A stretch of DNA of 64,000 nt. Source: an uncultured SAR116 cluster alpha proteobacterium. Lineage in GTDB: Bacteria > Pseudomonadota > Alphaproteobacteria > Puniceispirillales > Puniceispirillaceae. Where the stretch lies: assembly GCA_902622515.1 (NCBI GenBank), contig CACNQE010000010.1:1-64000 (forward strand), written 5' to 3'. Of the stretch, positions 1 to 64,000 are shown one piece after another (within the stretch, counting starts at the first letter, position 1; each line of letters begins with the position of its first letter). The position numbers were made by a program, and so were the translations under genes. Under the pieces are notes generated by a model, which was not told the DNA's origin, ran no database searches, and saw only the letters and a program-made list of their open reading frames with translations.

Positions 1-1
1 T

Positions 2-583
2 GGAAACGCAGCAATTGGAGGAAATCTTACTATCGGCACCCTTACTATAACCGGATTGACCAGTAACATAAACACAGATAACGCGACAATTGGAACTCTT
101 TACACAGATACTATAAAGTCTGCAGACGGTCAGATGAACCTTATCAGGAAAAAAGATGATGGAACAATATCTATCGGTGAAAATTCTATTGATATTGATA
201 ATACCAACGATGTGATCTCTTCAAGTGCTGGAACCTTAACCTTGGGTGACCATGATAACCATGTTACCAAAGTGAGAGGTATCTTGAGTATTCAGGACCC
301 AACAGAGCCGGACCATGCTGCTACCAGACGTTATGTCGACCAATCAGCAGCAATGGCGGCTGCCCTAGATACACGCAATCCAGAAAAAGGTAAGAACTTT
401 CATGTACAACTTGGAGGAGCAACAAAAAATCAGGAAAATGCGCTTGGATTGAATTTCGCAGGGTCAATGTTTTTAGTAAATGCACCAGGAGCTGATGGTG
501 CTCTTCCATTTAGTATATCAGCGGGTATTTCAAACTCCGCCAATCAGTATATGGGCAAACTTTCTGTTGGATTATCATGGTAA
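2..583 (+). CDS. Trimeric autotransporter adhesin, C-terminal end with YadA-like anchor (5' partial)
   Basis: The frame is open from the window edge, so only the last roughly 193 codons are visible. The first part is a low-complexity repeat rich in T, I, G, N and D, like the beta-roll stalk of trimeric autotransporters. After a neck (DPTEPDHAATRRYVDQ, then AAMAAAL) comes a segment of about 65 residues with alternating hydrophobic strands and glycines. It ends in GKLSVGLSW, with the terminal aromatic typical of outer-membrane beta-barrels. This matches the layout of the YadA anchor domain, which inserts as a trimer and exports the stalk. Function as a surface adhesin is inferred. The passenger and signal peptide lie outside the window. 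Confidence 0.78.
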   Translation, partial: GNAAIGGNLTIGTLTITGLTSNINTDNATIGTLYTDTIKSADGQMNLIRKKDDGTISIGENSIDIDNTNDVISSSAGTLTLGDHDNHVTKVRGILSIQDPTEPDHAATRRYVDQSAAMAAALDTRNPEKGKNFHVQLGGATKNQENALGLNFAGSMFLVNAPGADGALPFSISAGISNSANQYMGKLSVGLSW

Positions 584-589
584 ATTCAG

Positions 590-955
590 TCAACAACTGA
601 ATTTTGACGCAAGAGCATCAGTAAATAAACCATCAGCAGCACGCTCAAAAAACTCCGGATATTTTGTTGCATACGAAACAAAAAGCGCTTTTAGTTCCGA
701 AGTAGTTATACCTTTTGGTACGCAAATTGAAATAAAATCTGAAAGATGTCCCGAATAGACACTGTCTGTTACACCTGCAAGGTAACCCTGGCAAATCCCA
801 TCTTCTGCTGGTAGATTGCTTTGGCAATAAGTGAGTAACGATTTACTAGTTAGAAAGTAAGTGTTCTCTTCGGCTCTTATCAAATTATTTCCACCTAAAA
901 CAAATATTTGTGCTAATAATAAAATTCTAACAAATTCAAGATAGTTTTTTTTCAT
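590..955 (-). CDS. Secreted Rap1a/Tai-like protein
   Basis: This is a 121-residue protein with an N-terminal signal peptide (hydrophobic stretch about residues 8-26, then RAEE). The mature part has the Rap1a/Tai layout: an early Cys in SLLTYCQS, then CQGYLAGVTDSV, a third Cys before PKGITTSEL, and a final Cys at the C-terminus. Rap1a/Tai proteins are periplasmic immunity proteins against type VI amidase effectors, but many alphaproteobacterial homologues have no partner and unknown function. No T6SS amidase is visible here. It converges on the autotransporter gene with 6 bp between stops. The family call is firm; an immunity role is not. Confidence 0.75.
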   Translation of the reverse strand: MKKNYLEFVRILLLAQIFVLGGNNLIRAEENTYFLTSKSLLTYCQSNLPAEDGICQGYLAGVTDSVYSGHLSDFISICVPKGITTSELKALFVSYATKYPEFFERAADGLFTDALASKFSC

Positions 956-1058
956 GTCTTAAAGTTCCTTAGATTAAGATAAACACGGTACTTTCTTAAT
1001 AATCATAATAATATTGTCCATTTATGTCTTGAGTTTAACTAATGTTTTTTTGCCTTTT

Positions 1059-2573
1059 TTATTTACTAGTCCCTAATTGTTTAAGAAAAAGCCTTGCTGC
1101 AGGGCTAAAATCATCATAATATTTAGGGTTTTCAAGTTCTTTTGCTTTTTGTTTTCCTAGTTCCACACCCCATTGGTCAAAGCTATTGATATCCCATAGA
1201 AAACCGCTTGCAATTGTAACGTGTTCGTATAGGGCTAGTAGTCCCCCAAGATTATAAGGGTCTGAGTTACCCCAGCTAATTATGGTTGAAACGTTTCCCC
1301 CTCGAAAGTTTCTGTGAGGCTCCTGGAAGTTTTCCTGTCCAATCGCCAGTGCTTCTGCCTGCGCCAAGGCATTAAAAATAAGTGTTTTATGGCTTTCTTT
1401 CCAACCTTCGGGTAGATAACACTCAGTAGCGTTTCTAGGGATTAAAATATCTAAACTTTGTTTTTCTAGTCCTTGGTGAAGATATTGAAAAAAGCTGTGC
1501 TGTGCGTTTGTTCCAGGCTCACCCCAAATTAGTGGAGATGCCGGAACCTGTAATGTTTTATTATTTATATCAACAGCCTTGCCATTACTCTCCATTTCCA
1601 GCTGTTGTGCCCAAGCAGGAAGCATTGAAAGACGTTGGTCATAAGGCATAATGCCATGCATGGGAATATTTAGGAAATTTCGATTCCAGATCCTTAATAG
1701 TGCCAATATTAGAGGAATATTATTACGAATAGATGTATTAAAAACGTGCTCATCGATTTCTGCAGCACCCTCTAAAAATGAAATAAAATTTTCATTCCCA
1801 ATAGCTATCATAATTGGCAAGCCTACAGCAGACCAAAGAGAGTATCTGCCTCCAATGCCATCAGAAAAATCAAATACTTTATCTTTTGATATACCCCAAT
1901 TCATAGCTTTTGGCGGTGCAGCTGTAATTGCCGCCATTTGATTGGATGGGTTAATATTTGCTCGCTTTAACCAGCTCTTAGCTAGTGAAGCATTTTGTAA
2001 TGTTTCCGCTGTTGTGAATGTTTTAGAAGTGACCAGAAAAAAAGTTTTCTTAGGGTCGCAATCCAATAAATTATCATTTAAGTCAGCTGGGTCAACATTT
2101 GATACAAATCTGATATTTTGATTTCCTTGAAATGGTTTTAAAGCGCTTGTAACCATTGAAGGTCCAAGGTCTGAGCCACCAATACCTATATTCACAATCG
2201 TATGGATGTTTTTATTTGAGCGGACCTGCTCACAAAACGAAGTAAGCTTTTGCCATTCTGTAGATTTGTAGCGTTCTTTTTGGCGCAATTTTGTGTGAAG
2301 TACCGGTCTATTTTCCGTTTTATTAATTGGTTCACCGTTTGCAAGTTTAGAGAACTTTACTTCAATTCCTGAAGCCTCTGCAAGTTTGATTAGATTATCA
2401 AAGATTTTTGGTGTGATGAATTGACGGGTTATATCTACCCATAAAGGGTCCAATGAAAAACAAAAATCATTCACTCGATTTTTTTGATTCATCAAATCGT
2501 TTAGAGATACAGAACTAATTTCCTTAGCTTCTTTAATAAGTATTTTGAAATATGGATTATCGGTAAGCTGCAT
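1059..2573 (-). CDS. pgi: Glucose-6-phosphate isomerase
   Basis: This enzyme interconverts glucose-6-phosphate and fructose-6-phosphate in the cytoplasm. The 504-residue product carries the SIS-fold phosphosugar signature IGIGGSDLG (129-137), GGRYSLWSAVGLP (about 241-253), QQLEMESNGK with the catalytic Glu about 328, and the EPGTNAQHSFFQ block with catalytic His359. LGKQKA near the C-terminus supplies the catalytic Lys. It is slightly shorter than the roughly 550-residue enterobacterial form. It is the last gene of the zwf-pgl-edd-eda-pgi operon, starting 4 bp after eda. In that setting it can recycle fructose-6-phosphate into the Entner-Doudoroff route. Confidence 0.97.
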   Translation of the reverse strand: MQLTDNPYFKILIKEAKEISSVSLNDLMNQKNRVNDFCFSLDPLWVDITRQFITPKIFDNLIKLAEASGIEVKFSKLANGEPINKTENRPVLHTKLRQKERYKSTEWQKLTSFCEQVRSNKNIHTIVNIGIGGSDLGPSMVTSALKPFQGNQNIRFVSNVDPADLNDNLLDCDPKKTFFLVTSKTFTTAETLQNASLAKSWLKRANINPSNQMAAITAAPPKAMNWGISKDKVFDFSDGIGGRYSLWSAVGLPIMIAIGNENFISFLEGAAEIDEHVFNTSIRNNIPLILALLRIWNRNFLNIPMHGIMPYDQRLSMLPAWAQQLEMESNGKAVDINNKTLQVPASPLIWGEPGTNAQHSFFQYLHQGLEKQSLDILIPRNATECYLPEGWKESHKTLIFNALAQAEALAIGQENFQEPHRNFRGGNVSTIISWGNSDPYNLGGLLALYEHVTIASGFLWDINSFDQWGVELGKQKAKELENPKYYDDFSPAARLFLKQLGTSK

Positions 2574-2577
2574 ATTA

Positions 2578-3201
2578 TTAATTAACTAATTTAGTTGCCT
2601 GTTTTGCTCGGGCGGTTATTTCTGAGAAGTTTTGATCATTTATATCTTTTGCAGGTGCTATCCAACTTCCACCCACACAACTCACATTTACTAACGATAG
2701 CCATTCTGAGGCTGTCTCATAAGATATGCCTCCAGTCGGGCAAAATTTCAAATTTGGTAGTGGACTAACCAGTGATTTTATGAATGGTATTCCACCGGCT
2801 GCAGATGCTGGAAAAAATTTTATTTCTGAAAACCCTGCCTCACTTAATGTCAGCATTTCGTAGACTGTGCTGGCGCCAGGTAATAAAGATATATTACATT
2901 CATCACAGGCATCAATAATGGAAGACGTAGTTCCAGGGCTAACACAAAATTTGGCGCCAGAATTTTTAGCTTGAGTAGCATTTTCTTTGGTAAGAATGGT
3001 GCCAGCTCCAACATAAATTTCAGGTAAATGTTTTGCCAATTGTTCTATAGCATTAAGTGCTGCTGATGTTCGTAAAGTAATTTCAATTGTTTTTATTCCT
3101 CCAGTTAATAATGCCTCGCCTAATGGAATTGCGTGATTAGCCTGTTCTATTACAATTACAGGCATAACTGGACCTAATGATAAAATTTTTGAAATATTCA
3201 T
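2578..3201 (-). CDS. eda: 2-dehydro-3-deoxy-phosphogluconate (KDPG) aldolase
   Basis: KDPG aldolase splits 2-keto-3-deoxy-6-phosphogluconate into pyruvate and glyceraldehyde-3-phosphate, the final Entner-Doudoroff step. The 207-residue class I aldolase shows GGIKTIEITLRT with the catalytic Glu40, the GAGTIL and SPGTTS phosphate and pyruvate-binding strands, and EIKFFPA with the Schiff-base Lys128. PTGGI near the C-terminus is also conserved. Its ATG overlaps the edd stop by 4 bp, so the two are translationally coupled. Confidence 0.97.
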   Translation of the reverse strand: MNISKILSLGPVMPVIVIEQANHAIPLGEALLTGGIKTIEITLRTSAALNAIEQLAKHLPEIYVGAGTILTKENATQAKNSGAKFCVSPGTTSSIIDACDECNISLLPGASTVYEMLTLSEAGFSEIKFFPASAAGGIPFIKSLVSPLPNLKFCPTGGISYETASEWLSLVNVSCVGGSWIAPAKDINDQNFSEITARAKQATKLVN

Positions 3202-5024
3202 TTATTCTGTCCTAAATTAATACTAATTCCACCACCAGCTTCGGCATTAGCGGATTGGCTTCTCATCTGTGCAAAAAGCGATCTTCCAAAACTGTTTGGA
3301 TTGTCCTTGGAGGCAATTGAGAACGGAGCTCTGCTTGAAATTTCTTCTTTAACCTCAAGCTTTCCTGAATTTGCATCTACATTAATAATGTCACCATTTT
3401 TAATACGACCAATATTACCACCATTGACCGCTTCAGGAAATACATGAATTGCAGCAGGAATTTTTCCTGATGCTCCTGACATTCTTCCGTCTGTAACAAG
3501 AGCAACCTTAAATCCCTTGTCTTGTAGGTTAGCAAGTATTGGCGTAAGACTATGTAATTCAGGCATTCCATTAGCTTGCGGACCCTGCGCAAGAACAACT
3601 ACTACAACATCTTTGTTTAGCTCGCCATTATTGTAGGCAATTTTTACATCTGCTTCGTTTGAAAAAACCTGAGCTGGAGCAGTTATCACCCTATTATTTT
3701 CAGAAACGGCTGATATTTTTATAACTGCTTTACCAAGGTTGCCTGATAACATTTTTAATCCGCCATTAGGCTGATGTGGTTTATTTATCGGTCTCAAAAT
3801 ACTTAAATCAGAAGAATTCAGGGGGGCAGCGCGCCACTCAAGTTTACCATCTTTGAGAATAGGTTCAGATGCATAATCTTTAATAGTTTTCCCCCAGACA
3901 GATGCAGCGCTGCCATCAAGTAGTCCATTTTCAAGTAATTCCCTTATGACAAAACTTAATCCTCCAGCAGCATGAAATTGGTTAACATCAGCGCTTCCAT
4001 TAGGATATATACGAGTTAATAATGGGATAATATTAGATAAGTCAGAAAAATCTTCCCAGGTTATTTTAATACCAGCTGCAGCGGCCATTGCTGGCAAATG
4101 CAGAGTATGATTTGTAGATCCTCCAGTGGCGTGAAGACCAATAATAGCATTAACAAAGCTTCGCTCATCCAATATTTTTCCAATTGGACGATAGTCATTA
4201 GATTTTCTGTTAATAAGGACAGCCTGTTCAGTTGATGCCACAGTTAAGGCATGTCGAATATCGCTATGTGGGTGAAGAAAGGCAGCACCTGGTAGATGCA
4301 GACCCATAATCTCCATTAACATCTGGTTTGAATTTGCTGTGCCATAAAATGTACAGGTTCCTGCTCCATGATAAGCACTAGATTCAGCTTTTAGTAGAGC
4401 ATCCCTGTCTACTTCACCTTTAGCAAAAGCTTTTCTTACAGCTGCTTTTTCATCATTGGGGAGTCCTGAACTCATTGGTCCTGCGGGTACAAAAACACAG
4501 GGCAAATGACCAAAAGATAAGGCGCCAATAACCAAACCCGGCACAATTTTATCACAAACCCCTAGACATAAAGCAGCATCGTAAACCCCGTGGCTTAAGC
4601 TAACAGCAGTAGACATCGCAATTACGTCTCTTGAAAGTAATGAAAGTTCCATACCAGGGCGTCCTTGGGTTATCCCATCACACATGGCTGGTACACCACC
4701 AGCAACTTGTGCCGTTGCTTCAACTGTTCTTGCGGCAGCTTTTATTATGGCTGGAAATGTCTCAAATGGCTGATGAGCTGAAAGCATATCATTATAAGAG
4801 GTGACAATTCCAATATTGGGCTTATTGCTGGTAAGAAAATCTTTTTGGTCAACACCTGCAGCAGCACCAGCGTGAGCAATGTTTGAGCAAGACACAACGG
4901 CTCTATCTTGGTCTTTGTTCTTATCCATTTCATCAATAGCAGCCAGATAGGTGGTTCTGCTATTTTTGCTTCTTAATTTAATACGCTCTAATACCTCTAA
5001 TATCTTTGGATGTAAGTCTGACAT
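3198..5024 (-). CDS. edd: 6-phosphogluconate dehydratase
   Basis: Edd dehydrates 6-phosphogluconate to KDPG. The 608-residue product has the IlvD/Edd family layout: [16 protein letters not shown] near residues 70-90, the conserved [19 protein letters not shown] block (a cluster-ligand cysteine region), [14 protein letters not shown], and the glycine-rich [10 protein letters not shown] in the C-terminal beta-barrel domain. Length matches canonical Edd rather than the shorter dihydroxyacid dehydratase IlvD. It starts 2 bp after pgl and overlaps eda by 4 bp. Neighbouring zwf, pgl and eda settle the substrate. Confidence 0.97.
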
Positions 5025-5026
5025 TT

Positions 5027-5674
5027 TTACAAACTTTCTATTTCGATTGGTACATGGGTTTGTTTTAATAAATGGTAAATAGGAAGCATTTTATCTTTTT
5101 CTGCTGATTTCAGAACTGCTTGTTTCTCTTTTCCATTTGCCAACAGTATTATCCGTTTACTCTTCAAAATGAGGCTTAAATTCATTGAAATCCTGGGTAA
5201 TTTTGGGTTTCCAAGCGCCGGCGTAGTTATAATTGAAGGTTCTGCTGAAACTTCAAATTCCAAATTATTTTTGGGAGAATTCTTTGTTTGTGCAAGCATT
5301 TCAGGAAATAATGAGGCAAAATGACCGTCGTTACCCATTCCCAATAGCATAACGGTAAATATATCGGGCATAAGGTTTCTTGACATTAAATCAGTTGAAA
5401 GGGGGGTAAAAATAGATTTCTTTGCTTTATTTTTGAGCAGGTGAGTTTTCAGAAGCTTCTGATTGCTAAATTCAGATTGTGGTTTAATTAATCTATCATC
5501 TACTAGAAAAATTTTAACAAAATGCCAGTCAATCTTAATTGAATTTAAATATTCAAAAATTTTTATTGGGCTTGAGCCACCGCACACTACCAAAGATGCA
5601 GAGCCATACTCTGATATCTCAGATTGCAGAGTTTTGCCAATCGATTGGGCAATGGATTGAGCCCTCAATGTCAT
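5027..5674 (-). CDS. pgl: 6-phosphogluconolactonase
   Basis: Pgl hydrolyses 6-phosphoglucono-delta-lactone to 6-phosphogluconate. The 215-residue product belongs to the DevB/SOL type: GGSSPIKIFEYL near the N-terminus, WHFVKIFLVDDR, and LLGMGNDGHFASLFP, the diagnostic glucosamine-6-phosphate-isomerase-like motif. It is a little short for the family (about 230-240). The start codon overlaps the zwf stop as ATGA, supporting this start and translational coupling. Confidence 0.94.
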   Translation of the reverse strand: MTLRAQSIAQSIGKTLQSEISEYGSASLVVCGGSSPIKIFEYLNSIKIDWHFVKIFLVDDRLIKPQSEFSNQKLLKTHLLKNKAKKSIFTPLSTDLMSRNLMPDIFTVMLLGMGNDGHFASLFPEMLAQTKNSPKNNLEFEVSAEPSIITTPALGNPKLPRISMNLSLILKSKRIILLANGKEKQAVLKSAEKDKMLPIYHLLKQTHVPIEIESL

Positions 5675-7128
5675 TCTTTTTGTTCCAATATTGGGTCAAA
5701 CCAATACCTTCCTTCTTTTATAAGTATTTTATCCTCAGGTCCCATTGAGTCAGCAGAATATATTTCAGGGCTTTTTTTGCGAACCTTTTCAATTACTGGG
5801 TCGATATAATCCCATGCTGCTAAAACCTCGTCGGAACGCATGAATAAAGTTTGATTTCCGCGTGCAATATCCATAAGAAGTCGTTCATAAGCATCAGGCA
5901 ATCGTTCTGCAAAGGTTTCATCAAAGGAAAGATTTAACTCTGAGGGAAATAATCTCATCCCTCCGGGTCCTGGTTTTTTTGATGTTAGATGTAATCTTAA
6001 TCCCTCGTGAGGTTGCACGCGTATTACAAGTCGATTAGGAAACTCATCATTTGCATTTTCTCCCTGTTCAGAAAAAATATCATGTGGTCGATTTTTAAAA
6101 GTAATTACAATTTCACTTGCACGCAAACCTAACTTTTTTCCTGTACGTATGTAAAAGGGCACACCAGCCCAACGCCAATTATCTATATTTACTCTCATTG
6201 CAACATATGTTTCCGTGTTGCTCTGAGCATTTAATTCTTGTGTGTAATTTTCATATTGACCAATTTGTATTTCATCATCCTCTATTTTTCGAAGCGCTTG
6301 CAGAACTCTCAATTTTTCATTTCTGACTTGGTCGGCGTTAAAACGGGAAGGCGGTTCCATTGCTACAAGACATAATAATTGTAACATATGGTTTTGAACC
6401 ATATCACGCAAAGCACCATAAGAATCATAATAAGAAGCGCGTTGTTCTACCCCAACTGTTTCCGCGGTAGTTATTTGTACATGTTCTATGTAGCGATTGT
6501 TCCATTGGGACTCAAAAATAACATTCGCGAATCTTAAAGCCATAAGATTTTGGACTGTTTCTTTGCCTAAATAATGGTCTATTCGATATATTTGCCCCTC
6601 ATCAAATACGTTTAGAATTTCTTGATTTAAAGCAAGTGCAGACTTTTTATCATGGCCAAATGGTTTCTCTACCACCACTCGACTTTGTGGTAGAACCAAT
6701 TTATTCTTTTTGAGAAGAAGACAGCTCGTACCAAATAATTTGGGGGCTACCGCAAGATAGAATACACATGGTCTTTCCTTGGAGAGTTTAGGCCTGAGAG
6801 TATTATATAGGTTATCGGCTCCAATTTCGTTGATGATATCTAATTCTAATATCTGGATGAGTTCAAGAAAACTCTCCCAGCTCGCAGCATTCGCAAACTG
6901 ACTTTTTAGAGCTTCTTCACAAAAAGGGCGTAATTTATCTGCAAATTCCTTTTTTGTTAAAACGTTTCTCATACATGATATTAATCGAAAGTTGTGTGTT
7001 ATTTGACCATTTAAAAATCGCCAAAAAAGAGCTGGAAAAATCTTTCGAATAGATAGGTCACCGCTACCACCAAATATTATGAAGTCACTATCATGTGTAA
7101 TGGCAGATTCTGGTAACGCTTGATTCAT
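5671..7128 (-). CDS. zwf: Glucose-6-phosphate 1-dehydrogenase
   Basis: Zwf oxidises glucose-6-phosphate to the lactone with NAD(P)+, feeding the Entner-Doudoroff pathway. The 485-residue product has the Rossmann dinucleotide motif GGSGDLS (20-26), VEKPFG (153-158) and the active-site signature RIDHYLGKE (182-190), followed by the long C-terminal G6PD domain. It is the promoter-proximal gene of a five-gene operon. The 283 bp upstream, before the decayed permease, presumably hold the operon promoter; I could not assign a specific box. Confidence 0.97.
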   Translation of the reverse strand: MNQALPESAITHDSDFIIFGGSGDLSIRKIFPALFWRFLNGQITHNFRLISCMRNVLTKKEFADKLRPFCEEALKSQFANAASWESFLELIQILELDIINEIGADNLYNTLRPKLSKERPCVFYLAVAPKLFGTSCLLLKKNKLVLPQSRVVVEKPFGHDKKSALALNQEILNVFDEGQIYRIDHYLGKETVQNLMALRFANVIFESQWNNRYIEHVQITTAETVGVEQRASYYDSYGALRDMVQNHMLQLLCLVAMEPPSRFNADQVRNEKLRVLQALRKIEDDEIQIGQYENYTQELNAQSNTETYVAMRVNIDNWRWAGVPFYIRTGKKLGLRASEIVITFKNRPHDIFSEQGENANDEFPNRLVIRVQPHEGLRLHLTSKKPGPGGMRLFPSELNLSFDETFAERLPDAYERLLMDIARGNQTLFMRSDEVLAAWDYIDPVIEKVRKKSPEIYSADSMGPEDKILIKEGRYWFDPILEQKE

Positions 7129-7411
7129 ACTTATAAGCTTTCACAATTTTTTGGCAAAATATAGGCTAAAATGCTTGATATTTCTAGTACTATACAAGGA
7201 TGAAGGAACAAAAATACCAACAGTTATTTCCTTTTGTTACAATAAACAAAATTAATTTCACACCTGTATCAAATCAATATTCTAGATTTTTTCCTCTTTA
7301 TTATCATTTAAAAATAGGAACTTAACAATTTCCAATAAAAAGATATTACTCAAAAGAGAAGTTGTGATTTAAGTCAATTTCTATTAAATCCATTTTTGAA
7401 AGTCATAATTT

Positions 7412-8303
7412 ATTGTCTCTCTCACCTACGTTGCGAGTATTGCTAAAGGCATTTTCTTTGCAAGTTTCTCAGCATGTCTTGGTGGCACTACCTTTGTGTT
7501 CACACGCATGATCATGCCGCAAACTGATGCGGCGACATTAAGTTTTTTACGCTACGGTATTGTTGGAATTATTCTCTTTTTCTTTTGTGCAAGAAGTATG
7601 CTGAGCATTTGACCTTCGAGAAATGACCTAATTGGAATTATGTTCATAGGACTTGGCATGTTTGCTATTTTACCGTTTTTCATGGCATACGGATTGAGTT
7701 ACACCACAGCATCTAGAGCCGGCTTATTATACGCAATAATGCCGCTTGCAACGACTACTATTGCCTCATTTTTTAGAGTTGAACAAGCAAATCTTATGAA
7801 AGTCTTTTTCGTTTTTTTTGGCCATGATAGGGATAGCCGTAGCAATGAGTACATAACTAACACCAGATAACTTGATCTTATTAAAAGGGGATTTGATGGT
7901 TATGGTAGGCGTCTTGGGGGCAGCTGTATTTACAGTGTTTTCTGGTAGCTATATGGAAAAATATGGTAATTTGCCAGTTATGGTTTTATCAGCTGTATCT
8001 GGTGTTTCAATTACCTTTATATTATCGTTATTTTTTGGCGAGCCCTTTTATGGCTCATTATCATTTGATGGGTTTGGATGGTTTGCTATATTTATGCTAG
8101 CAGTTCCAGGAGGTGCGTTGATGATGTACTCCTGGGTACGTGCTTTATTGATCATGACGCCCACGCAAGGTGCCGTTGCATTAGGATTTAATCCTCTAAC
8201 AGCTATGTTTTTAGGTTTTTTATTAATTGGAGAGGAGATAACAATAAGGTTTCTAGCCGGATTTATAATGGTAGTTAGTGCTGTAGTACTCACTAATATT
8301 TAA
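7412..8303 (+). pseudogene. Decayed DMT/EamA-family permease
   Basis: Reading across frames gives a two-repeat drug/metabolite-transporter permease of about 295 residues with at least three lesions. The N-terminal part is readable from about 7412 (KGIFFASFSACLGGTTFVF) without a clear ATG, and is cut by an in-frame TGA at 7610-7612. Reading continues in the same frame from 7613 to about 7810, where a +1 shift occurs in the T-rich run near 7806-7820. In the new frame an in-frame TAA sits at about 7856-7858, after AMIGIAVAMST. The rest (TPDNLILLKGDLM onward to 8303) encodes an intact C-terminal EamA half. Several separate lesions favour true decay over one sequencing error. The substrate is unknown. 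Confidence 0.85.
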
Positions 8304-8474
8304 TTTTTACAGGTTAAAAACTTAAAACAAACAGAAAAATATTTCTTTTTAATAGCTAAAGGCACTAAGTCAAAAAAGGTTTTATAAGTGGACTAGATTT
8401 ATGGTAACGGGCAAATTAAACTGACACTGTAAAAAATTATTATTCAATTTACTCTTAGGGGAGACAATACCAAA

Positions 8475-9461
8475 ATGGCTTTGCAAAAAATTTGGAAATT
8501 AAAGGGTTTTGGAGGTTCTGACAAACTTGAATTATCACAAGCTGAGATTCCAAACGCATCTGAAGATCAGGTAATCATAAAAAATGAAGCAATAGGACTT
8601 AATTATTTAGATATTTATTTTCGGACTGCATTATATCCATGGCCAAATCAGGAAGAAATCAAAATACTAGGCTCAGAGGCCGCAGGTACGGTGACCGAAA
8701 TTGGTGTCGGTGTGAAACATCTCAAAGTGGGCGACAGAGTTGTTTATGTTGTGCCCGTGGGTGCTTATGCTGAATATGTAAGTGTTCACTCAAAGCATGT
8801 TGCAAAAATTCCAGACCCTGTCTCATTTGATACAGCGGCGGCAAGTTTACTAAAGGGAATTACAGCGTATTATCTTTTGCATGATACGTTCTCTTTGAAA
8901 TCTGGGCAGACTGCACTTGTTCATGCTGCAGCAGGGGGTGTTGGCCAACTTTTGGGGCAGTGGGGCTCTGAGATTGGTGCAATAATGATTGGCACAGCTG
9001 GTGGAAAAGATAAATGCAAGACTGCTAGTGCAGCAAAATATGACCATGTGATAGATTATAATGCGCAGGATTTTGTAGCGGAGGTAATGCGGATTACAAA
9101 TAATCAAAAAGTTCATGTTGCTTATGACAGTGTAGCAAAGTCAGTTTTCCCGGGCACAATGGATTGTATTAAACCGCGGGGTTTATGGGTTGTTTTTGGG
9201 CAGGCTTCAGGACCAATTACAGATTTTAATATTGGTATGTTGGCGCCAAAAGGTTCTCTATTTGTAACTAGGCCAGCACTATTTAACCACATCGCAACTC
9301 AAGAGGAATTTATAAAAGCCTCTGATGCATTATTCAGTAGGATAGCTGATGGTAGATTAGTAACTGGTGTTCATGGTGAAATGTCTTTCGATGAAATCCC
9401 AAAAGCGCATGATATGTTAGAAAGTCGTCAAACAACAGGTTCAGTTATTTTCAAATTTTAA
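8475..9461 (+). CDS. Zinc-free NADPH:quinone oxidoreductase (zeta-crystallin-like)
   Basis: The 328-residue product is a medium-chain dehydrogenase/reductase of the quinone oxidoreductase type, reducing quinones or enones with NADPH in the cytoplasm. It has an N-terminal GroES-like fold (GLNYLDIYFRTALYP, then GSEAAGTVTEIG) and a Rossmann domain with the nucleotide motif HAAAGGVGQLLGQW. Zinc-binding cysteines are absent, as expected for QOR. A strong GGGGAGA ribosome site precedes the ATG. A GST and a cyclase-family gene follow on the same strand, so these may form one detoxification or catabolic operon. The physiological substrate is not evident. Confidence 0.9.
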   Translation: MALQKIWKLKGFGGSDKLELSQAEIPNASEDQVIIKNEAIGLNYLDIYFRTALYPWPNQEEIKILGSEAAGTVTEIGVGVKHLKVGDRVVYVVPVGAYAEYVSVHSKHVAKIPDPVSFDTAAASLLKGITAYYLLHDTFSLKSGQTALVHAAAGGVGQLLGQWGSEIGAIMIGTAGGKDKCKTASAAKYDHVIDYNAQDFVAEVMRITNNQKVHVAYDSVAKSVFPGTMDCIKPRGLWVVFGQASGPITDFNIGMLAPKGSLFVTRPALFNHIATQEEFIKASDALFSRIADGRLVTGVHGEMSFDEIPKAHDMLESRQTTGSVIFKF

Positions 9462-9487
9462 TTCATGCAGATAGAAGAGAGTTTCAG

Positions 9488-10144
9488 ATGATTGATTTTT
9501 ATACATGGTTTACACCAAACGGCAGAAAAGTAGCGTTGATGCTTGAGGAAACAGGTATTGAATATACAACTTTCCCTATTAACATTAATAACAAAGAGCA
9601 GTTTCAACCACATTTTTTAGCAATATCTCCGAACAACCGTATCCCTGCAATTGTTGATAGAAACAACAATGATTATTCTCTTTTTGAGTCAGGAGCAATT
9701 TTGTTGTATCTTGCTGAGAAGTCAGGACAATTTTTAAATACCTCAGACCCCAATGTTTATTGGCGAACAATGGAATGGTTAATGTGGCAAATGGGCGGAG
9801 TTGGCCCAATGTTTGGTCAGGTTCATCACTTTACAAAATATAATAAAGGTATTTCTGAATACGCAGAAAATCGATATCAAAATGAAGCAAAAAGACTTTA
9901 TGGAGTGATGAATAAGCGTCTTGGAGAGAGTGAATTTATTGTTGGTGAAGATTATTCTATAGCAGACATGTCAATTTGGCCGTGGGTTGCGCGATTTAAT
10001 TGGCAGGAAATAGACTTGAATGAATTTGATAATGTAAAGCGTTGGTATAAAGAAATTTTGGTAAGGCCAGCGGTTAAACGTGCTTGGAATGTGCCAGAGA
10101 ATGAGCAACCTCTCCCAGACCCAGATGACTCTTCATCATATTAA
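9488..10144 (+). CDS. Glutathione S-transferase, Nu-class (YfcG/YghU-like)
   Basis: This is a 218-residue cytosolic GST. The thioredoxin-like N-terminal domain opens with DFYTWFTPNGRKVALMLEE; the TPNGRKV segment is typical of the Nu class/YfcG, where Thr and Asn bind glutathione and disulfide-bond reductase activity is known. NNRIPAIVD holds the cis-Pro and SGAILLYLAEK the gamma-Glu site. The alpha-helical C-terminal domain contains EYSIADMSIWPW-like sequence (YSIADMSIWPWVARF). It starts 26 bp after the quinone oxidoreductase, so co-expression is likely. A specific substrate cannot be named. Confidence 0.9.
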   Translation: MIDFYTWFTPNGRKVALMLEETGIEYTTFPININNKEQFQPHFLAISPNNRIPAIVDRNNNDYSLFESGAILLYLAEKSGQFLNTSDPNVYWRTMEWLMWQMGGVGPMFGQVHHFTKYNKGISEYAENRYQNEAKRLYGVMNKRLGESEFIVGEDYSIADMSIWPWVARFNWQEIDLNEFDNVKRWYKEILVRPAVKRAWNVPENEQPLPDPDDSSSY

Positions 10145-10188
10145 TATGGTTCCTATGTGTTTATATTAATTATGAAAGTGGGATAATT

Positions 10189-10965
10189 ATGGCACGTCGT
10201 TTTGTAGATCTATCAGTAGCATTAGAGGCGGGCATTGCTTCTGATCCTCCTTTTATGTTGCCTAAAATAGAGTATCATCGTCATAGGGATACAGCCTCAG
10301 AGATGATAAGTTTTTTTCCTGGTTTGAGTGAGAGTGAACTACCTGATGGGGAGGGCTGGGCAATGGAAACGATGACTGTTAGTACCCATAATGGAACTCA
10401 CATGGATGCCCCTTATCATTTCCATTCCACAATGAGTGGTGGGAAGAGAGCAATTACTATTGACGAAGTACCACTGCATTGGTGTTTTAACCCTGGTGTT
10501 AAATTAGATTTCAGACATTTTGAAGATGGATACGTGGTTCAGGTTTCTGATATCGAAGCTGAGCTAGACCGAATATCATATGTATTGCAGCCACTTGACA
10601 TAGTGCTGATAAATACGTCAGCAGAGGGGCACTATGGCTCTGATGACTTCGTTTCTAAGGGATGTGGTATTGGAAGGAAAGCTACTGTTTATCTTCTAGA
10701 TAAAGGTGTGCGATTAACAGGAACAGATGGCTGGAGTTGGGATGCTCCCTTTGTGCACACAGCTAAAAAATATGCCGATACAAAGGATGCGGGGCTCATT
10801 TGGGAAGGCCACAGAGCAGGCATGCATGAAGGATACTCTCATATCGAAAAATTATCCAATCTTAGTGCGTTACCAAGTCACGGGTTTATGATTTCCGCAT
10901 TTCCATTTAAAATAAAAAATGCATCAGCAGGCTTTACACGAGTAGTTGCTATTTTTGACGATTAA
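10189..10965 (+). CDS. Cyclase family (kynurenine formamidase-like) metal hydrolase
   Basis: The 258-residue product belongs to the cyclase family (PF04199), metal-dependent amide or ester hydrolases that include bacterial kynurenine formamidase and isatin hydrolase. The diagnostic HNGTHMDAPYHF motif (67-78) supplies the metal ligands His67, His71, Asp73 and His77. LDIVLINTSAEGH and the late GTDGWSWD and HEGYSHIE segments fit the fold. It follows the GST by 44 bp. The rest of the kynurenine pathway is absent nearby, so the true substrate may be another amide, ester or lactone. Family assignment is firm, substrate open. Confidence 0.88.
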   Translation: MARRFVDLSVALEAGIASDPPFMLPKIEYHRHRDTASEMISFFPGLSESELPDGEGWAMETMTVSTHNGTHMDAPYHFHSTMSGGKRAITIDEVPLHWCFNPGVKLDFRHFEDGYVVQVSDIEAELDRISYVLQPLDIVLINTSAEGHYGSDDFVSKGCGIGRKATVYLLDKGVRLTGTDGWSWDAPFVHTAKKYADTKDAGLIWEGHRAGMHEGYSHIEKLSNLSALPSHGFMISAFPFKIKNASAGFTRVVAIFDD

Positions 10966-10971
10966 CCTTTT

Positions 10972-11217
10972 TTAATTATTTGGCTTTCCGTAAATTATAT
11001 CAGCTGTTTTCTGGCCAATTAACACTGCTATCGGTCGCATTGACAGTATCGCAAAGAAACCAACAATTGAGGCTATTAACCAGTTTTGAGGCCAGATAGA
11101 CAAAAAAAGTGATTTCTGTTCTAAAGATAAAAAAGTGACAATAGCGCTGATAAACATAGTTACCAATATTGCTGATAATAATGTTATGAAAAGCAAGGAA
11201 AATAGCGAACGTGACAT
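10972..11217 (-). CDS. Small DUF2798-like membrane protein
   Basis: The 81-residue product has two predicted transmembrane helices (about residues 5-30 and 46-70), with the RPIA motif at the end of the second. This resembles DUF2798 proteins, whose function is unknown. It is convergent with the cyclase-family gene, 6 bp between stops, and lies downstream of the TRAP genes beyond a strong terminator, so it likely has its own promoter. Confidence 0.65.
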   Translation of the reverse strand: MSRSLFSLLFITLLSAILVTMFISAIVTFLSLEQKSLFLSIWPQNWLIASIVGFFAILSMRPIAVLIGQKTADIIYGKPNN

Positions 11218-11281
11218 GAATATATCCTAATTTTATATTTATTTTGATTTTATGTCTTGAGAAAATTAAATATAACATAAA

Positions 11282-11309
11282 AAAACAGGCGGTTTTTACC
11301 GCCTGTTTT
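11282..11309 (-). terminator. Rho-independent terminator after dctP
   Basis: A perfect 11-bp inverted repeat AAAACAGGCGG / CCGCCTGTTTT encloses a 6-nt loop. On the minus strand it is followed by a run of T residues. It sits just after the dctP stop (11329) and is the clearest intrinsic terminator in the window. Confidence 0.9.
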
Positions 11310-11328
11310 GTAATAAATAAGAGGTATT

Positions 11329-12435
11329 TTACAGCTTTGAGAATTGATACCTTACGGGCCATTCATGACCCTCGGCTTCCATCATATCCATATATTCATC
11401 CATGATTTTGATACCATCCACGCCATATTCATTCATGATGTCATTCGCACGAGTGTTAGGCCAATCTTTGATAGTTTCTGCCCATTTTTGTTTTTCTTCC
11501 ATTGGAAGATAATAAACAGTATCTTTTAAACCTTTCTCTTCTCCAACTGCAACAAGCTTTTCCAAGCCTTTGGTATATCCAGCCCAAACATCCTCATTAA
11601 CAGCCTTAGAATAAACTTGTGCCTCTTCTTCAATGATTTTTATCACGTCAGCTGGAAGTTTAGCTGCTGTATCAGCATTCATAGTGAAGATATTCTGGTT
11701 CATTGCGCCGAACCCAACAACTGTCCAGTATGGAGCAACCTCATAGAATTTATATCCACCACCATGAGCTGTTGGGAATATAACTGTTCCTTCTGCAACA
11801 CCGGTTGCCATATCATTATACATTGTTGGAAGCGTTGATGTAACTGGTATTGCTCCAAACAATGATACCCAAGGAAGATTTGGACCAGCTGCAACAATTT
11901 TGCGCCCTTTTAACTCTTCTGCTTTTTTCCAGGGCTCAACAGTTCCTATTCCGTAGTCATCAAAAGCAGATAATCCAGGTAGGTAAACTTGGTTATATTT
12001 TTCTGGGAGCACTGCTGTTAACTCTGGATACTTTTCTATTAACTCTGCTTTTACTTTATTTACAATCCTAGGATCAGCACTTGTAAATGGTACAAAGTAA
12101 TCAAAATTTAGTGGTAGAAGTTTCGCTGTTTCAAAGCATACACAATACGCACCTAGGTCAAGAAGACCTTTTTCAACAGCTTCAAGTGTTTCATGTACTT
12201 TTGCAATTTTACCGCCATAGGCCTCAATAAATTTCACTTTATGTTCAGTTTCAGCAGCAACTCTTTTAACTACATTTGGCACAAATACATTTTCTAGGTT
12301 TCTCACATAAGGTGTTGGAGCAGATGGGTGTCCAGACCCTATTCTAAGAGTAAAGCTGTCTGCCATCGCGCTTGACATGAATGCAGTTGATGCCAAAGCA
12401 GCTGCACCTACCAAACTAAAAAGACTTTTTTTCAT
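11329..12435 (-). CDS. dctP: TRAP transporter substrate-binding protein (DctP family)
   Basis: The 368-residue periplasmic protein captures an organic acid or similar solute and delivers it to the DctQM permease. It starts with a Sec signal peptide cleaved after AMA (about residue 25), and the mature protein begins DSFTLRIGSGHPSAP. The DctP-type fold is supported by KVKFIEAYGGKIAKVHETLEAVEKG and by the later ATGVAEGTVIFPTAHGG segment. It is last in the dctQ-dctM-dctP operon, 69 bp after dctM, and followed by a strong terminator. The ligand cannot be read from sequence; the divergent BKACE/Mo-hydroxylase operon suggests an aromatic, heterocyclic or keto acid. Confidence 0.93.
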   Translation of the reverse strand: MKKSLFSLVGAAALASTAFMSSAMADSFTLRIGSGHPSAPTPYVRNLENVFVPNVVKRVAAETEHKVKFIEAYGGKIAKVHETLEAVEKGLLDLGAYCVCFETAKLLPLNFDYFVPFTSADPRIVNKVKAELIEKYPELTAVLPEKYNQVYLPGLSAFDDYGIGTVEPWKKAEELKGRKIVAAGPNLPWVSLFGAIPVTSTLPTMYNDMATGVAEGTVIFPTAHGGGYKFYEVAPYWTVVGFGAMNQNIFTMNADTAAKLPADVIKIIEEEAQVYSKAVNEDVWAGYTKGLEKLVAVGEEKGLKDTVYYLPMEEKQKWAETIKDWPNTRANDIMNEYGVDGIKIMDEYMDMMEAEGHEWPVRYQFSKL

Positions 12436-12504
12436 TTAATCCTCCCAAAGGTTTATTCTAAAGTCATTAAAAAAACCGGTCTTTACTAATTTAAGGAAAC
12501 TACC

Positions 12505-13815
12505 TTATACAAAAGTTGTCAACCAGCTAGCTAATCCAGGAAAAATAACCACAAGTATCATGACAACTAACATCATGAGCCAATAAGGTATTGAACCTGA
12601 AAAAATTTGATTAAGGGGTACGTCGTGGCCCGTTCCAGATAAAACGCCTTTTACCGTGTAGACGATTAGACCAAACGGGGGTGTAAGTAATCCAGCTTCG
12701 ATGGCTAAAATACCAAATATCGCAAAAGCATATGGGTCCATTCCACTACTTAAGGTCATAAATAACGGCACTGTTAATAAGATGATAGAGATCGAATCTA
12801 ATAACATACCCAGTAGCAGCCATATAATAACCATTACTACAAGCCCCATTGCCCCGTCTAATCCGGCGGAAGTCATCGCCCCGATAATAAGTGAATCAAT
12901 GTCTGCTAGCGATAAAAATCTTGAGTACATCCCAGCGGTAATTAGCAAAATCATAATTGGAGCAGATGTCTTGCCTGCATCAATGATGCAGTCTACGAGC
13001 TCCTTAAATCTTAGGCCTTTGGCGATAGCAATGCACATGCCTGCTAATGCTCCAACACCTGCTGCTTCTGTAGCTGTAAAAAAGCCACCCCATATTCCAC
13101 CTAAAACGAGAAATATTAGTCCAATTATAGACGCTCCAGAGTAAATTTGACTTTTAGTAAGAGGGGCAACGTCTCCCATTGCATCAGGTTCTGGTGCAAT
13201 TGAAGGATTCATTTTAGCGGTAAACATATTGTAGGCAGCAAAAAACCCAGCTAATAAAACGCCAGGTATCACTCCTGCTACAAATAATTTACCGATGGAA
13301 TCTTCGGTAATTATACCCCATACGATCAATAGAACACTTGGGGGGATAAGCATACCAAGACATGCACTCCCAGCAATTGAGCCAAGTGCAAAAGAATGCT
13401 TGTAACCTGCGGCTTTCATTTCCGGCCATGCAATTCTTGTGAAAGCGGCGGCTGATGCTATTGAAGTTCCAGTAACAGCGGCAAATGCTGCATTACCTGT
13501 AACGGTTGCAACACCAAGTCTTCCTGGCACGCCTTTTAATCCTTTATTAATTAGTGTGTAAAGGTCAGCAGCTGCACCACTTTTTGATAGAAAATCACCC
13601 ATCAGAACAAAAAGTGGGATCGTCATAAAAACATGGTCTCTAATCAACTCATAAGCTGCACCTCCGACCTGACTCGCTGCTAAGTACGTATCACCAAAAA
13701 TAAAATAGGTACCTATCATAGCAGTGGCGCCGAGTGCCAATGCAATATGAACGCCTAACACGATTGCTGCAAGCATACCCAGAAGGGTTAGAAGCATGAG
13801 TGTATCTAGATCCAT
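12505..13815 (-). CDS. dctM: TRAP transporter large permease (DctM)
   Basis: The 436-residue polytopic inner-membrane protein of the DctM family forms the transport domain of a sodium-driven tripartite transporter. It shows the family hallmarks: MTIPLFVLMGDFLSKSGAA, the GMLIPPSVLLIVWGI loop, TEAAGVGALAG, and the C-terminal LTPPFGLIVYTVKG loop. About 11-12 transmembrane segments are visible. It lies between dctQ (63 bp upstream) and dctP. Confidence 0.96.
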   Translation of the reverse strand: MDLDTLMLLTLLGMLAAIVLGVHIALALGATAMIGTYFIFGDTYLAASQVGGAAYELIRDHVFMTIPLFVLMGDFLSKSGAAADLYTLINKGLKGVPGRLGVATVTGNAAFAAVTGTSIASAAAFTRIAWPEMKAAGYKHSFALGSIAGSACLGMLIPPSVLLIVWGIITEDSIGKLFVAGVIPGVLLAGFFAAYNMFTAKMNPSIAPEPDAMGDVAPLTKSQIYSGASIIGLIFLVLGGIWGGFFTATEAAGVGALAGMCIAIAKGLRFKELVDCIIDAGKTSAPIMILLITAGMYSRFLSLADIDSLIIGAMTSAGLDGAMGLVVMVIIWLLLGMLLDSISIILLTVPLFMTLSSGMDPYAFAIFGILAIEAGLLTPPFGLIVYTVKGVLSGTGHDVPLNQIFSGSIPYWLMMLVVMILVVIFPGLASWLTTFV

Positions 13816-13878
13816 ATTTTTTTCCTTAAATTATTCAATTCATAAAAAACGGTTTTTTCGAACATCTAAAATAATATT

Positions 13879-14373
13879 TTAGTCTTGTGCTAATGGCGTT
13901 GTATCAGTTCCAGTTAAAGCTCGAAATGCTAAATTTAGGTATATAAATGAAACAATAATGGAACATACCACAATGACTGTCCGTATGATGTATACAGGAA
14001 ATTCAATTGCTCCAATCCCCTGATATTCTTTAATCTCCCATCCACGAATCATATCTGTCCACCCGCCAACTGCTATCCCAACAAAAAGTGCAATACCTAT
14101 AATGTAAGATACAAAGTTTATACTTAGACGAAATCTACGTTTAACCAATCCAAAAATTAGGGTTGTTCGTAGCATAGTTCCAGCTGCAATGGCGAATGGA
14201 ACCTGCAAAAACACGATCGCAGGCACGGAATTCTGAACAATCTGGTCTGCGCCTAAAAATAATCCCAAATTTCGAAAAGCAACCTCAGCAAATATTGTTA
14301 GAGCAACAAAAATTAACCAGATTGCAGCAATCGCTTGAAGAATTTCGGTAGAGCGGCGTATTAACCCATCCAT
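13879..14373 (-). CDS. dctQ: TRAP transporter small permease (DctQ)
   Basis: The 164-residue four-helix membrane subunit pairs with DctM. Helices are at about residues 10-32, 46-68, 84-104 and 126-150. The motif FAEVAFRNLG near residue 28-37 is typical of DctQ. It is the first gene of the TRAP operon. The 183-bp divergent spacer to the BKACE gene probably contains both promoters and is a plausible site for a local regulator, but no regulator gene is present nearby. Confidence 0.9.
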   Translation of the reverse strand: MDGLIRRSTEILQAIAAIWLIFVALTIFAEVAFRNLGLFLGADQIVQNSVPAIVFLQVPFAIAAGTMLRTTLIFGLVKRRFRLSINFVSYIIGIALFVGIAVGGWTDMIRGWEIKEYQGIGAIEFPVYIIRTVIVVCSIIVSFIYLNLAFRALTGTDTTPLAQD

Positions 14374-14556
14374 AATTTTACCCTTTTTTATCTAAGAATA
14401 CATACTATTCAAAATATCGCATATAATTAATAGAGTTAAAAAATATAAAAAATTATTCTTTCAAATAGTCAATAGAAACATTAGGATTGAATCAACTAAA
14501 ATATCGATAAAGTTAATTTTTTCCAATATGTAAAAGATTCTGTTCTGGAGGAATTT

Positions 14557-15489
14557 ATGGCAAAACCAAAAAAAGTAATTATTACTTGCGCTGTTACAGG
14601 TGCGATACACACCCCTAGTATGTCTCCGTATCTGCCAATCACCCCGAGTGAAATAATTAATGATGCCTTAAATGCTGCCGAAGCTGGTGCTGCTATTTTA
14701 CACGTTCACGCGCGTGATCCAGAAACTGGAAAACCAGACCAAACCCCAGAGGCCTTTGGAAGATTTTTACCCCAAATGAAACAAGCCACTAGTGCTGCTA
14801 TAAACATTACCACAGGTGGCAGTCCATATATGAGAGTAGAAGAACGAGTGAAGCCAGCAGAGATGTTTAAACCCGAAGTGGCTTCATTAAATATGGGGTC
14901 AATTAATTTCGGGCTTTATATGATGTTAAATCGATATAAGGAATTTAAACATGATTGGGAACCAGAATTTCTAGAAAGCACAAGAGATCTTGTGTTTAGA
15001 AATTCTTTTAAAGATATCGAGTACATTCTGACTACATGTTATGAGAATAACACTCGGTTTGAGTTTGAATGCTATGATATAGCCCATCTGTATAATCTAA
15101 AACATTTTCTTGATAGAGGTTTAGTTAAACCACCTCTGTTTATTCAGTCTGTATTTGGGATTTTAGGTGGTATAGGAACTCATGCCGAAGATGTAGCTCA
15201 TATGAAGAGAACAGCAGATAGGCTTTTTGGTGATCAGTATGAATGGTCCGTATTGGGCGCTGGTTCTGCACAAATGAGAATAGCTGCACAGGCCGCCTCT
15301 ATGGGAGCTAACGTCCGTGTTGGTCTTGAAGATTCTCTATGGGCTGGGCCTGGAAAACTGGCAACGTCTAATGCTGACCAGGTAAAAAGTGCAAGGCAAA
15401 TTCTTGAGGGTATTGGACTTGAAATTGCGAGTCCTGAAGAAGCACGTGAAATACTGCAACTAAAGGGAAGTGATAAAGTTAATTTTTAG
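14557..15489 (+). CDS. Beta-keto acid cleavage enzyme (BKACE, DUF849)
   Basis: BKACE enzymes condense a beta-keto acid with acetyl-CoA and split it to acetoacetate and a new CoA ester, as in lysine fermentation (Kce). The 310-residue product has the family N-terminus TCAVTGAIHTPSMSPYLPITP-like block and ILHVHARDPETGKP, with zinc ligands His49 and His51. ITTGG and the C-terminal NVRVGLEDSLW segment (bearing the conserved Glu) complete the TIM barrel. A GGAGG-like ribosome site precedes the ATG. It leads a plus-strand operon with OsmC and the Mo hydroxylase and is divergent from the TRAP genes. The keto-acid substrate is not predictable here. Confidence 0.93.
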   Translation: MAKPKKVIITCAVTGAIHTPSMSPYLPITPSEIINDALNAAEAGAAILHVHARDPETGKPDQTPEAFGRFLPQMKQATSAAINITTGGSPYMRVEERVKPAEMFKPEVASLNMGSINFGLYMMLNRYKEFKHDWEPEFLESTRDLVFRNSFKDIEYILTTCYENNTRFEFECYDIAHLYNLKHFLDRGLVKPPLFIQSVFGILGGIGTHAEDVAHMKRTADRLFGDQYEWSVLGAGSAQMRIAAQAASMGANVRVGLEDSLWAGPGKLATSNADQVKSARQILEGIGLEIASPEEAREILQLKGSDKVNF

Positions 15490-15504
15490 TGAGAAGATGT
15501 ATTA

Positions 15505-15996
15505 ATGAGTGAAGAAATTAAAAGATTCGATGTCGTTTTTGAATGCGATGCTGTCAATCCTGGAAGAATGAGAACAGATATGCAAGTTCGAATGCTTGAG
15601 CCAGACCCCTTCGAATGCGAGCTTGCTACAGATGAGATGGGATTTCATGGAGGTGACGGCTCAGCTCCAACACCTTTAATGTTGTTCTCTGGAGGTCTAG
15701 CAGCATGCCTTATGACACAATTAAGAGCGTTCTCAAAGAGACTAAAAGTAGATGTGGGAGAGATTAAACTAGCTACTCGTTTGCATTGGCAGGGTGTTCA
15801 GAAAGGAAGAGAACCTTACGAAACCGAGCCAGTAAGCTTTGAAATAGATATAGACATGGAAGGCTCAGCAACAACGCAACAACGAATTGAACTAATAGAG
15901 GCAGCCAAAAAAGGTTGTTTTGTAGAGCAAACTTTGATGCGCCCGAACTTGATAGGGCACCGTTTGAAAGTTGGTAATGATTGGGTACAGGTGTAG
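15505..15996 (+). CDS. OsmC family protein
   Basis: The 163-residue protein belongs to the OsmC/Ohr superfamily of thiol-dependent peroxidases and related proteins. Two cysteines sit in expected places: Cys68 in SGGLAACLMTQLRAF and Cys138 in KKGCFVEQTLMRP. The N-terminal DEMGFHGGDGSAPTPLMLFSGG segment fits. It starts 15 bp after BKACE and ends 3 bp before the Mo-hydroxylase small subunit, so it is embedded in this operon. It could protect the metalloenzyme or act on a pathway thiol intermediate, which is inference. Confidence 0.88.
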   Translation: MSEEIKRFDVVFECDAVNPGRMRTDMQVRMLEPDPFECELATDEMGFHGGDGSAPTPLMLFSGGLAACLMTQLRAFSKRLKVDVGEIKLATRLHWQGVQKGREPYETEPVSFEIDIDMEGSATTQQRIELIEAAKKGCFVEQTLMRPNLIGHRLKVGNDWVQV

Positions 15997-15999
15997 GCA

Positions 16000-16467
16000 A
16001 TGGCGTTAATAAATTTACACGTGAACGGCAAAAATATGTCCGTTGATACGGAAACTGATACACCACTAATCTATGTTTTAAGAAATGATTTTGATTTTAA
16101 AGGGGCAAAATTAGGGTGCGCTTTGGAACAATGTGGTGCTTGTATGGTTTTAGTTGATGGTGAGCCCACAAATAGTTGTGTCCGTGCCGCGGCAGAGTTT
16201 GAAGGAAGGCAAATCGAAACGGTTGAGAGTTTTGGAAACCCTGAGAAGATGAGTGACATTCAGCAAATTTTTGCTGAAGAAAATGTAGCGCAATGCGGAT
16301 ATTGTACCGCCGGTATTGTATGTAGCGTGACCTCTTTATTTCGAAAAACAAAAACACCTTCAGACGAACAAATAAAGGATACACTTAATCGTCATCTTTG
16401 CAGGTGTGGATCTCATTCTAGGATTTTAGATGCAGTTTACCGGATTAGAGAGGTGGCAATAAGATGA
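16000..16467 (+). CDS. Molybdenum hydroxylase small subunit, two [2Fe-2S] (IorA/NdhS-like)
   Basis: This 155-residue subunit carries electrons from the molybdopterin subunit. The plant-type ferredoxin cluster uses Cys40, Cys45, Cys48 and Cys60 (GCALEQCGACMVLVDG). The second cluster uses Cys99 and Cys102 (CGYCTAGIV) with Cys134 and Cys136 (HLCRCGSHSRI). Length and architecture match the xanthine-oxidase-family small subunit. No FAD-subunit gene is adjacent, as in isoquinoline 1-oxidoreductase and nicotinate dehydrogenase types that pass electrons to a cytochrome. It overlaps the large-subunit gene by 4 bp. Confidence 0.94.
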   Translation: MALINLHVNGKNMSVDTETDTPLIYVLRNDFDFKGAKLGCALEQCGACMVLVDGEPTNSCVRAAAEFEGRQIETVESFGNPEKMSDIQQIFAEENVAQCGYCTAGIVCSVTSLFRKTKTPSDEQIKDTLNRHLCRCGSHSRILDAVYRIREVAIR

Positions 16468-18617
16468 GCAAGCATTCAAGTCTTTCTAATAGCCCTAAGA
16501 TAAGTGAATGGCTCGATTTTTCTCAGGAAGGAGAGTTAACTTTGCATACTGGGAAGGTTGATATAGGACAACGTATTACCACTGCTTTAGCCTTGATTGC
16601 GGCAGAGGAATTGAGCATCCCATTTGACCAGATTAGCGTAAGAAAAACTAAAACAGATGTCGATCCCAACGAGGGTTACACCGCCGGAAGCTTCTCTATG
16701 CAACATTCAGGTTACGCCATAAAAAAAGCAACAGCAACAGCGCGTAAAATTTTTACTCAAAAAGCTGCCGAAAAACTAAATATTTCGGAAGATAAATTAG
16801 AAGTTAGTGATGGTCAAATTCGTGCTAAGGGAACCAACCAATCTTTAACTTACTGGGAATTAATGTCTGATGTAAATCTAGAAATAGATGTTGACGAAGA
16901 TGTGCAAACTAAAAATACATCGGATTATTCAATACAGAACAAAAAACATATTGCTAAAGGTATGGCTGAAATCATGACTGGAAAGTATCAATTCCTACAA
17001 GATTTAAAGTTTGAAAATATGTTGCATGCAAGAATCGTAAGGCCACCACATTATCATTGTGAATTAGAAAAATTAGACCCAGATGTTATAAGCCGTCTTG
17101 AGAAAGAAAACATCTTTGTTATTAGGGATGGTAGTTTTTTAGCCGTCGCCGCAAAACAGGAATATAAGGCGGTTAAGGCTGCAAGGCGTATTTCACTAGC
17201 TGCTAAATGGAAAGTTGAAAAACAATTATCAGAAGAAAATATATACTCTCAATTAACTGCGAATAGGAAAGATAGGTTTTTTGTAGAAAAGGGTTGTGTG
17301 CCTTCTACCACTCGAGAAATACCAGAGCTTACGACAATGAATGAAGATGAACATATCACCGTAAATGCAGTTTATCAAAAACCTTATCATATGCATGCTT
17401 CAATTGGACCATCAGCTGGTTGTGCTCATTTTGATGGCCAATCGTTGCAGGTTTGGACCCACAATCAAGGTGTTTATCCTCTTAGAGCAGCTATTACTGA
17501 GGCATTTGACATGAGTAAAGAAAACGTTTCCGTTCAATTCATTCCTGGTGCGGGTGTATATGGTCATAATGGTGCAGACGATGCCGCATTTGATGCGGTT
17601 ATAATTGCAAGGCATATCCCTAAATATTCTATTTTACTTAAGTGGACAAGGGATGATGAGAATAGCTGGGAGCCTTACGGCTCTGCCATGCATTGTGAAA
17701 TACAAGCAAGCATAAATAAGAAAGGAAAAATTAGCTCGTGGTCGCATGAGACTTATGCGGATACTTTTTTAACGCGCCCTATAACTGGAAAAAAGCCAGC
17801 AACGAGAATGCTCTCCTCTCATTATTTAGAAAATGCTCTACCTTGGCCTGTCGCAGAGCCGATGATGGTACCACATGGCGGCATACATCGTAATATGGAA
17901 ATGTTATATGAAATGCCCGAACCGCGGCTTGTTAAAAATAGAGTTTATGACTTGCCCTTGCGCACATCAGCACTCCGGACCTTAGGAGCATATGGGAACG
18001 TCTTTGCAAATGAGTCGATGATAAACGAACTCGCTGAACGAGCAAATATCGACCCATTCACCTTCAGATTAAATCATCTAAAGGATGAGAGAGCCATAAA
18101 TGTTCTGAAAAAATTACAACAAGTGATGGAAAAAGACACTCCAGAAGATGAACAAATGGGTAAAGGCATTGGTTTTGCTCGATATAAAAATTCGGCAGCT
18201 TATTGTGCTATCGGAGTATCGCTAACAGTAACTGAGGCCGCTGAGGTTTTATTACATCATGCTTATATTGTATGTGATGCTGGCGAAATTGTTGACCTAG
18301 AAGGGGTGCGTGCGCAGCTCGAAGGTGGTTTCATTCAGGCTGCAAGTTGGACACTATATGAGCAAGTTTTATATGAGCGCGATGGTATTGTGAGTAGAGA
18401 TTGGGATACCTATCCAATTATTACCTTTGATAATATTCCAAAAATGCATACTTATTTAATCGAAAATCCAGGCAAACCATATCTTGGAGCGGGCGAGGGT
18501 GCAGCAGGGCCTGCAGCGGCAGCTATAAGTAATGCGCTAAAAGATGCAACGGGACTTTCATTAAGAAAAATGCCATTCAATTCAGATACTATAATGGAAG
18601 CTGCGTTGGAAGGATAA
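16464..18617 (+). CDS. Molybdenum hydroxylase large subunit (IorB/NicB-like)
   Basis: The 717-residue subunit should bind molybdopterin cytosine dinucleotide and hydroxylate an aromatic heterocycle or aldehyde with water-derived oxygen. The N-terminal segment LTLHTGKVDIGQRITTALA, followed by AEELSIPFDQISVRKTKTD and GYTAGSFSMQ, is the order seen in IorB-type proteins rather than classical CoxL. PGAGVYGHNGADDAAFDA resembles the GG-ring Mo-cofactor motif. GAGEGAAGPAAAAI near the C-terminus contains the conserved active-site Glu region. Missing from the neighbourhood are an FAD subunit, a CoxF/XdhC-type maturase and a cytochrome. The substrate is unknown. Confidence 0.9.
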   Translation: MSKHSSLSNSPKISEWLDFSQEGELTLHTGKVDIGQRITTALALIAAEELSIPFDQISVRKTKTDVDPNEGYTAGSFSMQHSGYAIKKATATARKIFTQKAAEKLNISEDKLEVSDGQIRAKGTNQSLTYWELMSDVNLEIDVDEDVQTKNTSDYSIQNKKHIAKGMAEIMTGKYQFLQDLKFENMLHARIVRPPHYHCELEKLDPDVISRLEKENIFVIRDGSFLAVAAKQEYKAVKAARRISLAAKWKVEKQLSEENIYSQLTANRKDRFFVEKGCVPSTTREIPELTTMNEDEHITVNAVYQKPYHMHASIGPSAGCAHFDGQSLQVWTHNQGVYPLRAAITEAFDMSKENVSVQFIPGAGVYGHNGADDAAFDAVIIARHIPKYSILLKWTRDDENSWEPYGSAMHCEIQASINKKGKISSWSHETYADTFLTRPITGKKPATRMLSSHYLENALPWPVAEPMMVPHGGIHRNMEMLYEMPEPRLVKNRVYDLPLRTSALRTLGAYGNVFANESMINELAERANIDPFTFRLNHLKDERAINVLKKLQQVMEKDTPEDEQMGKGIGFARYKNSAAYCAIGVSLTVTEAAEVLLHHAYIVCDAGEIVDLEGVRAQLEGGFIQAASWTLYEQVLYERDGIVSRDWDTYPIITFDNIPKMHTYLIENPGKPYLGAGEGAAGPAAAAISNALKDATGLSLRKMPFNSDTIMEAALEG

Positions 18618-18655
18618 TTAAGAAATAGGATATAAATAAAAATGAGGAGAAAAAA

Positions 18656-19654
18656 ATGTCACAAGTAGAATTCCCGGTATTAGATTTAGAGCCATTTTTC
18701 AATGGTAAAGAGAACGCTGATATAAAGCTTGCCAATCAGTTAAAAGAGGTATGTGAGACCATTGGTTTTTTCTTTTTGAAAAACCATCAAATTTCACAAT
18801 CTATAATAGATGATATGTTTGCTAAAACTAGAGCGTTCCATGATTTATCCATGGATGAAAAACTTGCAATTGCGATAAACAAAAATCAGCGTGGTTACAT
18901 AAAGCCTGGAGCTACTTTGGTTTCGCATTCAACATATAACAAGAATACTAAATATGACAGTAATGAAACACTTGTATTCGCGACAGATTATGCATCAGAT
19001 GATGAATTTGTAAAAACCGGAAAACGTTTTTATGGAGAAAATCAATGGCCTTCAAATATGCCGGAACTAAAGCCAGCTGTACAAGAATTCATGTCTGAGA
19101 TAGAACAACTAGGAAAAAAATTATTACCAATTTGGGCTCTTGCTCTTGGGCTAAAACCAGATTTTTTTGAGCCATATTTTCATAAACCACATAATTACTT
19201 GCGTCTTGCTCATTATCCGCCAGTACCTGAACTTGGCGAGAATGAGTTTGGACTTGGGCCCCATGCTGATACAGGATTTATGACCTTTCTTCCGCAAGCT
19301 GATGTGGAGGGTTTAGAAGTTTTACTTACAGATGGCAGTTGGATTAGACCTCCAAGAATGGATGATGCTATTCTTGTAAATACGGGACAATTCTTGGAGC
19401 GCTGGACAAACGAAAAATTTAGAGCTAGTCCTCATAGAGTAATACCTCCTAAAAATAGACATCGTTTCTCAATCGCCGCTTTTATTAATCCCTCATTTGA
19501 GCCAGTTTGCCACCCCATCGAAACATGCATATCTGATGAAAATCCTGCAAAATATCCGTCTCAATCCTATTGGGATTTTTACAACTGGTATATGATTAAC
19601 ACTTATCCTCACTATGAGGAGTTCGATGCACCAAAGGAAGCTAGTTCGAATTAA
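18656..19654 (+). CDS. Isopenicillin-N-synthase-like 2-oxoglutarate/Fe(II) dioxygenase
   Basis: The 332-residue product is a non-haem iron oxygenase. The facial triad is visible as His203 and Asp205 in GPHADTGFMTFL and His260 in SPHRV; Arg270 and Ser272 (RFS) would bind the 2-oxoglutarate carboxylate. The N-terminal DIOX_N region has IGFFFLKNHQIS. A GAGGAG ribosome site precedes the ATG. It follows the Mo hydroxylase by 38 bp and is probably co-transcribed. Family members act on small acids, amino acids and pyrimidine or hormone-like substrates, so the reaction cannot be named. Confidence 0.9.
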   Translation: MSQVEFPVLDLEPFFNGKENADIKLANQLKEVCETIGFFFLKNHQISQSIIDDMFAKTRAFHDLSMDEKLAIAINKNQRGYIKPGATLVSHSTYNKNTKYDSNETLVFATDYASDDEFVKTGKRFYGENQWPSNMPELKPAVQEFMSEIEQLGKKLLPIWALALGLKPDFFEPYFHKPHNYLRLAHYPPVPELGENEFGLGPHADTGFMTFLPQADVEGLEVLLTDGSWIRPPRMDDAILVNTGQFLERWTNEKFRASPHRVIPPKNRHRFSIAAFINPSFEPVCHPIETCISDENPAKYPSQSYWDFYNWYMINTYPHYEEFDAPKEASSN

Positions 19655-19656
19655 TT

Positions 19657-20517
19657 TTATTGTGAGGTAAATAGCTCTCTGAAATGGATTACCTTTTCCC
19701 ACTCAGAGGCTAAGTAAGGCTGAGATTTAATAAAATTTTCAGGGGGCTCGCTTCTTTTCATTTTCTGGCTTTTTATCAGTTTAGTTTCTTTTTTGTTTAC
19801 TAAACTCACTGCAAGCTTTGAATTTGTGAGTTCCTTTTCATCGCTCACTGTTATATTGGGATAGCTTGTGGGACCGATGCTAACTTTTTCTGGCTGTATT
19901 AAACTTTCTGAGATTTTAATGCTAGAGGATGCGGTCGTTGGTTCTACAATTGGTTGTGGGTGGTTCTTCCAAACAGCATTTACTTTTTGTAGATAAGGTA
20001 TATTTTTTTTTGTGTCAGCTGAGTGATAATATTTGATTGCTAATTCCCAATCACCATGAGTCTGATATAATTCCTCGAGAAAAACAGCTGCGTAGGCGAT
20101 ATTTGTATAAGGGTCAAGCATTGACTCTGGTGAGCTGAAAGCGTGTGAATGCCATTTTACGCTTATTTGCATGCATCCTATGTCTATATGAGTATTATCA
20201 AATTCCTTCTGCTTGATGATATAGTCAACAGCAGATTTATGAGTATCAAAAAAAAGACCTTTCCCATTATCATTTATCGTCCAAGGCCATGCTCTGTAAA
20301 CACCAGTATCCGTTTTCCGACCCGACTCAACCCTTGCAATAGATGTAAGAATTCCACTTGGTAGATTAAAAGCATTTTCTGCCTCCACTGCCACCGTTTC
20401 ACACACATTGAGGTCAGAAAAATGCGTGCTTGCATGTAATTTCGAACTTAAAAGGAACAAAAACAAAAGTAGGAAGTTGAATGTATCAAGCAATTTATTT
20501 TGATATTTTTTTTTCAA
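19657..20517 (-). CDS. Lytic transglycosylase, SLT family
   Basis: The 286-residue periplasmic enzyme should cleave peptidoglycan glycan strands. A signal peptide ends near LHA (residue 29). The SLT domain follows, with GILTSIARVESGRKTD holding the catalytic Glu64, then DIGCMQISVKWH and DPYTNIAYAAVFLEELY, and the KYYHSAD motif. The C-terminal third (after about residue 190) is low-complexity and polar. The gene is convergent with the dioxygenase (2 bp apart). A -24/-12 promoter lies 52 bp upstream, so it may be sigma-54 driven, like other genes in this envelope/motility block. Confidence 0.9.
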   Translation of the reverse strand: MKKKYQNKLLDTFNFLLLFLFLLSSKLHASTHFSDLNVCETVAVEAENAFNLPSGILTSIARVESGRKTDTGVYRAWPWTINDNGKGLFFDTHKSAVDYIIKQKEFDNTHIDIGCMQISVKWHSHAFSSPESMLDPYTNIAYAAVFLEELYQTHGDWELAIKYYHSADTKKNIPYLQKVNAVWKNHPQPIVEPTTASSSIKISESLIQPEKVSIGPTSYPNITVSDEKELTNSKLAVSLVNKKETKLIKSQKMKRSEPPENFIKSQPYLASEWEKVIHFRELFTSQ

Positions 20518-20568
20518 TACGGCCTCTTATTATTAGAAATATAGGATGATTTTTCTTCTTATTTTCTA

Positions 20569-20584
20569 AGCAAGCAGTATGCCA
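20569..20584 (-). promoter_or_regulatory. Sigma-54 (-24/-12) promoter for lytic transglycosylase
   Basis: Minus-strand sequence TGGCATA-CTGC-TTGCT fits the sigma-54 consensus TGGCACG-N4-TTGCW, with invariant GG and GC dinucleotides at correct spacing. The expected start site is about 40 nt before the ATG at 20517. Confidence 0.72.
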
Positions 20585-20635
20585 AAATTGTTTTCCAATT
20601 TTTTAGTTATTAAGAATATTGATAATGATTTCTGA

Positions 20636-21025
20636 TTATTTAGTGCTGAATGTCTCATTCATTGATTTGAAAACATTCATCATGCGTTCTGGAACATTAC
20701 AGTATGATTTAAGAGTTACATATGGGGCAACAGGTTCTAAGTCACCGTCATAGCTTACATTCTTAAAAGCAGGGTTAGTCACTAAACGAACTCTTTGGTC
20801 AGACATTGCAGTTATTTGGGCGATTCCACCCTTGAAAACAGCTGTAGCCCCAGTTTCATATACCTCCAGTGCGAAAGTACTTTCATGAAATTCACAACCA
20901 TTATCTAATTTTGCTGTAACAAAAACCATTTTTGGAGGTTCCGGTTTTAGGATCAACTCCCATAAGAAAAATAGAGAAACGCTGGCTAAAAATAAAGCAA
21001 CAATTGTGATACTGGCTTTTTTCAT
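20636..21025 (-). CDS. Unknown single-pass membrane protein in bactofilin operon
   Basis: I do not recognise this 129-residue protein. It has one N-terminal hydrophobic segment (residues 5-25), then a mainly beta-predicted soluble part probably in the periplasm, with two Cys (in NGCEFHES and KSYCNVPER) that could form a disulfide. It lies 30 bp after the third bactofilin on the same strand and before the lytic transglycosylase promoter. Context suggests an accessory to the bactofilin scaffold. Confidence 0.6.
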   Translation of the reverse strand: MKKASITIVALFLASVSLFFLWELILKPEPPKMVFVTAKLDNGCEFHESTFALEVYETGATAVFKGGIAQITAMSDQRVRLVTNPAFKNVSYDGDLEPVAPYVTLKSYCNVPERMMNVFKSMNETFSTK

Positions 21026-21055
21026 TTTTTGTGACTAATTTTTTGTTTCTTAAAA

Positions 21056-21385
21056 TTAACCTTTTTGAAGTTTTGAAATACTACCACTGACCTCTGCGCC
21101 AACATCTATCGCAAGTTCATCAGTTAGAATAGAACCTTCAAACTTTGCTGAACTTGTCAGTTTAAGACTTTTCGTTTGGATATCGCCATTAACTTTTCCA
21201 CCAATCTCGGTTGATTGAGCAAAGATCTTTCCGTTAAAAGTGCTTCCAGATTCCAACTTTACATCAACAGCGCGCATTTCTCCTTTGTAGTGACCAGCTA
21301 AAACGACTGTTGAACCTTTTGCAGAAGTTACGTCTAGTATGCCGTCCATTTTGATTTCGGGTGAGATATAAGTTACGTCTGCCAT
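21056..21385 (-). CDS. Bactofilin (third of three)
   Basis: The 109-residue product is a bactofilin-domain protein, the polymer-forming beta-helical cytoskeletal family. Short repeated strands with hydrophobic/Gly periodicity are clear: GSTVVLAGHYKGEMRA, SGSTFNGKIFAQSTEIGGKVNGDI, KFEGSILTDELAIDVGAEVSGSI. It is the shortest of the three paralogues and lacks long charged tails. It starts 3 bp after the second bactofilin gene, so co-translation is likely. Bactofilins scaffold wall enzymes at defined sites, fitting the nearby M23 and SLT genes. Confidence 0.88.
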   Translation of the reverse strand: MADVTYISPEIKMDGILDVTSAKGSTVVLAGHYKGEMRAVDVKLESGSTFNGKIFAQSTEIGGKVNGDIQTKSLKLTSSAKFEGSILTDELAIDVGAEVSGSISKLQKG

Positions 21386-21388
21386 GAT

Positions 21389-21796
21389 TTATGCCTTTTC
21401 TGCTGATGTTTGTTTATTATTAGAGTCGGAGGCCTTTTGTTCTTCGGACTCAGCCACTTCTTGTTCGGGTATAACCTTTTCATCCCAGTTTTGTATAACT
21501 CGGCAATTTAGAGCAGCTCCTCTATCTAATTGCAGAGATTTATATTTTATTTCACCGCTAACACGCGAAGAGGGCATCAGCCAGACACTATCTGCATTCA
21601 TATTTCCATCATAGCTCCCTGAGACGACTACTAGCTTGGAGTTGATTGACCCTCCGAATTTTCCAGTTTCATTAATTGTCAACTTTTCTGTTGTAACATC
21701 TGCCTCTACAATTCCACTAACTTCTATGGTAGAAGCGTTTGAAATTTTCCCTTTGAAGTGTGCTCCTGCACCAATGGTGGTCATTTTTTCAGCCAT
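21389..21796 (-). CDS. Bactofilin (second of three)
   Basis: The 135-residue bactofilin has the classical opening TTIGAGAHFKGKISNASTIE followed by repeat strands EVSGIVEADV, KFGGSINSKL, GSYDGNMNAD and RVSGEIKYKS, then GAALNCRVIQ. A Lys/Glu/Ser-rich tail of about 25 residues may be disordered. It lies 78 bp after the first bactofilin and 3 bp before the third. Paralogues in one operon may co-polymerise or have separate partners. Confidence 0.9.
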   Translation of the reverse strand: MAEKMTTIGAGAHFKGKISNASTIEVSGIVEADVTTEKLTINETGKFGGSINSKLVVVSGSYDGNMNADSVWLMPSSRVSGEIKYKSLQLDRGAALNCRVIQNWDEKVIPEQEVAESEEQKASDSNNKQTSAEKA

Positions 21797-21874
21797 TTTA
21801 TTTTTCTTTCATTCTAGTTATCATAAAATCGAGTTACCCTTTAAGGTTTTATATTTTGATCACTTTTGATTTTT

Positions 21875-22303
21875 CTATAAGAGTTGATTATCTCCTTTAG
21901 TCGATTTGGATACAGTTTCTCCAGTTTTTGGTTTTGTATGATTTCGAGCTTTTTCGCCTGACGGGTCATGATTGAGTTTTGCTTCTAGGTTAGCTCCCGA
22001 ATCAATTGCGATTCGCTCATAAAACACTTCACCATTAAAAGATGCGTTGCTACTTATCTCAAGTGCTTCTGTTTTTATTGTCCCGCTGACATTGCCACCG
22101 ATGCTGACTGAATTTGCTGAAATTGTAGCTTTTACGATTGCATCCTCTTCTACAATAAGGTCACTACAGTTGATAGTTCCCTTAAGTTTACCAACCACAC
22201 GCATGATTCCATTACATTTTATGTCCCCAACAACTTCCATCTCTGATCCAATAACGGATTCAGACATTCTGTTTTGGGTAGAATTTTTATCTAACTTCGC
22301 CAT
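21875..22303 (-). CDS. Bactofilin (first of three)
   Basis: The 142-residue product is the promoter-proximal bactofilin. The core shows VIGSEMEVVGDIKCNG, GKLKGTINCSDLIVEEDA, VSIGGNVSGTIKTEALEI and SFNGEVFYERIAIDSGANL, a right-handed beta-helix rung pattern. The polar N-terminal 15 and C-terminal 30 residues look disordered; such tails tether some bactofilins to membranes or partners. A strong -24/-12 sigma-54 promoter lies about 140 bp upstream, divergent from the M23 operon. Confidence 0.92.
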   Translation of the reverse strand: MAKLDKNSTQNRMSESVIGSEMEVVGDIKCNGIMRVVGKLKGTINCSDLIVEEDAIVKATISANSVSIGGNVSGTIKTEALEISSNASFNGEVFYERIAIDSGANLEAKLNHDPSGEKARNHTKPKTGETVSKSTKGDNQLL

Positions 22304-22441
22304 AGTATTTTAAACCTATAAAAGTGAATCCATAATTATAAATAAATAATTTTGTCTGTCGTTATTTAATATAGAAAACAAATGATATATTATTAAATTG
22401 TTTCTAACATAAAAGTTGTACGTCAAAAACTCTTATAACGT

Positions 22442-22457
22442 TGCAACGATTATGCCA
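22442..22457 (-). promoter_or_regulatory. Sigma-54 (-24/-12) promoter for the bactofilin operon
   Basis: Minus-strand TGGCATA-ATCG-TTGCA matches the sigma-54 consensus at both elements with exact spacing. It predicts a start near 22430 and a leader of about 125 nt before the first bactofilin. Confidence 0.75.
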
Positions 22458-22468
22458 AGTATTCACAA

Positions 22469-22888
22469 ATGAATATTTGTTTTGGAAACTCTTCTGAAAG
22501 CCAAAGGGTGGTTGATGTGTCTAATGATGTAATTGATATTCGTGAACGAATTGAGAAGATAAGAGAAGCAGTGGAAAATAATCCTGTTGGTAAAACTGGC
22601 ACTGATACGATAATTCCAGTTTCAAATACGGTTGAACTAGACTCGATAGTAACAGATAATCAGAGACAACTTAAGGCAGATGTGAACACTCAAATGTTGC
22701 AATCATCAGCAACTGAAATGTTGTCATCAGTGGATAGTTCAACTTCCAAAAAACAACAATCTTCATATCCTTCAATTAAACTTGATATAAGCAACCAGTC
22801 CCGTAACATAGGCCTTTATCTAATGCTTGGTATTCAGATACTGACTAATATGATTTTGATTTTTCTTTTGTATAGAATGAGCTTGTAA
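22469..22888 (+). CDS. Unknown C-terminally anchored membrane protein
   Basis: I do not recognise this 139-residue protein. Residues 15-40 (NDVIDIRERIEKIREAVE) look helical, the centre is polar and Ser/Gln-rich, and a single hydrophobic helix lies at the C-terminus (about 114-137), suggesting a tail-anchored protein with a cytoplasmic N-terminal part. The stop overlaps the ATG of the M23 gene by one base (TAATG), so the two are translationally coupled. It may connect the M23 enzyme to the cytoplasmic bactofilin scaffold, which is inference. Confidence 0.65.
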   Translation: MNICFGNSSESQRVVDVSNDVIDIRERIEKIREAVENNPVGKTGTDTIIPVSNTVELDSIVTDNQRQLKADVNTQMLQSSATEMLSSVDSSTSKKQQSSYPSIKLDISNQSRNIGLYLMLGIQILTNMILIFLLYRMSL

Positions 22889-24411
22889 TGAGAAGTTGGC
22901 TTTGGTCAAAAATCGAACAACGCTTGCCTCGTATTATTGATAGTACACAGGTCAACCATGCCGTGGTAGGACAGGACAAGCCATGGTACTTTTCAGAGAG
23001 ACGATTCTTAGTTTTTGGCAAGAAAGGTCCATGGGAACTTGTAATAAAGCCAAGACATGTTGGAATTTCCGCATTATTGTTTTCTAGCTTCATTTTTACT
23101 TTGGGGTATTTTTCTGTGCAAACAATTAATACTGCTCTAAGTGTTGCTAATCAGGAATTAATCAGTCCAGCAGATGCGAGTTTAATTGCAACCCAAAAGC
23201 ATTCAATCGAATTAGAAAAATTGCAGGACAAACCGCTTATATCAAATGTTGTGTCAACTTTTGGCCCTCTAAAAAAAGACAATTCAATCGCAAATTATCT
23301 TTTTTCAATGAAGGTAAAAGATATAAAAAATACAATAGAAAAACTTAACAATACGAAAAATATCGACAATTGGCACGATCAACCTCTTGAGGCTATTTAT
23401 GAAAATTTTGAATCAAGCAATATTTTACTCGAAACAAAAAAAATAAGGGAACAAATGCTGTCATCTTTTGAACAGAAAGAATCAAACCCAATGTACCAAG
23501 AGATACAGATTGTTATCAACGTTCCCAAGTTAAATGAAAAGTCTAAACCAAGTATGGTAAACAATAACTCTGATGACAACTTAAGCCACTCAAATAAGTC
23601 TGCTTTTGATATTGAAACTAAAGCTCCCTCAATAAATGGTGCACCACAAAATTTTGATGGTATGGTTGAATCTAAACCCTATTTCATGAACTCTGAAGCC
23701 GTATCAATTACAAAAGAAAATTTGGGACCAAATAACATACCCACGATATTGGATGACACAATCCGAGGAGCAAGGTTTTTGAAATCGATAGACCGTGAGG
23801 TAGAAGTTATAGAAAAGGTTTTTAATGAATTAGGTATTAAACTGTCTGTTCCAGAATCAGCTGAAATTCAATTAGCTAATTTCAATTGGCCTATGGAACC
23901 AGGGTCAATAGATTATTTGGAATACATGAGGAAACAATTTATTAGATTAGATGTATATAGAGATGCATTAACATCACTACCTCTTCATTCCCCGATGAAA
24001 TATTATTATATTTCAAGTAAATATGGAAAGAGAAAACATCCAGTTACAAAAAAATGGGCGATGCATCATGGGATTGATTTAGCCGGCACCTGGCAAGAAA
24101 AAGTGAGAGCAACTGCCGACGGAACAGTTATTTCCTCTGGATGGGAAGGGTCTTTTGGGAGAGTTGTAAGAGTTCAACATCGATTTGGTATTGAGACTGT
24201 TTATGCACATCTAGCACGTTTAAATGTTAAAAAAGGTGACTATATAACCGCGGGCGATATTGTTGGTTCCATGGGGTCAAGTGGAAGGTCTGATGGGGCA
24301 CACTTGCATTATGAGATTAGGGTGAATAACAAATCTAAAAATCCAAAACAATTTTTTGACGTAGGACAATCTTTATTAAGTCCAAGTAGTTTGCGACCTT
24401 CAGCTTTTTAA
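22888..24411 (+). CDS. Membrane-anchored M23 family peptidoglycan endopeptidase
   Basis: The 507-residue product has a cytoplasmic N-terminal stretch of about 55 residues, one transmembrane helix (about 57-80), a long polar periplasmic linker, and a C-terminal LytM/M23 domain. Zinc ligands are visible: His393 and Asp397 in the HxGID motif (MHHGIDLAG) and His474 in HLHYE. GTVISSGWEGSFG and HLARLNVKKGDYI are standard M23 strands. It probably cleaves cross-links in the wall. M23 proteins sit beside bactofilins in several bacteria (for example helical-shape genes of Helicobacter and LmdC in Hyphomonas), so this divergent arrangement supports a shared role. Confidence 0.92.
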   Translation: MRSWLWSKIEQRLPRIIDSTQVNHAVVGQDKPWYFSERRFLVFGKKGPWELVIKPRHVGISALLFSSFIFTLGYFSVQTINTALSVANQELISPADASLIATQKHSIELEKLQDKPLISNVVSTFGPLKKDNSIANYLFSMKVKDIKNTIEKLNNTKNIDNWHDQPLEAIYENFESSNILLETKKIREQMLSSFEQKESNPMYQEIQIVINVPKLNEKSKPSMVNNNSDDNLSHSNKSAFDIETKAPSINGAPQNFDGMVESKPYFMNSEAVSITKENLGPNNIPTILDDTIRGARFLKSIDREVEVIEKVFNELGIKLSVPESAEIQLANFNWPMEPGSIDYLEYMRKQFIRLDVYRDALTSLPLHSPMKYYYISSKYGKRKHPVTKKWAMHHGIDLAGTWQEKVRATADGTVISSGWEGSFGRVVRVQHRFGIETVYAHLARLNVKKGDYITAGDIVGSMGSSGRSDGAHLHYEIRVNNKSKNPKQFFDVGQSLLSPSSLRPSAF

Positions 24412-24538
24412 AAAATAAAGATAATCGCTAAAAGTTAGGTTAATTGAAGAATTAAAATTTATTAAATTTTCCTAAATAAAATTTTTTTTTTGCCGTACTC
24501 ATTTAGTTCATAAATTGAATGGGAATGAGGTAAAGATA

Positions 24539-24838
24539 ATGGGTTCTGTAATATATTTGCATGAAAGATATAAAACGATTAATGCTGAATTTGAAGATAT
24601 TGCCTCTGATGATGTGCTTGAACAAAGACGTTTAGAGTCAATCAGAGACGGAGTTGAATCTATGTTAAGTTTGATTTCTGGCATCCGAAAGGATCCTGAA
24701 GCAGTAGCTTTATCATCCGCGAGATTTGGAATTATGCGTATGTGCCAGCTTTATGGGCGTGCTGAAACCATTGCATTCGTTGGTAGATGTATTGATACAG
24801 TAGAAATGGCTGAAGATGCCTTGAATTACACTCCCTGA
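24539..24838 (+). CDS. Small protein of unknown function
   Basis: I do not recognise this 99-residue, mostly helical, soluble protein. The ATG at 24539 is preferred over an upstream TTG at 24515 because GAGG lies 9 nt before it. The sequence has an acidic helical middle (DVLEQRRLESIRDGVESMLSLI) and a C-terminal part with two Cys (MRMCQLYGRAETIAFVGRC). It lies between the M23 gene and the sigma-54-driven small gene, in a block otherwise devoted to envelope and motility. Confidence 0.6.
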   Translation: MGSVIYLHERYKTINAEFEDIASDDVLEQRRLESIRDGVESMLSLISGIRKDPEAVALSSARFGIMRMCQLYGRAETIAFVGRCIDTVEMAEDALNYTP

Positions 24839-24951
24839 AATCTTGATGCAAAATTTATAATGAGAATTTTTTTCATTGAGCGTGGATTTTAGACAGTGAC
24901 TATGTTCTTGAATGAAAATTTTGTATAAAAACAATTTTGAATTCAAAAAAT

Positions 24952-24967
24952 TGGCATAGGAAATGCA
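24952..24967 (+). promoter_or_regulatory. Sigma-54 (-24/-12) promoter upstream of small unknown gene
   Basis: TGGCATA-GGAA-ATGCA fits the sigma-54 consensus with GG and GC at proper spacing (one mismatch in the -12 TTGC). The expected start site is near 24979, 25 nt before the TTG start of the next gene. Confidence 0.65.
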
Positions 24968-25003
24968 AGCTTCTTTCTGTAAAAATGTAAGAAGGAAAAT
25001 ACT

Positions 25004-25210
25004 TTGCAAAATCAATTAAAAGGTTTTATTGCCCCTACAAGAAACAAAAAAAATCATATCGAGAATAATAATTTTTTAAATTTGGAACCAAGCCGTATAG
25101 GGATTCAGTTGGTAAGATTCGATGAAAATAATAAGCGTACTTCGTCAGCAAAAGTGGCTATGACTCACTTCCTAGCTCCAGTAAGCCAATCTTCGCCAAT
25201 GTTTGAGTAA
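25004..25210 (+). CDS. Small protein of unknown function behind a sigma-54 promoter
   Basis: This short gene would encode 68 residues from a TTG start. Support comes from context: a good ribosome site (AAGAAGGA, 8 nt before TTG) and a -24/-12 promoter just upstream. The protein is basic and polar in the N-terminal half, has no membrane segment, and ends in a Ser/Pro-rich stretch. I recognise no domain. It is convergent with rpoN, 144 bp between stops. Confidence 0.5.
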   Translation: MQNQLKGFIAPTRNKKNHIENNNFLNLEPSRIGIQLVRFDENNKRTSSAKVAMTHFLAPVSQSSPMFE

Positions 25211-25354
25211 AATTAATCTATTTAAAATTTAACACCTTGGAGTCTGTTTGAAAACTAGTTTTCAATTTATAAAGATTTACATATTTTTTTGTTGCCCTTT
25301 TTAACTTTTCTTTAATTCAAGTTGTAAATAATCGTTGTTGTTCTATCTCTAATT

Positions 25355-26845
25355 TTAGATAGCCATATTTAACTTTGCTCTGCGTCTGCGCTCTGACGAT
25401 GGAGGAATTTTCATCATTTCTCGATATTTTGCAACTGTGCGACGCGCTAATTTAATTCCTTTTTGGCAAACTAAAGCCGCTATAGCATCATCGCTTAATG
25501 GTTTTTTTGGGTTTTCATTTGATATAACTGTTTTTATTAAATGACGAACAGCTGCTGCTGCAGTTCCATCACCAGATTCTGTTCTAGCTATTGAAACGCT
25601 AAAAAAAGATTTTAATGTAAAACATCCTTTTGGTGTTGACATTAAAAGTCCGCTGGTAACTCGGCTCACAGTGCTCTCGTGCATATTTACAGCCGCAGCC
25701 ACATCTTTTAAAGACAGTGGTTTTAAACCTGACAAACCTTCTTTGAAAAAATCAGTTTGTTGATTAACAATTTCTCCAGCAATTTTTAATGTCGTATTAT
25801 TGCGTTGCTCTAATGAGCGCTTCAGCCATCTTGCCGAACTAACTGAGTCTGAAGCAAAAGATTTCACTTCTTCGTCTTTCTTATTTCGTGCAGAACTATT
25901 TATTTGCTTGGCATATTTTTCGTTTATGACTAAAGAGGGCAAAGTTGAACGATTTAAATCTACGATAAATCCATCAGAGCTCTCGCTTACAATAATATCG
26001 GGCGCATTTACAGATAAATATTCTGTGTCGAACGTAGCTGCTGGTTTTGGATTAAAACTTCGTATAATTTTGAGTCTTTTTGATATTTCCCCTATTTCTG
26101 TGTTTGCTTTCTTCGCTATGATTGCAAGCTCACCTTTGCCTAACAATTCCAAATTTTCAAGAATGGTTGCCATTATTCTATCATAGCAATCTTGCTCTTT
26201 TGCTTGCAGCGTTAGACACTCTGATAAATTCCTTGCAAAAAGCCCGGCCGGCTCAAAAGCTTGTAATTTTTGGAGTACAATTTCAATTTGTTCAACATCA
26301 CATTTACAAATAGAGGCTATCTCCAAACAAGTTTTTCCTAGCCATCCAGATGCTTCAATGGCATCTGCAAGCATGCAGGCAATAAACTTTTCTTTTGTAT
26401 TCTTTATATTAAGCTCAATCTGTCGCAATATATGAGTGTTTAGATTATCAGTCTGAGTTGGAACATTTGATATGATGTCATCCCAATTAGAGTCAGCAAT
26501 TTGATTTTTGGGTTTGCTATTTCCCAGGTCTAGCGCGGAAGAACTGTATCGATTGTCAAAATCTTTGTTTTCAGTTGGATCATCTCCAACTGCTGCGATA
26601 ACATTGTCTGCTGACTCAATATCTGTTTGCTTCCCAGAGTTTTCTAAACTCTCTGAAGACGGCGTTTCTCTTATAATAGTATCCTCACAGGAAACCTCCA
26701 AAAATGGATTTTCTAGAACTTCATTCTCTAAATAATTTTTTATATCCAAGTTTGTCATTTGCAACAATTTAATAGCTTGTTGCAGCTGCGGTGTCATAAC
26801 CAGTGATTGTTTTTGTTTCTGACCTAATGATGGAATTAATTGCAT
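25355..26845 (-). CDS. rpoN: RNA polymerase sigma-54 factor
   Basis: RpoN directs core polymerase to -24/-12 promoters and requires an ATPase activator to open them. The 496-residue product has the Gln-rich region I (QKQKQSLVMTPQLQQAIKLL), an acidic region II (about 50-130), the core-binding domain, a helix-turn-helix (LKDVAAAVNMHESTVSRVT) and the RpoN box ARRTVAKYRE (about 467-476). It lies in the middle of a set of candidate sigma-54 promoters. No bacterial enhancer-binding protein gene is present in the window. Confidence 0.97.
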   Translation of the reverse strand: MQLIPSLGQKQKQSLVMTPQLQQAIKLLQMTNLDIKNYLENEVLENPFLEVSCEDTIIRETPSSESLENSGKQTDIESADNVIAAVGDDPTENKDFDNRYSSSALDLGNSKPKNQIADSNWDDIISNVPTQTDNLNTHILRQIELNIKNTKEKFIACMLADAIEASGWLGKTCLEIASICKCDVEQIEIVLQKLQAFEPAGLFARNLSECLTLQAKEQDCYDRIMATILENLELLGKGELAIIAKKANTEIGEISKRLKIIRSFNPKPAATFDTEYLSVNAPDIIVSESSDGFIVDLNRSTLPSLVINEKYAKQINSSARNKKDEEVKSFASDSVSSARWLKRSLEQRNNTTLKIAGEIVNQQTDFFKEGLSGLKPLSLKDVAAAVNMHESTVSRVTSGLLMSTPKGCFTLKSFFSVSIARTESGDGTAAAAVRHLIKTVISNENPKKPLSDDAIAALVCQKGIKLARRTVAKYREMMKIPPSSERRRRAKLNMAI

Positions 26846-27036
26846 CGGTTCCTCCTATTCATGGATCTACCCTAGATAAATTCAAAACAATAAATCAAAA
26901 CCTTAATTTGACATTGAGGATGGTTAGTTTTTTGACAAAAAAATATATGAATAACAGTAGTTTATACCCTATAAGTTTTTTAAGAATTTTGCTGATGTCA
27001 AATATCAGACAAATTAATTGAGGATAATGCGACGTT

Positions 27037-27052
27037 TGGCATAGATTTTGAT
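27037..27052 (+). promoter_or_regulatory. Weak sigma-54-like element upstream of small membrane protein
   Basis: TGGCATA-GATT-TTGAT repeats the same -24 box found elsewhere in this block, but the invariant GC of the -12 element is GA here. It lies 48 bp before the ATG at 27100. Low confidence. Confidence 0.3.
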
Positions 27053-27099
27053 TTGAGATAGCTTTACAAAACAAAGAAGTTATTTAAAGATTAACTTTT

Positions 27100-27378
27100 A
27101 TGCAAAAAAGGAACGATGGTTTTTATATGATTACGTCAAGCAAACATTCAGGTGAAAGAAATGGTGGTTGCAGAAGGTGCAGAATAATAAGGTTATATAT
27201 TATTGCTACAGTATCTATTGTGATTTTAGGATTGATTGGTGGTGATAAATTGCGCTTCTTAAGCTTAGTTACACCAGAGGGAGTTGCTATGACAATATGG
27301 GGTGTTGGAACATTATTTTTTATTGGTAAATTTTCTGTTTGGTTGTTTCAAAAAGCAAAAAGCAAAAAGCAAAATTAA
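27100..27378 (+). CDS. Small two-helix membrane protein, unknown
   Basis: The 92-residue product has a polar N-terminus with Cys-rich NGGCRRCR, then two transmembrane helices (about 32-50 and 65-85). I recognise no family. An alternative ATG lies at 27127. The 3' end contains a tandem repeat of CAAAAAG that encodes the Lys/Ser-rich tail, and the stop overlaps the convergent DUF1566 gene by 4 bp. Confidence 0.55.
   Translation: MQKRNDGFYMITSSKHSGERNGGCRRCRIIRLYIIATVSIVILGLIGGDKLRFLSLVTPEGVAMTIWGVGTLFFIGKFSVWLFQKAKSKKQN
27349..27374 (+). repeat. Tandem 7-bp repeat CAAAAAG
   Basis: There are three full CAAAAAG units plus CAAAA at the 3' end of the small membrane-protein gene. Gain or loss of a unit would change the reading frame of its last codons. 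Confidence 0.85.
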
Positions 27379-27872
27379 CGATCCCGAACAAGTCTAATTA
27401 CAAGGTCTTGAAATGGCATAAATCTTCCATAAGTATGCCCTGTAAAAAAATTCACAGACCACACATGGCGAGGTGAATACGGGTTTTGCTCACCTGTCCA
27501 AAATGGTTCTGCAGGGGTATTTGGAAAAATAGATTTATCAATCTTAGGCCTATCACAATCATGACATACAATATTTTCTAGTTCCTTGCGTGTGGGCAAA
27601 CGCCAATTACCCCCTAATTGTTCGTTTGCCAATTTAATTGCTTGACCTGCCATCTCTTGGTTGAGTTTAACAATCTCACCTATGCATTCGGCGCCATTCC
27701 ATCGTTGGCCAACACTGCATCTAAGCCATTCAACCCCAGATTTAAGGTCAATTACAATATGTTCCTTTGCAATGAATTGTGCGTCGTTGGCAAAGACTGG
27801 CATATTTACATTGGAAAAGAATGTTAGGATAAAAAAACTTATAATAAATTTTATCGTGTAGAAAGCAGGCAT
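27375..27872 (-). CDS. Secreted DUF1566 (Lcl C-terminal-like) protein
   Basis: The 165-residue product has a signal peptide (hydrophobic residues 7-26, then FANDAQF) and a DUF1566/Lcl domain. Family features seen are GVEWLRCSVGQRWNG, the GGNWRLPTRKEL motif, FWTGEQ, and a final VRLVRDR. DUF1566 domains occur in secreted and surface proteins and are related to C-type-lectin-like folds; biochemical function is largely unknown. It lies between the small membrane-protein gene (convergent) and motA (divergent). Confidence 0.8.
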   Translation of the reverse strand: MPAFYTIKFIISFFILTFFSNVNMPVFANDAQFIAKEHIVIDLKSGVEWLRCSVGQRWNGAECIGEIVKLNQEMAGQAIKLANEQLGGNWRLPTRKELENIVCHDCDRPKIDKSIFPNTPAEPFWTGEQNPYSPRHVWSVNFFTGHTYGRFMPFQDLVIRLVRDR

Positions 27873-27968
27873 GCTTGCATCCTTTTTGTAAAACTTACAT
27901 ACTCTAATAAAAAATATAATATGTCGTAAATATAAACGATATCAAAAATTAATATGATTATCGGATTT

Positions 27969-27984
27969 TGGTATCGAATTTGCA
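27969..27984 (+). promoter_or_regulatory. Sigma-54-like (-24/-12) promoter for motAB
   Basis: TGGTATC-GAAT-TTGCA has a perfect -12 element and the invariant GG of the -24 element, with the correct 4-nt spacer. The -24 box differs from the TGGCATA seen at the other sites. It predicts a start about 29 nt before the motA ATG. Confidence 0.55.
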
Positions 27985-28024
27985 AGTTTAATACGGAATT
28001 AGGTACAAGAGGTTTTTTTTTATT

Positions 28025-28786
28025 ATGGATATAGCTTCGCTCGTTGGACTGCTTGGTGCTGTTGGAATGATTATCTACGCTATGATAAGTGGAGGCGGTG
28101 TAGGTCCATTTTGGAACGCTCCATCTGTCCTTATCGTTTTTGGGGGCACTTTCTTTGCCGTGATGTATATGGCGCCCATGGGAGTTTTTCTTGGAAGTTT
28201 TGGTTCAATGGCTAAGGCCTTTATGCCAGGGCTTGGGAAACAAGAAGATTTAATTACTCGAATGGTAGAGTTGGCTGGAATTGCGCGAAAAGACGGGATG
28301 ATGGCACTTGAAGGACAGGACGTTCCAGATAAATTCTTTGCAAAAGGGTTACAAATGCTTGTTGATGGAGCGGATGAAGGAAAGTTGATAGCGCAGCTGA
28401 ATCAAGAAATAAAAGCTATGAAAATAAGACATGAATCAGGTCAGTCGGTAGTTAAAGCATGGGTTGATACTGCACCTGCGATGGGAATGATTGGAACGCT
28501 GATAGGATTGGTGTTGATGCTTGGTAATATGGCTGACCCAAAAGCAATTGGACCTGCTATGGCTGTTGCTCTTTTAACAACATTATATGGAGCTTTTATT
28601 GCAAACGTTATATTTGGTCCTATGCTTACTAAATTAGAAAATTACACCTCATATGAGGTGGTTTATCGCGAAATGGTGGTGCTTGGTTTGAGAAGTATAT
28701 CAAGAGGTGAGTCACCAAGGAATATACAAGACATTATGGCAGCAAACCTCTCACCAAAGGTTCAAGAAGCTCTTGAAGCTGCATGA
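28025..28786 (+). CDS. motA: Flagellar stator protein MotA/PomA (sodium type)
   Basis: The 253-residue inner-membrane stator subunit couples ion flow to flagellar rotation. It resembles PomA more than proton MotA: DIASLVGLLGAVGMIIYAM opening, GGGVGPFWNAPSVLIVFGG, and the near-identical stretch APAMGMIGTLIGLVLML with DPKAIGPAMAVALLTTLYGA. Four transmembrane helices are expected, with a cytoplasmic loop (about 65-150) contacting FliG. motB follows after 54 bp. Use of sodium is inferred from PomA similarity and fits a marine lifestyle. No other flagellar genes are in the window. Confidence 0.94.
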   Translation: MDIASLVGLLGAVGMIIYAMISGGGVGPFWNAPSVLIVFGGTFFAVMYMAPMGVFLGSFGSMAKAFMPGLGKQEDLITRMVELAGIARKDGMMALEGQDVPDKFFAKGLQMLVDGADEGKLIAQLNQEIKAMKIRHESGQSVVKAWVDTAPAMGMIGTLIGLVLMLGNMADPKAIGPAMAVALLTTLYGAFIANVIFGPMLTKLENYTSYEVVYREMVVLGLRSISRGESPRNIQDIMAANLSPKVQEALEAA

Positions 28787-28840
28787 TGTTGTATCGACAT
28801 AAATTTAAAGAGTGAAAAAGCCTTTTAAAGCGAGGTAAGA

Positions 28841-30028
28841 ATGGCTGAAGCCGCTGAAAATGAAACTGAGGTTGAAGAAGAAGAGGAAGAATGTCCTAAA
28901 TGTCCTCCGGTAGGAGCGCCGGCTTGGATGGCTACGTTCGCTGATATGGCCACACTTTTGATGGCTTTTTTCGTCCTTATTTTGTCCTTTGCAGAATTTA
29001 ATGTACCAAAATTCAAACAAATTGCTGGAGAATTGAAAAATGCATTTGGTGTTCAGCGCGTTGTTCCAGTTATGGAACCACCTAAAGGTACAACGGTAAT
29101 TTCATTAAGTTTTAGTCCATCTCCCGATCCATCACTCACGAAAAATATGACTCAGCAAACAACAGAGACTTTAAAACCAGAAATAGAAAAGAGGATGGAA
29201 GAGGGTCAGGGTGACCAAGGTGGTGAAGCTGGTGGTGAAAGCGAAGGAACAGGCAAATCTCAAGAAACCGCTGAATTAGCAGCTCAACTACAATCTGCTA
29301 TAGAGCGAGGAGATGTAGAAATAGAGTCAATCGGTGAGAATGTTGTAGTCAACTTTAAATCTAACGACCAGTCAGCTGAAGAATTACAGCAGATGGTCAA
29401 GGAAACCCTTGAAGCTATAGAGAAAGTAAAAAGTGCAACTGGTAAAGTCGAGCAAGAAATTCTATTTGGTGGTTTAGAGGAAAAGTTAGAGCAACTAGCA
29501 GCTACTACTCAAAAACCGGCCTCGGAGCAGCAGATATCGGATGTTGACTCAGACCAAGAACAGCAGCGGGAGAAAGAACAAAAAGCTGAATTAGCAGAAG
29601 AAGAGTTGCAAGTTGCGTTAAAGCAACAGATTGACCAAGGGTTGGTAGCGGTTGAGCGTATTGAAGATAAAGTAATTGTGACTGTTGGTGCCGGCGGAGC
29701 ATTCCCATCTGGCTCTGCGGAATTAACAAATGAAGCAAAAGAAATTATGTCACAAATCGCCAACGTTAGCGCAGACGGAACAAGTACGATTGATGTGTCA
29801 GGACATACAGATAATGTTCCGTTGATTTTTGGTTCAAGATTTAGAGATAACTGGGACCTCGCAGCAGCACGGGCATCAAGTGTGGTTCAATCACTAGAAG
29901 CAACTAAACTTGTATCCGCTGATAGAATGCAGGCAGTGAGTTTTGGAGAGTCTCAGCCTGTTGAAACCAATGAAACTGCAGCTGGCCGAGCTAAAAACAG
30001 ACGTATAGAAATTGTTATAAATTATTAA
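28841..30028 (+). CDS. motB: Flagellar stator protein MotB/PomB with extended linker
   Basis: The 395-residue product is the peptidoglycan-anchoring stator subunit. Its single helix (about 29-50) includes the ion-binding Asp35 in TFADMATLLMAFFVL, followed by PomB-like SFAEFNVPKFKQIAGELK. The C-terminal OmpA-like domain (about 283-395) has SGHTDNVP and RAKNRRIEIV. It is about 80 residues longer than typical PomB. The extra part contains two related segments: 143-197 (ETAELAAQLQSAIERGDVEI) and 248-307 (KAELAEEELQVALKQQIDQG), suggesting duplication of the strand before the OmpA core. The N-terminus is very acidic. Confidence 0.94.
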   Translation: MAEAAENETEVEEEEEECPKCPPVGAPAWMATFADMATLLMAFFVLILSFAEFNVPKFKQIAGELKNAFGVQRVVPVMEPPKGTTVISLSFSPSPDPSLTKNMTQQTTETLKPEIEKRMEEGQGDQGGEAGGESEGTGKSQETAELAAQLQSAIERGDVEIESIGENVVVNFKSNDQSAEELQQMVKETLEAIEKVKSATGKVEQEILFGGLEEKLEQLAATTQKPASEQQISDVDSDQEQQREKEQKAELAEEELQVALKQQIDQGLVAVERIEDKVIVTVGAGGAFPSGSAELTNEAKEIMSQIANVSADGTSTIDVSGHTDNVPLIFGSRFRDNWDLAAARASSVVQSLEATKLVSADRMQAVSFGESQPVETNETAAGRAKNRRIEIVINY

Positions 30029-30082
30029 ATAGTTAAGCTAGACACATTTTTTGCCTAAAAGTTATACAAATCAGACAATTAT

Positions 30083-30120
30083 GCTATTTTAATGATTATC
30101 ATTAATATTAATAAAATAGC
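30083..30120. terminator. Inverted repeat between motB and msrP, probable bidirectional terminator
   Basis: GCTATTTTA (30083-30091) pairs with TAAAATAGC (30112-30120) around an AT-rich centre containing a second palindrome TTAATGAT-T-ATCATTAA (30089-30105). It lies between convergent genes and overlaps the last codons of msrP. A terminator is the simplest reading; the central palindrome also resembles a Fur-type site. Confidence 0.45.
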
Positions 30121-31064
30121 TCTCTTTTATTATTTGTGTATTCATTTTTATAAAGATAGCTTACTTCTTTTTCATATCCATTGAATAGTTGGGTAGGAAT
30201 GGTACCACCTCCAAGCATTCTTTCTCTATCTTGAGGCCATCTAGGGTGAGGCACCCATGGATTTACATTAGCCCAAAAACCATACTCTTTTGGACTCAAC
30301 AACTCCCAAAAACTGCGCGGCCTTTCATCTGTAAATGTAAACCGTGTTATTGATTTGATAGATTTGAACCCATATTTCCAAGGAACAACTAACCTTAAAG
30401 GCGCACCATTTTGGTTCAGAAGCGGTTTCCCATAAAGACCAACAGCGAGAAATGCTAGTTCATTCCTTGCTTCGTTTATAGTTAGACCTTCTACGTAGGG
30501 CCATGGATACCAACTTTGTTTTTGACCTGGTGCAATTGCTGGTTGAAAAAACGTTTCCATGCGGATGTATTTAGCCCCTATCTTTGGACTAGCGAATTTA
30601 ACTAAGTTTGAAAGTGGAAAACCTGCCCATGGTACTGCCATAGACCATGCTTCGACGCAACGGTGACGATACAATCGCTCTTCCAAGCCACCAAGCTTTT
30701 TAGTCAGTTCACCTGCATCAATCTTCATTGGATAATCAACCAAACCATCTATTGTAACAATCCAGGGGTCAGTATTTAATTTTTTTGCCTTTCTCCATAT
30801 ATTTTTAGAGGAACCAAATTCATAAAAATTAGTGTAGGTAGTAGCATCTTGTTCTGAGGTAAGAGCCCTATCTAATGTATATTCAGTATTACGAACTGGC
30901 GGGAAACCTCCTATTGGGACAGCGTATATTGGCGTGCTCCCCATTATCAGGCCGAATCCTGCCAGTCCTGTTTGCTGAATCAGTTTACGTCTAGTTAAGT
31001 AAACTGATTCAGGGGTAACTTTGTTTTCTGACAATTCCCAAGATTTTTTTTGCCTAATATACAT
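30108..31064 (-). CDS. msrP: Methionine-sulfoxide reductase catalytic subunit MsrP (YedY)
   Basis: MsrP is a periplasmic molybdopterin enzyme that repairs oxidised methionines in envelope proteins. The 318-residue product begins with a twin-arginine signal (LTRRKLIQQTG, Arg25-Arg26). The Mo-ligating Cys136 sits in the conserved RHRCVEAWSMAVPW. WYPWPYVEGLTINEARNEL and the C-terminal NGYEKEV segment match the family. Its usual haem membrane partner MsrQ (YedZ) is not adjacent on either side, so electrons must come from an MsrQ encoded elsewhere or another donor. Confidence 0.95.
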   Translation of the reverse strand: MYIRQKKSWELSENKVTPESVYLTRRKLIQQTGLAGFGLIMGSTPIYAVPIGGFPPVRNTEYTLDRALTSEQDATTYTNFYEFGSSKNIWRKAKKLNTDPWIVTIDGLVDYPMKIDAGELTKKLGGLEERLYRHRCVEAWSMAVPWAGFPLSNLVKFASPKIGAKYIRMETFFQPAIAPGQKQSWYPWPYVEGLTINEARNELAFLAVGLYGKPLLNQNGAPLRLVVPWKYGFKSIKSITRFTFTDERPRSFWELLSPKEYGFWANVNPWVPHPRWPQDRERMLGGGTIPTQLFNGYEKEVSYLYKNEYTNNKRELFY

Positions 31065-31143
31065 TTTGTTCCCTTATTTAGTGTTTAGCCTCAGGCTGAA
31101 AAAGACATAAGCCAGAAGATTGAAAAGTCAATGAGGTAAAGAT

Positions 31144-32340
31144 TTACCTTAACTTGGTTGTCGCACGCTCAATTCTATTTAGTGCGTCTTTGAGAAGTTC
31201 ATCGGATGTGGCGTAGGAAATTCTAAAGTACGGTGAGAGTCCAAATGCTGTTCCTTGAACACATGCAACGCCCTCTGCTTCTAAAAGGTAGGTTACATAA
31301 TCAGTATCTGTTTCAAGCAGTTGACCATCAGGAGTTTTTTTACCCATTACCCCAGCACAGCTTGGAAATACGTAAAAAGCTCCATCTGGTACAGTGCAAT
31401 TTAGGCCATCTATCTCATTTAGCCTAGAGACAACAAAATTTCGCCTACGCTTGAAAGCAGCATTGTTATCAGCAATAAAATCTATAGGACCCTTTAATGC
31501 TGCAAGAGCCGCATATTGTGCAATTGTATTTGGATTAGTGGTTGACTGGGACTGAATTTTGGCGATCCCTTTGATGAGCGCTTTTGGACCAGTCGCATAG
31601 CCGATGCGCCAACCTGTCATACAATAAGCTTTAGACACCCCATTACAAGTTAGAGTTCTTTCTTGCAGGTCTGGTGCAATTTCAACAAGTGTAGAAAAAT
31701 TAAAATTATCATAAACAAGGTATTCATACATATCATCTGTCATAATGTATACATGGGGATACTTTCGTAAAACTTCTGCTATTGAACTTAGTTCATCCTT
31801 TTCATATCCAACGCCTGTCGGATTTGAAGGACTGTTTAAGATAACCCATTTAGTTTTCTCTGTAATAACTCCCTCAAGAATGTTAGCTGTAATTTTAAAA
31901 TTATGATCTTGGCCACATTCGACAATAATGGGAGTGCCCTCAGCCAGTTGCACCATGTCCGGATATGATACCCAAAAAGGGGCAGGTATAATTACTTCAT
32001 CCCTAGGGTTTAATGAAGCCATTAGTGCATTAAATAAAACCTGTTTTCCGCCAGTTCCAACTGTGACCATGTCAGGGGTGCATGAAATATTATTATCATT
32101 TTTAAATTTTTCACAGATTGCCAACTTTAATTCTACTATACCATCAACAGCAGTATAGCGTGTTTTATTGTCTGTCATTGCTTTGATTGCTGCCTGCTTT
32201 ATATGTTCTGGCGTGTTAAAATCAGGCTCACCTGCACCAAGTCCTATCACATCGTTCCCAGCGGCTTTAAGTTCATTTGCCTTAGCGGTGACAGCAACAG
32301 TAGGAGATGGTCTAATACGAGATAAACGGTCGGCTAGCAT
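31144..32340 (-). CDS. aspC: Aspartate aminotransferase, class I
   Basis: The 398-residue PLP enzyme transfers amino groups between aspartate and 2-oxoglutarate (some alphaproteobacterial homologues also take prephenate). It is of the Ib subgroup: GLGAGEPDFNTP near residues 33-44, NSPSNPTGVGY (169-179), and SKAYCMTGWRIGY with the PLP-binding Lys237. A C-terminal Arg in PYFRISYA binds the substrate carboxylate. It stands alone, 79 bp upstream (by transcription before) of msrP and divergent from uvrB. Confidence 0.93.
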   Translation of the reverse strand: MLADRLSRIRPSPTVAVTAKANELKAAGNDVIGLGAGEPDFNTPEHIKQAAIKAMTDNKTRYTAVDGIVELKLAICEKFKNDNNISCTPDMVTVGTGGKQVLFNALMASLNPRDEVIIPAPFWVSYPDMVQLAEGTPIIVECGQDHNFKITANILEGVITEKTKWVILNSPSNPTGVGYEKDELSSIAEVLRKYPHVYIMTDDMYEYLVYDNFNFSTLVEIAPDLQERTLTCNGVSKAYCMTGWRIGYATGPKALIKGIAKIQSQSTTNPNTIAQYAALAALKGPIDFIADNNAAFKRRRNFVVSRLNEIDGLNCTVPDGAFYVFPSCAGVMGKKTPDGQLLETDTDYVTYLLEAEGVACVQGTAFGLSPYFRISYATSDELLKDALNRIERATTKLR

Positions 32341-32509
32341 AAATTTTCCTATACTTTTAAAATCTGTATTAGATCTTAAAATACTCTTTCATTCTTTCAA
32401 TTGTCTATAAATTTCTTTCCAATCATAAAAAGAAATTTACTTGGTCATGTAAAAAAATTTCTCATAATAGCTACTAGCAAAAATTATTTACAAGACCTAC
32501 CTTATAGCT

Positions 32510-34567
32510 ATGGATAATCACATTGACGTATCGTACCAAAATAGGCCTCAAAAACCAGCAAATTTCAAGCTGGTTTCCAAATTTAAGCCAAACGGCGACC
32601 AACCGGGCGCTATTCAATCCTTACTAAGTGGTATTAAAGAAAATGAAAAAGACCAAATTTTGCTAGGTGTTACAGGTTCTGGAAAAACTTTTACAATCGC
32701 TCATGTAATAGAACAAACAAAAAGGCCTACCCTTATTCTTGCACCTAATAAAACATTGGCAGCCCAGTTATATGGAGAGATGAAAGCGCTATTTCCGCAA
32801 AATGCCGTTGAATATTTTGTTTCTTATTATGATTACTACCAGCCAGAGGCGTATGTACCACGTTCTGATTTATTTATCGAAAAAGAATCATCCATTAATG
32901 AACAAATAGATAGACTTCGTCATTCAGCCACGCGTTCTCTTCTTGAGCGAGATGACGTTATTATTGTTGCTTCGGTTTCCTGTATTTACGGCATTGGCTC
33001 AGTTGAAACATATTCAGAGATGACATTAAGACTTCAAACAAACGGTGAGTTAGAGAGGCAAAAATTTCTTCGTCGATTAACTGAGCTTCAATATAAGCGC
33101 AACGATATGAACTTTGTAAGAGGAACATTCCGTGTGAGAGGAGATAATATCGAATTGTTTCCTGCTCACCTTGAAGATAGAGCTTGGCGGATATCATTAT
33201 TTGGTAATGAAATAGAGGAGATATGGGAATTTGATCCTCTAACAGGAGAAAAAACCAACAGTTTAGAAAAAATAACAATATTTGCCAATTCTCATTATGT
33301 AACACCGAGACCAACTCTTCAACAGGCAGTCAAATTAATTGCATCTGAGCTTCAACAGAGATTGGTTGAATTTAATGTTGCTAATAAGTTACTTGAAGCG
33401 CAACGCATAGAACAAAGAACCCAATTTGATATTGAAATGATTGAAGCTACAGGTAGTTGTAACGGGATAGAAAATTATTCCAGATATTTATCCGGAAGAA
33501 AACAAGGTGAGCCACCACCGACATTGTTTGAATATTTACCTGAAAATGCACTTCTTATTGTAGATGAAAGCCATGTAACAGTACCACAAATTGGCGCCAT
33601 GTATAAAGGAGACTTTGCTAGGAAATCAACTTTGGCTGATTATGGTTTTCGTCTCCCATCCTGTCTTGATAATAGGCCATTAAAATTTGAAGAATGGGAG
33701 AGTTTTCGACCACAAACAATCTTTGTATCTGCGACACCCGGTAAATGGGAATTAGAACAAACAGGAGGTGTATTTATTGAGCAGGTGGTGCGACCTACAG
33801 GGCTTGTTGACCCAGAATGCATAGTTAGACCAATTGAAACTCAGGTAGATGATATTATTGCTGAGGCAAGAAACGCTGCAAATAACGGTACACGCGTCCT
33901 AGTTACCACTCTGACAAAAAAAATGGCAGAAGCTCTTACGGAATATATGTATGAGGCTGGAATAAAGGTGAGATATGTCCATTCAGATGTAGACACACTC
34001 GAACGCATAGAAATTATCCGTGATTTAAGGCTTGGGCTTTTTGATGTTTTGATAGGTATAAATTTATTAAGAGAAGGTCTTGATATACCAGAATGTGCTT
34101 TAGTTGCGATTTTAGATGCTGATAAGGAAGGCTACTTGCGTTCAAGAACGTCTTTAATACAAACCATTGGAAGGGCTGCTAGAAATGCAGAAGGACGTGT
34201 AATTTTGTATGCAGACAAAGTAACAGAATCTATGCGTTATGCGATTGATGAGACGAACAGACGTCGAAGTAAACAGACCTTATGGAATGAAGCTAATAAC
34301 ATTACTCCTGTGACAATTAAAAAGGATATTAACGATATTCTTGAGTCCGTTTATGAGAAATCAGATAAGGTAAAAGAAAAGGTGAAAAGTGGTGATATAA
34401 CTCTGAAGGAAAAAGATATCGCAACCATTATTGCCGAGTTAGAAACAAAAATGCGTGATGCAGCAGCAAATCTTGAATTTGAAGAAGCAGCAAAATTGCG
34501 TGATGAGCTTAGACGAATAGAAAATAAACAGCTTGGTATAGAAAAGTTAGGACAAGCAATTTCTTGA
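32510..34567 (+). CDS. uvrB: Excinuclease ABC subunit B
   Basis: UvrB is the damage-verifying helicase of nucleotide excision repair. The 685-residue product has the Walker A motif GVTGSGKT (about 53-60), the beta-hairpin region [12 protein letters not shown], the DEAD-like VDESH box, the helicase motif QTIGRAARN, and a C-terminal UVR domain ([20 protein letters not shown]) for UvrC binding. Length is canonical. It is monocistronic, divergent from aspC. Confidence 0.98.
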
Positions 34568-34679
34568 AAAACAAAAGGTCAATTAGCTAGAACTAATGGT
34601 TTATTTTATTCTGTTATAAGCAGGCAATTTGTAATAAAAGCACAAACTTGCTAATTTAAGAGGGAATTATTCTCAAGAT

Positions 34680-36731
34680 TTATTCGATATAATTAGCATT
34701 TCCGATTGTTTTAGCGGTAATGACTGCTTCTATAAATAATTTTTTTTTATTGCTGATTTCGGCCATTTCTATTTTTTCAAATACTGTTGTCTTAAGCTTC
34801 TTAGCTCCAGCTTTGATGGCTCTTTGTTTTGATAATTTTTGAGCCTCATATCTGGTGCTTTCAAGAGCTTCTTCTAACGATTTAAAATCTTTTATTCCCT
34901 CTATTAAATGCACTCTAAAAACTCCTTCTTGTGGTTGCGTAATCGTAATAGAGCTTTGCTGATGAATATTGCCAATAGCAGCACCAATAGCCCCTGCGAC
35001 CTCTGCATACTTTGGAATATTTAATTTAGTATTTAATCGTTTTGCAATATCTGGATAATGTGTTCTTGCGGATGCACCGAGTGCGATTATTGGGACTGAT
35101 AATTCAATATTATGTTGTAATAAGCTGGATTCTTGGGATAGATTGGAAAGGGCTTCTTTTATTGCATGTGTGTTGGAAGCGGTACCCTGTGTACCAGTAT
35201 CTTTTTCAATAGATACATCAGCTATTTTTATAGCAGATGCTGAGCATAGTTGATTTATGCATAATTGTGAGAGCTCTTCTGCAGTGGTGGCAATTACCTC
35301 ACCTTTGTTATTTTTCTGCCTTGCGCATAAAAGTGCTCCTAAATAAGCAGCTTTTTCATTATATTTATTAAACTTACCCAAAACATGTACAGCATCAGTG
35401 GGTGTAAAACAACTTAGTTGTGCGAGTCCTTTGCTGATAAGCCTGTCAATTGCGCCATAGGCAACTCGAGTATCTGCAATATCAGCTAACGCTGAAATAC
35501 CACATTTGATAAGACGCTCTGCCATTCTTGCATCCGACCTTGCAAGCCAGCTGGGAGCTTTTCCAGTCATTAATGGAATAATAAACCTTCCATCTGTAGA
35601 TAATGGTATCGGCGCCGATAGTTGCTTTTTCATGATATCTAAACAGGATGGAAATTGATTACTAAGTAAAGATAGTGGTAATGCCCTTCTAGGGCCAAGT
35701 TGAACTGAGTTAAGAGTGGGCTCACTATCAATATACATCTCTGAGTCTCCACCAAGTCCGCTTGTGGATATTTTTATCGTCTCAACCATTGTGTTCCACC
35801 CACTAATTTTAGCACCATTCGAACTTAAATCAATAGAACCGTCTTTAAGTAACGCAATATCTGTTGTTGTTCCACCTATATCACAAACAATAGCCGTATT
35901 CTCATTTGCTAGGTATGCTGCACCAGAGACGCTTGCTGCTGGTCCAGATAAAATAGTTTCAACTGGCCGTTCTTTTGCAAATTCTGCAGAAACAAGAGAA
36001 CCATCTCCTTTAACGACCATTAATTTACAATTCAGTCCAATTTTTTGCATTTGTTGTCTTGTCGCATTTATCAGAGTGTCAAGTAGACTAATAAGCCTAG
36101 AATTTAAAAATGCAGTTAATGCTCTTTTCGGGCCACCAAGTGATGCCGAAAGTTCATAGCTACAGCTTACAGGCATGCCTACATATTTTCGTATATATTC
36201 ACGAGCTATTATTTCATGTTCTGGATTTCTAGTAGCGAAGTAACTTGCTACAGCAAAAGCAGATACTTTTGGGGCTTTCGCTTTTATCTCTTTTAATAGA
36301 TTTTTAGTATCAAGAGGAAACTGCAATGTGCCATCAGACTTATGACCACCCTTAATAAAAATTACCGGATTTTGACCGATTGCTTTTGCTAATTTACTAA
36401 GTTTAAGGGTCTCTTGATCAAATCCAATGAGAATTAAAGCAACATTAGACCCTGCATTCTCAACCATTGAATTGGTAGCAAGTGTTGTAGATAAACTCAC
36501 AAGGTTTATACTCTGTGCCGTTATTTTATTTTGGGAGCCGGAGGAATAACATAAAGTGTCATTTGCTGACTCAATACCAAGCGCGAGTTTCATGGCATGG
36601 CCAACTCCGACAGATAAATCATGTCTTGTGGTAAGAGATTTTGAAGTCCTAATAACAGAAAAGTTATCAGAATCAATTATAGCTGCATCCGTAAAAGTTC
36701 CGCCTGTATCTAGACCAAGTATATTGCCCAT
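34680..36731 (-). CDS. Hydantoinase A/oxoprolinase-family protein (HyuA-like)
   Basis: The 683-residue product is an ASKHA-fold ATP-dependent hydrolase of the HyuA family. The N-terminal phosphate-binding motif GLDTGGTFTDAAIID (5-19) and the second, central motif VCDIGGTTTDIALL are clear. HyuA acts on cyclic amides such as hydantoins or 5-oxoproline with ATP, usually together with HyuB. No hyuB gene is adjacent, so this is either a stand-alone family member or has a distant partner. The substrate cannot be named. Confidence 0.88.
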   Translation of the reverse strand: MGNILGLDTGGTFTDAAIIDSDNFSVIRTSKSLTTRHDLSVGVGHAMKLALGIESANDTLCYSSGSQNKITAQSINLVSLSTTLATNSMVENAGSNVALILIGFDQETLKLSKLAKAIGQNPVIFIKGGHKSDGTLQFPLDTKNLLKEIKAKAPKVSAFAVASYFATRNPEHEIIAREYIRKYVGMPVSCSYELSASLGGPKRALTAFLNSRLISLLDTLINATRQQMQKIGLNCKLMVVKGDGSLVSAEFAKERPVETILSGPAASVSGAAYLANENTAIVCDIGGTTTDIALLKDGSIDLSSNGAKISGWNTMVETIKISTSGLGGDSEMYIDSEPTLNSVQLGPRRALPLSLLSNQFPSCLDIMKKQLSAPIPLSTDGRFIIPLMTGKAPSWLARSDARMAERLIKCGISALADIADTRVAYGAIDRLISKGLAQLSCFTPTDAVHVLGKFNKYNEKAAYLGALLCARQKNNKGEVIATTAEELSQLCINQLCSASAIKIADVSIEKDTGTQGTASNTHAIKEALSNLSQESSLLQHNIELSVPIIALGASARTHYPDIAKRLNTKLNIPKYAEVAGAIGAAIGNIHQQSSITITQPQEGVFRVHLIEGIKDFKSLEEALESTRYEAQKLSKQRAIKAGAKKLKTTVFEKIEMAEISNKKKLFIEAVITAKTIGNANYIE

Positions 36732-36800
36732 TTTTATTTCACTTTTGAGATTGATATGCGTTATCCAAACTTATTTGTTTAGACAGATTTACAACTTAAA

Positions 36801-37514
36801 TCATGGAGAACATAACAAATTAACTATCCATTGACCGACAATGGTGCCATCATTCGGGTTTGAGAGAGAGTTTAGAGCCAAATTTGTTTTTCTTATCCCG
36901 ATACTATCAGTGCGTAACATTATCAAATCTTTTACAAATTCATTGGAAAACTCTGGATGGCCTTGCATTGATAATATATGTTCACCAACTGTAAAAGCTG
37001 AAAATGGACAGAAATTGTCTCCACTTAGTAACACTGCAGACTCAGGTAACTTAACAACTTGATCTTGATGCATATATATGAGTTGAAGGTTGCTGACATA
37101 TGGTGTCATCCAGTCCTTTTTACTTTTAACCGCGTGTTTTTTTATGCCTGCACCCCAACCTTTTTCTGATTTTATAACTTTGCCACCAAGTGCAACGGCG
37201 ATTGCTTGATGACCAAAGCAAAATCCAGCTATTTTTTTCTTTTTCTCATGCGCAACTCTAATAAAAGCAAATAATTCTTTCATCCATTCTGTTTTCTCAT
37301 AAACTCCTGAAGCTGAACCTGTGATAATAAAGCCATCGAATCTATCTATATGAGGGAAAAACGATCCCTCTAACACCGGAAAGCTAACAAGCTCAATCAT
37401 TGGCGTGGCTTGTGCCTTTCCAATTAGAGTTCTGAACATGCTTGGATAGTCTGGATAATGTGCAGAAAGATTTGGGTTATTTACCCCTGTTTGAAGAATA
37501 GCCACACGTTTCAT
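36801..37514 (-). CDS. Class I glutamine amidotransferase-like protein
   Basis: From the ATG at 37514 the product is 237 residues (MKRVAILQTG start). An upstream TTG at 37601 is less likely because it gives an atypical N-terminus. The GATase1 fold is supported by GFIITGSASGVYE, the nucleophile elbow AGFCFGHQAIA with its Cys, and MQGHPEFS with the catalytic His. It resembles stand-alone amidotransferases such as PuuD-neighbouring or GMP-synthase-like types, which hydrolyse glutamine or gamma-glutamyl compounds. It follows the RHH gene by 83 bp on the same strand. Confidence 0.85.
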   Translation of the reverse strand: MKRVAILQTGVNNPNLSAHYPDYPSMFRTLIGKAQATPMIELVSFPVLEGSFFPHIDRFDGFIITGSASGVYEKTEWMKELFAFIRVAHEKKKKIAGFCFGHQAIAVALGGKVIKSEKGWGAGIKKHAVKSKKDWMTPYVSNLQLIYMHQDQVVKLPESAVLLSGDNFCPFSAFTVGEHILSMQGHPEFSNEFVKDLIMLRTDSIGIRKTNLALNSLSNPNDGTIVGQWIVNLLCSP

Positions 37515-37597
37515 TTTTACGTATTTACCGAAATTTAATTCTTGTTCATTTGAAATTAGCGTAGGTTGACAATTAATTATGGGCAAGGGCAAAAATA

Positions 37598-37810
37598 TCA
37601 ATTTTTAAAATAATTGAGTACAAAAATACGAATAGCACTGGACAATCCAGTTTTTATTTCTGAACTTCTATTTGTGTCAATTTCAGCCACCAGCGATGCG
37701 ATAGAAATGTCTCGTTTTTTGGCTATCTCATTCAAAGCATCCCAAAATACTGTTTCAAGCGAAATTGAGGTTGAATGACCTTTTATTGTTATCGATCGCT
37801 TTATAATCAT
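37598..37810 (-). CDS. Ribbon-helix-helix domain protein (RHH_4)
   Basis: The 70-residue protein matches the alphaproteobacterial ribbon-helix-helix family: KRSITIKGHSTSISLETVFW forms the beta strand and first helix, followed by ALNEIAKKRDISIASLVAEID and a helical C-terminus (SSAIRIFVLNYF). The fold is normally a DNA-binding dimer, but targets of this widespread small family are unknown. It precedes the amidotransferase on the same strand. Confidence 0.88.
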   Translation of the reverse strand: MIIKRSITIKGHSTSISLETVFWDALNEIAKKRDISIASLVAEIDTNRSSEIKTGLSSAIRIFVLNYFKN

Positions 37811-37857
37811 ACCATTTAATTCTTAATATTTAGGACCACCATCCTCTTATCAAAAAT

Positions 37858-39243
37858 TTATTTTTTTATAAAGTTTCCAATTAATTCACTGTGTGTTGTC
37901 CAGCTAAACTGGTCTATTAGTGTTATTTTTTGTAACTGATACCCAGCTCCAATTAATATTTGTGCATCATTAATAAAACTCAAGGGGTTGCAGGAAACAT
38001 AGGTAACTGACGGACAATTAGACATAGAAATTTGCTTAATTTGTTCATTTGCACCACTTCTCGGAGGGTCTAGTATGATACCGTCAAAATAGTTTAAGAA
38101 ACTAGACATTACTGGTGCATTAATTAAGTCGCGTATCTCGACTTTGAGTAAATTGTCCTGTTTAAAATTCTTATAACCAGCTTCATAGGCTTTAAGACAT
38201 TCTATTTGAGTGTCTATAGCTGTTATTTTAACTTTTTGTGTAAGCAGATTAGCGCTTAACGTTCCACAACCTGCAAATAAATCCAAGCAATGTTTTGCAT
38301 TTTTGTAGGCTGAAAATATTTCTCTTTGCAATATTTTCTCACCAAATAACGTTGGTTGTAAAAAACTACCGGGCGGAGGTGAAATGATAATACCGCCCCA
38401 GATTATTGAAGGGGGGGTATCCTGATAAATTAAGTTTGCTTTTAATTCACCAGTATAAGAAAGTGAAATCCTTTTAATATCTGTACCAGAGGCCCATGCT
38501 GCTAACTCTGTTTGAACTTCCTTAGATACTTTTTTTTCTGGTATTATCAATATATCACTTCCTGTATCATATTGATTTATCTTAATAGATAAACTGGCCC
38601 CAATGGGAAAAATTTTATCTAGCCCTTGCAGGATTTTTTGTTTCGTTTTTAATAATTCTGGACATATTACAATGCAGCCTTCTAGCTCAATAATTTGATG
38701 TGATTTACTTGCGTAAAAACCAATAAAGCTTTTTTCCTTTGTTCGTTTGAACTTGAAACTTGCTCTACGCCTTTGCTGCAGCTTTGATGTAAAAAATCCC
38801 CCGAATTCTTTTAGAGGTATGTTTGATTTTTGAAACAGATTAAATATAGTTTGTTGTTTCCACTCTAGGTAGGCATCATAGGTCATATGTTGTAATTGAC
38901 ATCCACCACAATTAAGATACGCATTACATTTTGGTGATTGTCTCTCAGAAGAAGGTGTGACTAGCTCAATTAGTTCTGCCTCTAAACCTTTTCCTGTTTT
39001 TTTCGTTGGATGTACGCGAACCACTTCTCCTGGGAGAGTATTTGGCACATAAACCTTATTTTTCTCATATTTTTCCTTATCTTGCTGACTTATATATCCA
39101 ACACCCACTCCCTTGCTTGAGAGCTGATGAATCTTTACTTCTATGTTTGATATGTTTTTTGGGAGTTTTTGGCTGTTTGACTTTATCTTTGCTTTACCAA
39201 AACGACGTTTTTTTGAGGAAGTTGAGTAATGTGAAAAGACCAT
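37858..39243 (-). CDS. TrmA/RlmD-family 23S rRNA (uracil-5)-methyltransferase
   Basis: The start at 39243 (461 residues) is chosen because GGAG precedes this ATG and it avoids overlap with the upstream prenyl synthase gene; a longer frame to 39309 exists. The N-terminal TRAM domain (about 30-90) is followed by a [4Fe-4S] cysteine set (CNAYLNCGGCQLQHM plus CIVICPE), and an SAM-binding domain with LDLFAGCGTLSANLL, DPPRSGANEQ and the catalytic Cys in VSCNPLSF. It modifies rRNA or tRNA uridines. Which uridine is not resolved. Confidence 0.9.
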   Translation of the reverse strand: MVFSHYSTSSKKRRFGKAKIKSNSQKLPKNISNIEVKIHQLSSKGVGVGYISQQDKEKYEKNKVYVPNTLPGEVVRVHPTKKTGKGLEAELIELVTPSSERQSPKCNAYLNCGGCQLQHMTYDAYLEWKQQTIFNLFQKSNIPLKEFGGFFTSKLQQRRRASFKFKRTKEKSFIGFYASKSHQIIELEGCIVICPELLKTKQKILQGLDKIFPIGASLSIKINQYDTGSDILIIPEKKVSKEVQTELAAWASGTDIKRISLSYTGELKANLIYQDTPPSIIWGGIIISPPPGSFLQPTLFGEKILQREIFSAYKNAKHCLDLFAGCGTLSANLLTQKVKITAIDTQIECLKAYEAGYKNFKQDNLLKVEIRDLINAPVMSSFLNYFDGIILDPPRSGANEQIKQISMSNCPSVTYVSCNPLSFINDAQILIGAGYQLQKITLIDQFSWTTHSELIGNFIKK

Positions 39244-39262
39244 TGAAGCACTCCATCTGTAT

Positions 39263-40261
39263 CTATTTGTCTCGTAGACAGGCAAATTTTGCAGCCTCGA
39301 TAAGAGCACCTTTCAAACTTGAGTTTGGAATAACAGAGATAGAATTTATTGCTTTTTCTACTTCAACTTTTGCATAATCGAGAGCGCGCTCAATACAATT
39401 ATATTTAGATATGATTTCTTTTGCTTTTTGAAAATCACCCTCTTTTTGTTTTCCTTCACGAAACGTACGCTCCCAAAATTTTTGTTCTTCAACTGTACTA
39501 TCATGCCAAGCTAGGATGATTGGAAGTGTGACTTTCATTTCTGAAAAATCATCTCCAAGATCTTTCCCAATTTGCCCATTTGAAGCGCCATAATCTAGTG
39601 CGTCATCCATTATCTGGAAGGCATTACCAAGTGCTAAGCCATAATTATAAAATGCTTCGCATAAATCATTATCTCCTTTGCCTACTTTTGAACCGGTTTG
39701 TGCGGCCGCTGCAAATAATACTCCTGTTTTTCCTTTGATTACAGAAAAATAATCCGATTTTTGACTATCGGGTTGCCCTTGCATTGACATTTGTTTGACT
39801 TCACCCTCTGTTATCTGAGCTGCCGCTAGTGATAGTTTTTCAAGCACCCAAATATCATTTGTTTCGACCATAAGTTCGAAGGCGCGTGCAAAAAGAAAAT
39901 CTCCAACCAAAACACTAGCTTCATTTCCCCACAAGGCATTCGCAGTTTGTTTCCCCCTTCTTTGATTGGAAGCGTCAATTACATCATCATGCAACAACGT
40001 GGCGTTATGAATAAACTCAACGGATGCTGAGAGATATAATGCAGCCTTAGGGGCTTTTTTTAAATTTTGTGAACTTACCATAGATGAGGCGATACAAAGC
40101 ATGGGTCTTAATCTTTTGCCTCCTGCTGCAATTAGATGACCAGCTAACTGAGGTATAAGAGGGACATCTGATTGCAGCCTTTCCAAGATAATATTATTCA
40201 CCTCAGACATTGCATGTTGTGTTAATTCAATGAGTGGATTTATCGAAGGCTCGTCTGCCAT
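39263..40261 (-). CDS. ispB: All-trans polyprenyl diphosphate synthase (octaprenyl type)
   Basis: The 332-residue enzyme makes the ubiquinone side chain. Its first Asp-rich motif is LLHDDVID (Asp92, 93, 96), followed by RRGKQTANALWG; the second is DDALDYG (Asp219, 220, 223). AGGKRLRPML near residue 46 binds isopentenyl diphosphate. Length and motifs match the IspB group; the exact chain length is not certain. It is divergent from the DUF2007 and TrmN6-like genes, as in many alphaproteobacteria. Confidence 0.93.
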   Translation of the reverse strand: MADEPSINPLIELTQHAMSEVNNIILERLQSDVPLIPQLAGHLIAAGGKRLRPMLCIASSMVSSQNLKKAPKAALYLSASVEFIHNATLLHDDVIDASNQRRGKQTANALWGNEASVLVGDFLFARAFELMVETNDIWVLEKLSLAAAQITEGEVKQMSMQGQPDSQKSDYFSVIKGKTGVLFAAAAQTGSKVGKGDNDLCEAFYNYGLALGNAFQIMDDALDYGASNGQIGKDLGDDFSEMKVTLPIILAWHDSTVEEQKFWERTFREGKQKEGDFQKAKEIISKYNCIERALDYAKVEVEKAINSISVIPNSSLKGALIEAAKFACLRDK

Positions 40262-40397
40262 TTACATCCCCCTGACTTATAGTCATTTTCTATTTGCAGA
40301 TTTAGAGATTTGTCCTCAATTGGGCAAGTGGTTATTTTAAAGTAAGCTTTGGTAATTAATTTATTTACCCTAAAGTTTTCTTTGCTAAGATCAATTA

Positions 40398-40613
40398 ATG
40401 GTAGAATTAATCAAAACAACAAATGTGGTAAGATTGACATATCTTCAGGCATTGCTTGATGATGCCAATATTCCGTTTTTTGTATTTGATGAGCATATTT
40501 CAATGCTGGAAGCTGGAATAGGTGCCTTTCCAAGGCGGATTATAGTTAAGGAGGGTTTTTTGCTTGCTGCTAAGACTGTTTTGCAAGATGCTCAAGAATT
40601 TTATAATGATTAG
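40398..40613 (+). CDS. DUF2007 small protein
   Basis: The 71-residue protein fits DUF2007: VELIKTTNVVRLTYLQALLDDANI at the N-terminus, then FVFDEHISMLEAGIGAFPRRIIV and the helix AAKTVLQDAQEF. These are small alpha/beta proteins of unknown function, often beside a TrmN6-like methyltransferase, as here (52 bp downstream). Confidence 0.85.
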   Translation: MVELIKTTNVVRLTYLQALLDDANIPFFVFDEHISMLEAGIGAFPRRIIVKEGFLLAAKTVLQDAQEFYND

Positions 40614-40664
40614 AAGACATGATTTTCGCCTTGGAACTTCAAAAAAATATGGGAAAATTAGAAA

Positions 40665-41420
40665 ATGAAAACTGAAAGTTCAAATGATAATAAAGAACTT
40701 TTTTCAGTAGATTATATATTTGGAAAGCAGGTTCAATTAAAACAAATGAAAACTGGCTACCGCTTTGGTAGTGATGCTGTTTTGTTAGCATCCTATATAC
40801 GCGCCAATAATGGAGATTTATTGGATCTTGGTGCAGGAGTGGGAGCTGTATCTCTGGGGATTGCTTGGCGTTATCCCAAATGCAAGATTATAGCAGTTGA
40901 AAAAGATCCTGAAATAGCAAAGCTGCTGCGAGAAAATGTAATAAGAAATGATTTATCTAACCAGGTAGTTGTAGGACAAAGTTCTATTGAACATTTGCCC
41001 TCAAGCTTTATTTCAAAATTTGACCATGTTGTGGCAAACCCTCCGTTTCATAAAATGACTGGAACAAGGTCTCGTAATTCGCATAGAAACCTCGCTCATA
41101 AGGGGGATGGATTAACATTAGTGGATTGGTTGATAAAAGCTGTCTGGGCGTGCAAGCCAAAAGGATATGTTAGCTTTATGATTCGTGCCGATAGAGCAGA
41201 TGAAGCTGTTTCTATTTTGCATAATAATAAAATGGGAGAAATTACATTATTTCCTATATGGCCCGTTCAAGGAACTCCTGCCAATAGGATCATAGTAACT
41301 GCTAAAAAGGAAAGTAAAACAGGTTGTATAATTCTTCCTGGAATAACTTTGCATAATATAGATGGCTCTTTGACTTCAAATGCTACCCTTGCTATGAAGG
41401 GTCAAGGTATAGAGCGATAA
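40665..41420 (+). CDS. tRNA1(Val) adenine-37-N6-methyltransferase-like (TrmN6 family)
   Basis: The 251-residue protein is an SAM-dependent methyltransferase. Motif I is LLDLGAGVGAVSLGIAWRYP, the adenine-N6 signature is VANPPFH, and AVEKDPEIAKLLREN holds the acidic loop. The family includes E. coli YfiC/TrmN6, which methylates A37 of tRNA1(Val). Substrate is inferred from family; many alphaproteobacteria carry this gene after the DUF2007 gene. Confidence 0.88.
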   Translation: MKTESSNDNKELFSVDYIFGKQVQLKQMKTGYRFGSDAVLLASYIRANNGDLLDLGAGVGAVSLGIAWRYPKCKIIAVEKDPEIAKLLRENVIRNDLSNQVVVGQSSIEHLPSSFISKFDHVVANPPFHKMTGTRSRNSHRNLAHKGDGLTLVDWLIKAVWACKPKGYVSFMIRADRADEAVSILHNNKMGEITLFPIWPVQGTPANRIIVTAKKESKTGCIILPGITLHNIDGSLTSNATLAMKGQGIER

Positions 41421-41478
41421 TACACTTTGTTATATTCAGCCTAGTTTAAAAAAATATTTCATCAAAAAAGGAGGAAAA

Positions 41479-42312
41479 ATGTCTTTGTTATCAAAACTTA
41501 TGTTTTGGAGAACTGATGCCCCTAGGGTGAGTGTTTTACGGCTATCTGGAGTAATTGCCTCTGGCGGAAGTCCACTGCGGAAAAATTTAAATTATGATTC
41601 TTTGGAGCCAGTTATCAAAAAAGCTTTTCAAGATAAAAAACAAAGTGCAGTAGTTTTATGCATAAATTCTCCTGGTGGCTCTCCTGTGCAATCAGCACTG
41701 ATTGGAAAACGTATACGCCAGTTGGCAGATAAAAATAAGATACCTATTATTGCGTTTTGTGAGGATGTCGCTGCCTCTGGTGGGTATTGGCTTGCTTCTT
41801 GTGCAGATGAAATCTATGCAGATGAATCCTCTATTATTGGTTCTATTGGTGTAATATCTGCTGGTTTTGGTTTTACTGAAGCAATTTCAAAGCTTGGGAT
41901 TGAAAGACGCGTTTATACAAGCGGTGAATCTAAAAGCGTATTAGACCCGTTCAAGAAGGAAAGTCCAAAAGATGTGGTGCGATTAAGAGGCTTACAGAAC
42001 GATATTCATGAACATTTTATCGAACATGTAAAGTCAAGAAGAGGCAAGAAATTAAACGAAGAAGAACCATTGTTCACAGGGTTATTCTGGACTGGTAAAA
42101 AAGCTGAAAAATTAGGATTGATAGATGGGACCGGTGCCATGCAAGATGTATTAACGGAGAAATTCGGTGATGATGTAAAGATAAAACAAATAACTCAAAA
42201 GAAAGGATTATTCTCAGTAGCAGGCAGTTCTAGTAGATTAGGGGCCGCTATTTCCTATGAGCTTATAGAACATTTAGAACATAGACATCTTTGGGCGCGA
42301 TTTGGGTTATAG
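41479..42312 (+). CDS. S49 family serine peptidase (SppA-like)
   Basis: The 277-residue protein is a short-form signal-peptide-peptidase-like protease. It carries VVLCINSPGGSPVQSALIGK, then EDVAASGGYWLASCADEIYA with the nucleophile Ser, and IIGSIGVIS. A Lys in GESKSVLDPFKK is the likely general base. No membrane anchor is obvious, only a mild hydrophobic N-terminus. A GGAGGAAAA ribosome site precedes the ATG. It is followed after 13 bp by a small membrane protein, a probable partner in expression. Confidence 0.92.
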   Translation: MSLLSKLMFWRTDAPRVSVLRLSGVIASGGSPLRKNLNYDSLEPVIKKAFQDKKQSAVVLCINSPGGSPVQSALIGKRIRQLADKNKIPIIAFCEDVAASGGYWLASCADEIYADESSIIGSIGVISAGFGFTEAISKLGIERRVYTSGESKSVLDPFKKESPKDVVRLRGLQNDIHEHFIEHVKSRRGKKLNEEEPLFTGLFWTGKKAEKLGLIDGTGAMQDVLTEKFGDDVKIKQITQKKGLFSVAGSSSRLGAAISYELIEHLEHRHLWARFGL

Positions 42313-42325
42313 GGAAGGTTAATTA

Positions 42326-42562
42326 ATGTTCACAATTACTAAACTATTTTGGCTTTTCATTATCCTACTGGCCGTGTGGAATTTATTCCGCATAATAGAG
42401 AAAAGGCAAGCACTCAAAGATAGAAATGATGATTATTCTAACAAAGAAAGTAGTAAGTCAGATGCTGAATCTGAGCCTATAGCAGCAATTTATTGCGCCA
42501 CATGCGCTACCTTTGCGGCGGTGGAGGGCTGTGACCGCACAGATTGTGGAATTGCTGATTAA
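42326..42562 (+). CDS. Small membrane protein with Cys motif
   Basis: The 78-residue product has an N-terminal transmembrane helix (residues 4-24), a basic and polar linker, and a conserved-looking C-terminal cluster of four Cys (YCATCATF and GCDRTDCGIAD) that could bind zinc. I do not know a function. It follows the S49 peptidase by 13 bp. Confidence 0.75.
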   Translation: MFTITKLFWLFIILLAVWNLFRIIEKRQALKDRNDDYSNKESSKSDAESEPIAAIYCATCATFAAVEGCDRTDCGIAD

Positions 42563-42631
42563 TCAAATGGTTGATTTAGCAGAGTGATCTGATGTAGTTT
42601 TGCGTCAAACATATAAAAATACCGCCGGTCA

Positions 42632-43519
42632 ATGCAAAAAGATTTTCAATCCATTATTTTGAATTTACAATCATATTGGGCAAAACAAGGATGTGTAATC
42701 CTGCAGCCATATGATTTAGAGGTGGGTGCTGGAACGTTTCATCCTGCTACAACGCTTCGCTCTCTTGGACCAGATTTTAATTGGAAGGCAGCATATGTTC
42801 AGCCTTCAAGACGTCCTACAGACGGCCGATATGGAGAAAACCCCAATAGACTTCAACATTATTATCAGTTCCAAACAATTATCAAACCCTCTCCTCCAAA
42901 CTCGCAAGAACTTTATCTTGGCTCATTAAAAGCAATTGGCTTGGATATTCAAAAACACGATATTCGATTTGTAGAGGACGATTGGGAATCGCCCACACTC
43001 GGAGCATGGGGTCTTGGCTGGGAGGTCTGGTGTGATGGAATGGAGATATCTCAATTTACATACTTTCAACAAGTTGGAGGAATTGAATGCAGTCCTGTAC
43101 CTCTGGAACTAACCTATGGGTTAGAGCGATTAGCTATGTTTGTTCAAGAGATTGAAAATGTTTATGATCTCGATTGGGATGGTGTACCAGTTTCTCAAGG
43201 GGGTAAGCTATATGGGGATATTTTTAATCTTGCAGAGAGAGAATTCTCTAAATGGAATTTCGAGTTAGCAGATACATCAGCTTTGTTTTCTCACTTCAAT
43301 AATGCTGAGGAAGAGTGTAAAAAGCTCCTAATGGTAAAACCAGCACTTCCATTACCTGCTTACGACCAATGCATGAAAGCTAGTCATTTGTTTAATTTAC
43401 TTGATGCGAGAGGTGTGATTTCTGTAACAGAACGTCAAAGTTATATTGGTAGGGTTAGACAACTTGCAAAAGGTTGCTGTGAGGCCTGGGTAGCTAAAAC
43501 AATTGTGAGCAATTCATGA
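42632..43519 (+). CDS. glyQ: Glycyl-tRNA synthetase alpha subunit
   Basis: GlyQ holds the catalytic site of the alpha2-beta2 glycyl-tRNA synthetase. The 295-residue product shows the family opening [20 protein letters not shown], then [13 protein letters not shown] and [18 protein letters not shown], typical of class II motifs in GlyQ. Length is canonical. It overlaps glyS by 4 bp (ATGA), giving coupled translation of the two subunits. Confidence 0.98.
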
Positions 43520-45627
43520 TGAGTGAGCTGTTTGTTGAATTTATTTGTGAAGAAATTCCGGCACGCATGCAAAAAGGTGCCATTGCTCACATGAAACAAT
43601 TCCTTTTGAATTCTTTATCTGAACACGGACTGTTGAATACATCCTCGTTGTGTAAAACAAAATTTGCAATTGGTCCAAGACACATGGCTGTTGGTTTATC
43701 ATCTGTGATTAAACAACAGGAAGATAAAGTTATTGAAAAAAGGGGTCCTAAGGTTGATGCCCCAAAGCAAGCTATAGATGGATTCTGCAAAAGTAATGAT
43801 ATTTCATTTGAGCAGCTTGTTCAAAAATTGACAGATAAGGGCGAGTTTTATTTTGCTGAAATAGAAGAAAAAGGAAAGCGGATAGAGACTATTATTCCCG
43901 GAATTATTCATCAATTAGTGTCAGAGTTTCCATGGCCAAAAAGTCAACGTTGGGGCACTTCTAAAGTGAATTGGGTTCGCCCATTGCATTATATAAATGT
44001 GGTTCTAGATGGAAAAATATTACAGGGTAGTATGGACCTGGGTGGTGATATGTTTATTGATTTCACCAATATGGGTTTTGGACATTCCTTCTATCATAAG
44101 GATAGCTTTGAAATTTCTGGATTTGACGCCTATGTTTCCAGAATGCGTGAATTAGATGTTTTGGTCGACGTAGAAGAAAGAAGAAGTGTGATCCTGAATA
44201 AAGCTAATAAAATAGCAGAACACAAGGGATTGCGCTTACGAAGTGATGAGATATTACTGGAAGAAGTTTGTGGATTAGTAGAATGTCCAAATGTTTTATG
44301 CGGAGAAATTGACCCGAAATTTATGAGCTTACCTGATGAAGTTTTAGCAACATCAATGAGAGTGCATCAGAAATATTTTGTTCTAGAAGAAACTAGTGGT
44401 AGAATTGCTCCATTTTTTTTAATGATTACTAACCGAAAGCCAAATAAGCAAAAAGATGCATTGATAAAAAAAGGTAATGAACGGGTTTTGCGAGCTCGAC
44501 TATCAGACGCCCTATTTTTTTGGGAAGTTGACCAAACTCAAACATTGAAAGCTTATCGTGAGAAACTCAGTTCTATAATATTTTATAAAGGACTAGGGCA
44601 ATTAAGCCAAAAGGTTGAGCGAATGGAAGAATTAGCCGCCTTAATAGCAACCTATATTCCTGAATGTAGCAGTCTTGATGCTTCGCAGGCAGCTAGTTTT
44701 TCAAAATCGGATTTAGTCACAGGGATGGTTAGTGAATTTCCTGAATTGCAGGGTATAATGGGAAGTTATTATGCTATTGCACAGTCTATACCATACTCTC
44801 AGGCACTTGCAATTCGAGATCATTATCTTCCAAAGGGTATTGAAGATAAATTACCTGAAACAGCAGAGGGAATAGCTGTATCTATGGCTGATAAAATAGA
44901 TACTTTAGTTGGTTTCTTTTGTCTCGATATAAAACCTACCGGATCAAAGGATCCATTTGCATTACGTCGTGCTGCACTTGCCATCCTAAGAATGATAGAT
45001 GAGCGCTCTATTTCTATACCATTAAACAAGATTTTTGAGAAGGCAGCTTACCTTTATGGTTTCAAACAGTGTGATGATGAACTTGCTTTGTTTATAACTG
45101 AAAGATTAAAAGTTAGGTTAAGGGATGAAGGCATTTCTCATGACATTGTCTCAGCTGCGATTATTGATGGTGAAATTGAAAATATTCCTAAACAAATTGA
45201 AAAGGTAAAAGCAATTGATAAGATGCTTAATACGCCGCCGGGAATTAAGTTGCTTGAAGGTTATAAGAGAGCTGCTAACCTTCTTTCAGCTGAGACAAAA
45301 CAGAAAAAAATAAAAGTTCAACAAGTGAAGTCTTTTTTAGAATTAGTAAATGATGCGGGAGTCGATAAAAATTTATTTAAACTTCCCGCAGAGAGAGAAT
45401 TATTTCAAGCATTAGCAGCGCTACCAAATGAAATTGGGGAAACTCAAAACCTAATTTCTCAAACAATAGAGAGATTTAGCTTTTTAAATGAGCCTATTAC
45501 AGCATTTTTTGAGACTGTAAAAGTAAACGACGATGATAGTGAAATGCGAGGTAACAGACTAAATTTATTGTCACTTGTATGTAAAAAAATTGAGTTGATT
45601 GCTGATTTTAAAAAAATTGAGAGATAA
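43516..45627 (+). CDS. glyS: Glycyl-tRNA synthetase beta subunit
   Basis: The 703-residue GlyS supports tRNA recognition. The N-terminal [17 protein letters not shown], central [11 protein letters not shown] and [17 protein letters not shown] segments, and the HD-like [15 protein letters not shown] are characteristic. The C-terminal part forms the DALR-type anticodon-binding region. The ATG overlaps the glyQ stop; a second ATG is the next codon. Confidence 0.97.
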
Positions 45628-45679
45628 GGAAAAATTAATATAAAAAACTAAATTTACGAATTTTATAGGAGTTATAGGA

Positions 45680-48340
45680 ATGTCAGATAATAAATGGGTT
45701 TATGCGTTTGGCCCAAAAAATTGTGATGGGGATGCTAGCATGCGCAACCTACTGGGAGGAAAAGGTGCAAATCTTGCCGAAATGGCTTCTATTGGTCTTC
45801 CTGTTCCACCAGGATTTACAATTACAACAGAGGTTTGTACTTATTATTATGATAATAACGAAACTTACCCACAAGAACTTAAACAGCAAGTTCTTGATTG
45901 TTTGAAAGAAATTGAACAGCAAACAAATTTAAATTTTGCTAACGCAGCCAACCCCTTGCTTTTGTCTGTTCGTTCTGGCGCTAGAGCATCAATGCCTGGA
46001 ATGATGGATACGGTTTTAAATCTTGGATTAAATGACGAGGTAGTGGCGGGTCTTGCTGAGTCATCTGGAGACCCCCGTTTTGCCTATGATAGTTATCGTC
46101 GCTTTATTCAAATGTATGGTGATGTAGTTCTAGAGGTAGATCATGATTTATTTGAAGATATTCTTGAAAACGCAAAACATAGAGCAAATGTTGAAGAGGA
46201 TACTGAACTTACTGGAGATGATTTGAAGCAATTAGTAATACAATTTAAACAGCTAGTTGAACAAGAAAGTGGTGAATTGTTTCCGCAAGATCCTCATGAA
46301 CAAATATGGGGAGCAATTGGAGCTGTATTTAAAAGTTGGATGAACCAACGTGCGATAACTTATAGACGTTTGAATCAAATCCCTGTTAGTTGGGGTACTG
46401 CTGTAAATGTGCAAGCAATGGTTTTTGGAAACTTAGGCGATGATTGTGCTACAGGTGTTGCCTTCACACGGAATCCATCTACAGGAAGTAAGGAATTCTT
46501 TGGCGAATATTTAATTAATGCGCAAGGCGAGGATGTAGTTGCTGGAATTAGAACGCCATTCCCACTTACAAAAATGTCAAGTAGTGGAAATGGTCAGTCC
46601 ATGGAAGAGAAAATGCCCAAGGTCTACAAACAGTTAGATGATGTCAGAAGGAAACTAGAAATACACTATAAAGACATGCAAGATCTCGAGTTTACAGTTC
46701 AGAAGAACACATTATATATGCTACAAACAAGATCTGGTAAGCGCACCGCGGAGGCTTCAGTTACTATTGCGGTTGATTTGGCCAATGAGGGTATCATAAC
46801 AAAAAAAGAGGCAATTAGTAGGATAGAACCAGAAACACTAGACCAACTTCTACACCCCACATTAGACCCAAATGCCCCAAAACAGCTTCTGATCAGAGGT
46901 CTGCCAGCGAGTCCAGGTGCAGCTTCAGGAGAAATCGTCCTCGATGCAGATACTGCAGAGGCTATTGCAAATCAAGGCCGTAAAGTTATTCTACTCCGCG
47001 TTGAGACGAGTCCTGAAGATATACACGGTATGCACGCTGCAGCAGGGATTTTAACAGCGAGGGGCGGTATGACAAGTCATGCTGCTGTTGTAGCACGGGG
47101 TATGGGAAGACCATGTGTCTCAGGTGCTGGTGAACTCAGAATTGATATTGAAGCTGGTCGTGTATTCATGGGTAGCGAGGAGCTTGCTAAAGGAGATATT
47201 ATAACGATCGATGGTATAACAGGACAAGTATTCAAAGGGCAAGTTGCAACAATAAAGCCACAATTATCAGATGCTTTCGCAACGTTGATGAAATGGGCAG
47301 ATGCAGAACGCAGGATGTTAGTGCGTACAAATGCAGAAACAATTGAAGATACAAGGGTCGCTCGTGAATTTGGTGCAGAGGGCATTGGTTTATGTCGCAC
47401 GGAACATATGTTTTTCGATGCTGATCGTATAGTGTCAATGAGAGAAATGATTATCGCCGATAGTAAAGAAGGTAGGTCTATCGCTTTATCAAAATTATTG
47501 CCAATGCAAAGAGGTGACTTTGTTTCTCTTTTTGAAATAATGTCCGGTCTGCCAGTCACAATAAGATTATTAGACCCTCCGCTACACGAATTTTTACCTC
47601 ACACGGATGAGGAACTGGCAGATGTTGCAAAAGCAGCTGGTGTAGATATGGAAACAGCGAGGGCACGTGCACTACGTCTCGCTGAGTCTAATCCAATGTT
47701 GGGGCATCGTGGCTGCAGACTAGCAATAACTTACCCTGAAATTTGTGAAATGCAAGCTAGGGCAATCATGGAGGCAGCTGTGGAAGTTTCTAAAAAATCA
47801 GCCCCTCCTATTCCAGAGATTATGATACCACTGGCAGCAACAGCGCGAGAGATTGAAATTTGTAAAGAAATAATTGACCGCGTTGCTCAGCAAGTCATGA
47901 AAGACTTTGGACAGAAAATAGATTATTTGGTAGGCACTATGGTAGAATTACCTCGCGCTGCGCTCAAGGCGGATGATTTGGCAGGTCTAGCTGAATTCTT
48001 TAGTTTTGGAACTAATGATTTAACTCAAACGACACTAGGCATTAGTAGAGATGATGCAGGTAGCTTTTTGAAAGATTATTCTGAGGCAGAAATTTACCCA
48101 GTTGACCCTTTTATCTCTATTGATGTTGAAGGTGTTGGGATGCTTATTGAAATGGCTGCGCAAAAAGGACGAAAAATCCGCCCAAATATAAAACTTGGTA
48201 TTTGTGGTGAGCATGGCGGTGATCCAAGGTCGATTAGTTTTTGTGAAACAATCAAGCTCGACTATGTCTCTTGTTCTCCATTTAGGGTTCCTATTGCTAG
48301 GTTAGCAGCCGCGCAGGCAACTATAAAACTAAACTCTTAA
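45680..48340 (+). CDS. ppdK: Pyruvate, phosphate dikinase
   Basis: PPDK interconverts pyruvate, ATP and phosphate with PEP, AMP and PPi. In an Entner-Doudoroff organism it may serve gluconeogenesis or PPi-linked glycolysis. The 886-residue product has the ATP-grasp domain (GGKGANLAEMASIGLPVPPG near the start), the phosphohistidine His467 in GGMTSHAAVVARGMG, and the PEP-binding barrel with Cys842 in GICGEHGGDP. SFGTNDLTQTTLGISRDD also fits. It follows glyS by 52 bp with its own ribosome site. Confidence 0.98.
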   Translation: MSDNKWVYAFGPKNCDGDASMRNLLGGKGANLAEMASIGLPVPPGFTITTEVCTYYYDNNETYPQELKQQVLDCLKEIEQQTNLNFANAANPLLLSVRSGARASMPGMMDTVLNLGLNDEVVAGLAESSGDPRFAYDSYRRFIQMYGDVVLEVDHDLFEDILENAKHRANVEEDTELTGDDLKQLVIQFKQLVEQESGELFPQDPHEQIWGAIGAVFKSWMNQRAITYRRLNQIPVSWGTAVNVQAMVFGNLGDDCATGVAFTRNPSTGSKEFFGEYLINAQGEDVVAGIRTPFPLTKMSSSGNGQSMEEKMPKVYKQLDDVRRKLEIHYKDMQDLEFTVQKNTLYMLQTRSGKRTAEASVTIAVDLANEGIITKKEAISRIEPETLDQLLHPTLDPNAPKQLLIRGLPASPGAASGEIVLDADTAEAIANQGRKVILLRVETSPEDIHGMHAAAGILTARGGMTSHAAVVARGMGRPCVSGAGELRIDIEAGRVFMGSEELAKGDIITIDGITGQVFKGQVATIKPQLSDAFATLMKWADAERRMLVRTNAETIEDTRVAREFGAEGIGLCRTEHMFFDADRIVSMREMIIADSKEGRSIALSKLLPMQRGDFVSLFEIMSGLPVTIRLLDPPLHEFLPHTDEELADVAKAAGVDMETARARALRLAESNPMLGHRGCRLAITYPEICEMQARAIMEAAVEVSKKSAPPIPEIMIPLAATAREIEICKEIIDRVAQQVMKDFGQKIDYLVGTMVELPRAALKADDLAGLAEFFSFGTNDLTQTTLGISRDDAGSFLKDYSEAEIYPVDPFISIDVEGVGMLIEMAAQKGRKIRPNIKLGICGEHGGDPRSISFCETIKLDYVSCSPFRVPIARLAAAQATIKLNS

Positions 48341-48374
48341 GTTAAAGCGATTTAATTTTTAGAGTAATTTTAGC

Positions 48375-48401
48375 ACAGGACGGCAAGAAAAACCGCCCTG
48401 T
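48375..48401. terminator. Probable bidirectional terminator between ppdK and hsp20
   Basis: ACAGGACGG (48375-48383) pairs with CCGCCCTGT (48393-48401) with one mismatch on the plus strand and a G-U pair on the minus strand, around a 9-nt loop. It lies between the convergent ppdK and hsp20 stops. A T-rich tract follows on the plus strand after 9 nt, so strength is uncertain. Confidence 0.5.
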
Positions 48402-48419
48402 ATCTTCATATTTTTTAGA

Positions 48420-48878
48420 TTAATGCACATTTTTCTCAAGAACATTCTGGTTATCAATAGTTATTTTTCTAGGCTTCATTTTCTCTGGAACTTCTCTTTT
48501 TAAGTTTATGTGCAAAAGTCCATTATTTAAGCTTGCGCTCTTGATTTCGATAAAATCGGCAAGTTGGAAGCGCCTTTCGAATTGCCTTCCTGCAATTCCT
48601 CGATACAAGAATGTTTTGTCGTCATCCACTGACTCTTGCTCAGAACGCCCGACCACTATTAAGGTACCTTCATGAATCGTTACATCAAGCTCATTTTCCG
48701 AGAATCCAGCTACCGCCATTGTGATCCTGTAATCAGTTTCACCGATCTTTTCGATATTATAAGGCGGAAAGTTTGAATTGCTAGAGTCAGATGTTTGAAA
48801 CAAATTATCGACTAGATTAGCCATGCGGTCAAAGCCAATAGCACTTCGATAAAAGGGGGTTAAGTCTATACGTGTCAT
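48420..48878 (-). CDS. Small heat shock protein, Hsp20/IbpA family
   Basis: The 152-residue chaperone binds unfolding proteins. The start at 48878 is chosen because AGGAG lies 8 nt before this ATG and the protein then opens MTRIDLTPFYRSAIGFDRM, the usual IbpA-type N-terminus; a further ATG sits at 48902. The alpha-crystallin domain (about 35-130) has YRITMAVAGFSENELDV and GIAGRQFERRFQLAD. A sigma-32-like promoter and a thermometer-type leader precede it, so it is probably controlled at both transcription and translation by temperature. Confidence 0.95.
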   Translation of the reverse strand: MTRIDLTPFYRSAIGFDRMANLVDNLFQTSDSSNSNFPPYNIEKIGETDYRITMAVAGFSENELDVTIHEGTLIVVGRSEQESVDDDKTFLYRGIAGRQFERRFQLADFIEIKSASLNNGLLHINLKREVPEKMKPRKITIDNQNVLEKNVH

Positions 48879-48883
48879 TTGTT

Positions 48884-48932
48884 TTCTCCTAATATTTAGC
48901 AAGAATTGATGCGGCTCCCTAATTGGCGAGCC
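48884..48932 (-). promoter_or_regulatory. ROSE-type RNA thermometer in the hsp20 leader
   Basis: In the minus-strand leader two hairpins lie before the hsp20 ATG. The proximal one (48884-48905) folds UUCUUGCUAA against UUAGGAGAA around an AUA loop. It buries the AGGAG ribosome site opposite a UUGCU motif with a bulged G, the signature of ROSE elements in alphaproteobacterial small heat shock genes. The upstream hairpin is GGCTC (48928-48932) with GAGCC (48913-48917). Melting on heating would free the ribosome site. Confidence 0.72.
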
Positions 48933-48972
48933 TTTGAAAATAGAAATGTATCTCTACCATTTCATAAACTAA

Positions 48973-49000
48973 AGGTGGGGATGAAAAATATTTAATCAAG
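48973..49000 (-). promoter_or_regulatory. Sigma-32-like heat shock promoter for hsp20
   Basis: On the minus strand CTTGATT, a 13-bp spacer and CCCCACCT resemble the heat-shock consensus CTTGAAA-N11-14-CCCCATNT. It lies about 95 bp before the hsp20 ATG and directly upstream of the thermometer-like leader. Confidence 0.5.
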
Positions 49001-49075
49001 AGTTATCAATAAAATTAGTAAATTCAAGATAGTTATTGGACGAATTTATAATTTATAATAGATTTTGGCTATGTC

Positions 49076-49300
49076 TTAATTTTTAACGCCTAAACCTGAA
49101 AAGCGTTTGTTAAAACGAGCAACTTGACCTTCACTATTAAGAACGCGTTGTTGACCAGTCCAGGCCGGATGATTTAATGGGTCCACAGATAGTTTCATAA
49201 CGTCACCTTCCTTTCCCCACGTTGAACGTACCGTGCGCTCACTACCATCTGTCATTACAATTTTTATTTCATGGTAGTCTGGGTGAATATCTTTTTTCAT
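49076..49300 (-). CDS. rpmE: Ribosomal protein bL31
   Basis: The 74-residue 50S protein starts at 49300 ([20 protein letters not shown]), supported by GGAG 9 nt upstream; a longer frame to 49399 is an unlikely extension. [22 protein letters not shown] is typical of alphaproteobacterial L31. It has no zinc-binding CxxC, so it is the cysteine-free type. It is divergent from the ABC exporter, a common alphaproteobacterial arrangement. Confidence 0.97.
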
Positions 49301-49417
49301 CTGATAGCTCCACTTGCCAAATATAAGGCAATGCGCGATTATACGCGTAAAAATTTCGTTAATGGTCTTGGTAATACCTTGCTTCGAGTTAGGATGCAAG
49401 CCTCCTTTGGATAAAAG

Positions 49418-51205
49418 ATGATAAAATCACTCAAACAAAAGGAATTTAGTAACAATAGAGTAGGCAAATCAATATCAGCTTTGCAGACTTTAATACCTTA
49501 CATCCGTCCATATCGTTGGCGATTATTTGGGGCTGCTTTTGCTCTATTGATGATAACCATTGCTATGCTGTCCCTCGGTAGGGGTCTTGCTTTTATAGTA
49601 GATGAGGGACTTGCTGGCAATAATCCAGCTTTTTTGAGTGTTTCAATTATACTTACAATAGCAATTGCTTTGATTTTGGCTATAGGAAGTTACTTTAGGG
49701 CTAATTTGATTAATCAAATTGGTGAGAGTGTTATTGCAGATATCAGAGTTAAATTATTTAGTCATATTTTGTCTCAGTCTACCGCTTGGTTTGAAAGTGC
49801 AAAATCTGGTGATATACTTAGCAGACTTACAGTAGATACATCAATCGTCCAGACTGTGCTTGGCTCCACTTTATCTATGGCTATTCGCAATATAATCTTA
49901 TTGATAGGTGGTCTTGTACTAGTAATAGTCTCAAGTCCAAAAATGTCTTTTGTCTTAGCTGTAATCATACCATTAATTGTATTCCCCTTAGTATTTCTCG
50001 CCCGTAGCTTGAGGCAAGCATCAAAAGTAGCACAGGAAAAAATATCTGATTTAACGGTGCTAGCGGAGGAATCAATCTCAGGGATACGGTCTGTTCAGGC
50101 TTTTTCACAAGAATCATTTTTAGAAAGTAAGTTTAAACAAACAACAGAAGAAGCTGTTTTAGCGGCCATTGCAAGAGCTCGACTGAGAGGTTTACTAAGT
50201 GGTTTAATTATATTTTTAGTTATCTCTGGAATTGGGTGTTTATTATATATTGGAGGACAAGATTTACAAAAAGGTGCCATAACTCCGGGTGAGCTGACAT
50301 CTTTCGTCTTTTATGCGTTTCTCGTTGCAGCAGCAGTTGGTGCTTTATCCGAGCTCGGTGGAGAGTTGCAGCGTGCTATTGGAGCTTTAGAGCGGATTAT
50401 AGATATATTTGAAAAACCCCCGCAATTTCCTGTCCCTAAAGTGGCCGCAGATACGTTATTACTGCAGGGTTCAGATATTTTATTTAAAGATGTATCCTTC
50501 AATTATGAGTCAAGACCAGATTTGCCAGTATTAAAGAAAGTCAATTTTTCCATAAAGTCAGGTGAAAATGTGGCATTAGTTGGCCCCAGCGGCGCTGGAA
50601 AAACGACTTTATTTCACTTGCTATTGCGTTTTTATGTGCCTTGTGAAGGCCACATAAGTATTGGTGGCACACCCATAAATCAAATGACTAATAGTGTACT
50701 TAGGAGCCATTTTGGGTTTGTACCGCAAGATGTTGCTTTGTTTTCACAATCAATATTAGAAAATATTTCATTTGGAAGTCCTAATACTAGTTTTACAGAA
50801 ATTGAACAGGCAGCAAAGCAGGCTGAGGCACACCAATTTATTATCGAACTTCCTGAGGGCTACGATACTCTGGTGGGTGAAAAGGGTGTGCGTCTGTCGG
50901 GTGGTCAAAGACAAAGGATAGCAATTGCTCGTTCAATTTTGAGAGAACCCCCTATCATGTTATTGGATGAGGCAACGAGTGCATTAGATAGTCAAAGTGA
51001 GGCGCTTGTGCAAAAAGCTCTGCGTAAACTTTGTTCAGATAAAACAAGTATAGTGGTAGCACACAGACTTTCAACGGTAATAGATGCAGACCGAATATTT
51101 GTTATGGACAAAGGAAAAATAGTAGCTGAAGGGAGTCATGAAAAATTGCTTGCGCATTCAGAATTATATCACCAGCTTGCAAAAAATCAGCTATTATCGG
51201 ATTGA
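49418..51205 (+). CDS. ABC exporter, fused permease/ATPase (MsbA-like)
   Basis: The 595-residue half-transporter has six transmembrane helices (about 30-320) and a nucleotide-binding domain. Motifs are Walker [10 protein letters not shown], the signature [16 protein letters not shown], and Walker [13 protein letters not shown] followed by the H-loop VVAHRLS. It is related to lipid and multidrug exporters; the substrate is unresolved. It has no separate permease. Its neighbours rpmE, the OmpA-like protein and the TolQ-like protein recur together in alphaproteobacteria. Confidence 0.94.
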
Positions 51206-51232
51206 AACAAATAATTATGTTTATTTGAATTT

Positions 51233-52612
51233 TTAAGGGGTAACTCTTTGTGTCAATTTAAGCTCTATTCTTCTATTTCTTTGTTTGGAGGCAGCTGAAT
51301 TTCCGCTATCAATTGGCTGAAACTCCCCATATCCAGCTGCTGCAAGACGATTTGCAGAAATACCCTCAGACCTCAAAAAACGCACAACTGAAAGAGCTCT
51401 TTCTGTTGATAAATCCCAGTTATCTCTAAAAACGGAGCTATTTGCTATGGGGTCACTGTCTGTATGCCCTTCTATTTGCAAAATCCACGGGATATTCTTA
51501 GGAATTGATTTTTCTATTTCTCGTAAGGCAGAGGCAATATCCGCGAGCTGTTCTTTTCCGGCAGCACTAACATTAGATTGACCAGTTGCAAAAATCACCT
51601 CTGATTGAAATATAAAGCGGTCACCAACGACGCGAACCTCTGATCGATTTTCGAGAATCTCACGCAACTGTCCAAAGAATTCAGAACGGAATTTCTGTAA
51701 ATCTTGAACTCGAGAAGCAAGAGCTGAATTCAGTTTCTTTCCTAAATCAGCTATAGCTATTTTATCATTAATTGACTCGCGTTCTTTTTCTGCTAGGAGA
51801 CTATTCAATTTTTGAATTTCTTGACGCAATGTATTCGTATTAATTAACAATTTACTTATCTCTGCTTTAGCCTCATTGCTTGAGTTATTTGCAGCTGCTA
51901 ATTCTTCTGCTTTTTTAAGTAATGCTTTCTCTGCAATTAGTAATAATTTTTCTTTTTCTGCCAGATCGGCTGCATTAAAGTTATTTTGTTCAGATAGGTC
52001 GCTTATTTCAGATTTTAGAGTTGAGATAAGCGCGGTATTTTCTTCTATTAATTCAAGATTTTTTTTCAATTCGATTTGCTGTTTTTTAAAGGCGGTTGAT
52101 TTTTCATCGAGCTCCTTTTCGTTGGCTGTAAGACGAAGAATTAAACTTTTAATTTCGTCACCACGCTGTTCTGAGATAGCGCGCGCAGCATTTAGATTAT
52201 CCTCAAGCTCAAACAATTGCGAACTTAAAGAACTTATGTCCGCTTCTTTGGCTATGATTATTTCCTCTTTGTCTGAGAGTTCTTCCTGCAAGATTGTAAT
52301 TTGAGATAATAATTGTTTGTTATCCGTCTCAAGCGCACTCAGGAGCACCTTTGTATCTGATAATTCAGATAATAATTGTGAATTTGTTTCACGCTCAATA
52401 TTAAGAATATTTCCAAGCTCAAGCAAATCCCTCTGAAGGGCTGTGATACGGGTATCTTGTCCCGATATTCGGAAGGCGAGGTTTGCTTGAATTATAACAA
52501 AAACCATTAAAACAAATACAAATACCATTAAGAGGCTGGCAAGCCCATCTACGAAACCAGGCCATGTAAAATCACTTAGTCTGCTGCGATTTCCTAATCG
52601 AGAAAGTGACAT
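51233..52612 (-). CDS. Coiled-coil OmpA-family peptidoglycan-binding protein
   Basis: The 459-residue protein has one N-terminal transmembrane helix (about 22-44, FVDGLASLLMVFVFVLMVFV), a long coiled coil of about 250 residues (55-300) rich in Leu/Glu/Lys, and a C-terminal OmpA-like domain (about 335-459) with IEGHTDSDP and SKQRNRRIELKL. It resembles a MotB-type stator with a long periplasmic stalk. It follows a TolQ/MotA-like gene by 3 bp, so the pair probably forms an ion-driven complex that contacts the wall. Function is unknown in alphaproteobacteria. Confidence 0.88.
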   Translation of the reverse strand: MSLSRLGNRSRLSDFTWPGFVDGLASLLMVFVFVLMVFVIIQANLAFRISGQDTRITALQRDLLELGNILNIERETNSQLLSELSDTKVLLSALETDNKQLLSQITILQEELSDKEEIIIAKEADISSLSSQLFELEDNLNAARAISEQRGDEIKSLILRLTANEKELDEKSTAFKKQQIELKKNLELIEENTALISTLKSEISDLSEQNNFNAADLAEKEKLLLIAEKALLKKAEELAAANNSSNEAKAEISKLLINTNTLRQEIQKLNSLLAEKERESINDKIAIADLGKKLNSALASRVQDLQKFRSEFFGQLREILENRSEVRVVGDRFIFQSEVIFATGQSNVSAAGKEQLADIASALREIEKSIPKNIPWILQIEGHTDSDPIANSSVFRDNWDLSTERALSVVRFLRSEGISANRLAAAGYGEFQPIDSGNSAASKQRNRRIELKLTQRVTP

Positions 52613-52615
52613 AAA

Positions 52616-53671
52616 TTATTTCTCACCCTTAATTTTTTTTGAAACTAAACGGTCTATTGACCCTGCAAGAGAACGCAAATCGGTGCTAATTGCGTTTTGT
52701 TGCTCTTTAGATATATTGATAATCTGGCTTCCTAATGTTTCTAGTCTGCTATTTAGCAGTATCAATTGGTCTCTAATTCGTTTGTCATCTGTGATTTGTT
52801 CTGAAAGTAAGCTTAAATGCATATTAAGTTTATCCAATTGAGCCTCAGTTGCCTCCCTAGATTTTTCCGAGCGTTCTATAGCTCGTGCTAGATGTAAGAG
52901 CGCCCTTGCCCCTTCCTCATTCAGTCCCTCTGACATCAAACGACTATCCATGGACGAATGATTTTCTTTTCCTTGAATATCATTATATCTTGCAAATGAA
53001 GATAACCAATCCTCCACTTCGTTAAAAAACCGACCCATTGCTTGTCCAAGTTGCAAATCAAGGAAACCAAGAATCAAAGACCCTGTTAAACCAAATAATG
53101 AAGATGAAAAAGCAGTTGCCATGCCGGACAAAGGGGCATCTAAACCAGACCTTAACTGTTCCATCATTTTATCAAAGTTGGCATTACTACTGCTTAATCC
53201 ATCAACGACATTTCCAACTGCTCCTATTGTTTGCAACAAGCCCCAGAAAGTTCCTAGAAGACCTAAAAATATTAGTAATCCAATCATATATCTGGAAATT
53301 TCCCTTCCCTCATCCAGACGCGCTGCCACTCCATCTAATACGGATCTTAAAGATAAGGCTGATAATTGGCGTTCATTTGATTGGTCAGCTAGCATCACGT
53401 TTACTGTTGCAAGCAGATTTGGTTTTATTTTCCCTTTTGTAAGAGTTCTAGTTCGCTGTACATTACTAAGCCATTTAACCTCAGGAACGAGGAGTAGAAC
53501 TTGCCTAAAAATATAAATTATGCCGATTAAAGCAGTAGCTATGATAGTGCCGTTAAGTATCGGATTTCCCATAAAACTAGTGTAAATCTGCTCATAAAGA
53601 AACCCACAAATAATCACAAAAACGCCTAGGACAGAAATCATCCGAATTAGAAAGGATCTAGGATCTGTCAT
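52616..53671 (-). CDS. MotA/TolQ/ExbB-like channel protein
   Basis: The 351-residue membrane protein has helices at about 10-30, 36-58, 126-148 and 170-200, with LLIFLGLLGTFWGLLQTIGAVG and AFSSSLFGLTGSLILGFLDLQ, the TolQ/MotA channel signature. A soluble helical C-terminal tail follows (about 250-351). The downstream coiled-coil OmpA protein is its likely partner, forming a stator-like ion channel. The pair superficially resembles ZorA/ZorB of Zorya defence, but no ZorC or ZorD gene is present and the locus is housekeeping-like in context. Confidence 0.9.
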   Translation of the reverse strand: MTDPRSFLIRMISVLGVFVIICGFLYEQIYTSFMGNPILNGTIIATALIGIIYIFRQVLLLVPEVKWLSNVQRTRTLTKGKIKPNLLATVNVMLADQSNERQLSALSLRSVLDGVAARLDEGREISRYMIGLLIFLGLLGTFWGLLQTIGAVGNVVDGLSSSNANFDKMMEQLRSGLDAPLSGMATAFSSSLFGLTGSLILGFLDLQLGQAMGRFFNEVEDWLSSFARYNDIQGKENHSSMDSRLMSEGLNEEGARALLHLARAIERSEKSREATEAQLDKLNMHLSLLSEQITDDKRIRDQLILLNSRLETLGSQIINISKEQQNAISTDLRSLAGSIDRLVSKKIKGEK

Positions 53672-53858
53672 TTTAATATCCTCCTTGATAATCTAAAACG
53701 CCAATTTTTTGCAGCTAATAGGTTTTAACCAACATTATTTATTGATGTTAACATGTATCATCATAATGGCAGGAATAAGACCAAAATTTAATAGCAGTTT
53801 AAAATACATCAATTTAAACTAATGGCAGATTTTAAAAAAAGCTTATGTAAAAAAATAG

Positions 53859-54677
53859 TTAATTTAGAGCTTTTTCTCCCTCTTTCAGCATCTTCAACAA
53901 TGGGATATGCAAACCTGCGTTTGCAGCTACAATATTTCCATTTTGTAATACAGTATCTCGTGAGGAAAAGTCTGAGACAAACCCTCCAGCTTCTCTTACT
54001 ATTAAAGTGCCGGCTGCAATGTCCCACAATTTGAGACCATATTCCCAAAATCCATCATATCTTCCTGCAGCCACCCAAGCAAGATCTAGAGCAGCAGAAC
54101 CAAATCGTCTTATTCCTGAGCATCTTGGCATTATGTGATTTAACTGGTTTATAAATATAATTTCCTTCTCAGGAGTGGTTTTCCCCTTGAACGGTATGCC
54201 TGTTGCAAATAAAGCTGTTTCAACCTGCTTTCTTCCAGAAACCCTAATTCTACGATCATTCAAATAGGCCCCTTTTCCATGCTCAGCAAAGAAAAATTCA
54301 TCTTTTAAAGGGTCTAAAATACCAGCCGCTAATAATTTTTTATTTTCCAAAACCGCGATCGAAATCGCAAAATGCGGAATTCCGTGAAGAAAATTCGTTG
54401 TTCCGTCTAGTGGATCAATTATCCAAGTTGGTGCGTCAATTAATGTTCCTCTGATTTTTCCTTTCTCTTCTGATATAATATTCCATTCGGGCCGCCCTAT
54501 TTGAAGCTCATTAATCAATGTTTGCTCCGCTGATAAATCAGCTTGACTAACAAAATCAGCAGCCCCTTTTCTACTTACTTGCAAATTTTCGACTTCCCCA
54601 AAATCTCGTACCATACGCCTTGCTGCTTTACTAGCTGCGTTGAAAATTACATTAATAAGCGCTGAACGTAATGCCAT
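53859..54677 (-). CDS. suhB: Inositol-1-monophosphatase family (SuhB)
   Basis: The 272-residue metal-dependent phosphatase has IISEEKGK, the metal-binding signature WIIDPLDGTTNFLHGIPHFA, and the C-terminal LKLWDIAAGTLIVREAGG. It could act on inositol phosphate or related sugars, and SuhB also has roles in rRNA transcription in E. coli. It starts 5 bp after efp and is likely co-transcribed. Confidence 0.94.
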   Translation of the reverse strand: MALRSALINVIFNAASKAARRMVRDFGEVENLQVSRKGAADFVSQADLSAEQTLINELQIGRPEWNIISEEKGKIRGTLIDAPTWIIDPLDGTTNFLHGIPHFAISIAVLENKKLLAAGILDPLKDEFFFAEHGKGAYLNDRRIRVSGRKQVETALFATGIPFKGKTTPEKEIIFINQLNHIMPRCSGIRRFGSAALDLAWVAAGRYDGFWEYGLKLWDIAAGTLIVREAGGFVSDFSSRDTVLQNGNIVAANAGLHIPLLKMLKEGEKALN

Positions 54678-54682
54678 TTGAA

Positions 54683-55249
54683 TTAATCTTTTGCTCGTTC
54701 TACATAGGTGGAATCTTCTATTTTTACCACTACTCTTGTTCCTGTCTCGATAAAAGGTGGGACCATTATGCGTACCCCATTGTCAGCAATTGCGGGTTTG
54801 TATGAAGATGAAGCTGTTTGGCCTTTCACTACTGCATCAGCTTCGATAATAGTAACTGTGGTTTGTTCGGGCAGAGTTGCAGAAATAGGTTCATCCTCAT
54901 ATGTAGCAACAGAAACTGCCATCCCGTCTTGAAGAAACGCTACGGCATCACCGATCATTTCAGATGCTATAGATATTTGTTCAAATGTTTCGGAATGCAT
55001 AAATATGTGTGCGTCCCCATCTGAATAAAGATAAGTACATTCAATTTCTTCCAAAATAACGCGTTCAACACTCTCGGTTGCACGAAAACGCTCATTTAAC
55101 TTTGTGCCATCTCGAATGTCGCGTAATTCTACTTGAGCGAAAGCACCTCCTTTTCCAGGTTTTACATGGTTTGTTTTTACGGCAACCCATAAGCGGCTAT
55201 TATGGCTAATCACATTACCTGGTTTTATTGCATTTCCATTTATTTTCAT
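54683..55249 (-). CDS. efp: Translation elongation factor P
   Basis: EF-P relieves ribosome stalling on polyproline. The start at 55249 (188 residues, [20 protein letters not shown]) is chosen because AGGAG lies 8 nt upstream; an extension to 55276 is unlikely. Domain I has the loop [13 protein letters not shown] with Lys33, the position modified by EpmA/EpmB in some bacteria. Three beta-barrel domains and the C-terminal [20 protein letters not shown] are typical. No epmA or epmB gene is adjacent. Confidence 0.97.
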
Positions 55250-55299
55250 AATTATATCTCCTTTTTTGGACTCCAATCAATATAAGACCAATATGATAA

Positions 55300-57288
55300 T
55301 TATGGTTGTTTGAGTTTGTTTTTAGCTAGATCAATAATTGCCTGGGATGTGATGCCAAAATATTTGTATAATATTTCACCAGGTGCTGAAGCTCCAAAGC
55401 TATTCATACCAATAAAATGACCATTTAAACCAATTATTTTAGACCACCCGTTCTCTACGCCTGCCTCTATTGCTATTATTACTTTTGACGGACCGCGTAA
55501 TTTTTCGATAAAAGAGTGACTTTGTTTTAAAAGTCTGTCCAGACAAGGCACAGATACTAGTCTGGTGGGAACGCTTATTGATTCGAGGTTCGTGCGTGCC
55601 TCCTCTGCAATCATAACTTCAGACCCACTTGCCATCAATGTGACGATTGGATCCTTGGCAGGCTCACTAAGTATGTATCCTCCAGCTTCTGATAAGTTTT
55701 CTTTTCTATTTTCAATTCTTAATTGAGGCAGTCCTTGACGGGATAATGCTATAATAGAAGGTGTTTTTTTAGATAGACATGCTAGTTCCCAGGCCTCTGC
55801 TGTTTCCACTATATCGCATGGTCTAAATACATCCAAATTCGGTATTAAGCGTAAAGACGCTAAATGTTCTATGGGTTGATGAGTTGGACCGTCTTCACCA
55901 AGACCGATGCTATCATGTGTCATTACGTAAATTACTTTTTGCTTCATTAAAGCAGAAAGTCTAATAGCTGGCCTACAATAATCAGTAAATACGAGAAAGG
56001 TTCCACCGAAGGGAGTTACACCTCCATGTAAAGCAAGTCCATTCATCGCGGCAGCCATTGCATGCTCTCGCACTCCATAATGTATATAGTTTCCATTATA
56101 ATTCGATGCTGAAAAAATTGTATGCTCAGCAACTTTCGTATTATTAGAACCTGTTAGATCTGAAGACCCGCCAAAAAGATTAGGGTATATTTGTATCAGT
56201 TTTTCTATAGATTTTTGGCTTGCAACCCTAGTTGCTACTTTCTGTGGTTCTTTACTTAATTCAGATTTAAATTCAGATATCACTCGATTAATATCTTCCT
56301 CATAGTCATCATTCAGGCGTTGTAAGAGCTCCTCTCCATTGTGTTCTGATTTAGCTCGCTGTTCCCAGTTTATATACTCTAGTTCACCTTTAGTTCCTGT
56401 TTTTCGCCAATCTTCTAATGTCGAGTCTGGAAGCTCAAATGGCTTAAAATTCCAGTTCAGTACTTTTTTTGTAAGCTTTGTTTCTTCTTTGCCAAGAGGT
56501 GCTCCGTGAACTTTGGCTGTGCCCGCTAAGTTAGGCGAACCAAAACCAATGCTTGTTTTGCATCTTATAAGGGATGGTTCTTCTGTGTTGGCCTTTGCAA
56601 GCTCGATTGCTTTATTTATCTGTTCGTGATCATGACCGTCACAATTAAGCACTTGCCAATTATATGATAAAAATCTCTGGGTTATATCATCTGATGTAGC
56701 TAAATCTGTCTTCCCGTCAATCGAAATGCCATTATCATCAAATAAAACAATTAGTTTGCTGAGCTTTAAGTGTCCTGCAAGTGAGGCGGCTTCATGGCTA
56801 ATTCCCTCCATTAAACAACCATCTCCTGCAATCACATAAGTCATATGATTAACAAGATTATTTCCAAATTCTGCATTTAAGTGTCTTTCTGCCATTGCAA
56901 ATCCAACAGCATTAGCGAAACCCTGACCCAATGGGCCAGTAGTAGTTTCTATTCCCAATGCGTGGCCATGTTCTGGATGCCCTGCAGTTTTTGAACCGAG
57001 TTGACGGAAATTTTTAATTTCATCAATGGTCATCCCAGGATATCCTGTGAGATGTAAAATTGAGTATAACAGCATTGATCCATGCCCAGCAGAAAGAATA
57101 AACCTGTCTCTATCTGGCCAGTTAGGATGTGTCGAACAAAATTTTAGATGATTTGAATATAAAACAGTAGCAACATCAGCCATGCCCATTGGCATTCCTG
57201 GATGCCCAGAATTTGCCTCTTCCACTGCATCCATTGAGAGTGCGCGAATTGCATTTGCCATTGAAGTTAATTTAGCAGTATTAGACAT
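55300..57288 (-). CDS. tkt: Transketolase
   Basis: The 662-residue thiamine-diphosphate enzyme moves two-carbon units in the non-oxidative pentose phosphate pathway. Signature parts include ALSMDAVEEANSGHPGMPMG at the N-terminus, the ThDP/Mg motif VIAGDGCLMEGIS, and HDSIGLGEDGPTHQPIEHLA. With zwf and pgl elsewhere in the window it supplies pentoses and erythrose-4-phosphate. It lies 50 bp upstream of efp on the same strand. Confidence 0.97.
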   Translation of the reverse strand: MSNTAKLTSMANAIRALSMDAVEEANSGHPGMPMGMADVATVLYSNHLKFCSTHPNWPDRDRFILSAGHGSMLLYSILHLTGYPGMTIDEIKNFRQLGSKTAGHPEHGHALGIETTTGPLGQGFANAVGFAMAERHLNAEFGNNLVNHMTYVIAGDGCLMEGISHEAASLAGHLKLSKLIVLFDDNGISIDGKTDLATSDDITQRFLSYNWQVLNCDGHDHEQINKAIELAKANTEEPSLIRCKTSIGFGSPNLAGTAKVHGAPLGKEETKLTKKVLNWNFKPFELPDSTLEDWRKTGTKGELEYINWEQRAKSEHNGEELLQRLNDDYEEDINRVISEFKSELSKEPQKVATRVASQKSIEKLIQIYPNLFGGSSDLTGSNNTKVAEHTIFSASNYNGNYIHYGVREHAMAAAMNGLALHGGVTPFGGTFLVFTDYCRPAIRLSALMKQKVIYVMTHDSIGLGEDGPTHQPIEHLASLRLIPNLDVFRPCDIVETAEAWELACLSKKTPSIIALSRQGLPQLRIENRKENLSEAGGYILSEPAKDPIVTLMASGSEVMIAEEARTNLESISVPTRLVSVPCLDRLLKQSHSFIEKLRGPSKVIIAIEAGVENGWSKIIGLNGHFIGMNSFGASAPGEILYKYFGITSQAIIDLAKNKLKQP

Positions 57289-57596
57289 AATTGATTTTCC
57301 TTTTGTTTTTGTCGTGTTTAAAAGTTAAACCATCACTTATAGGCTTATAAAATTCTTAAATTATAGAAAAACCGCATAAAGGTATTCTGGATATGCCTGA
57401 TTAAGTATCTACACGTCAAATGCTAGTTATTTTTTGGTTACGAAAAAACTAAATAAAATCTAAATTTGTTGCGTATTAAATTGAATATCAGGTTTTACGT
57501 CATGGTAAGACTAATGCGCAACTAATTGAGGTATTTATTTTTTTAATTAAAGAGGATAATATAAATCAAGAGTAAGAAAAAGGTTTTTTGTTCAAA
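57289..57596. other. Intergenic spacer between tkt and the DUF4164-zapA operon
   Basis: This divergent, AT-rich 308-bp spacer should carry promoters for tkt (minus) and the DUF4164-zapA operon (plus). I see weak inverted repeats only: GTTGCG (57468-57473) with CGCAAC (57517-57522), and TTAC (57495-57498) with GTAA (57505-57508). No gene, RNA or clear promoter can be assigned. Confidence 0.5.
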
Positions 57597-57878
57597 ATGA
57601 GTGAAATTGAACGAGCACTAGCAAGGCTTAGCAAGGCAGTAGATGTTTTGAAAGATAATCTTAATAAAGATTTTTCTTCCGATTCATTGTATGAATCACC
57701 CGAGGTAAAGCAGAAAGTTTCATCATTGCAACAAAGTGAAATTGCTGAATTAAACACTATAAGAAATCAAGTTTCAAATGCAATATTCCTCATTGAGCAG
57801 AAATTATATGATAACAAAGATACTGTTCGACAGAATTCTGAACATCTTGATAAAGATCATAAATCAGGAGAAGAGTGA
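57597..57878 (+). CDS. DUF4164 coiled-coil protein upstream of zapA
   Basis: The 93-residue protein starts at ATG 57597 (a TTG lies 9 nt upstream). MSEIERALARLSKAVDVLKDN and the rest are highly helical and charged. This is the usual position and form of the DUF4164 protein, a short coiled coil of unknown function preceding zapA in alphaproteobacteria. Its stop overlaps the zapA ATG (ATGA), so translation is coupled, suggesting a division-related role. Confidence 0.8.
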   Translation: MSEIERALARLSKAVDVLKDNLNKDFSSDSLYESPEVKQKVSSLQQSEIAELNTIRNQVSNAIFLIEQKLYDNKDTVRQNSEHLDKDHKSGEE

Positions 57879-58258
57879 TGAGCCAATCAACCGTGACAGT
57901 TCAAATCAATGGTCAAACATACCAAATGGGTTGTGATGCAGGTCAAGAACGCCATATTGAGGAAATGGGAAAAAATGTAGATGCGATTGTTCAGCAGTTA
58001 GTCAGTTCAGTTGGTCAAATCGGTGATACTAGGTTGTTAGCAATGGCTGGTTTAATTTTATCAGACCAAGTTCAAGCAGCAAATAAACAAATGAGTTCTT
58101 CCTCAAAAGAATTTTCAAGTAAAGATGATGATTCTTTTCCAGCTATTAAATCTGATGATATCATATTAACAAAGCAGCAAATGGAGAACCTTGTCGATCA
58201 AATTAAAACAATGGCTCTAACTATAGAGAACCTTGCACAAATTGGAGACAAAGAGTAA
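57878..58258 (+). CDS. zapA: Cell division protein ZapA
   Basis: ZapA cross-links FtsZ protofilaments at the division ring. The 126-residue protein has VTVQINGQTYQMGCDAGQE at the N-terminus, EEMGKNVDAIVQQL and RLLAMAGLILSDQVQ, typical of the family, with a Ser/Asp-rich spacer and a C-terminal helix. It precedes 6S RNA and fau, the classical arrangement across proteobacteria. Confidence 0.93.
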   Translation: MSQSTVTVQINGQTYQMGCDAGQERHIEEMGKNVDAIVQQLVSSVGQIGDTRLLAMAGLILSDQVQAANKQMSSSSKEFSSKDDDSFPAIKSDDIILTKQQMENLVDQIKTMALTIENLAQIGDKE

Positions 58259-58265
58259 AAAATCA

Positions 58266-58425
58266 TTGATAGCTGGATGGTTCGCCAGGTTTTTCAATCC
58301 CTGGGACCATAATCGTCTGTAGGGAATTGCCGCTGAGAAAGTCGAGGCTTTTTTATGTGATGCCCACCTGTAAACCAGGTCACAGAGGATGAAATCAGAC
58401 CAGCGGCTATTCCGGCTATCTCAAT
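58266..58425 (+). ncRNA. ssrS: 6S RNA
   Basis: The zapA-fau spacer is the conserved 6S RNA site. The ends pair as expected: TTGATAGCTGG (58266-58276 region) with CCGGCTATCTCAA (58412-58424), giving the long closing stem. An inner stem pairs CCGCTG with CAGCGG (around 58400-58406), leaving the central bubble that mimics an open promoter for sigma-70 polymerase. A T-rich tract follows. Bounds are approximate to a few bases. 6S RNA holds RNA polymerase in stationary phase. Confidence 0.85.
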
Positions 58426-58513
58426 TTGTTTTTTATAAGCTGAAAAAATAATTGATATGCTCTTATGATTCTTTGTGAATATTGAAAATTGCGTCTGAAT
58501 TTAGAAAACAATT

Positions 58514-59098
58514 ATGCAAGATAAACTAATCGTTCAGGAAAAAAGGCTGGCAAGGGAAAAAGCAAGGCTTATTCGAAGAAAGCTACACAAAAAATACTGT
58601 CATACTGCTTCAAAACAACTTTTAAAATTTGTGCCAGATATACTCGAGAAATTTGGACGTTCTATTGTTGCCGGCTTTTTGCCTATTAAGACGGAAATAA
58701 ATATTATCCCTTTGTTGCATGAATTAGTAACAGAACAATGTCAATTATGTCTTCCTGTAACTCCAAAAGAACCAGGTTGCCTTTTATTTCGAACTTTTTC
58801 TTTCGGACAGAATCTTGAATCAGGTCCATATAACACCAAACATCCAAATGAAGGCTCTTTTCAGGTGGTTCCAGATTTAGTTTTAGTGCCTTTACTCACT
58901 TTTGATAAAAACTATTATAGACTTGGATATGGAGGAGGTTTTTATGATAGAACGATTAGTAAATTTAGAACAACTAAGCAAAAAGTTTGGTTTGTAGGGG
59001 TTGCTTATTCGGGTCAAGCCGTCGATAAAGTGCCTATAACGTCAACCGATGAACCAATGGATGGTATTTTAACACCCTCTGGATTAATCTTGCGTTGA
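58514..59098 (+). CDS. 5-formyltetrahydrofolate cyclo-ligase
   Basis: The 194-residue YgfA/MTHFS-family enzyme converts 5-formyl-THF to 5,10-methenyl-THF with ATP. The ATP and folate-binding GYGGGFYDRTI motif is clear near residue 140, preceded by VPLLTFDKNYYRLG. The N-terminal KARLIRRKL binds phosphate. It is directly downstream of 6S RNA, as in E. coli, and probably transcribed with it. Confidence 0.95.
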   Translation: MQDKLIVQEKRLAREKARLIRRKLHKKYCHTASKQLLKFVPDILEKFGRSIVAGFLPIKTEINIIPLLHELVTEQCQLCLPVTPKEPGCLLFRTFSFGQNLESGPYNTKHPNEGSFQVVPDLVLVPLLTFDKNYYRLGYGGGFYDRTISKFRTTKQKVWFVGVAYSGQAVDKVPITSTDEPMDGILTPSGLILR

Positions 59099-59132
59099 AA
59101 TAGGGTTAAGTTAAACGAAGAAGGCCTTTCTA

Positions 59133-59936
59133 ATGCGAATTTTGTTTCTTGGAGATATTGTAGGACGAGCAGCAAGGAACAAAGCTTTGTCTCAAACTGC
59201 AGGACTTAAAGAAAAACATAAATGTGATTTTGTGGTTACAAACTGTGAGAATGCTGCAGGCGGATTTGGGGTAACAGCTGAGATTTGCAATGCATTATTT
59301 GATGCAGGCAACGATGTTCTCACAAGCGGAAATCATATCTGGGATAAATCAGAAATTTCTAGTTATATTGCCACCGAACCAAGATTAATACGTCCATTAA
59401 ACATGAAAGAAGGTTTCCCAGGTGATGGCTTTGTAATTACTTCAAATATGGAGGGAAGACGTCTTGCTGTTTTGAATGTAATTACTAATTTATTCATGTC
59501 AGATTATTTAAATGTATTTTCTTCGCTAGAAGATTTTCTTGGACGAGTAAAGTTAGGAAGAGATGCTGATGCAATTTTGGTGGATGTCCATGGTGAGGCT
59601 ACTTCTGAAAAAATGGCAATAGGCCACTTCTTAGACGGAAGAGTTTCATGTGTGGTTGGGACACATACCCATGTGCCTACAGCAGATTATCAAATTCTTG
59701 AAGGAGGAACTGCATACCAAACAGATGCTGGTATGTGTGGTGATTACAATTCTGTAATTGGAATGAGTAAAGAGGTTGCAACAAGCAGATTTCGTCAGGA
59801 TGTATCCGGTAGGTTGACAGTTGCAACAGGTGAAATCACCTTGTGTGGTATAATTGTTGATATAGATGATGAAACAGGTCTTGCAATTGCAATTCAGCCA
59901 TTAAGAAAGGGAGGCAGGTTGGCAGAAACACTCTAA
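59133..59936 (+). CDS. YmdB family metallophosphoesterase
   Basis: The 267-residue protein is of the TIGR00282/YmdB type, a binuclear metallophosphoesterase; the Bacillus YmdB acts on cyclic nucleotides. Metal-ligand motifs are FLGDIVGRAARN (Asp8), NCENAAGGFGVT, SGNHIWDK and GTHTHVPTAD. Length is standard. It lies between fau and yebC, with 34 bp and 186 bp spacers. The role in alphaproteobacteria is unknown. Confidence 0.93.
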   Translation: MRILFLGDIVGRAARNKALSQTAGLKEKHKCDFVVTNCENAAGGFGVTAEICNALFDAGNDVLTSGNHIWDKSEISSYIATEPRLIRPLNMKEGFPGDGFVITSNMEGRRLAVLNVITNLFMSDYLNVFSSLEDFLGRVKLGRDADAILVDVHGEATSEKMAIGHFLDGRVSCVVGTHTHVPTADYQILEGGTAYQTDAGMCGDYNSVIGMSKEVATSRFRQDVSGRLTVATGEITLCGIIVDIDDETGLAIAIQPLRKGGRLAETL

Positions 59937-59986
59937 TCTCTCGATATGATAAGCGGATATTTTTTTCATTCTAATGTTGGAATCAG

Positions 59987-60005
59987 ACCATTTTAATGGT
60001 TTTTT
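59987..60005 (+). terminator. Weak intrinsic terminator after the ymdB-family gene
   Basis: ACCATT and AATGGT form a short stem with a 2-nt to 6-nt loop, immediately followed by a T run. The stem is short, so this is a tentative call in the 186-bp spacer before yebC. Confidence 0.4.
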
Positions 60006-60122
60006 GGGTAGTTTTCTGATATGTAGTCTTCCAGAAATATTTCATTAAGAAAAATATTTCAGCCTACTCTGGTTTTCTAAGAACGATTAGACGAGAAAAA
60101 ATGGTTACAAAGAGAAAAATTA

Positions 60123-60866
60123 ATGGCAGGGCATTCTAAATTTAAAAATATACAGCATCGCAAAGGTGCCCAGGACAAAAAACGAGCAAAAATATTTACA
60201 AGATTAATTAAAGAATTATCTGTTGCAGCTCGTTCCAGCACTGACCCCGCGAGTAATCCTAGATTGCGAAGTGCGCTTGCTGCTGCTCGGTCTGCTAATA
60301 TGCCGAAGGACAATATCGATCGCGTTTTAAAGAAAGCAGAGGGAGGTGAAGGCGAGGCCTATGAAGAAATAAGATATGAGGGCTATGGACCAGGTGGGGT
60401 AGCCTTTATTGTAGAAGCAATGACTGATAACCGAAATCGGACGGCATCTGAAATTCGTTCTTATTTCTCTAAATTTGGCGGTGCACTTGCAGAGACGGGG
60501 TCTGTGAGTTTTATGTTCGATAAAGTAGGACAAATTATTTATCCAATATCAGTGGCTAATAATGAATCGATGTTTGATACTGCATTGGAGGCTGGAGCTG
60601 ACAATCTAGAAACAGACGATGATAGCTACGTCTTAACGACTACTCCAGAGGATTTTAATTCAGTACGAGAAAATATGGAGCGATATTATTCTGCCCCCGA
60701 AGAAGCTAGTTTAGTTTGGCGACCCCAAAATACTATTTTAGTGGAGGAAGCAAATGCGTCTACACTTCTAAAGCTATATGATGCATTAGATGAAAATGAT
60801 GATGTTCAAAATGTATTTTCTAATTTTGAAATTTCAGATGAGATTATGGCTAAACTGGATGGATAG
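60123..60866 (+). CDS. yebC: YebC/PmpR family protein
   Basis: The 247-residue protein carries the invariant N-terminus MAGHSKFKNIQHRKGAQDKK and RYEGYGPGGVAFIVEAMTDN. YebC-family proteins act as translation factors on problematic sequences and were earlier described as transcription regulators. It leads the yebC-ruvC-ruvA-ruvB-ybgC-tolQ run, as in many alphaproteobacteria. Confidence 0.97.
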   Translation: MAGHSKFKNIQHRKGAQDKKRAKIFTRLIKELSVAARSSTDPASNPRLRSALAAARSANMPKDNIDRVLKKAEGGEGEAYEEIRYEGYGPGGVAFIVEAMTDNRNRTASEIRSYFSKFGGALAETGSVSFMFDKVGQIIYPISVANNESMFDTALEAGADNLETDDDSYVLTTTPEDFNSVRENMERYYSAPEEASLVWRPQNTILVEEANASTLLKLYDALDENDDVQNVFSNFEISDEIMAKLDG

Positions 60867-60871
60867 CATTT

Positions 60872-61453
60872 GTGGTAATTTCAAAAGGTAATAGGCTTGA
60901 AACAAAAATGCTTGGCATCGACCCTGGTCTGCAGCGTACAGGATGGGGCATCGTTCTTCAATCCGGTTCAAAACTCACGCACGTAGCTCATGGAACGATA
61001 AAAACCAAAACTACTTGGACATCTGCTAACAGGTTGGACGTGATTCATTGCAGTTTGAACGAGGTGATTACAAACTGGCGCCCTAACAAAGCTGCTGTAG
61101 AACAGATATTTGTTGCAAAAGGCGCTGAATCGGCTTTGAAACTTGGTATGGCTAGAGGTGTAGCAATGCAAACTTGCGCTGGAAAAGGACTAGATTTGAC
61201 GGAAATTTCCGCAAGGCAAGTTAAAAAGGCAGTTACAGGCACAGGAGCTGCAGATAAAACACAAGTAGCGGCAATGGTTGAAAAATTATTAAATATTAAA
61301 CCAGAAGGGCTAGACGCATCAGATGCGCTTGCGATAGCAATTTCTGGAATTAATATGTGGCCGAATTATAGTGTCGATAGAACAAACTTGCCGACAGGTA
61401 ATGGACTTAAAAGTGCGATAGAAGCCGCTCTTATAAAAGAACAACGGAGATAG
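60872..61453 (+). CDS. ruvC: Holliday junction resolvase RuvC
   Basis: RuvC cuts four-way junctions bound by RuvAB. The product shows the RNase-H-like catalytic residues: GIDPGLQRTGWG with the first Asp, VEQIFVAKG with Glu, and DASDALAIAI with the C-terminal Asp pair. The 193-residue call uses GTG 60872; an ATG at 60908 would give 181 residues starting at MLGIDPGL and is equally plausible. It starts 5 bp after yebC. Confidence 0.94.
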   Translation: MVISKGNRLETKMLGIDPGLQRTGWGIVLQSGSKLTHVAHGTIKTKTTWTSANRLDVIHCSLNEVITNWRPNKAAVEQIFVAKGAESALKLGMARGVAMQTCAGKGLDLTEISARQVKKAVTGTGAADKTQVAAMVEKLLNIKPEGLDASDALAIAISGINMWPNYSVDRTNLPTGNGLKSAIEAALIKEQRR

Positions 61454-61460
61454 CATTATT

Positions 61461-62075
61461 ATGATTGCAAGATTAAGAGGACAAATTGTGGAGCAAAATG
61501 CCAATCAGTTGATTCTTGATGTTCATGGTGTTGGATACCTCATTACAGTTTCCTCATTTACATTAACAAGGATTAATAGGGAAACAGGTGATATTTCATT
61601 ATTGATAGAGATGTTTGTGCGTGAAGACTCAATAACCTTATATGGGTTCTATACAAGTGAGGAAAAATCTGCCTTTATTTTACTTAATTCTGTGCAGGGT
61701 GTGGGTGCAAAAGCTGCCATTTCCCTGTTATCAGCTCTAACGCCAGATGATTTGAAACAGGCAATATTAACATCTGATAAGGCGATGGTGAGCCGAGCAG
61801 ATGGGGTTGGTCCGAAATTAGCCCAAAGAATTGTAAATGAATTAGCTGAAAAAATAGGAAAATTACCATCTAATTTGAGTAATCCTGAGACTATGGCGGT
61901 TCCAACTGGCTCAACCCAATCATCCACTGGGGAAGATGCTGCATCTGCTCTAACAAATTTAGGATATTCACGTAACGAAGCTTGGATAGCTATTCAGAGG
62001 GCCTCCACAAAATCAGATACTCAGGATCTTAAACAATTATTGAATCAAGCGCTAAAAGAGATTGGTCAAAAATAA
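61461..62075 (+). CDS. ruvA: Holliday junction branch migration protein RuvA
   Basis: The 204-residue RuvA tetramer binds the junction and loads RuvB. It has an OB-fold N-terminus ([20 protein letters not shown]), helix-hairpin-helix motifs ([17 protein letters not shown] and [15 protein letters not shown]) and a C-terminal domain III ([13 protein letters not shown]) that contacts RuvB. It starts 7 bp after ruvC and overlaps ruvB by one base. Confidence 0.97.
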
Positions 62076-63142
62076 TGAATGATAAAACAAGTATTCAGAA
62101 AGATGAACGCTTAATAAGCCCAGAAAATACAGAGAATTATGACCCCGCTTTAAGACCAAGAAAACTTCAAGATTTCATAGGTCAGGGTATTGGAAGACAA
62201 AACTTAGAGACATTTATTGCTGCATCAGTTCAACGACAAGATGCGTTAGACCACACCCTGCTTCATGGGCCACCTGGACTTGGTAAGACAACGATGGCGC
62301 AAATAATCTCAACAGAGTTGGGTGTAGGTTTTCGTGCAACTTCAGGCCCCGTCATCGCTAGGTCAGGTGATTTAGCTGCTTTACTTACAAACTTGACCGC
62401 TAGAGATATATTGTTCATTGATGAGATTCATCGTCTTAACCCCGCCGTAGAAGAAATACTCTATCCCGCTATGGAAGATTTTCAGCTTGATCTTATTATA
62501 GGGGAAGGGCCATCCGCACGTTCAGTTAGGATTGATTTGCCCCAATTTACTTTGGTGGGAGCCACAACAAGAGCGGGTTTACTCACTACTCCTCTGAGAG
62601 ACCGATTTGGAATTCAAATGCGGATGCAATTCTATTCAAATGAGGAATTAGTGGAAATCCTATTGCGCCAATCAAAAACAATGAGCGTAGCACTTGCAGA
62701 TGACGGTGCCGTTGAAATCGCTAGACGGGCGAGAGGAACGCCAAGAGTTGCAGGAAGATTATTAAGGCGCGTTAGAGATATTGTTGCTGTAGATGGGGAA
62801 CCCTTAATTACAAAACAGTTAGCTGATGCAGCACTAACAAGATTGGAGGTAGATCAAAAGGGATTAGATCAAATGGATCGTCGTTATTTAAAAAGTCTTG
62901 CTAAAAATTATGGTGGTGGTCCAGTTGGAATAGAAACTCTTGCGGCTGTACTCGCCGAACAGCGTGATATGTTAGAGGAGGTAATTGAGCCGTTTTTGTT
63001 ACAAACTGGACTATTAATGAGAACTCCTAGGGGCCGCTGTTTATCTAAATTAGGCTGGGAATATATAGGGTTTGAGCCGCCAGAAGGAGCAGCCAAACAA
63101 CTAGAATTTTTAAGTCAGGAGCTACACCATGAAAATGAATAA
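62075..63142 (+). CDS. ruvB: Holliday junction helicase RuvB
   Basis: The 355-residue AAA+ motor drives branch migration. It shows [12 protein letters not shown], Walker [10 protein letters not shown], Walker [12 protein letters not shown], sensor [19 protein letters not shown] and the winged-helix C-terminus with RTPRGR. Length is standard for the family. Confidence 0.98.
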
Positions 63143-63230
63143 GAACATTGATTTAATCAATGATAAAATATTTCTTTAATTTATCTAAATCTATTTCCCA
63201 AATTTTTATAACTTCAATATGGATGTCTAA

Positions 63231-63674
63231 ATGGTCGAATTAGAGATAAATTTGAATGGAAATATTGCAGAAAAAAAACACCTTTATACTCTAATTGTTC
63301 AATATGAAGATACAGATGCTGGGGGAGTTGTTTACCATTCAAATTACCTAAATTATGCAGAGCGGGGAAGGTCAGCTTTCTTGCGTTGCCTTGGGATAGA
63401 TTTAAACAAATATTTGAAAGATGAGGGTAAAACGATTTTAATTACTCGGATTGAAATTGATTATTTGGTCTCTGCACAATTAAATAATTATCTTATAGTT
63501 GAAACATCTATATGTAAAATCGGGAAAACCCGTTTAGATTTAAAACAAATTATTAAAAAAAAAGAAGATGGACATATTTTTGCCAGACTTCAAGTGCAAG
63601 CCGTTTGGGTTGAGCTTAACAAAGGAGCCCGAAGATTACCTCAATTCTTAATTAAAAAATTGGAAAACATATGA
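63231..63674 (+). CDS. ybgC: Tol-Pal associated acyl-CoA thioesterase YbgC
   Basis: The 147-residue hotdog-fold thioesterase has QYEDTDAGGVVYHSNYLNYAERGR with the catalytic Asp and the family loop. It hydrolyses acyl-CoA or acyl-ACP and is the normal first gene of tol-pal operons. It lies 88 bp after ruvB and 104 bp before tolQ. Confidence 0.94.
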   Translation: MVELEINLNGNIAEKKHLYTLIVQYEDTDAGGVVYHSNYLNYAERGRSAFLRCLGIDLNKYLKDEGKTILITRIEIDYLVSAQLNNYLIVETSICKIGKTRLDLKQIIKKKEDGHIFARLQVQAVWVELNKGARRLPQFLIKKLENI

Positions 63675-63778
63675 AATAACAATAAAACTAGAGAGATGGA
63701 AATATAAATGAAATAATTTATGAAATAAATAAGTCAAAAAAGCTTATAAAAAAATTGTAGTTTTTAGGAATATAATAA

Positions 63779-64000
63779 ATGGAAACAGCAGAATTAGCGG
63801 CTTCAGGTTCCCCAGAATTATCTATATTTGGGTTATTCTTGGCAGCAGACCTTCTTGTTAAGAGTGTAATGTTAACATTAGTTGTAGCATCCATTTGGAG
63901 CTGGTCGATAATGATACAGAAATCGCGCACATTTAGAGCGCAGAGGAAGCAAACTAGTTTTTTTGAGGAACGATTTTGGTCACAGGAATCTTTAGATGAT
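63779..64000 (+). CDS. tolQ: TolQ, N-terminal part (3' partial)
   Basis: Only the first 74 codons are present before the window ends. The sequence METAELAASGSPELSIFGLF, then a transmembrane helix (about 20-42, DLLVKSVMLTLVVASIWSW) and SIMIQKSRTFRAQRKQTSFFEERFW, matches the TolQ N-terminus. TolQ is the ion-channel subunit of the Tol-Pal envelope system. Gene order after ybgC supports this call. Confidence 0.88.
   Translation, partial: METAELAASGSPELSIFGLFLAADLLVKSVMLTLVVASIWSWSIMIQKSRTFRAQRKQTSFFEERFWSQESLDD

Follow-up and report, generated by a model that had tools for sequence, protein, structure and literature searches.

Conserved sigma-54-type promoter sites around rpoN suggest a flagellar regulon in a SAR116-type alphaproteobacterium

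The sigma-54-type sites clustered around rpoN in the 2.1-Mb genome of a SAR116-type alphaproteobacterium are probably (with a probability of about 0.87) promoters of a flagellar regulon, in which the sole sigma-54 of the genome would serve the flagellum and be activated by FleQ- and FleT-like proteins. A sequence-only reading of the window, the 64,000-nucleotide stretch of DNA analysed here, had described five such sites and proposed that wall remodelling, bactofilins and the flagellar stator are co-regulated. The conserved sites support co-regulation, although of a flagellar and not a general envelope regulon, and with patchy control of the bactofilins. We regard the regulon as flagellar because the lytic transglycosylase (SLT) resembles a flagellar muramidase and because FleQ and FleT are the only plausible activators found. 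SAR116 is a widespread marine group, largely uncultivated, and a non-exhaustive literature search found no account of flagellar gene control in it.

Sites and genes around rpoN

Re-reading the sequence located all five 16-mers at the coordinates and on the strands first reported, and domain searches recovered the neighbouring genes as described, namely those for an SLT-domain protein, three bactofilins, rpoN, a PomA-like MotA and MotB (Table 1). The sigma-54 consensus is TGGCAY-N5-TTGCW with a GG-N10-GC core. This core is present at 20569, 22442, 24952 and 27969 (the last with TGGT) and absent at 27037; the earlier statement that all five sites keep the GG/GC pair therefore fails, because the fifth site has GA at −12.

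Table 1. Sigma-54-type sites and neighbouring genes in the window.
Feature	Coordinates	Strand	Sequence or evidence
Sigma-54 −24/−12 site, SLT gene	20569..20584	−	TGGCATACTGCTTGCT
SLT gene, secreted lytic transglycosylase, SltF-like	19657..20517	−	PF01464, E 2.7e-7
Sigma-54 site, bactofilin operon	22442..22457	−	TGGCATAATCGTTGCA
Three bactofilin genes	21056..22303 (21875-22303, 21389-21796, 21056-21385)	−	PF04519, E 1.2e-21, 8.1e-21, 6.3e-15
Membrane-protein gene, divergent from bactofilins	22469-22888	+	One hydrophobic segment, by inspection
M23 peptidase gene, divergent from bactofilins	22888-24411	+	PF01551, E 1.8e-30
Sigma-54 site, small gene s68	24952..24967	+	TGGCATAGGAAATGCA
s68 small-protein gene	25004..25210	+	TTG start; convergent with rpoN
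rpoN (sigma-54)	25355..26845	−	PF00309, PF04963, PF04552 (all three sigma-54 domains)
Off-consensus sigma-54-like site, small membrane-protein gene	27037..27052	+	TGGCATAGATTTTGAT
Small membrane-protein gene, 92 aa	27100..27378	+	ORF; relatives have homologues
Sigma-54 site, motA, off-consensus TGGT	27969..27984	+	TGGTATCGAATTTGCA
motA, PomA-like	28025-28786	+	NCBIfam PomA, E 1.5e-81, 273 bits, below model cut-off 341
motB	28841-30028	+	NCBIfam MotB family, E 3.8e-85

The SLT protein has a hydrophobic N-terminus by inspection, and FlgJ of the same genome comprises 95 residues with the rod-binding domain only. This pairing of a secreted SLT-domain protein with a FlgJ that has no muramidase domain is the one expected for SltF, and the SLT protein looks, from its sequence, like a flagellar muramidase. 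In two f3 genomes, its gene and flhA are about 6 kb apart. SLT matches occur in 34 of 61 genomes, and the genome search found none in genera g4, g5 and g10, which counts against the flagellar-regulon reading.

Chance expectation and conservation

Motif numbers in the window slightly exceed chance. The pattern TGGYAYN5TTGCW, with at most one mismatch, has 19 matches against 11.1 expected, a number reached in none of 100 shuffles. With a weight matrix, six matches score at least 14, compared with about 3 (2.5–3.3) in Markov sequence, and three score at least 16.5, compared with 0.43 expected and with three reached in none of 60 simulations. The SLT gene, the bactofilin operon and the small gene account for these three, whereas the sites of motA (13.1) and of the small membrane-protein gene (the fifth, 11.8) have scores that are unremarkable taken alone; by score, the earlier claim that the sites lie well above chance thus holds for the former and not for the latter.

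Conservation in relatives, on which the sequence-only reading had staked its proposal, is decisive. The SLT site is present in all 31 genomes of the order whose upstream region was examined (a set that contains the genome analysed here but not G015, G026 or G039), with positions 2–5 and 12–15 invariant, and the motA site TGGT...TTGC in 33 of 33. Within the order, 34 of 37 rpoN loci have an equivalent of the s68 site that scores at least 15.2. All three sites recur in family f12, whose three genomes lie outside the order and have the same gene block: the SLT site in 3/3, the motA TGGT in 3/3 and the s68 site, scoring 14.9, in 3/3 loci. The bactofilin-operon site is conserved as such within its genus, g1. 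In the SLT, motA, s68, bactofilin and f12 sites alike, the −24/−12 columns are conserved among relatives and the spacers vary. By contrast, control upstream regions from the same loci reach 13 in only 1 of 136 cases (rpoN 1/36, M23 0/34, motB 0/32, s99 0/34). The tally covered homologues whose expected start lies at least 100 nt from a contig end, with L204 excepted. Chance matches in an AT-rich genome, which the modest excess at a score of at least 14 might suggest, are refuted by these counts for the SLT, motA and s68 sites and have a practically negligible probability overall. From this conservation we infer that the SLT, bactofilin, small-gene and motA sites are genuine promoters from which transcription would start. 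Not every other non-target region is free of sites: upstream of lcl165, which is divergent from motA, 7 of 34 regions hold a site scoring at least 13, and these may also be real.

Whole-genome pattern counts were rejected as evidence because genomes without rpoN match as often (G027, for example, has 25 matches) and because the reversed-pattern control differs in composition, so that it probably underestimates chance. In the own genome, 12 of 23 exact pattern matches lie outside open reading frames. A tally at a score of at least 16 (15 intergenic and 6 coding) is biased, since stretches were chosen around matches, and served only to show which genes follow.

The motA site scores at least 13 in 26 genomes and 10.3–11.0, below threshold, in the seven f4 genomes, which have TGGTC. 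Equivalents of the fifth site occur as TGGCAY...TTGA or TTGT in 11/11 genomes of g1, g2, g7 and g8 and as TGGTAY...TTGCA in 5/5 genomes of f2; none was found in the f4 (7) or f3 (1) genomes. The fifth site (27037-27052) has a defective −12 element, and its conservation covers only some groups of the order; its functional role is uncertain, and it may be a chance match. An NCBIfam search with the 92-residue membrane protein encoded downstream gave no match.

The bactofilin operon and a small-protein family

All three bactofilins score over the PF04519 cut-off, and the M23 gene adjoins them in those examined loci whose contig extends to it. The bactofilin site has the top score in the window, is fixed in g1 (7/7 genomes) and is identical in six of these seven members despite BacA identities of 70–97%; sites oriented towards the bactofilins also occur in f4 (9/9) and, outside the order, in f12 (2/2). 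These observations speak against an explanation that we consider unlikely, in which only SLT, motA and s68 are true sigma-54 targets, the bactofilin site is functionless and the bactofilins shape the cell from another promoter. Such an explanation would account for the bactofilin/M23 intergenic regions of g2, g5, g7, g8, g10 and f3, which hold no site scoring at least 14, for the distance of 138 nt between the site and the predicted start, which is greater than at the other sites, and for f2, in which the ten sampled genomes have no bactofilins, yet seven have FlhA. In g4 (4/4), the site is oriented towards the M23 operon instead. Overall, an intergenic site is present in 22 of 36 loci, the other 14 having none that scores at least 14, and stretches upstream of bacB or bacC score 13.9–14.8 in a few loci, within coding sequence. 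Sigma-54 control of the bactofilins thus appears patchy.

The s68 family comprises proteins of 56–88 residues, with 33 relatives in the order and three in f12, and in all loci identified to date, those of f12 included, its gene lies convergent beside rpoN. Searches of Pfam and NCBIfam gave nothing credible and PDB had no match; s68 represents a new, undescribed small-protein family. Among 27 chosen pairs (five of nine f4 sequences used), dN/dS was 0.03–0.31 in 19, seven were saturated and one had no amino-acid change, indicating purifying selection. The alignment contained 32 of the 33 order relatives, one identical protein being left out, and set A3 contained 28 of the 33 together with two f12 sequences. 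An AlphaFold model from four sequences was weak (pLDDT 62.8, pTM 0.33) and fairly confident only in a hairpin (residues 33–52). A further search returned ten additional weak matches (E 0.003–0.09), and there is a second weak match in the own genome, on contig C11.

We would give roughly even odds to three proposals taken jointly: that s68 is a new sigma-54-dependent family of the flagellar programme, missed as it is short and fast-evolving, and possibly regulates sigma-54 or FleQ/FleT by feedback; that the bactofilins and the M23 hydrolase form a wall-opening and positioning module of the flagellar regulon; and that the promoters of motA (with its fixed TGGT) and of the small membrane-protein gene are held weak by selection. 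The feedback role is suggested by the convergent position of s68 beside rpoN. The promoter evidence links bactofilins to flagellum assembly, s68 brings in a small-protein family that has no name and whose promoter is fixed, and motA exemplifies a gene-specific off-consensus promoter base, which is kept across all examined families.

Activators, flagellar hierarchy and known systems

The absence of an activator gene from the window was confirmed by a whole-genome search, in which all seven activator-domain (PF00158) matches lie elsewhere, the two relevant ones on contig C3. Among the seven, GxFTGA, the sigma-54 contact motif, occurs only in a FleQ-like protein, with AAA+ and HTH domains and no N-terminal domain, and a FleT-like protein, with an AAA+ domain and no HTH. 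Both are encoded just upstream of fliEFGHI, as in a Fla1-type system with two GxFTGA activators, one with and one without HTH, and fleT beside fli genes; the open reading frame at the fliJ position is not recognised as FliJ by Pfam. Given this restriction of GxFTGA, true sigma-54 promoters, those of the bactofilins included, should therefore answer to the flagellar activators. A general sigma-54 regulon of the envelope or exterior, with several activators including NtrC or NtrX, is very unlikely. One paper proposes that sigma-54 controls the exterior of bacteria (PMC3162934), and sugar-related genes on contig C4 have sites too; these genes, however, are neighbours of the flagellar cluster and may function in glycosylating flagellin. 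GxFTGA is missing from the NtrC-like and NtrX-like proteins of the own genome, and the other three PF00158 matches resemble Clp- and RarA-type ATPases by inspection.

The flagellar assignment extends to relatives. In six further f1 and f4 genomes, none of the 12 NtrC/NtrX-like proteins examined has GxFTGA and the FleQ/FleT-type proteins have it (weak Clp-like PF00158 matches were left out; in G007, FleT was found alone, with no FleQ). NtrC-like proteins of two f2 genomes retain the motif, and all ten sampled f2 genomes, including those without FlhA, have a second RpoN; their flagellar-type rpoN is present in 7/7 genomes with FlhA and absent from 3/3 without it. The rpoN of the window is thus probably dedicated to the flagellum, and the order can be viewed as a natural experiment in the narrowing of sigma-54 to motility, NtrC having no contact motif where the second RpoN is absent. 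FlhA and rpoN co-occur (27/29 versus 4/10, p = 0.0014, in a test that ignores shared descent and gene adjacency), FlhA and bactofilins correlate weakly (p = 0.06) and FlhA and SLT do not correlate (p = 0.14), the latter two tests ignoring the same two factors. Among genomes at least 90% complete, four have rpoN without FlhA (G014, G016, G039 and G048) and two have FlhA without rpoN (G003 and G005), possibly owing to assembly gaps.

Elsewhere in the own genome, intergenic sites lie 5′ of fliK, fliD, a fliO-like gene, two rod-protein genes, an LPP20 (FlgP-like) gene and flhA. The fliD site, AGGCATAAAAATTGCA, is 65 nt upstream, though late genes are expected to be FliA-driven, and fleT has a weak site, TGGCAAGCTTTTTGCC, scoring 11.9, 40 nt 5′ of its start. 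FliA-, FlgM- and FlgT-like proteins are present, the flagellar cluster encoding a protein with sigma-70 regions 2, 3 and 4, taken as FliA from its position, and a PF04316 FlgM. When the flanks of 19 promoter sites of the own genome were screened for a common enhancer, neither 5-mer dyads nor 7-mers rose above Markov controls. In the hierarchy that we propose, FleQ, and then FleQ with FleT, would remodel RNA polymerase–sigma-54 at the −24/−12 promoters, switching on basal-body and hook genes and the stator genes motAB. The SLT muramidase would open the wall for the rod, the bactofilin scaffold of g1 may place the adjoining M23 wall hydrolase near the flagellum, s68 would be expressed in the same programme, and late genes would then be run by FliA and FlgM.

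This arrangement resembles the Fla1 system (sigma-54-2) of Rhodobacter (Cereibacter) sphaeroides, with its FleQ/FleT pair, FliA/FlgM, motAB in the sigma-54 class, FlgT/FlgP and separate SLT muramidase. According to a review (PMC7277832), fleT there is in an operon with fliEFGHIJ, and the secreted SLT muramidase SltF works with FlgJ. The same text describes four rpoN genes, places rpoN2 within the fla1 locus and motAB elsewhere, and contains no mention of bactofilins (PMC7277832). Here, unlike in R. sphaeroides, one rpoN adjoins motAB and a bactofilin/M23 block.

Csd1 of Helicobacter pylori is an M23 peptidase. The CcmA–Csd1 complex, which combines a bactofilin with a peptidoglycan hydrolase, acts in helical cell shape (PMC9507126), whereas here the gene neighbours and promoters are flagellar. 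In Bacillus subtilis, the bactofilins BacE and BacF are reported as necessary for assembling the hook and filament of the flagellum (PMC4627819), and a later report describes strain-dependent motility defects (PMC9103452); compared with this Gram-positive species, three bactofilins and an M23 peptidase lie here under sigma-54-like promoters. In the RpoN2/FleQ/FliA hierarchy of Xanthomonas, rpoN2, vemR and fleQ adjoin and VemR pulled down the bactofilin CcmA; in those passages the bactofilin is linked to a response regulator through protein contact, and they describe no sigma-54 bactofilin promoter (PMC9218911). In Caulobacter, FlbD and FliX activate alphaproteobacterial flagellar genes via sigma-54 (PMC3096577). 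Control of the FlbD kind is not favoured here, as neither GxFTGA protein has a receiver-domain match in Pfam; unlike FlbD, both activators are FleQ/FleT-like, and they are accompanied by FliA- and FlgM-like proteins.

Candidate sigma-54 sites around rpoN

The source genome comprises 39 contigs (2.11 Mb, 95% complete), of which the window is C10, and its rpoN is 77–80% identical to those of the three full-length closest relatives, which are SAR116-cluster or Alphaproteobacteria assemblies. The five sigma-54 sites claimed by the sequence-only reading are present exactly as written, and its gene calls were borne out: the lytic transglycosylase (SLT), three bactofilins (bacA, bacB and bacC), an M23 peptidase, an rpoN whose product has the full set of three sigma-54 domains, a PomA-like motA, and motB. 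With a probability of nearly nine in ten, we interpret these sites as promoters of a flagellar sigma-54 regulon.

The sites were scored with an untrained weight matrix, and the top three scores in the window are the bactofilin, SLT and small-gene (s68) sites. Three sites reach at least 16.5, compared with 0.43 expected, and none of 60 third-order Markov sequences reached three. The proposal that the sites lie well above chance holds only in part; at lower thresholds the window barely exceeds chance. A site scoring at least 13 lies within 200 nt upstream of 3 of the 59 mechanically called open reading frames (ORFs; at least 100 aa), namely SLT, bacA and motA. Whole-genome pattern counts were discarded as uninformative, because genomes without rpoN have equally many matches.

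We searched the source genome and sixty relatives, all drafts and many incomplete, for rpoN, M23, bactofilin, FlhA, SLT and the site pattern, and fetched 40 stretches around these genes. The arrangement bactofilins, tm139–M23 (a membrane-protein and peptidase gene pair), rpoN, tm92 (a 92-aa membrane-protein gene), lcl165 (divergent from motA), motA and motB is kept in 20 rpoN loci, except that two loci of family f2 lack bactofilins, tm139 and M23, and one short contig ends inside motA; single genes in these loci were missed by tblastn. Conservation in relatives, on which the earlier reading had staked its regulon, was found for SLT (31/31), motA (33/33) and s68 (34/37 loci) in this taxonomic order, counts that are inflated by shared descent. 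Control upstream regions with a site of at least 13 number 1/36 for rpoN and none for M23 (0/34), motB (0/32), s99 (0/34), oxy2OG (0/7), u129 (0/11), msrP (0/3), aat (0/2) and uvrB (0/2). The 99-aa s99 gene, which many relatives carry next to the block in differing places, has no sigma-54 site and no match in Pfam or NCBIfam.

Coordinates of the sites and genes discussed (start codons are predictions)
Feature	Sequence	Position	Strand
SLT site	window	20569-20584	-
Bactofilin site	window	22442-22457	-
s99 gene	window	24539-24838	
s68 site	window	24952-24967	+
s68 gene	window	25004-25210	+
tm92 site	window	27037-27052	+
Region with degenerate lcl165-facing site	window	27872-27969	
motA site	window	27969-27984	+
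AAA+ protein with Fis-type HTH	C3	6628	
AAA+ protein without HTH	C3	7746	
NtrC-like protein	L035	9722-11140	
Sigma-54-like sites, contig C4	L032	17091-17158; 6892-6907; 59-74	
Intergenic site scoring 18.1	L037	6489-6504	
Intergenic site scoring 18.1	L046	5715-5730	
Overlapping pair, bactofilins–tm139	L190	2124-2151	
Overlapping pair, lcl165–motA	L265	6049-6076	
Overlapping pair, lcl165–motA	L266	5360-5387	
f12 block	L265	6010-13177	
f12 block	L267	6410-14334	
Weak second s68-profile match	C11 (L262)	31187-31264	

The SLT site scores at least 16 in 30 of the 31 genomes (at least 13 in all), with columns 2–5 and 12–15 invariant. All 33 motA sites have the form TGGT...TTGC (columns 1–4 and 12–15 invariant, 5–11 variable); 26 pass 13, and the TGGTC sites of seven f4 genomes score 10.3–11.0. 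Position 4 is always T before motA and always C before SLT (31/31) and s68 (34/34), which suggests that the off-consensus motA promoter reflects selected low output or distinct timing. Upstream of tm92 (at least 13 in 8/31), the site's −24 element is good and its −12 element bad in 11/11 genomes of g1 (the window's own genus, in family f1), g2, g7 and g8; f2 has TGGTA with a good −12 element (5/5), a CGGCA-type site lies farther upstream in g4 and g10, and the site is absent from f4 (0/7) and f3 (0/1). A site of at least 13 precedes lcl165 in 7/34 loci. A divergent second sigma-54-like site faces this gene in relatives G007 and G008; it is weaker (TGGAAC) in G002 and degenerate in the source genome (CCGTATTAAACTTGCA). 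The overlapping pairs in L265 and L266 suggest that lcl165 is a sigma-54 target as well.

The bactofilin site is kept in 7/7 g1 genomes, and in g4 a site faces M23 instead (4/4). In f4, the bactofilins–tm139 gap (L190–L198) contains two overlapping, opposite-direction sites with a common TGCA (9/9), an unusual predicted back-to-back promoter pair. No bactofilin-region site of at least 14 was found in g2 (4), g5 (1), g7 (1), g8 (2), g10 (3) or f3 (3), two of these loci having weaker sites (12.2 in L089; 13.9 in L090, where the searched stretch includes coding sequence). In total, family f12 included, 22/36 loci have a site. That the bactofilin site is without function seems unlikely to us.

The s68 small protein and the block in family f12

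The s68 site is absent only from three f3 loci, where M23 extends to 38–66 nt from rpoN. An ORF of 56–88 aa, with its start chosen by hand, follows the site in 34/34 site-bearing loci, mostly preceded by a Shine–Dalgarno-like stretch. The products share a core, roughly I-x-x-V-x-F-D ... P-L-x-x-x-L, predicted to form a beta hairpin, and Nei–Gojobori ratios are 0.03–0.31 (19 computable pairs with differences). The best Pfam and NCBIfam E-values were 0.007 and 0.023, each in only one or two of 33 members, and the PDB gave no match up to E 1. Among 385 genomes of the class, good matches occur in four of this order and three of f12; G018, a genome of the window's own family, gave none. The source genome contains a weak second profile match (E 0.019). 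Promoter and neighbours point to a flagellar function. We give about even odds to the broader proposal that s68 is a new sigma-54-dependent small-protein family in the flagellar programme, that bactofilins and M23 are wired into it, and that the motA and tm92 promoters are kept weak by selection.

Three f12 genomes (same class, another order; 1.4 Mb) carry the block with sigma-54 sites: M23, then SLT and s68, these two each behind a site (3/3 for both), convergent rpoN, tm92, lcl165, motA with a TGGTAT...TTGCA site, and motB. Scores are 17.8 (SLT), 14.9 (s68) and 13.4 (motA). Two of the three have bactofilins with a facing site (TGGCAAAATTATTGCA, 14.9) and another facing M23 (13.0); the third has no bactofilins within the stretch fetched. 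Pfam confirms the sigma-54, SLT and M23 domains in one f12 genome, and an s68 profile built without G068 recovered this f12 member at E 3e-9. The block may reflect either common ancestry or transfer.

Activators and a second RpoN

GxFTGA is the sigma-54 contact motif of activators. Of seven PF00158 matches in the source genome, only the two C3 proteins contain it, both as GSFTGA. The first comprises AAA+ and a Fis-type HTH with no N-terminal domain; the second, which has AAA+ but no HTH, is followed by fliE, fliF, fliG, fliH, fliI and, where fliJ would be expected, a further ORF. The genome also encodes FliA-, FlgM-, FlgT- and LPP20 (FlgP-like) proteins. Its NtrC-like and NtrX-like proteins, named from architecture and neighbours, lack GxFTGA. 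The search was extended to eight genomes: six of f1 and f4 (G007, G012, G015, G025, G028 and G042) and two of f2 (G037 and G043). Weak Clp-like matches aside, GxFTGA is absent from twelve NtrC/NtrX-like proteins of the six f1/f4 genomes (the NtrC-like ones in L233–L235, L238, L244 and L245) and present in their FleQ/FleT-type proteins (only FleT was found in G007), whereas the NtrC-like protein of both f2 genomes, which have a second RpoN, retains GAFTGA. This difference resembles decay of nitrogen-type sigma-54 control.

The second RpoN (30–37% identical) occurs in 10/10 f2 genomes, one copy having an internal stop. The flagellar RpoN and FlhA occur together in seven of these, and the three without FlhA also lack the flagellar RpoN. 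We read sigma-54 in f1 and f4 as now flagellum-only. Downstream of the C4 sites are sugar epimerase, nucleotidyltransferase-like and TPR-like genes; they lie close to the flagellar cluster and might serve flagellin glycosylation. The two intergenic sites scoring 18.1 have no obvious flagellar gene downstream.

Proposed model and comparison with known systems

In our model, FleQ and FleT would drive transcription from the sites; SLT, which has an SLT domain and a hydrophobic N terminus, would cut open the wall to admit the rod; the bactofilins would pair with M23 as scaffold and hydrolase near the flagellum; and s68 may act in assembly or feedback. FlgJ of the source genome (95 aa) has only the rod-binding domain, and a separate muramidase is therefore expected, as with SltF.

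Our searches of open-licence papers gave only incidental mention of SAR116 flagella and sigma-54, and nothing on bactofilins in a motility or flagellar gene regulon. In Xanthomonas, according to an excerpt of PMC9218911, VemR, whose gene adjoins rpoN, pulled down a bactofilin. The nearest precedent for a bactofilin/M23 role is Bacillus subtilis, whose bactofilins are required for hook and filament assembly (PMC4627819, excerpt). SLT lies about 6 kb from flhA in two f3 genomes (G044 C4 and G047 C11), and the Phaeobacter sltF locus tag adjoins that of flhA (PMC12363192, excerpt). The C3 arrangement is that described for FleQ/FleT of Rhodobacter sphaeroides Fla1, in which, in the excerpted account of PMC7277832, FleQ and FleT act with sigma-54-2, motAB, FliA and FlgM belong to the sigma-54 class, and SltF is the separate muramidase to which we liken SLT.
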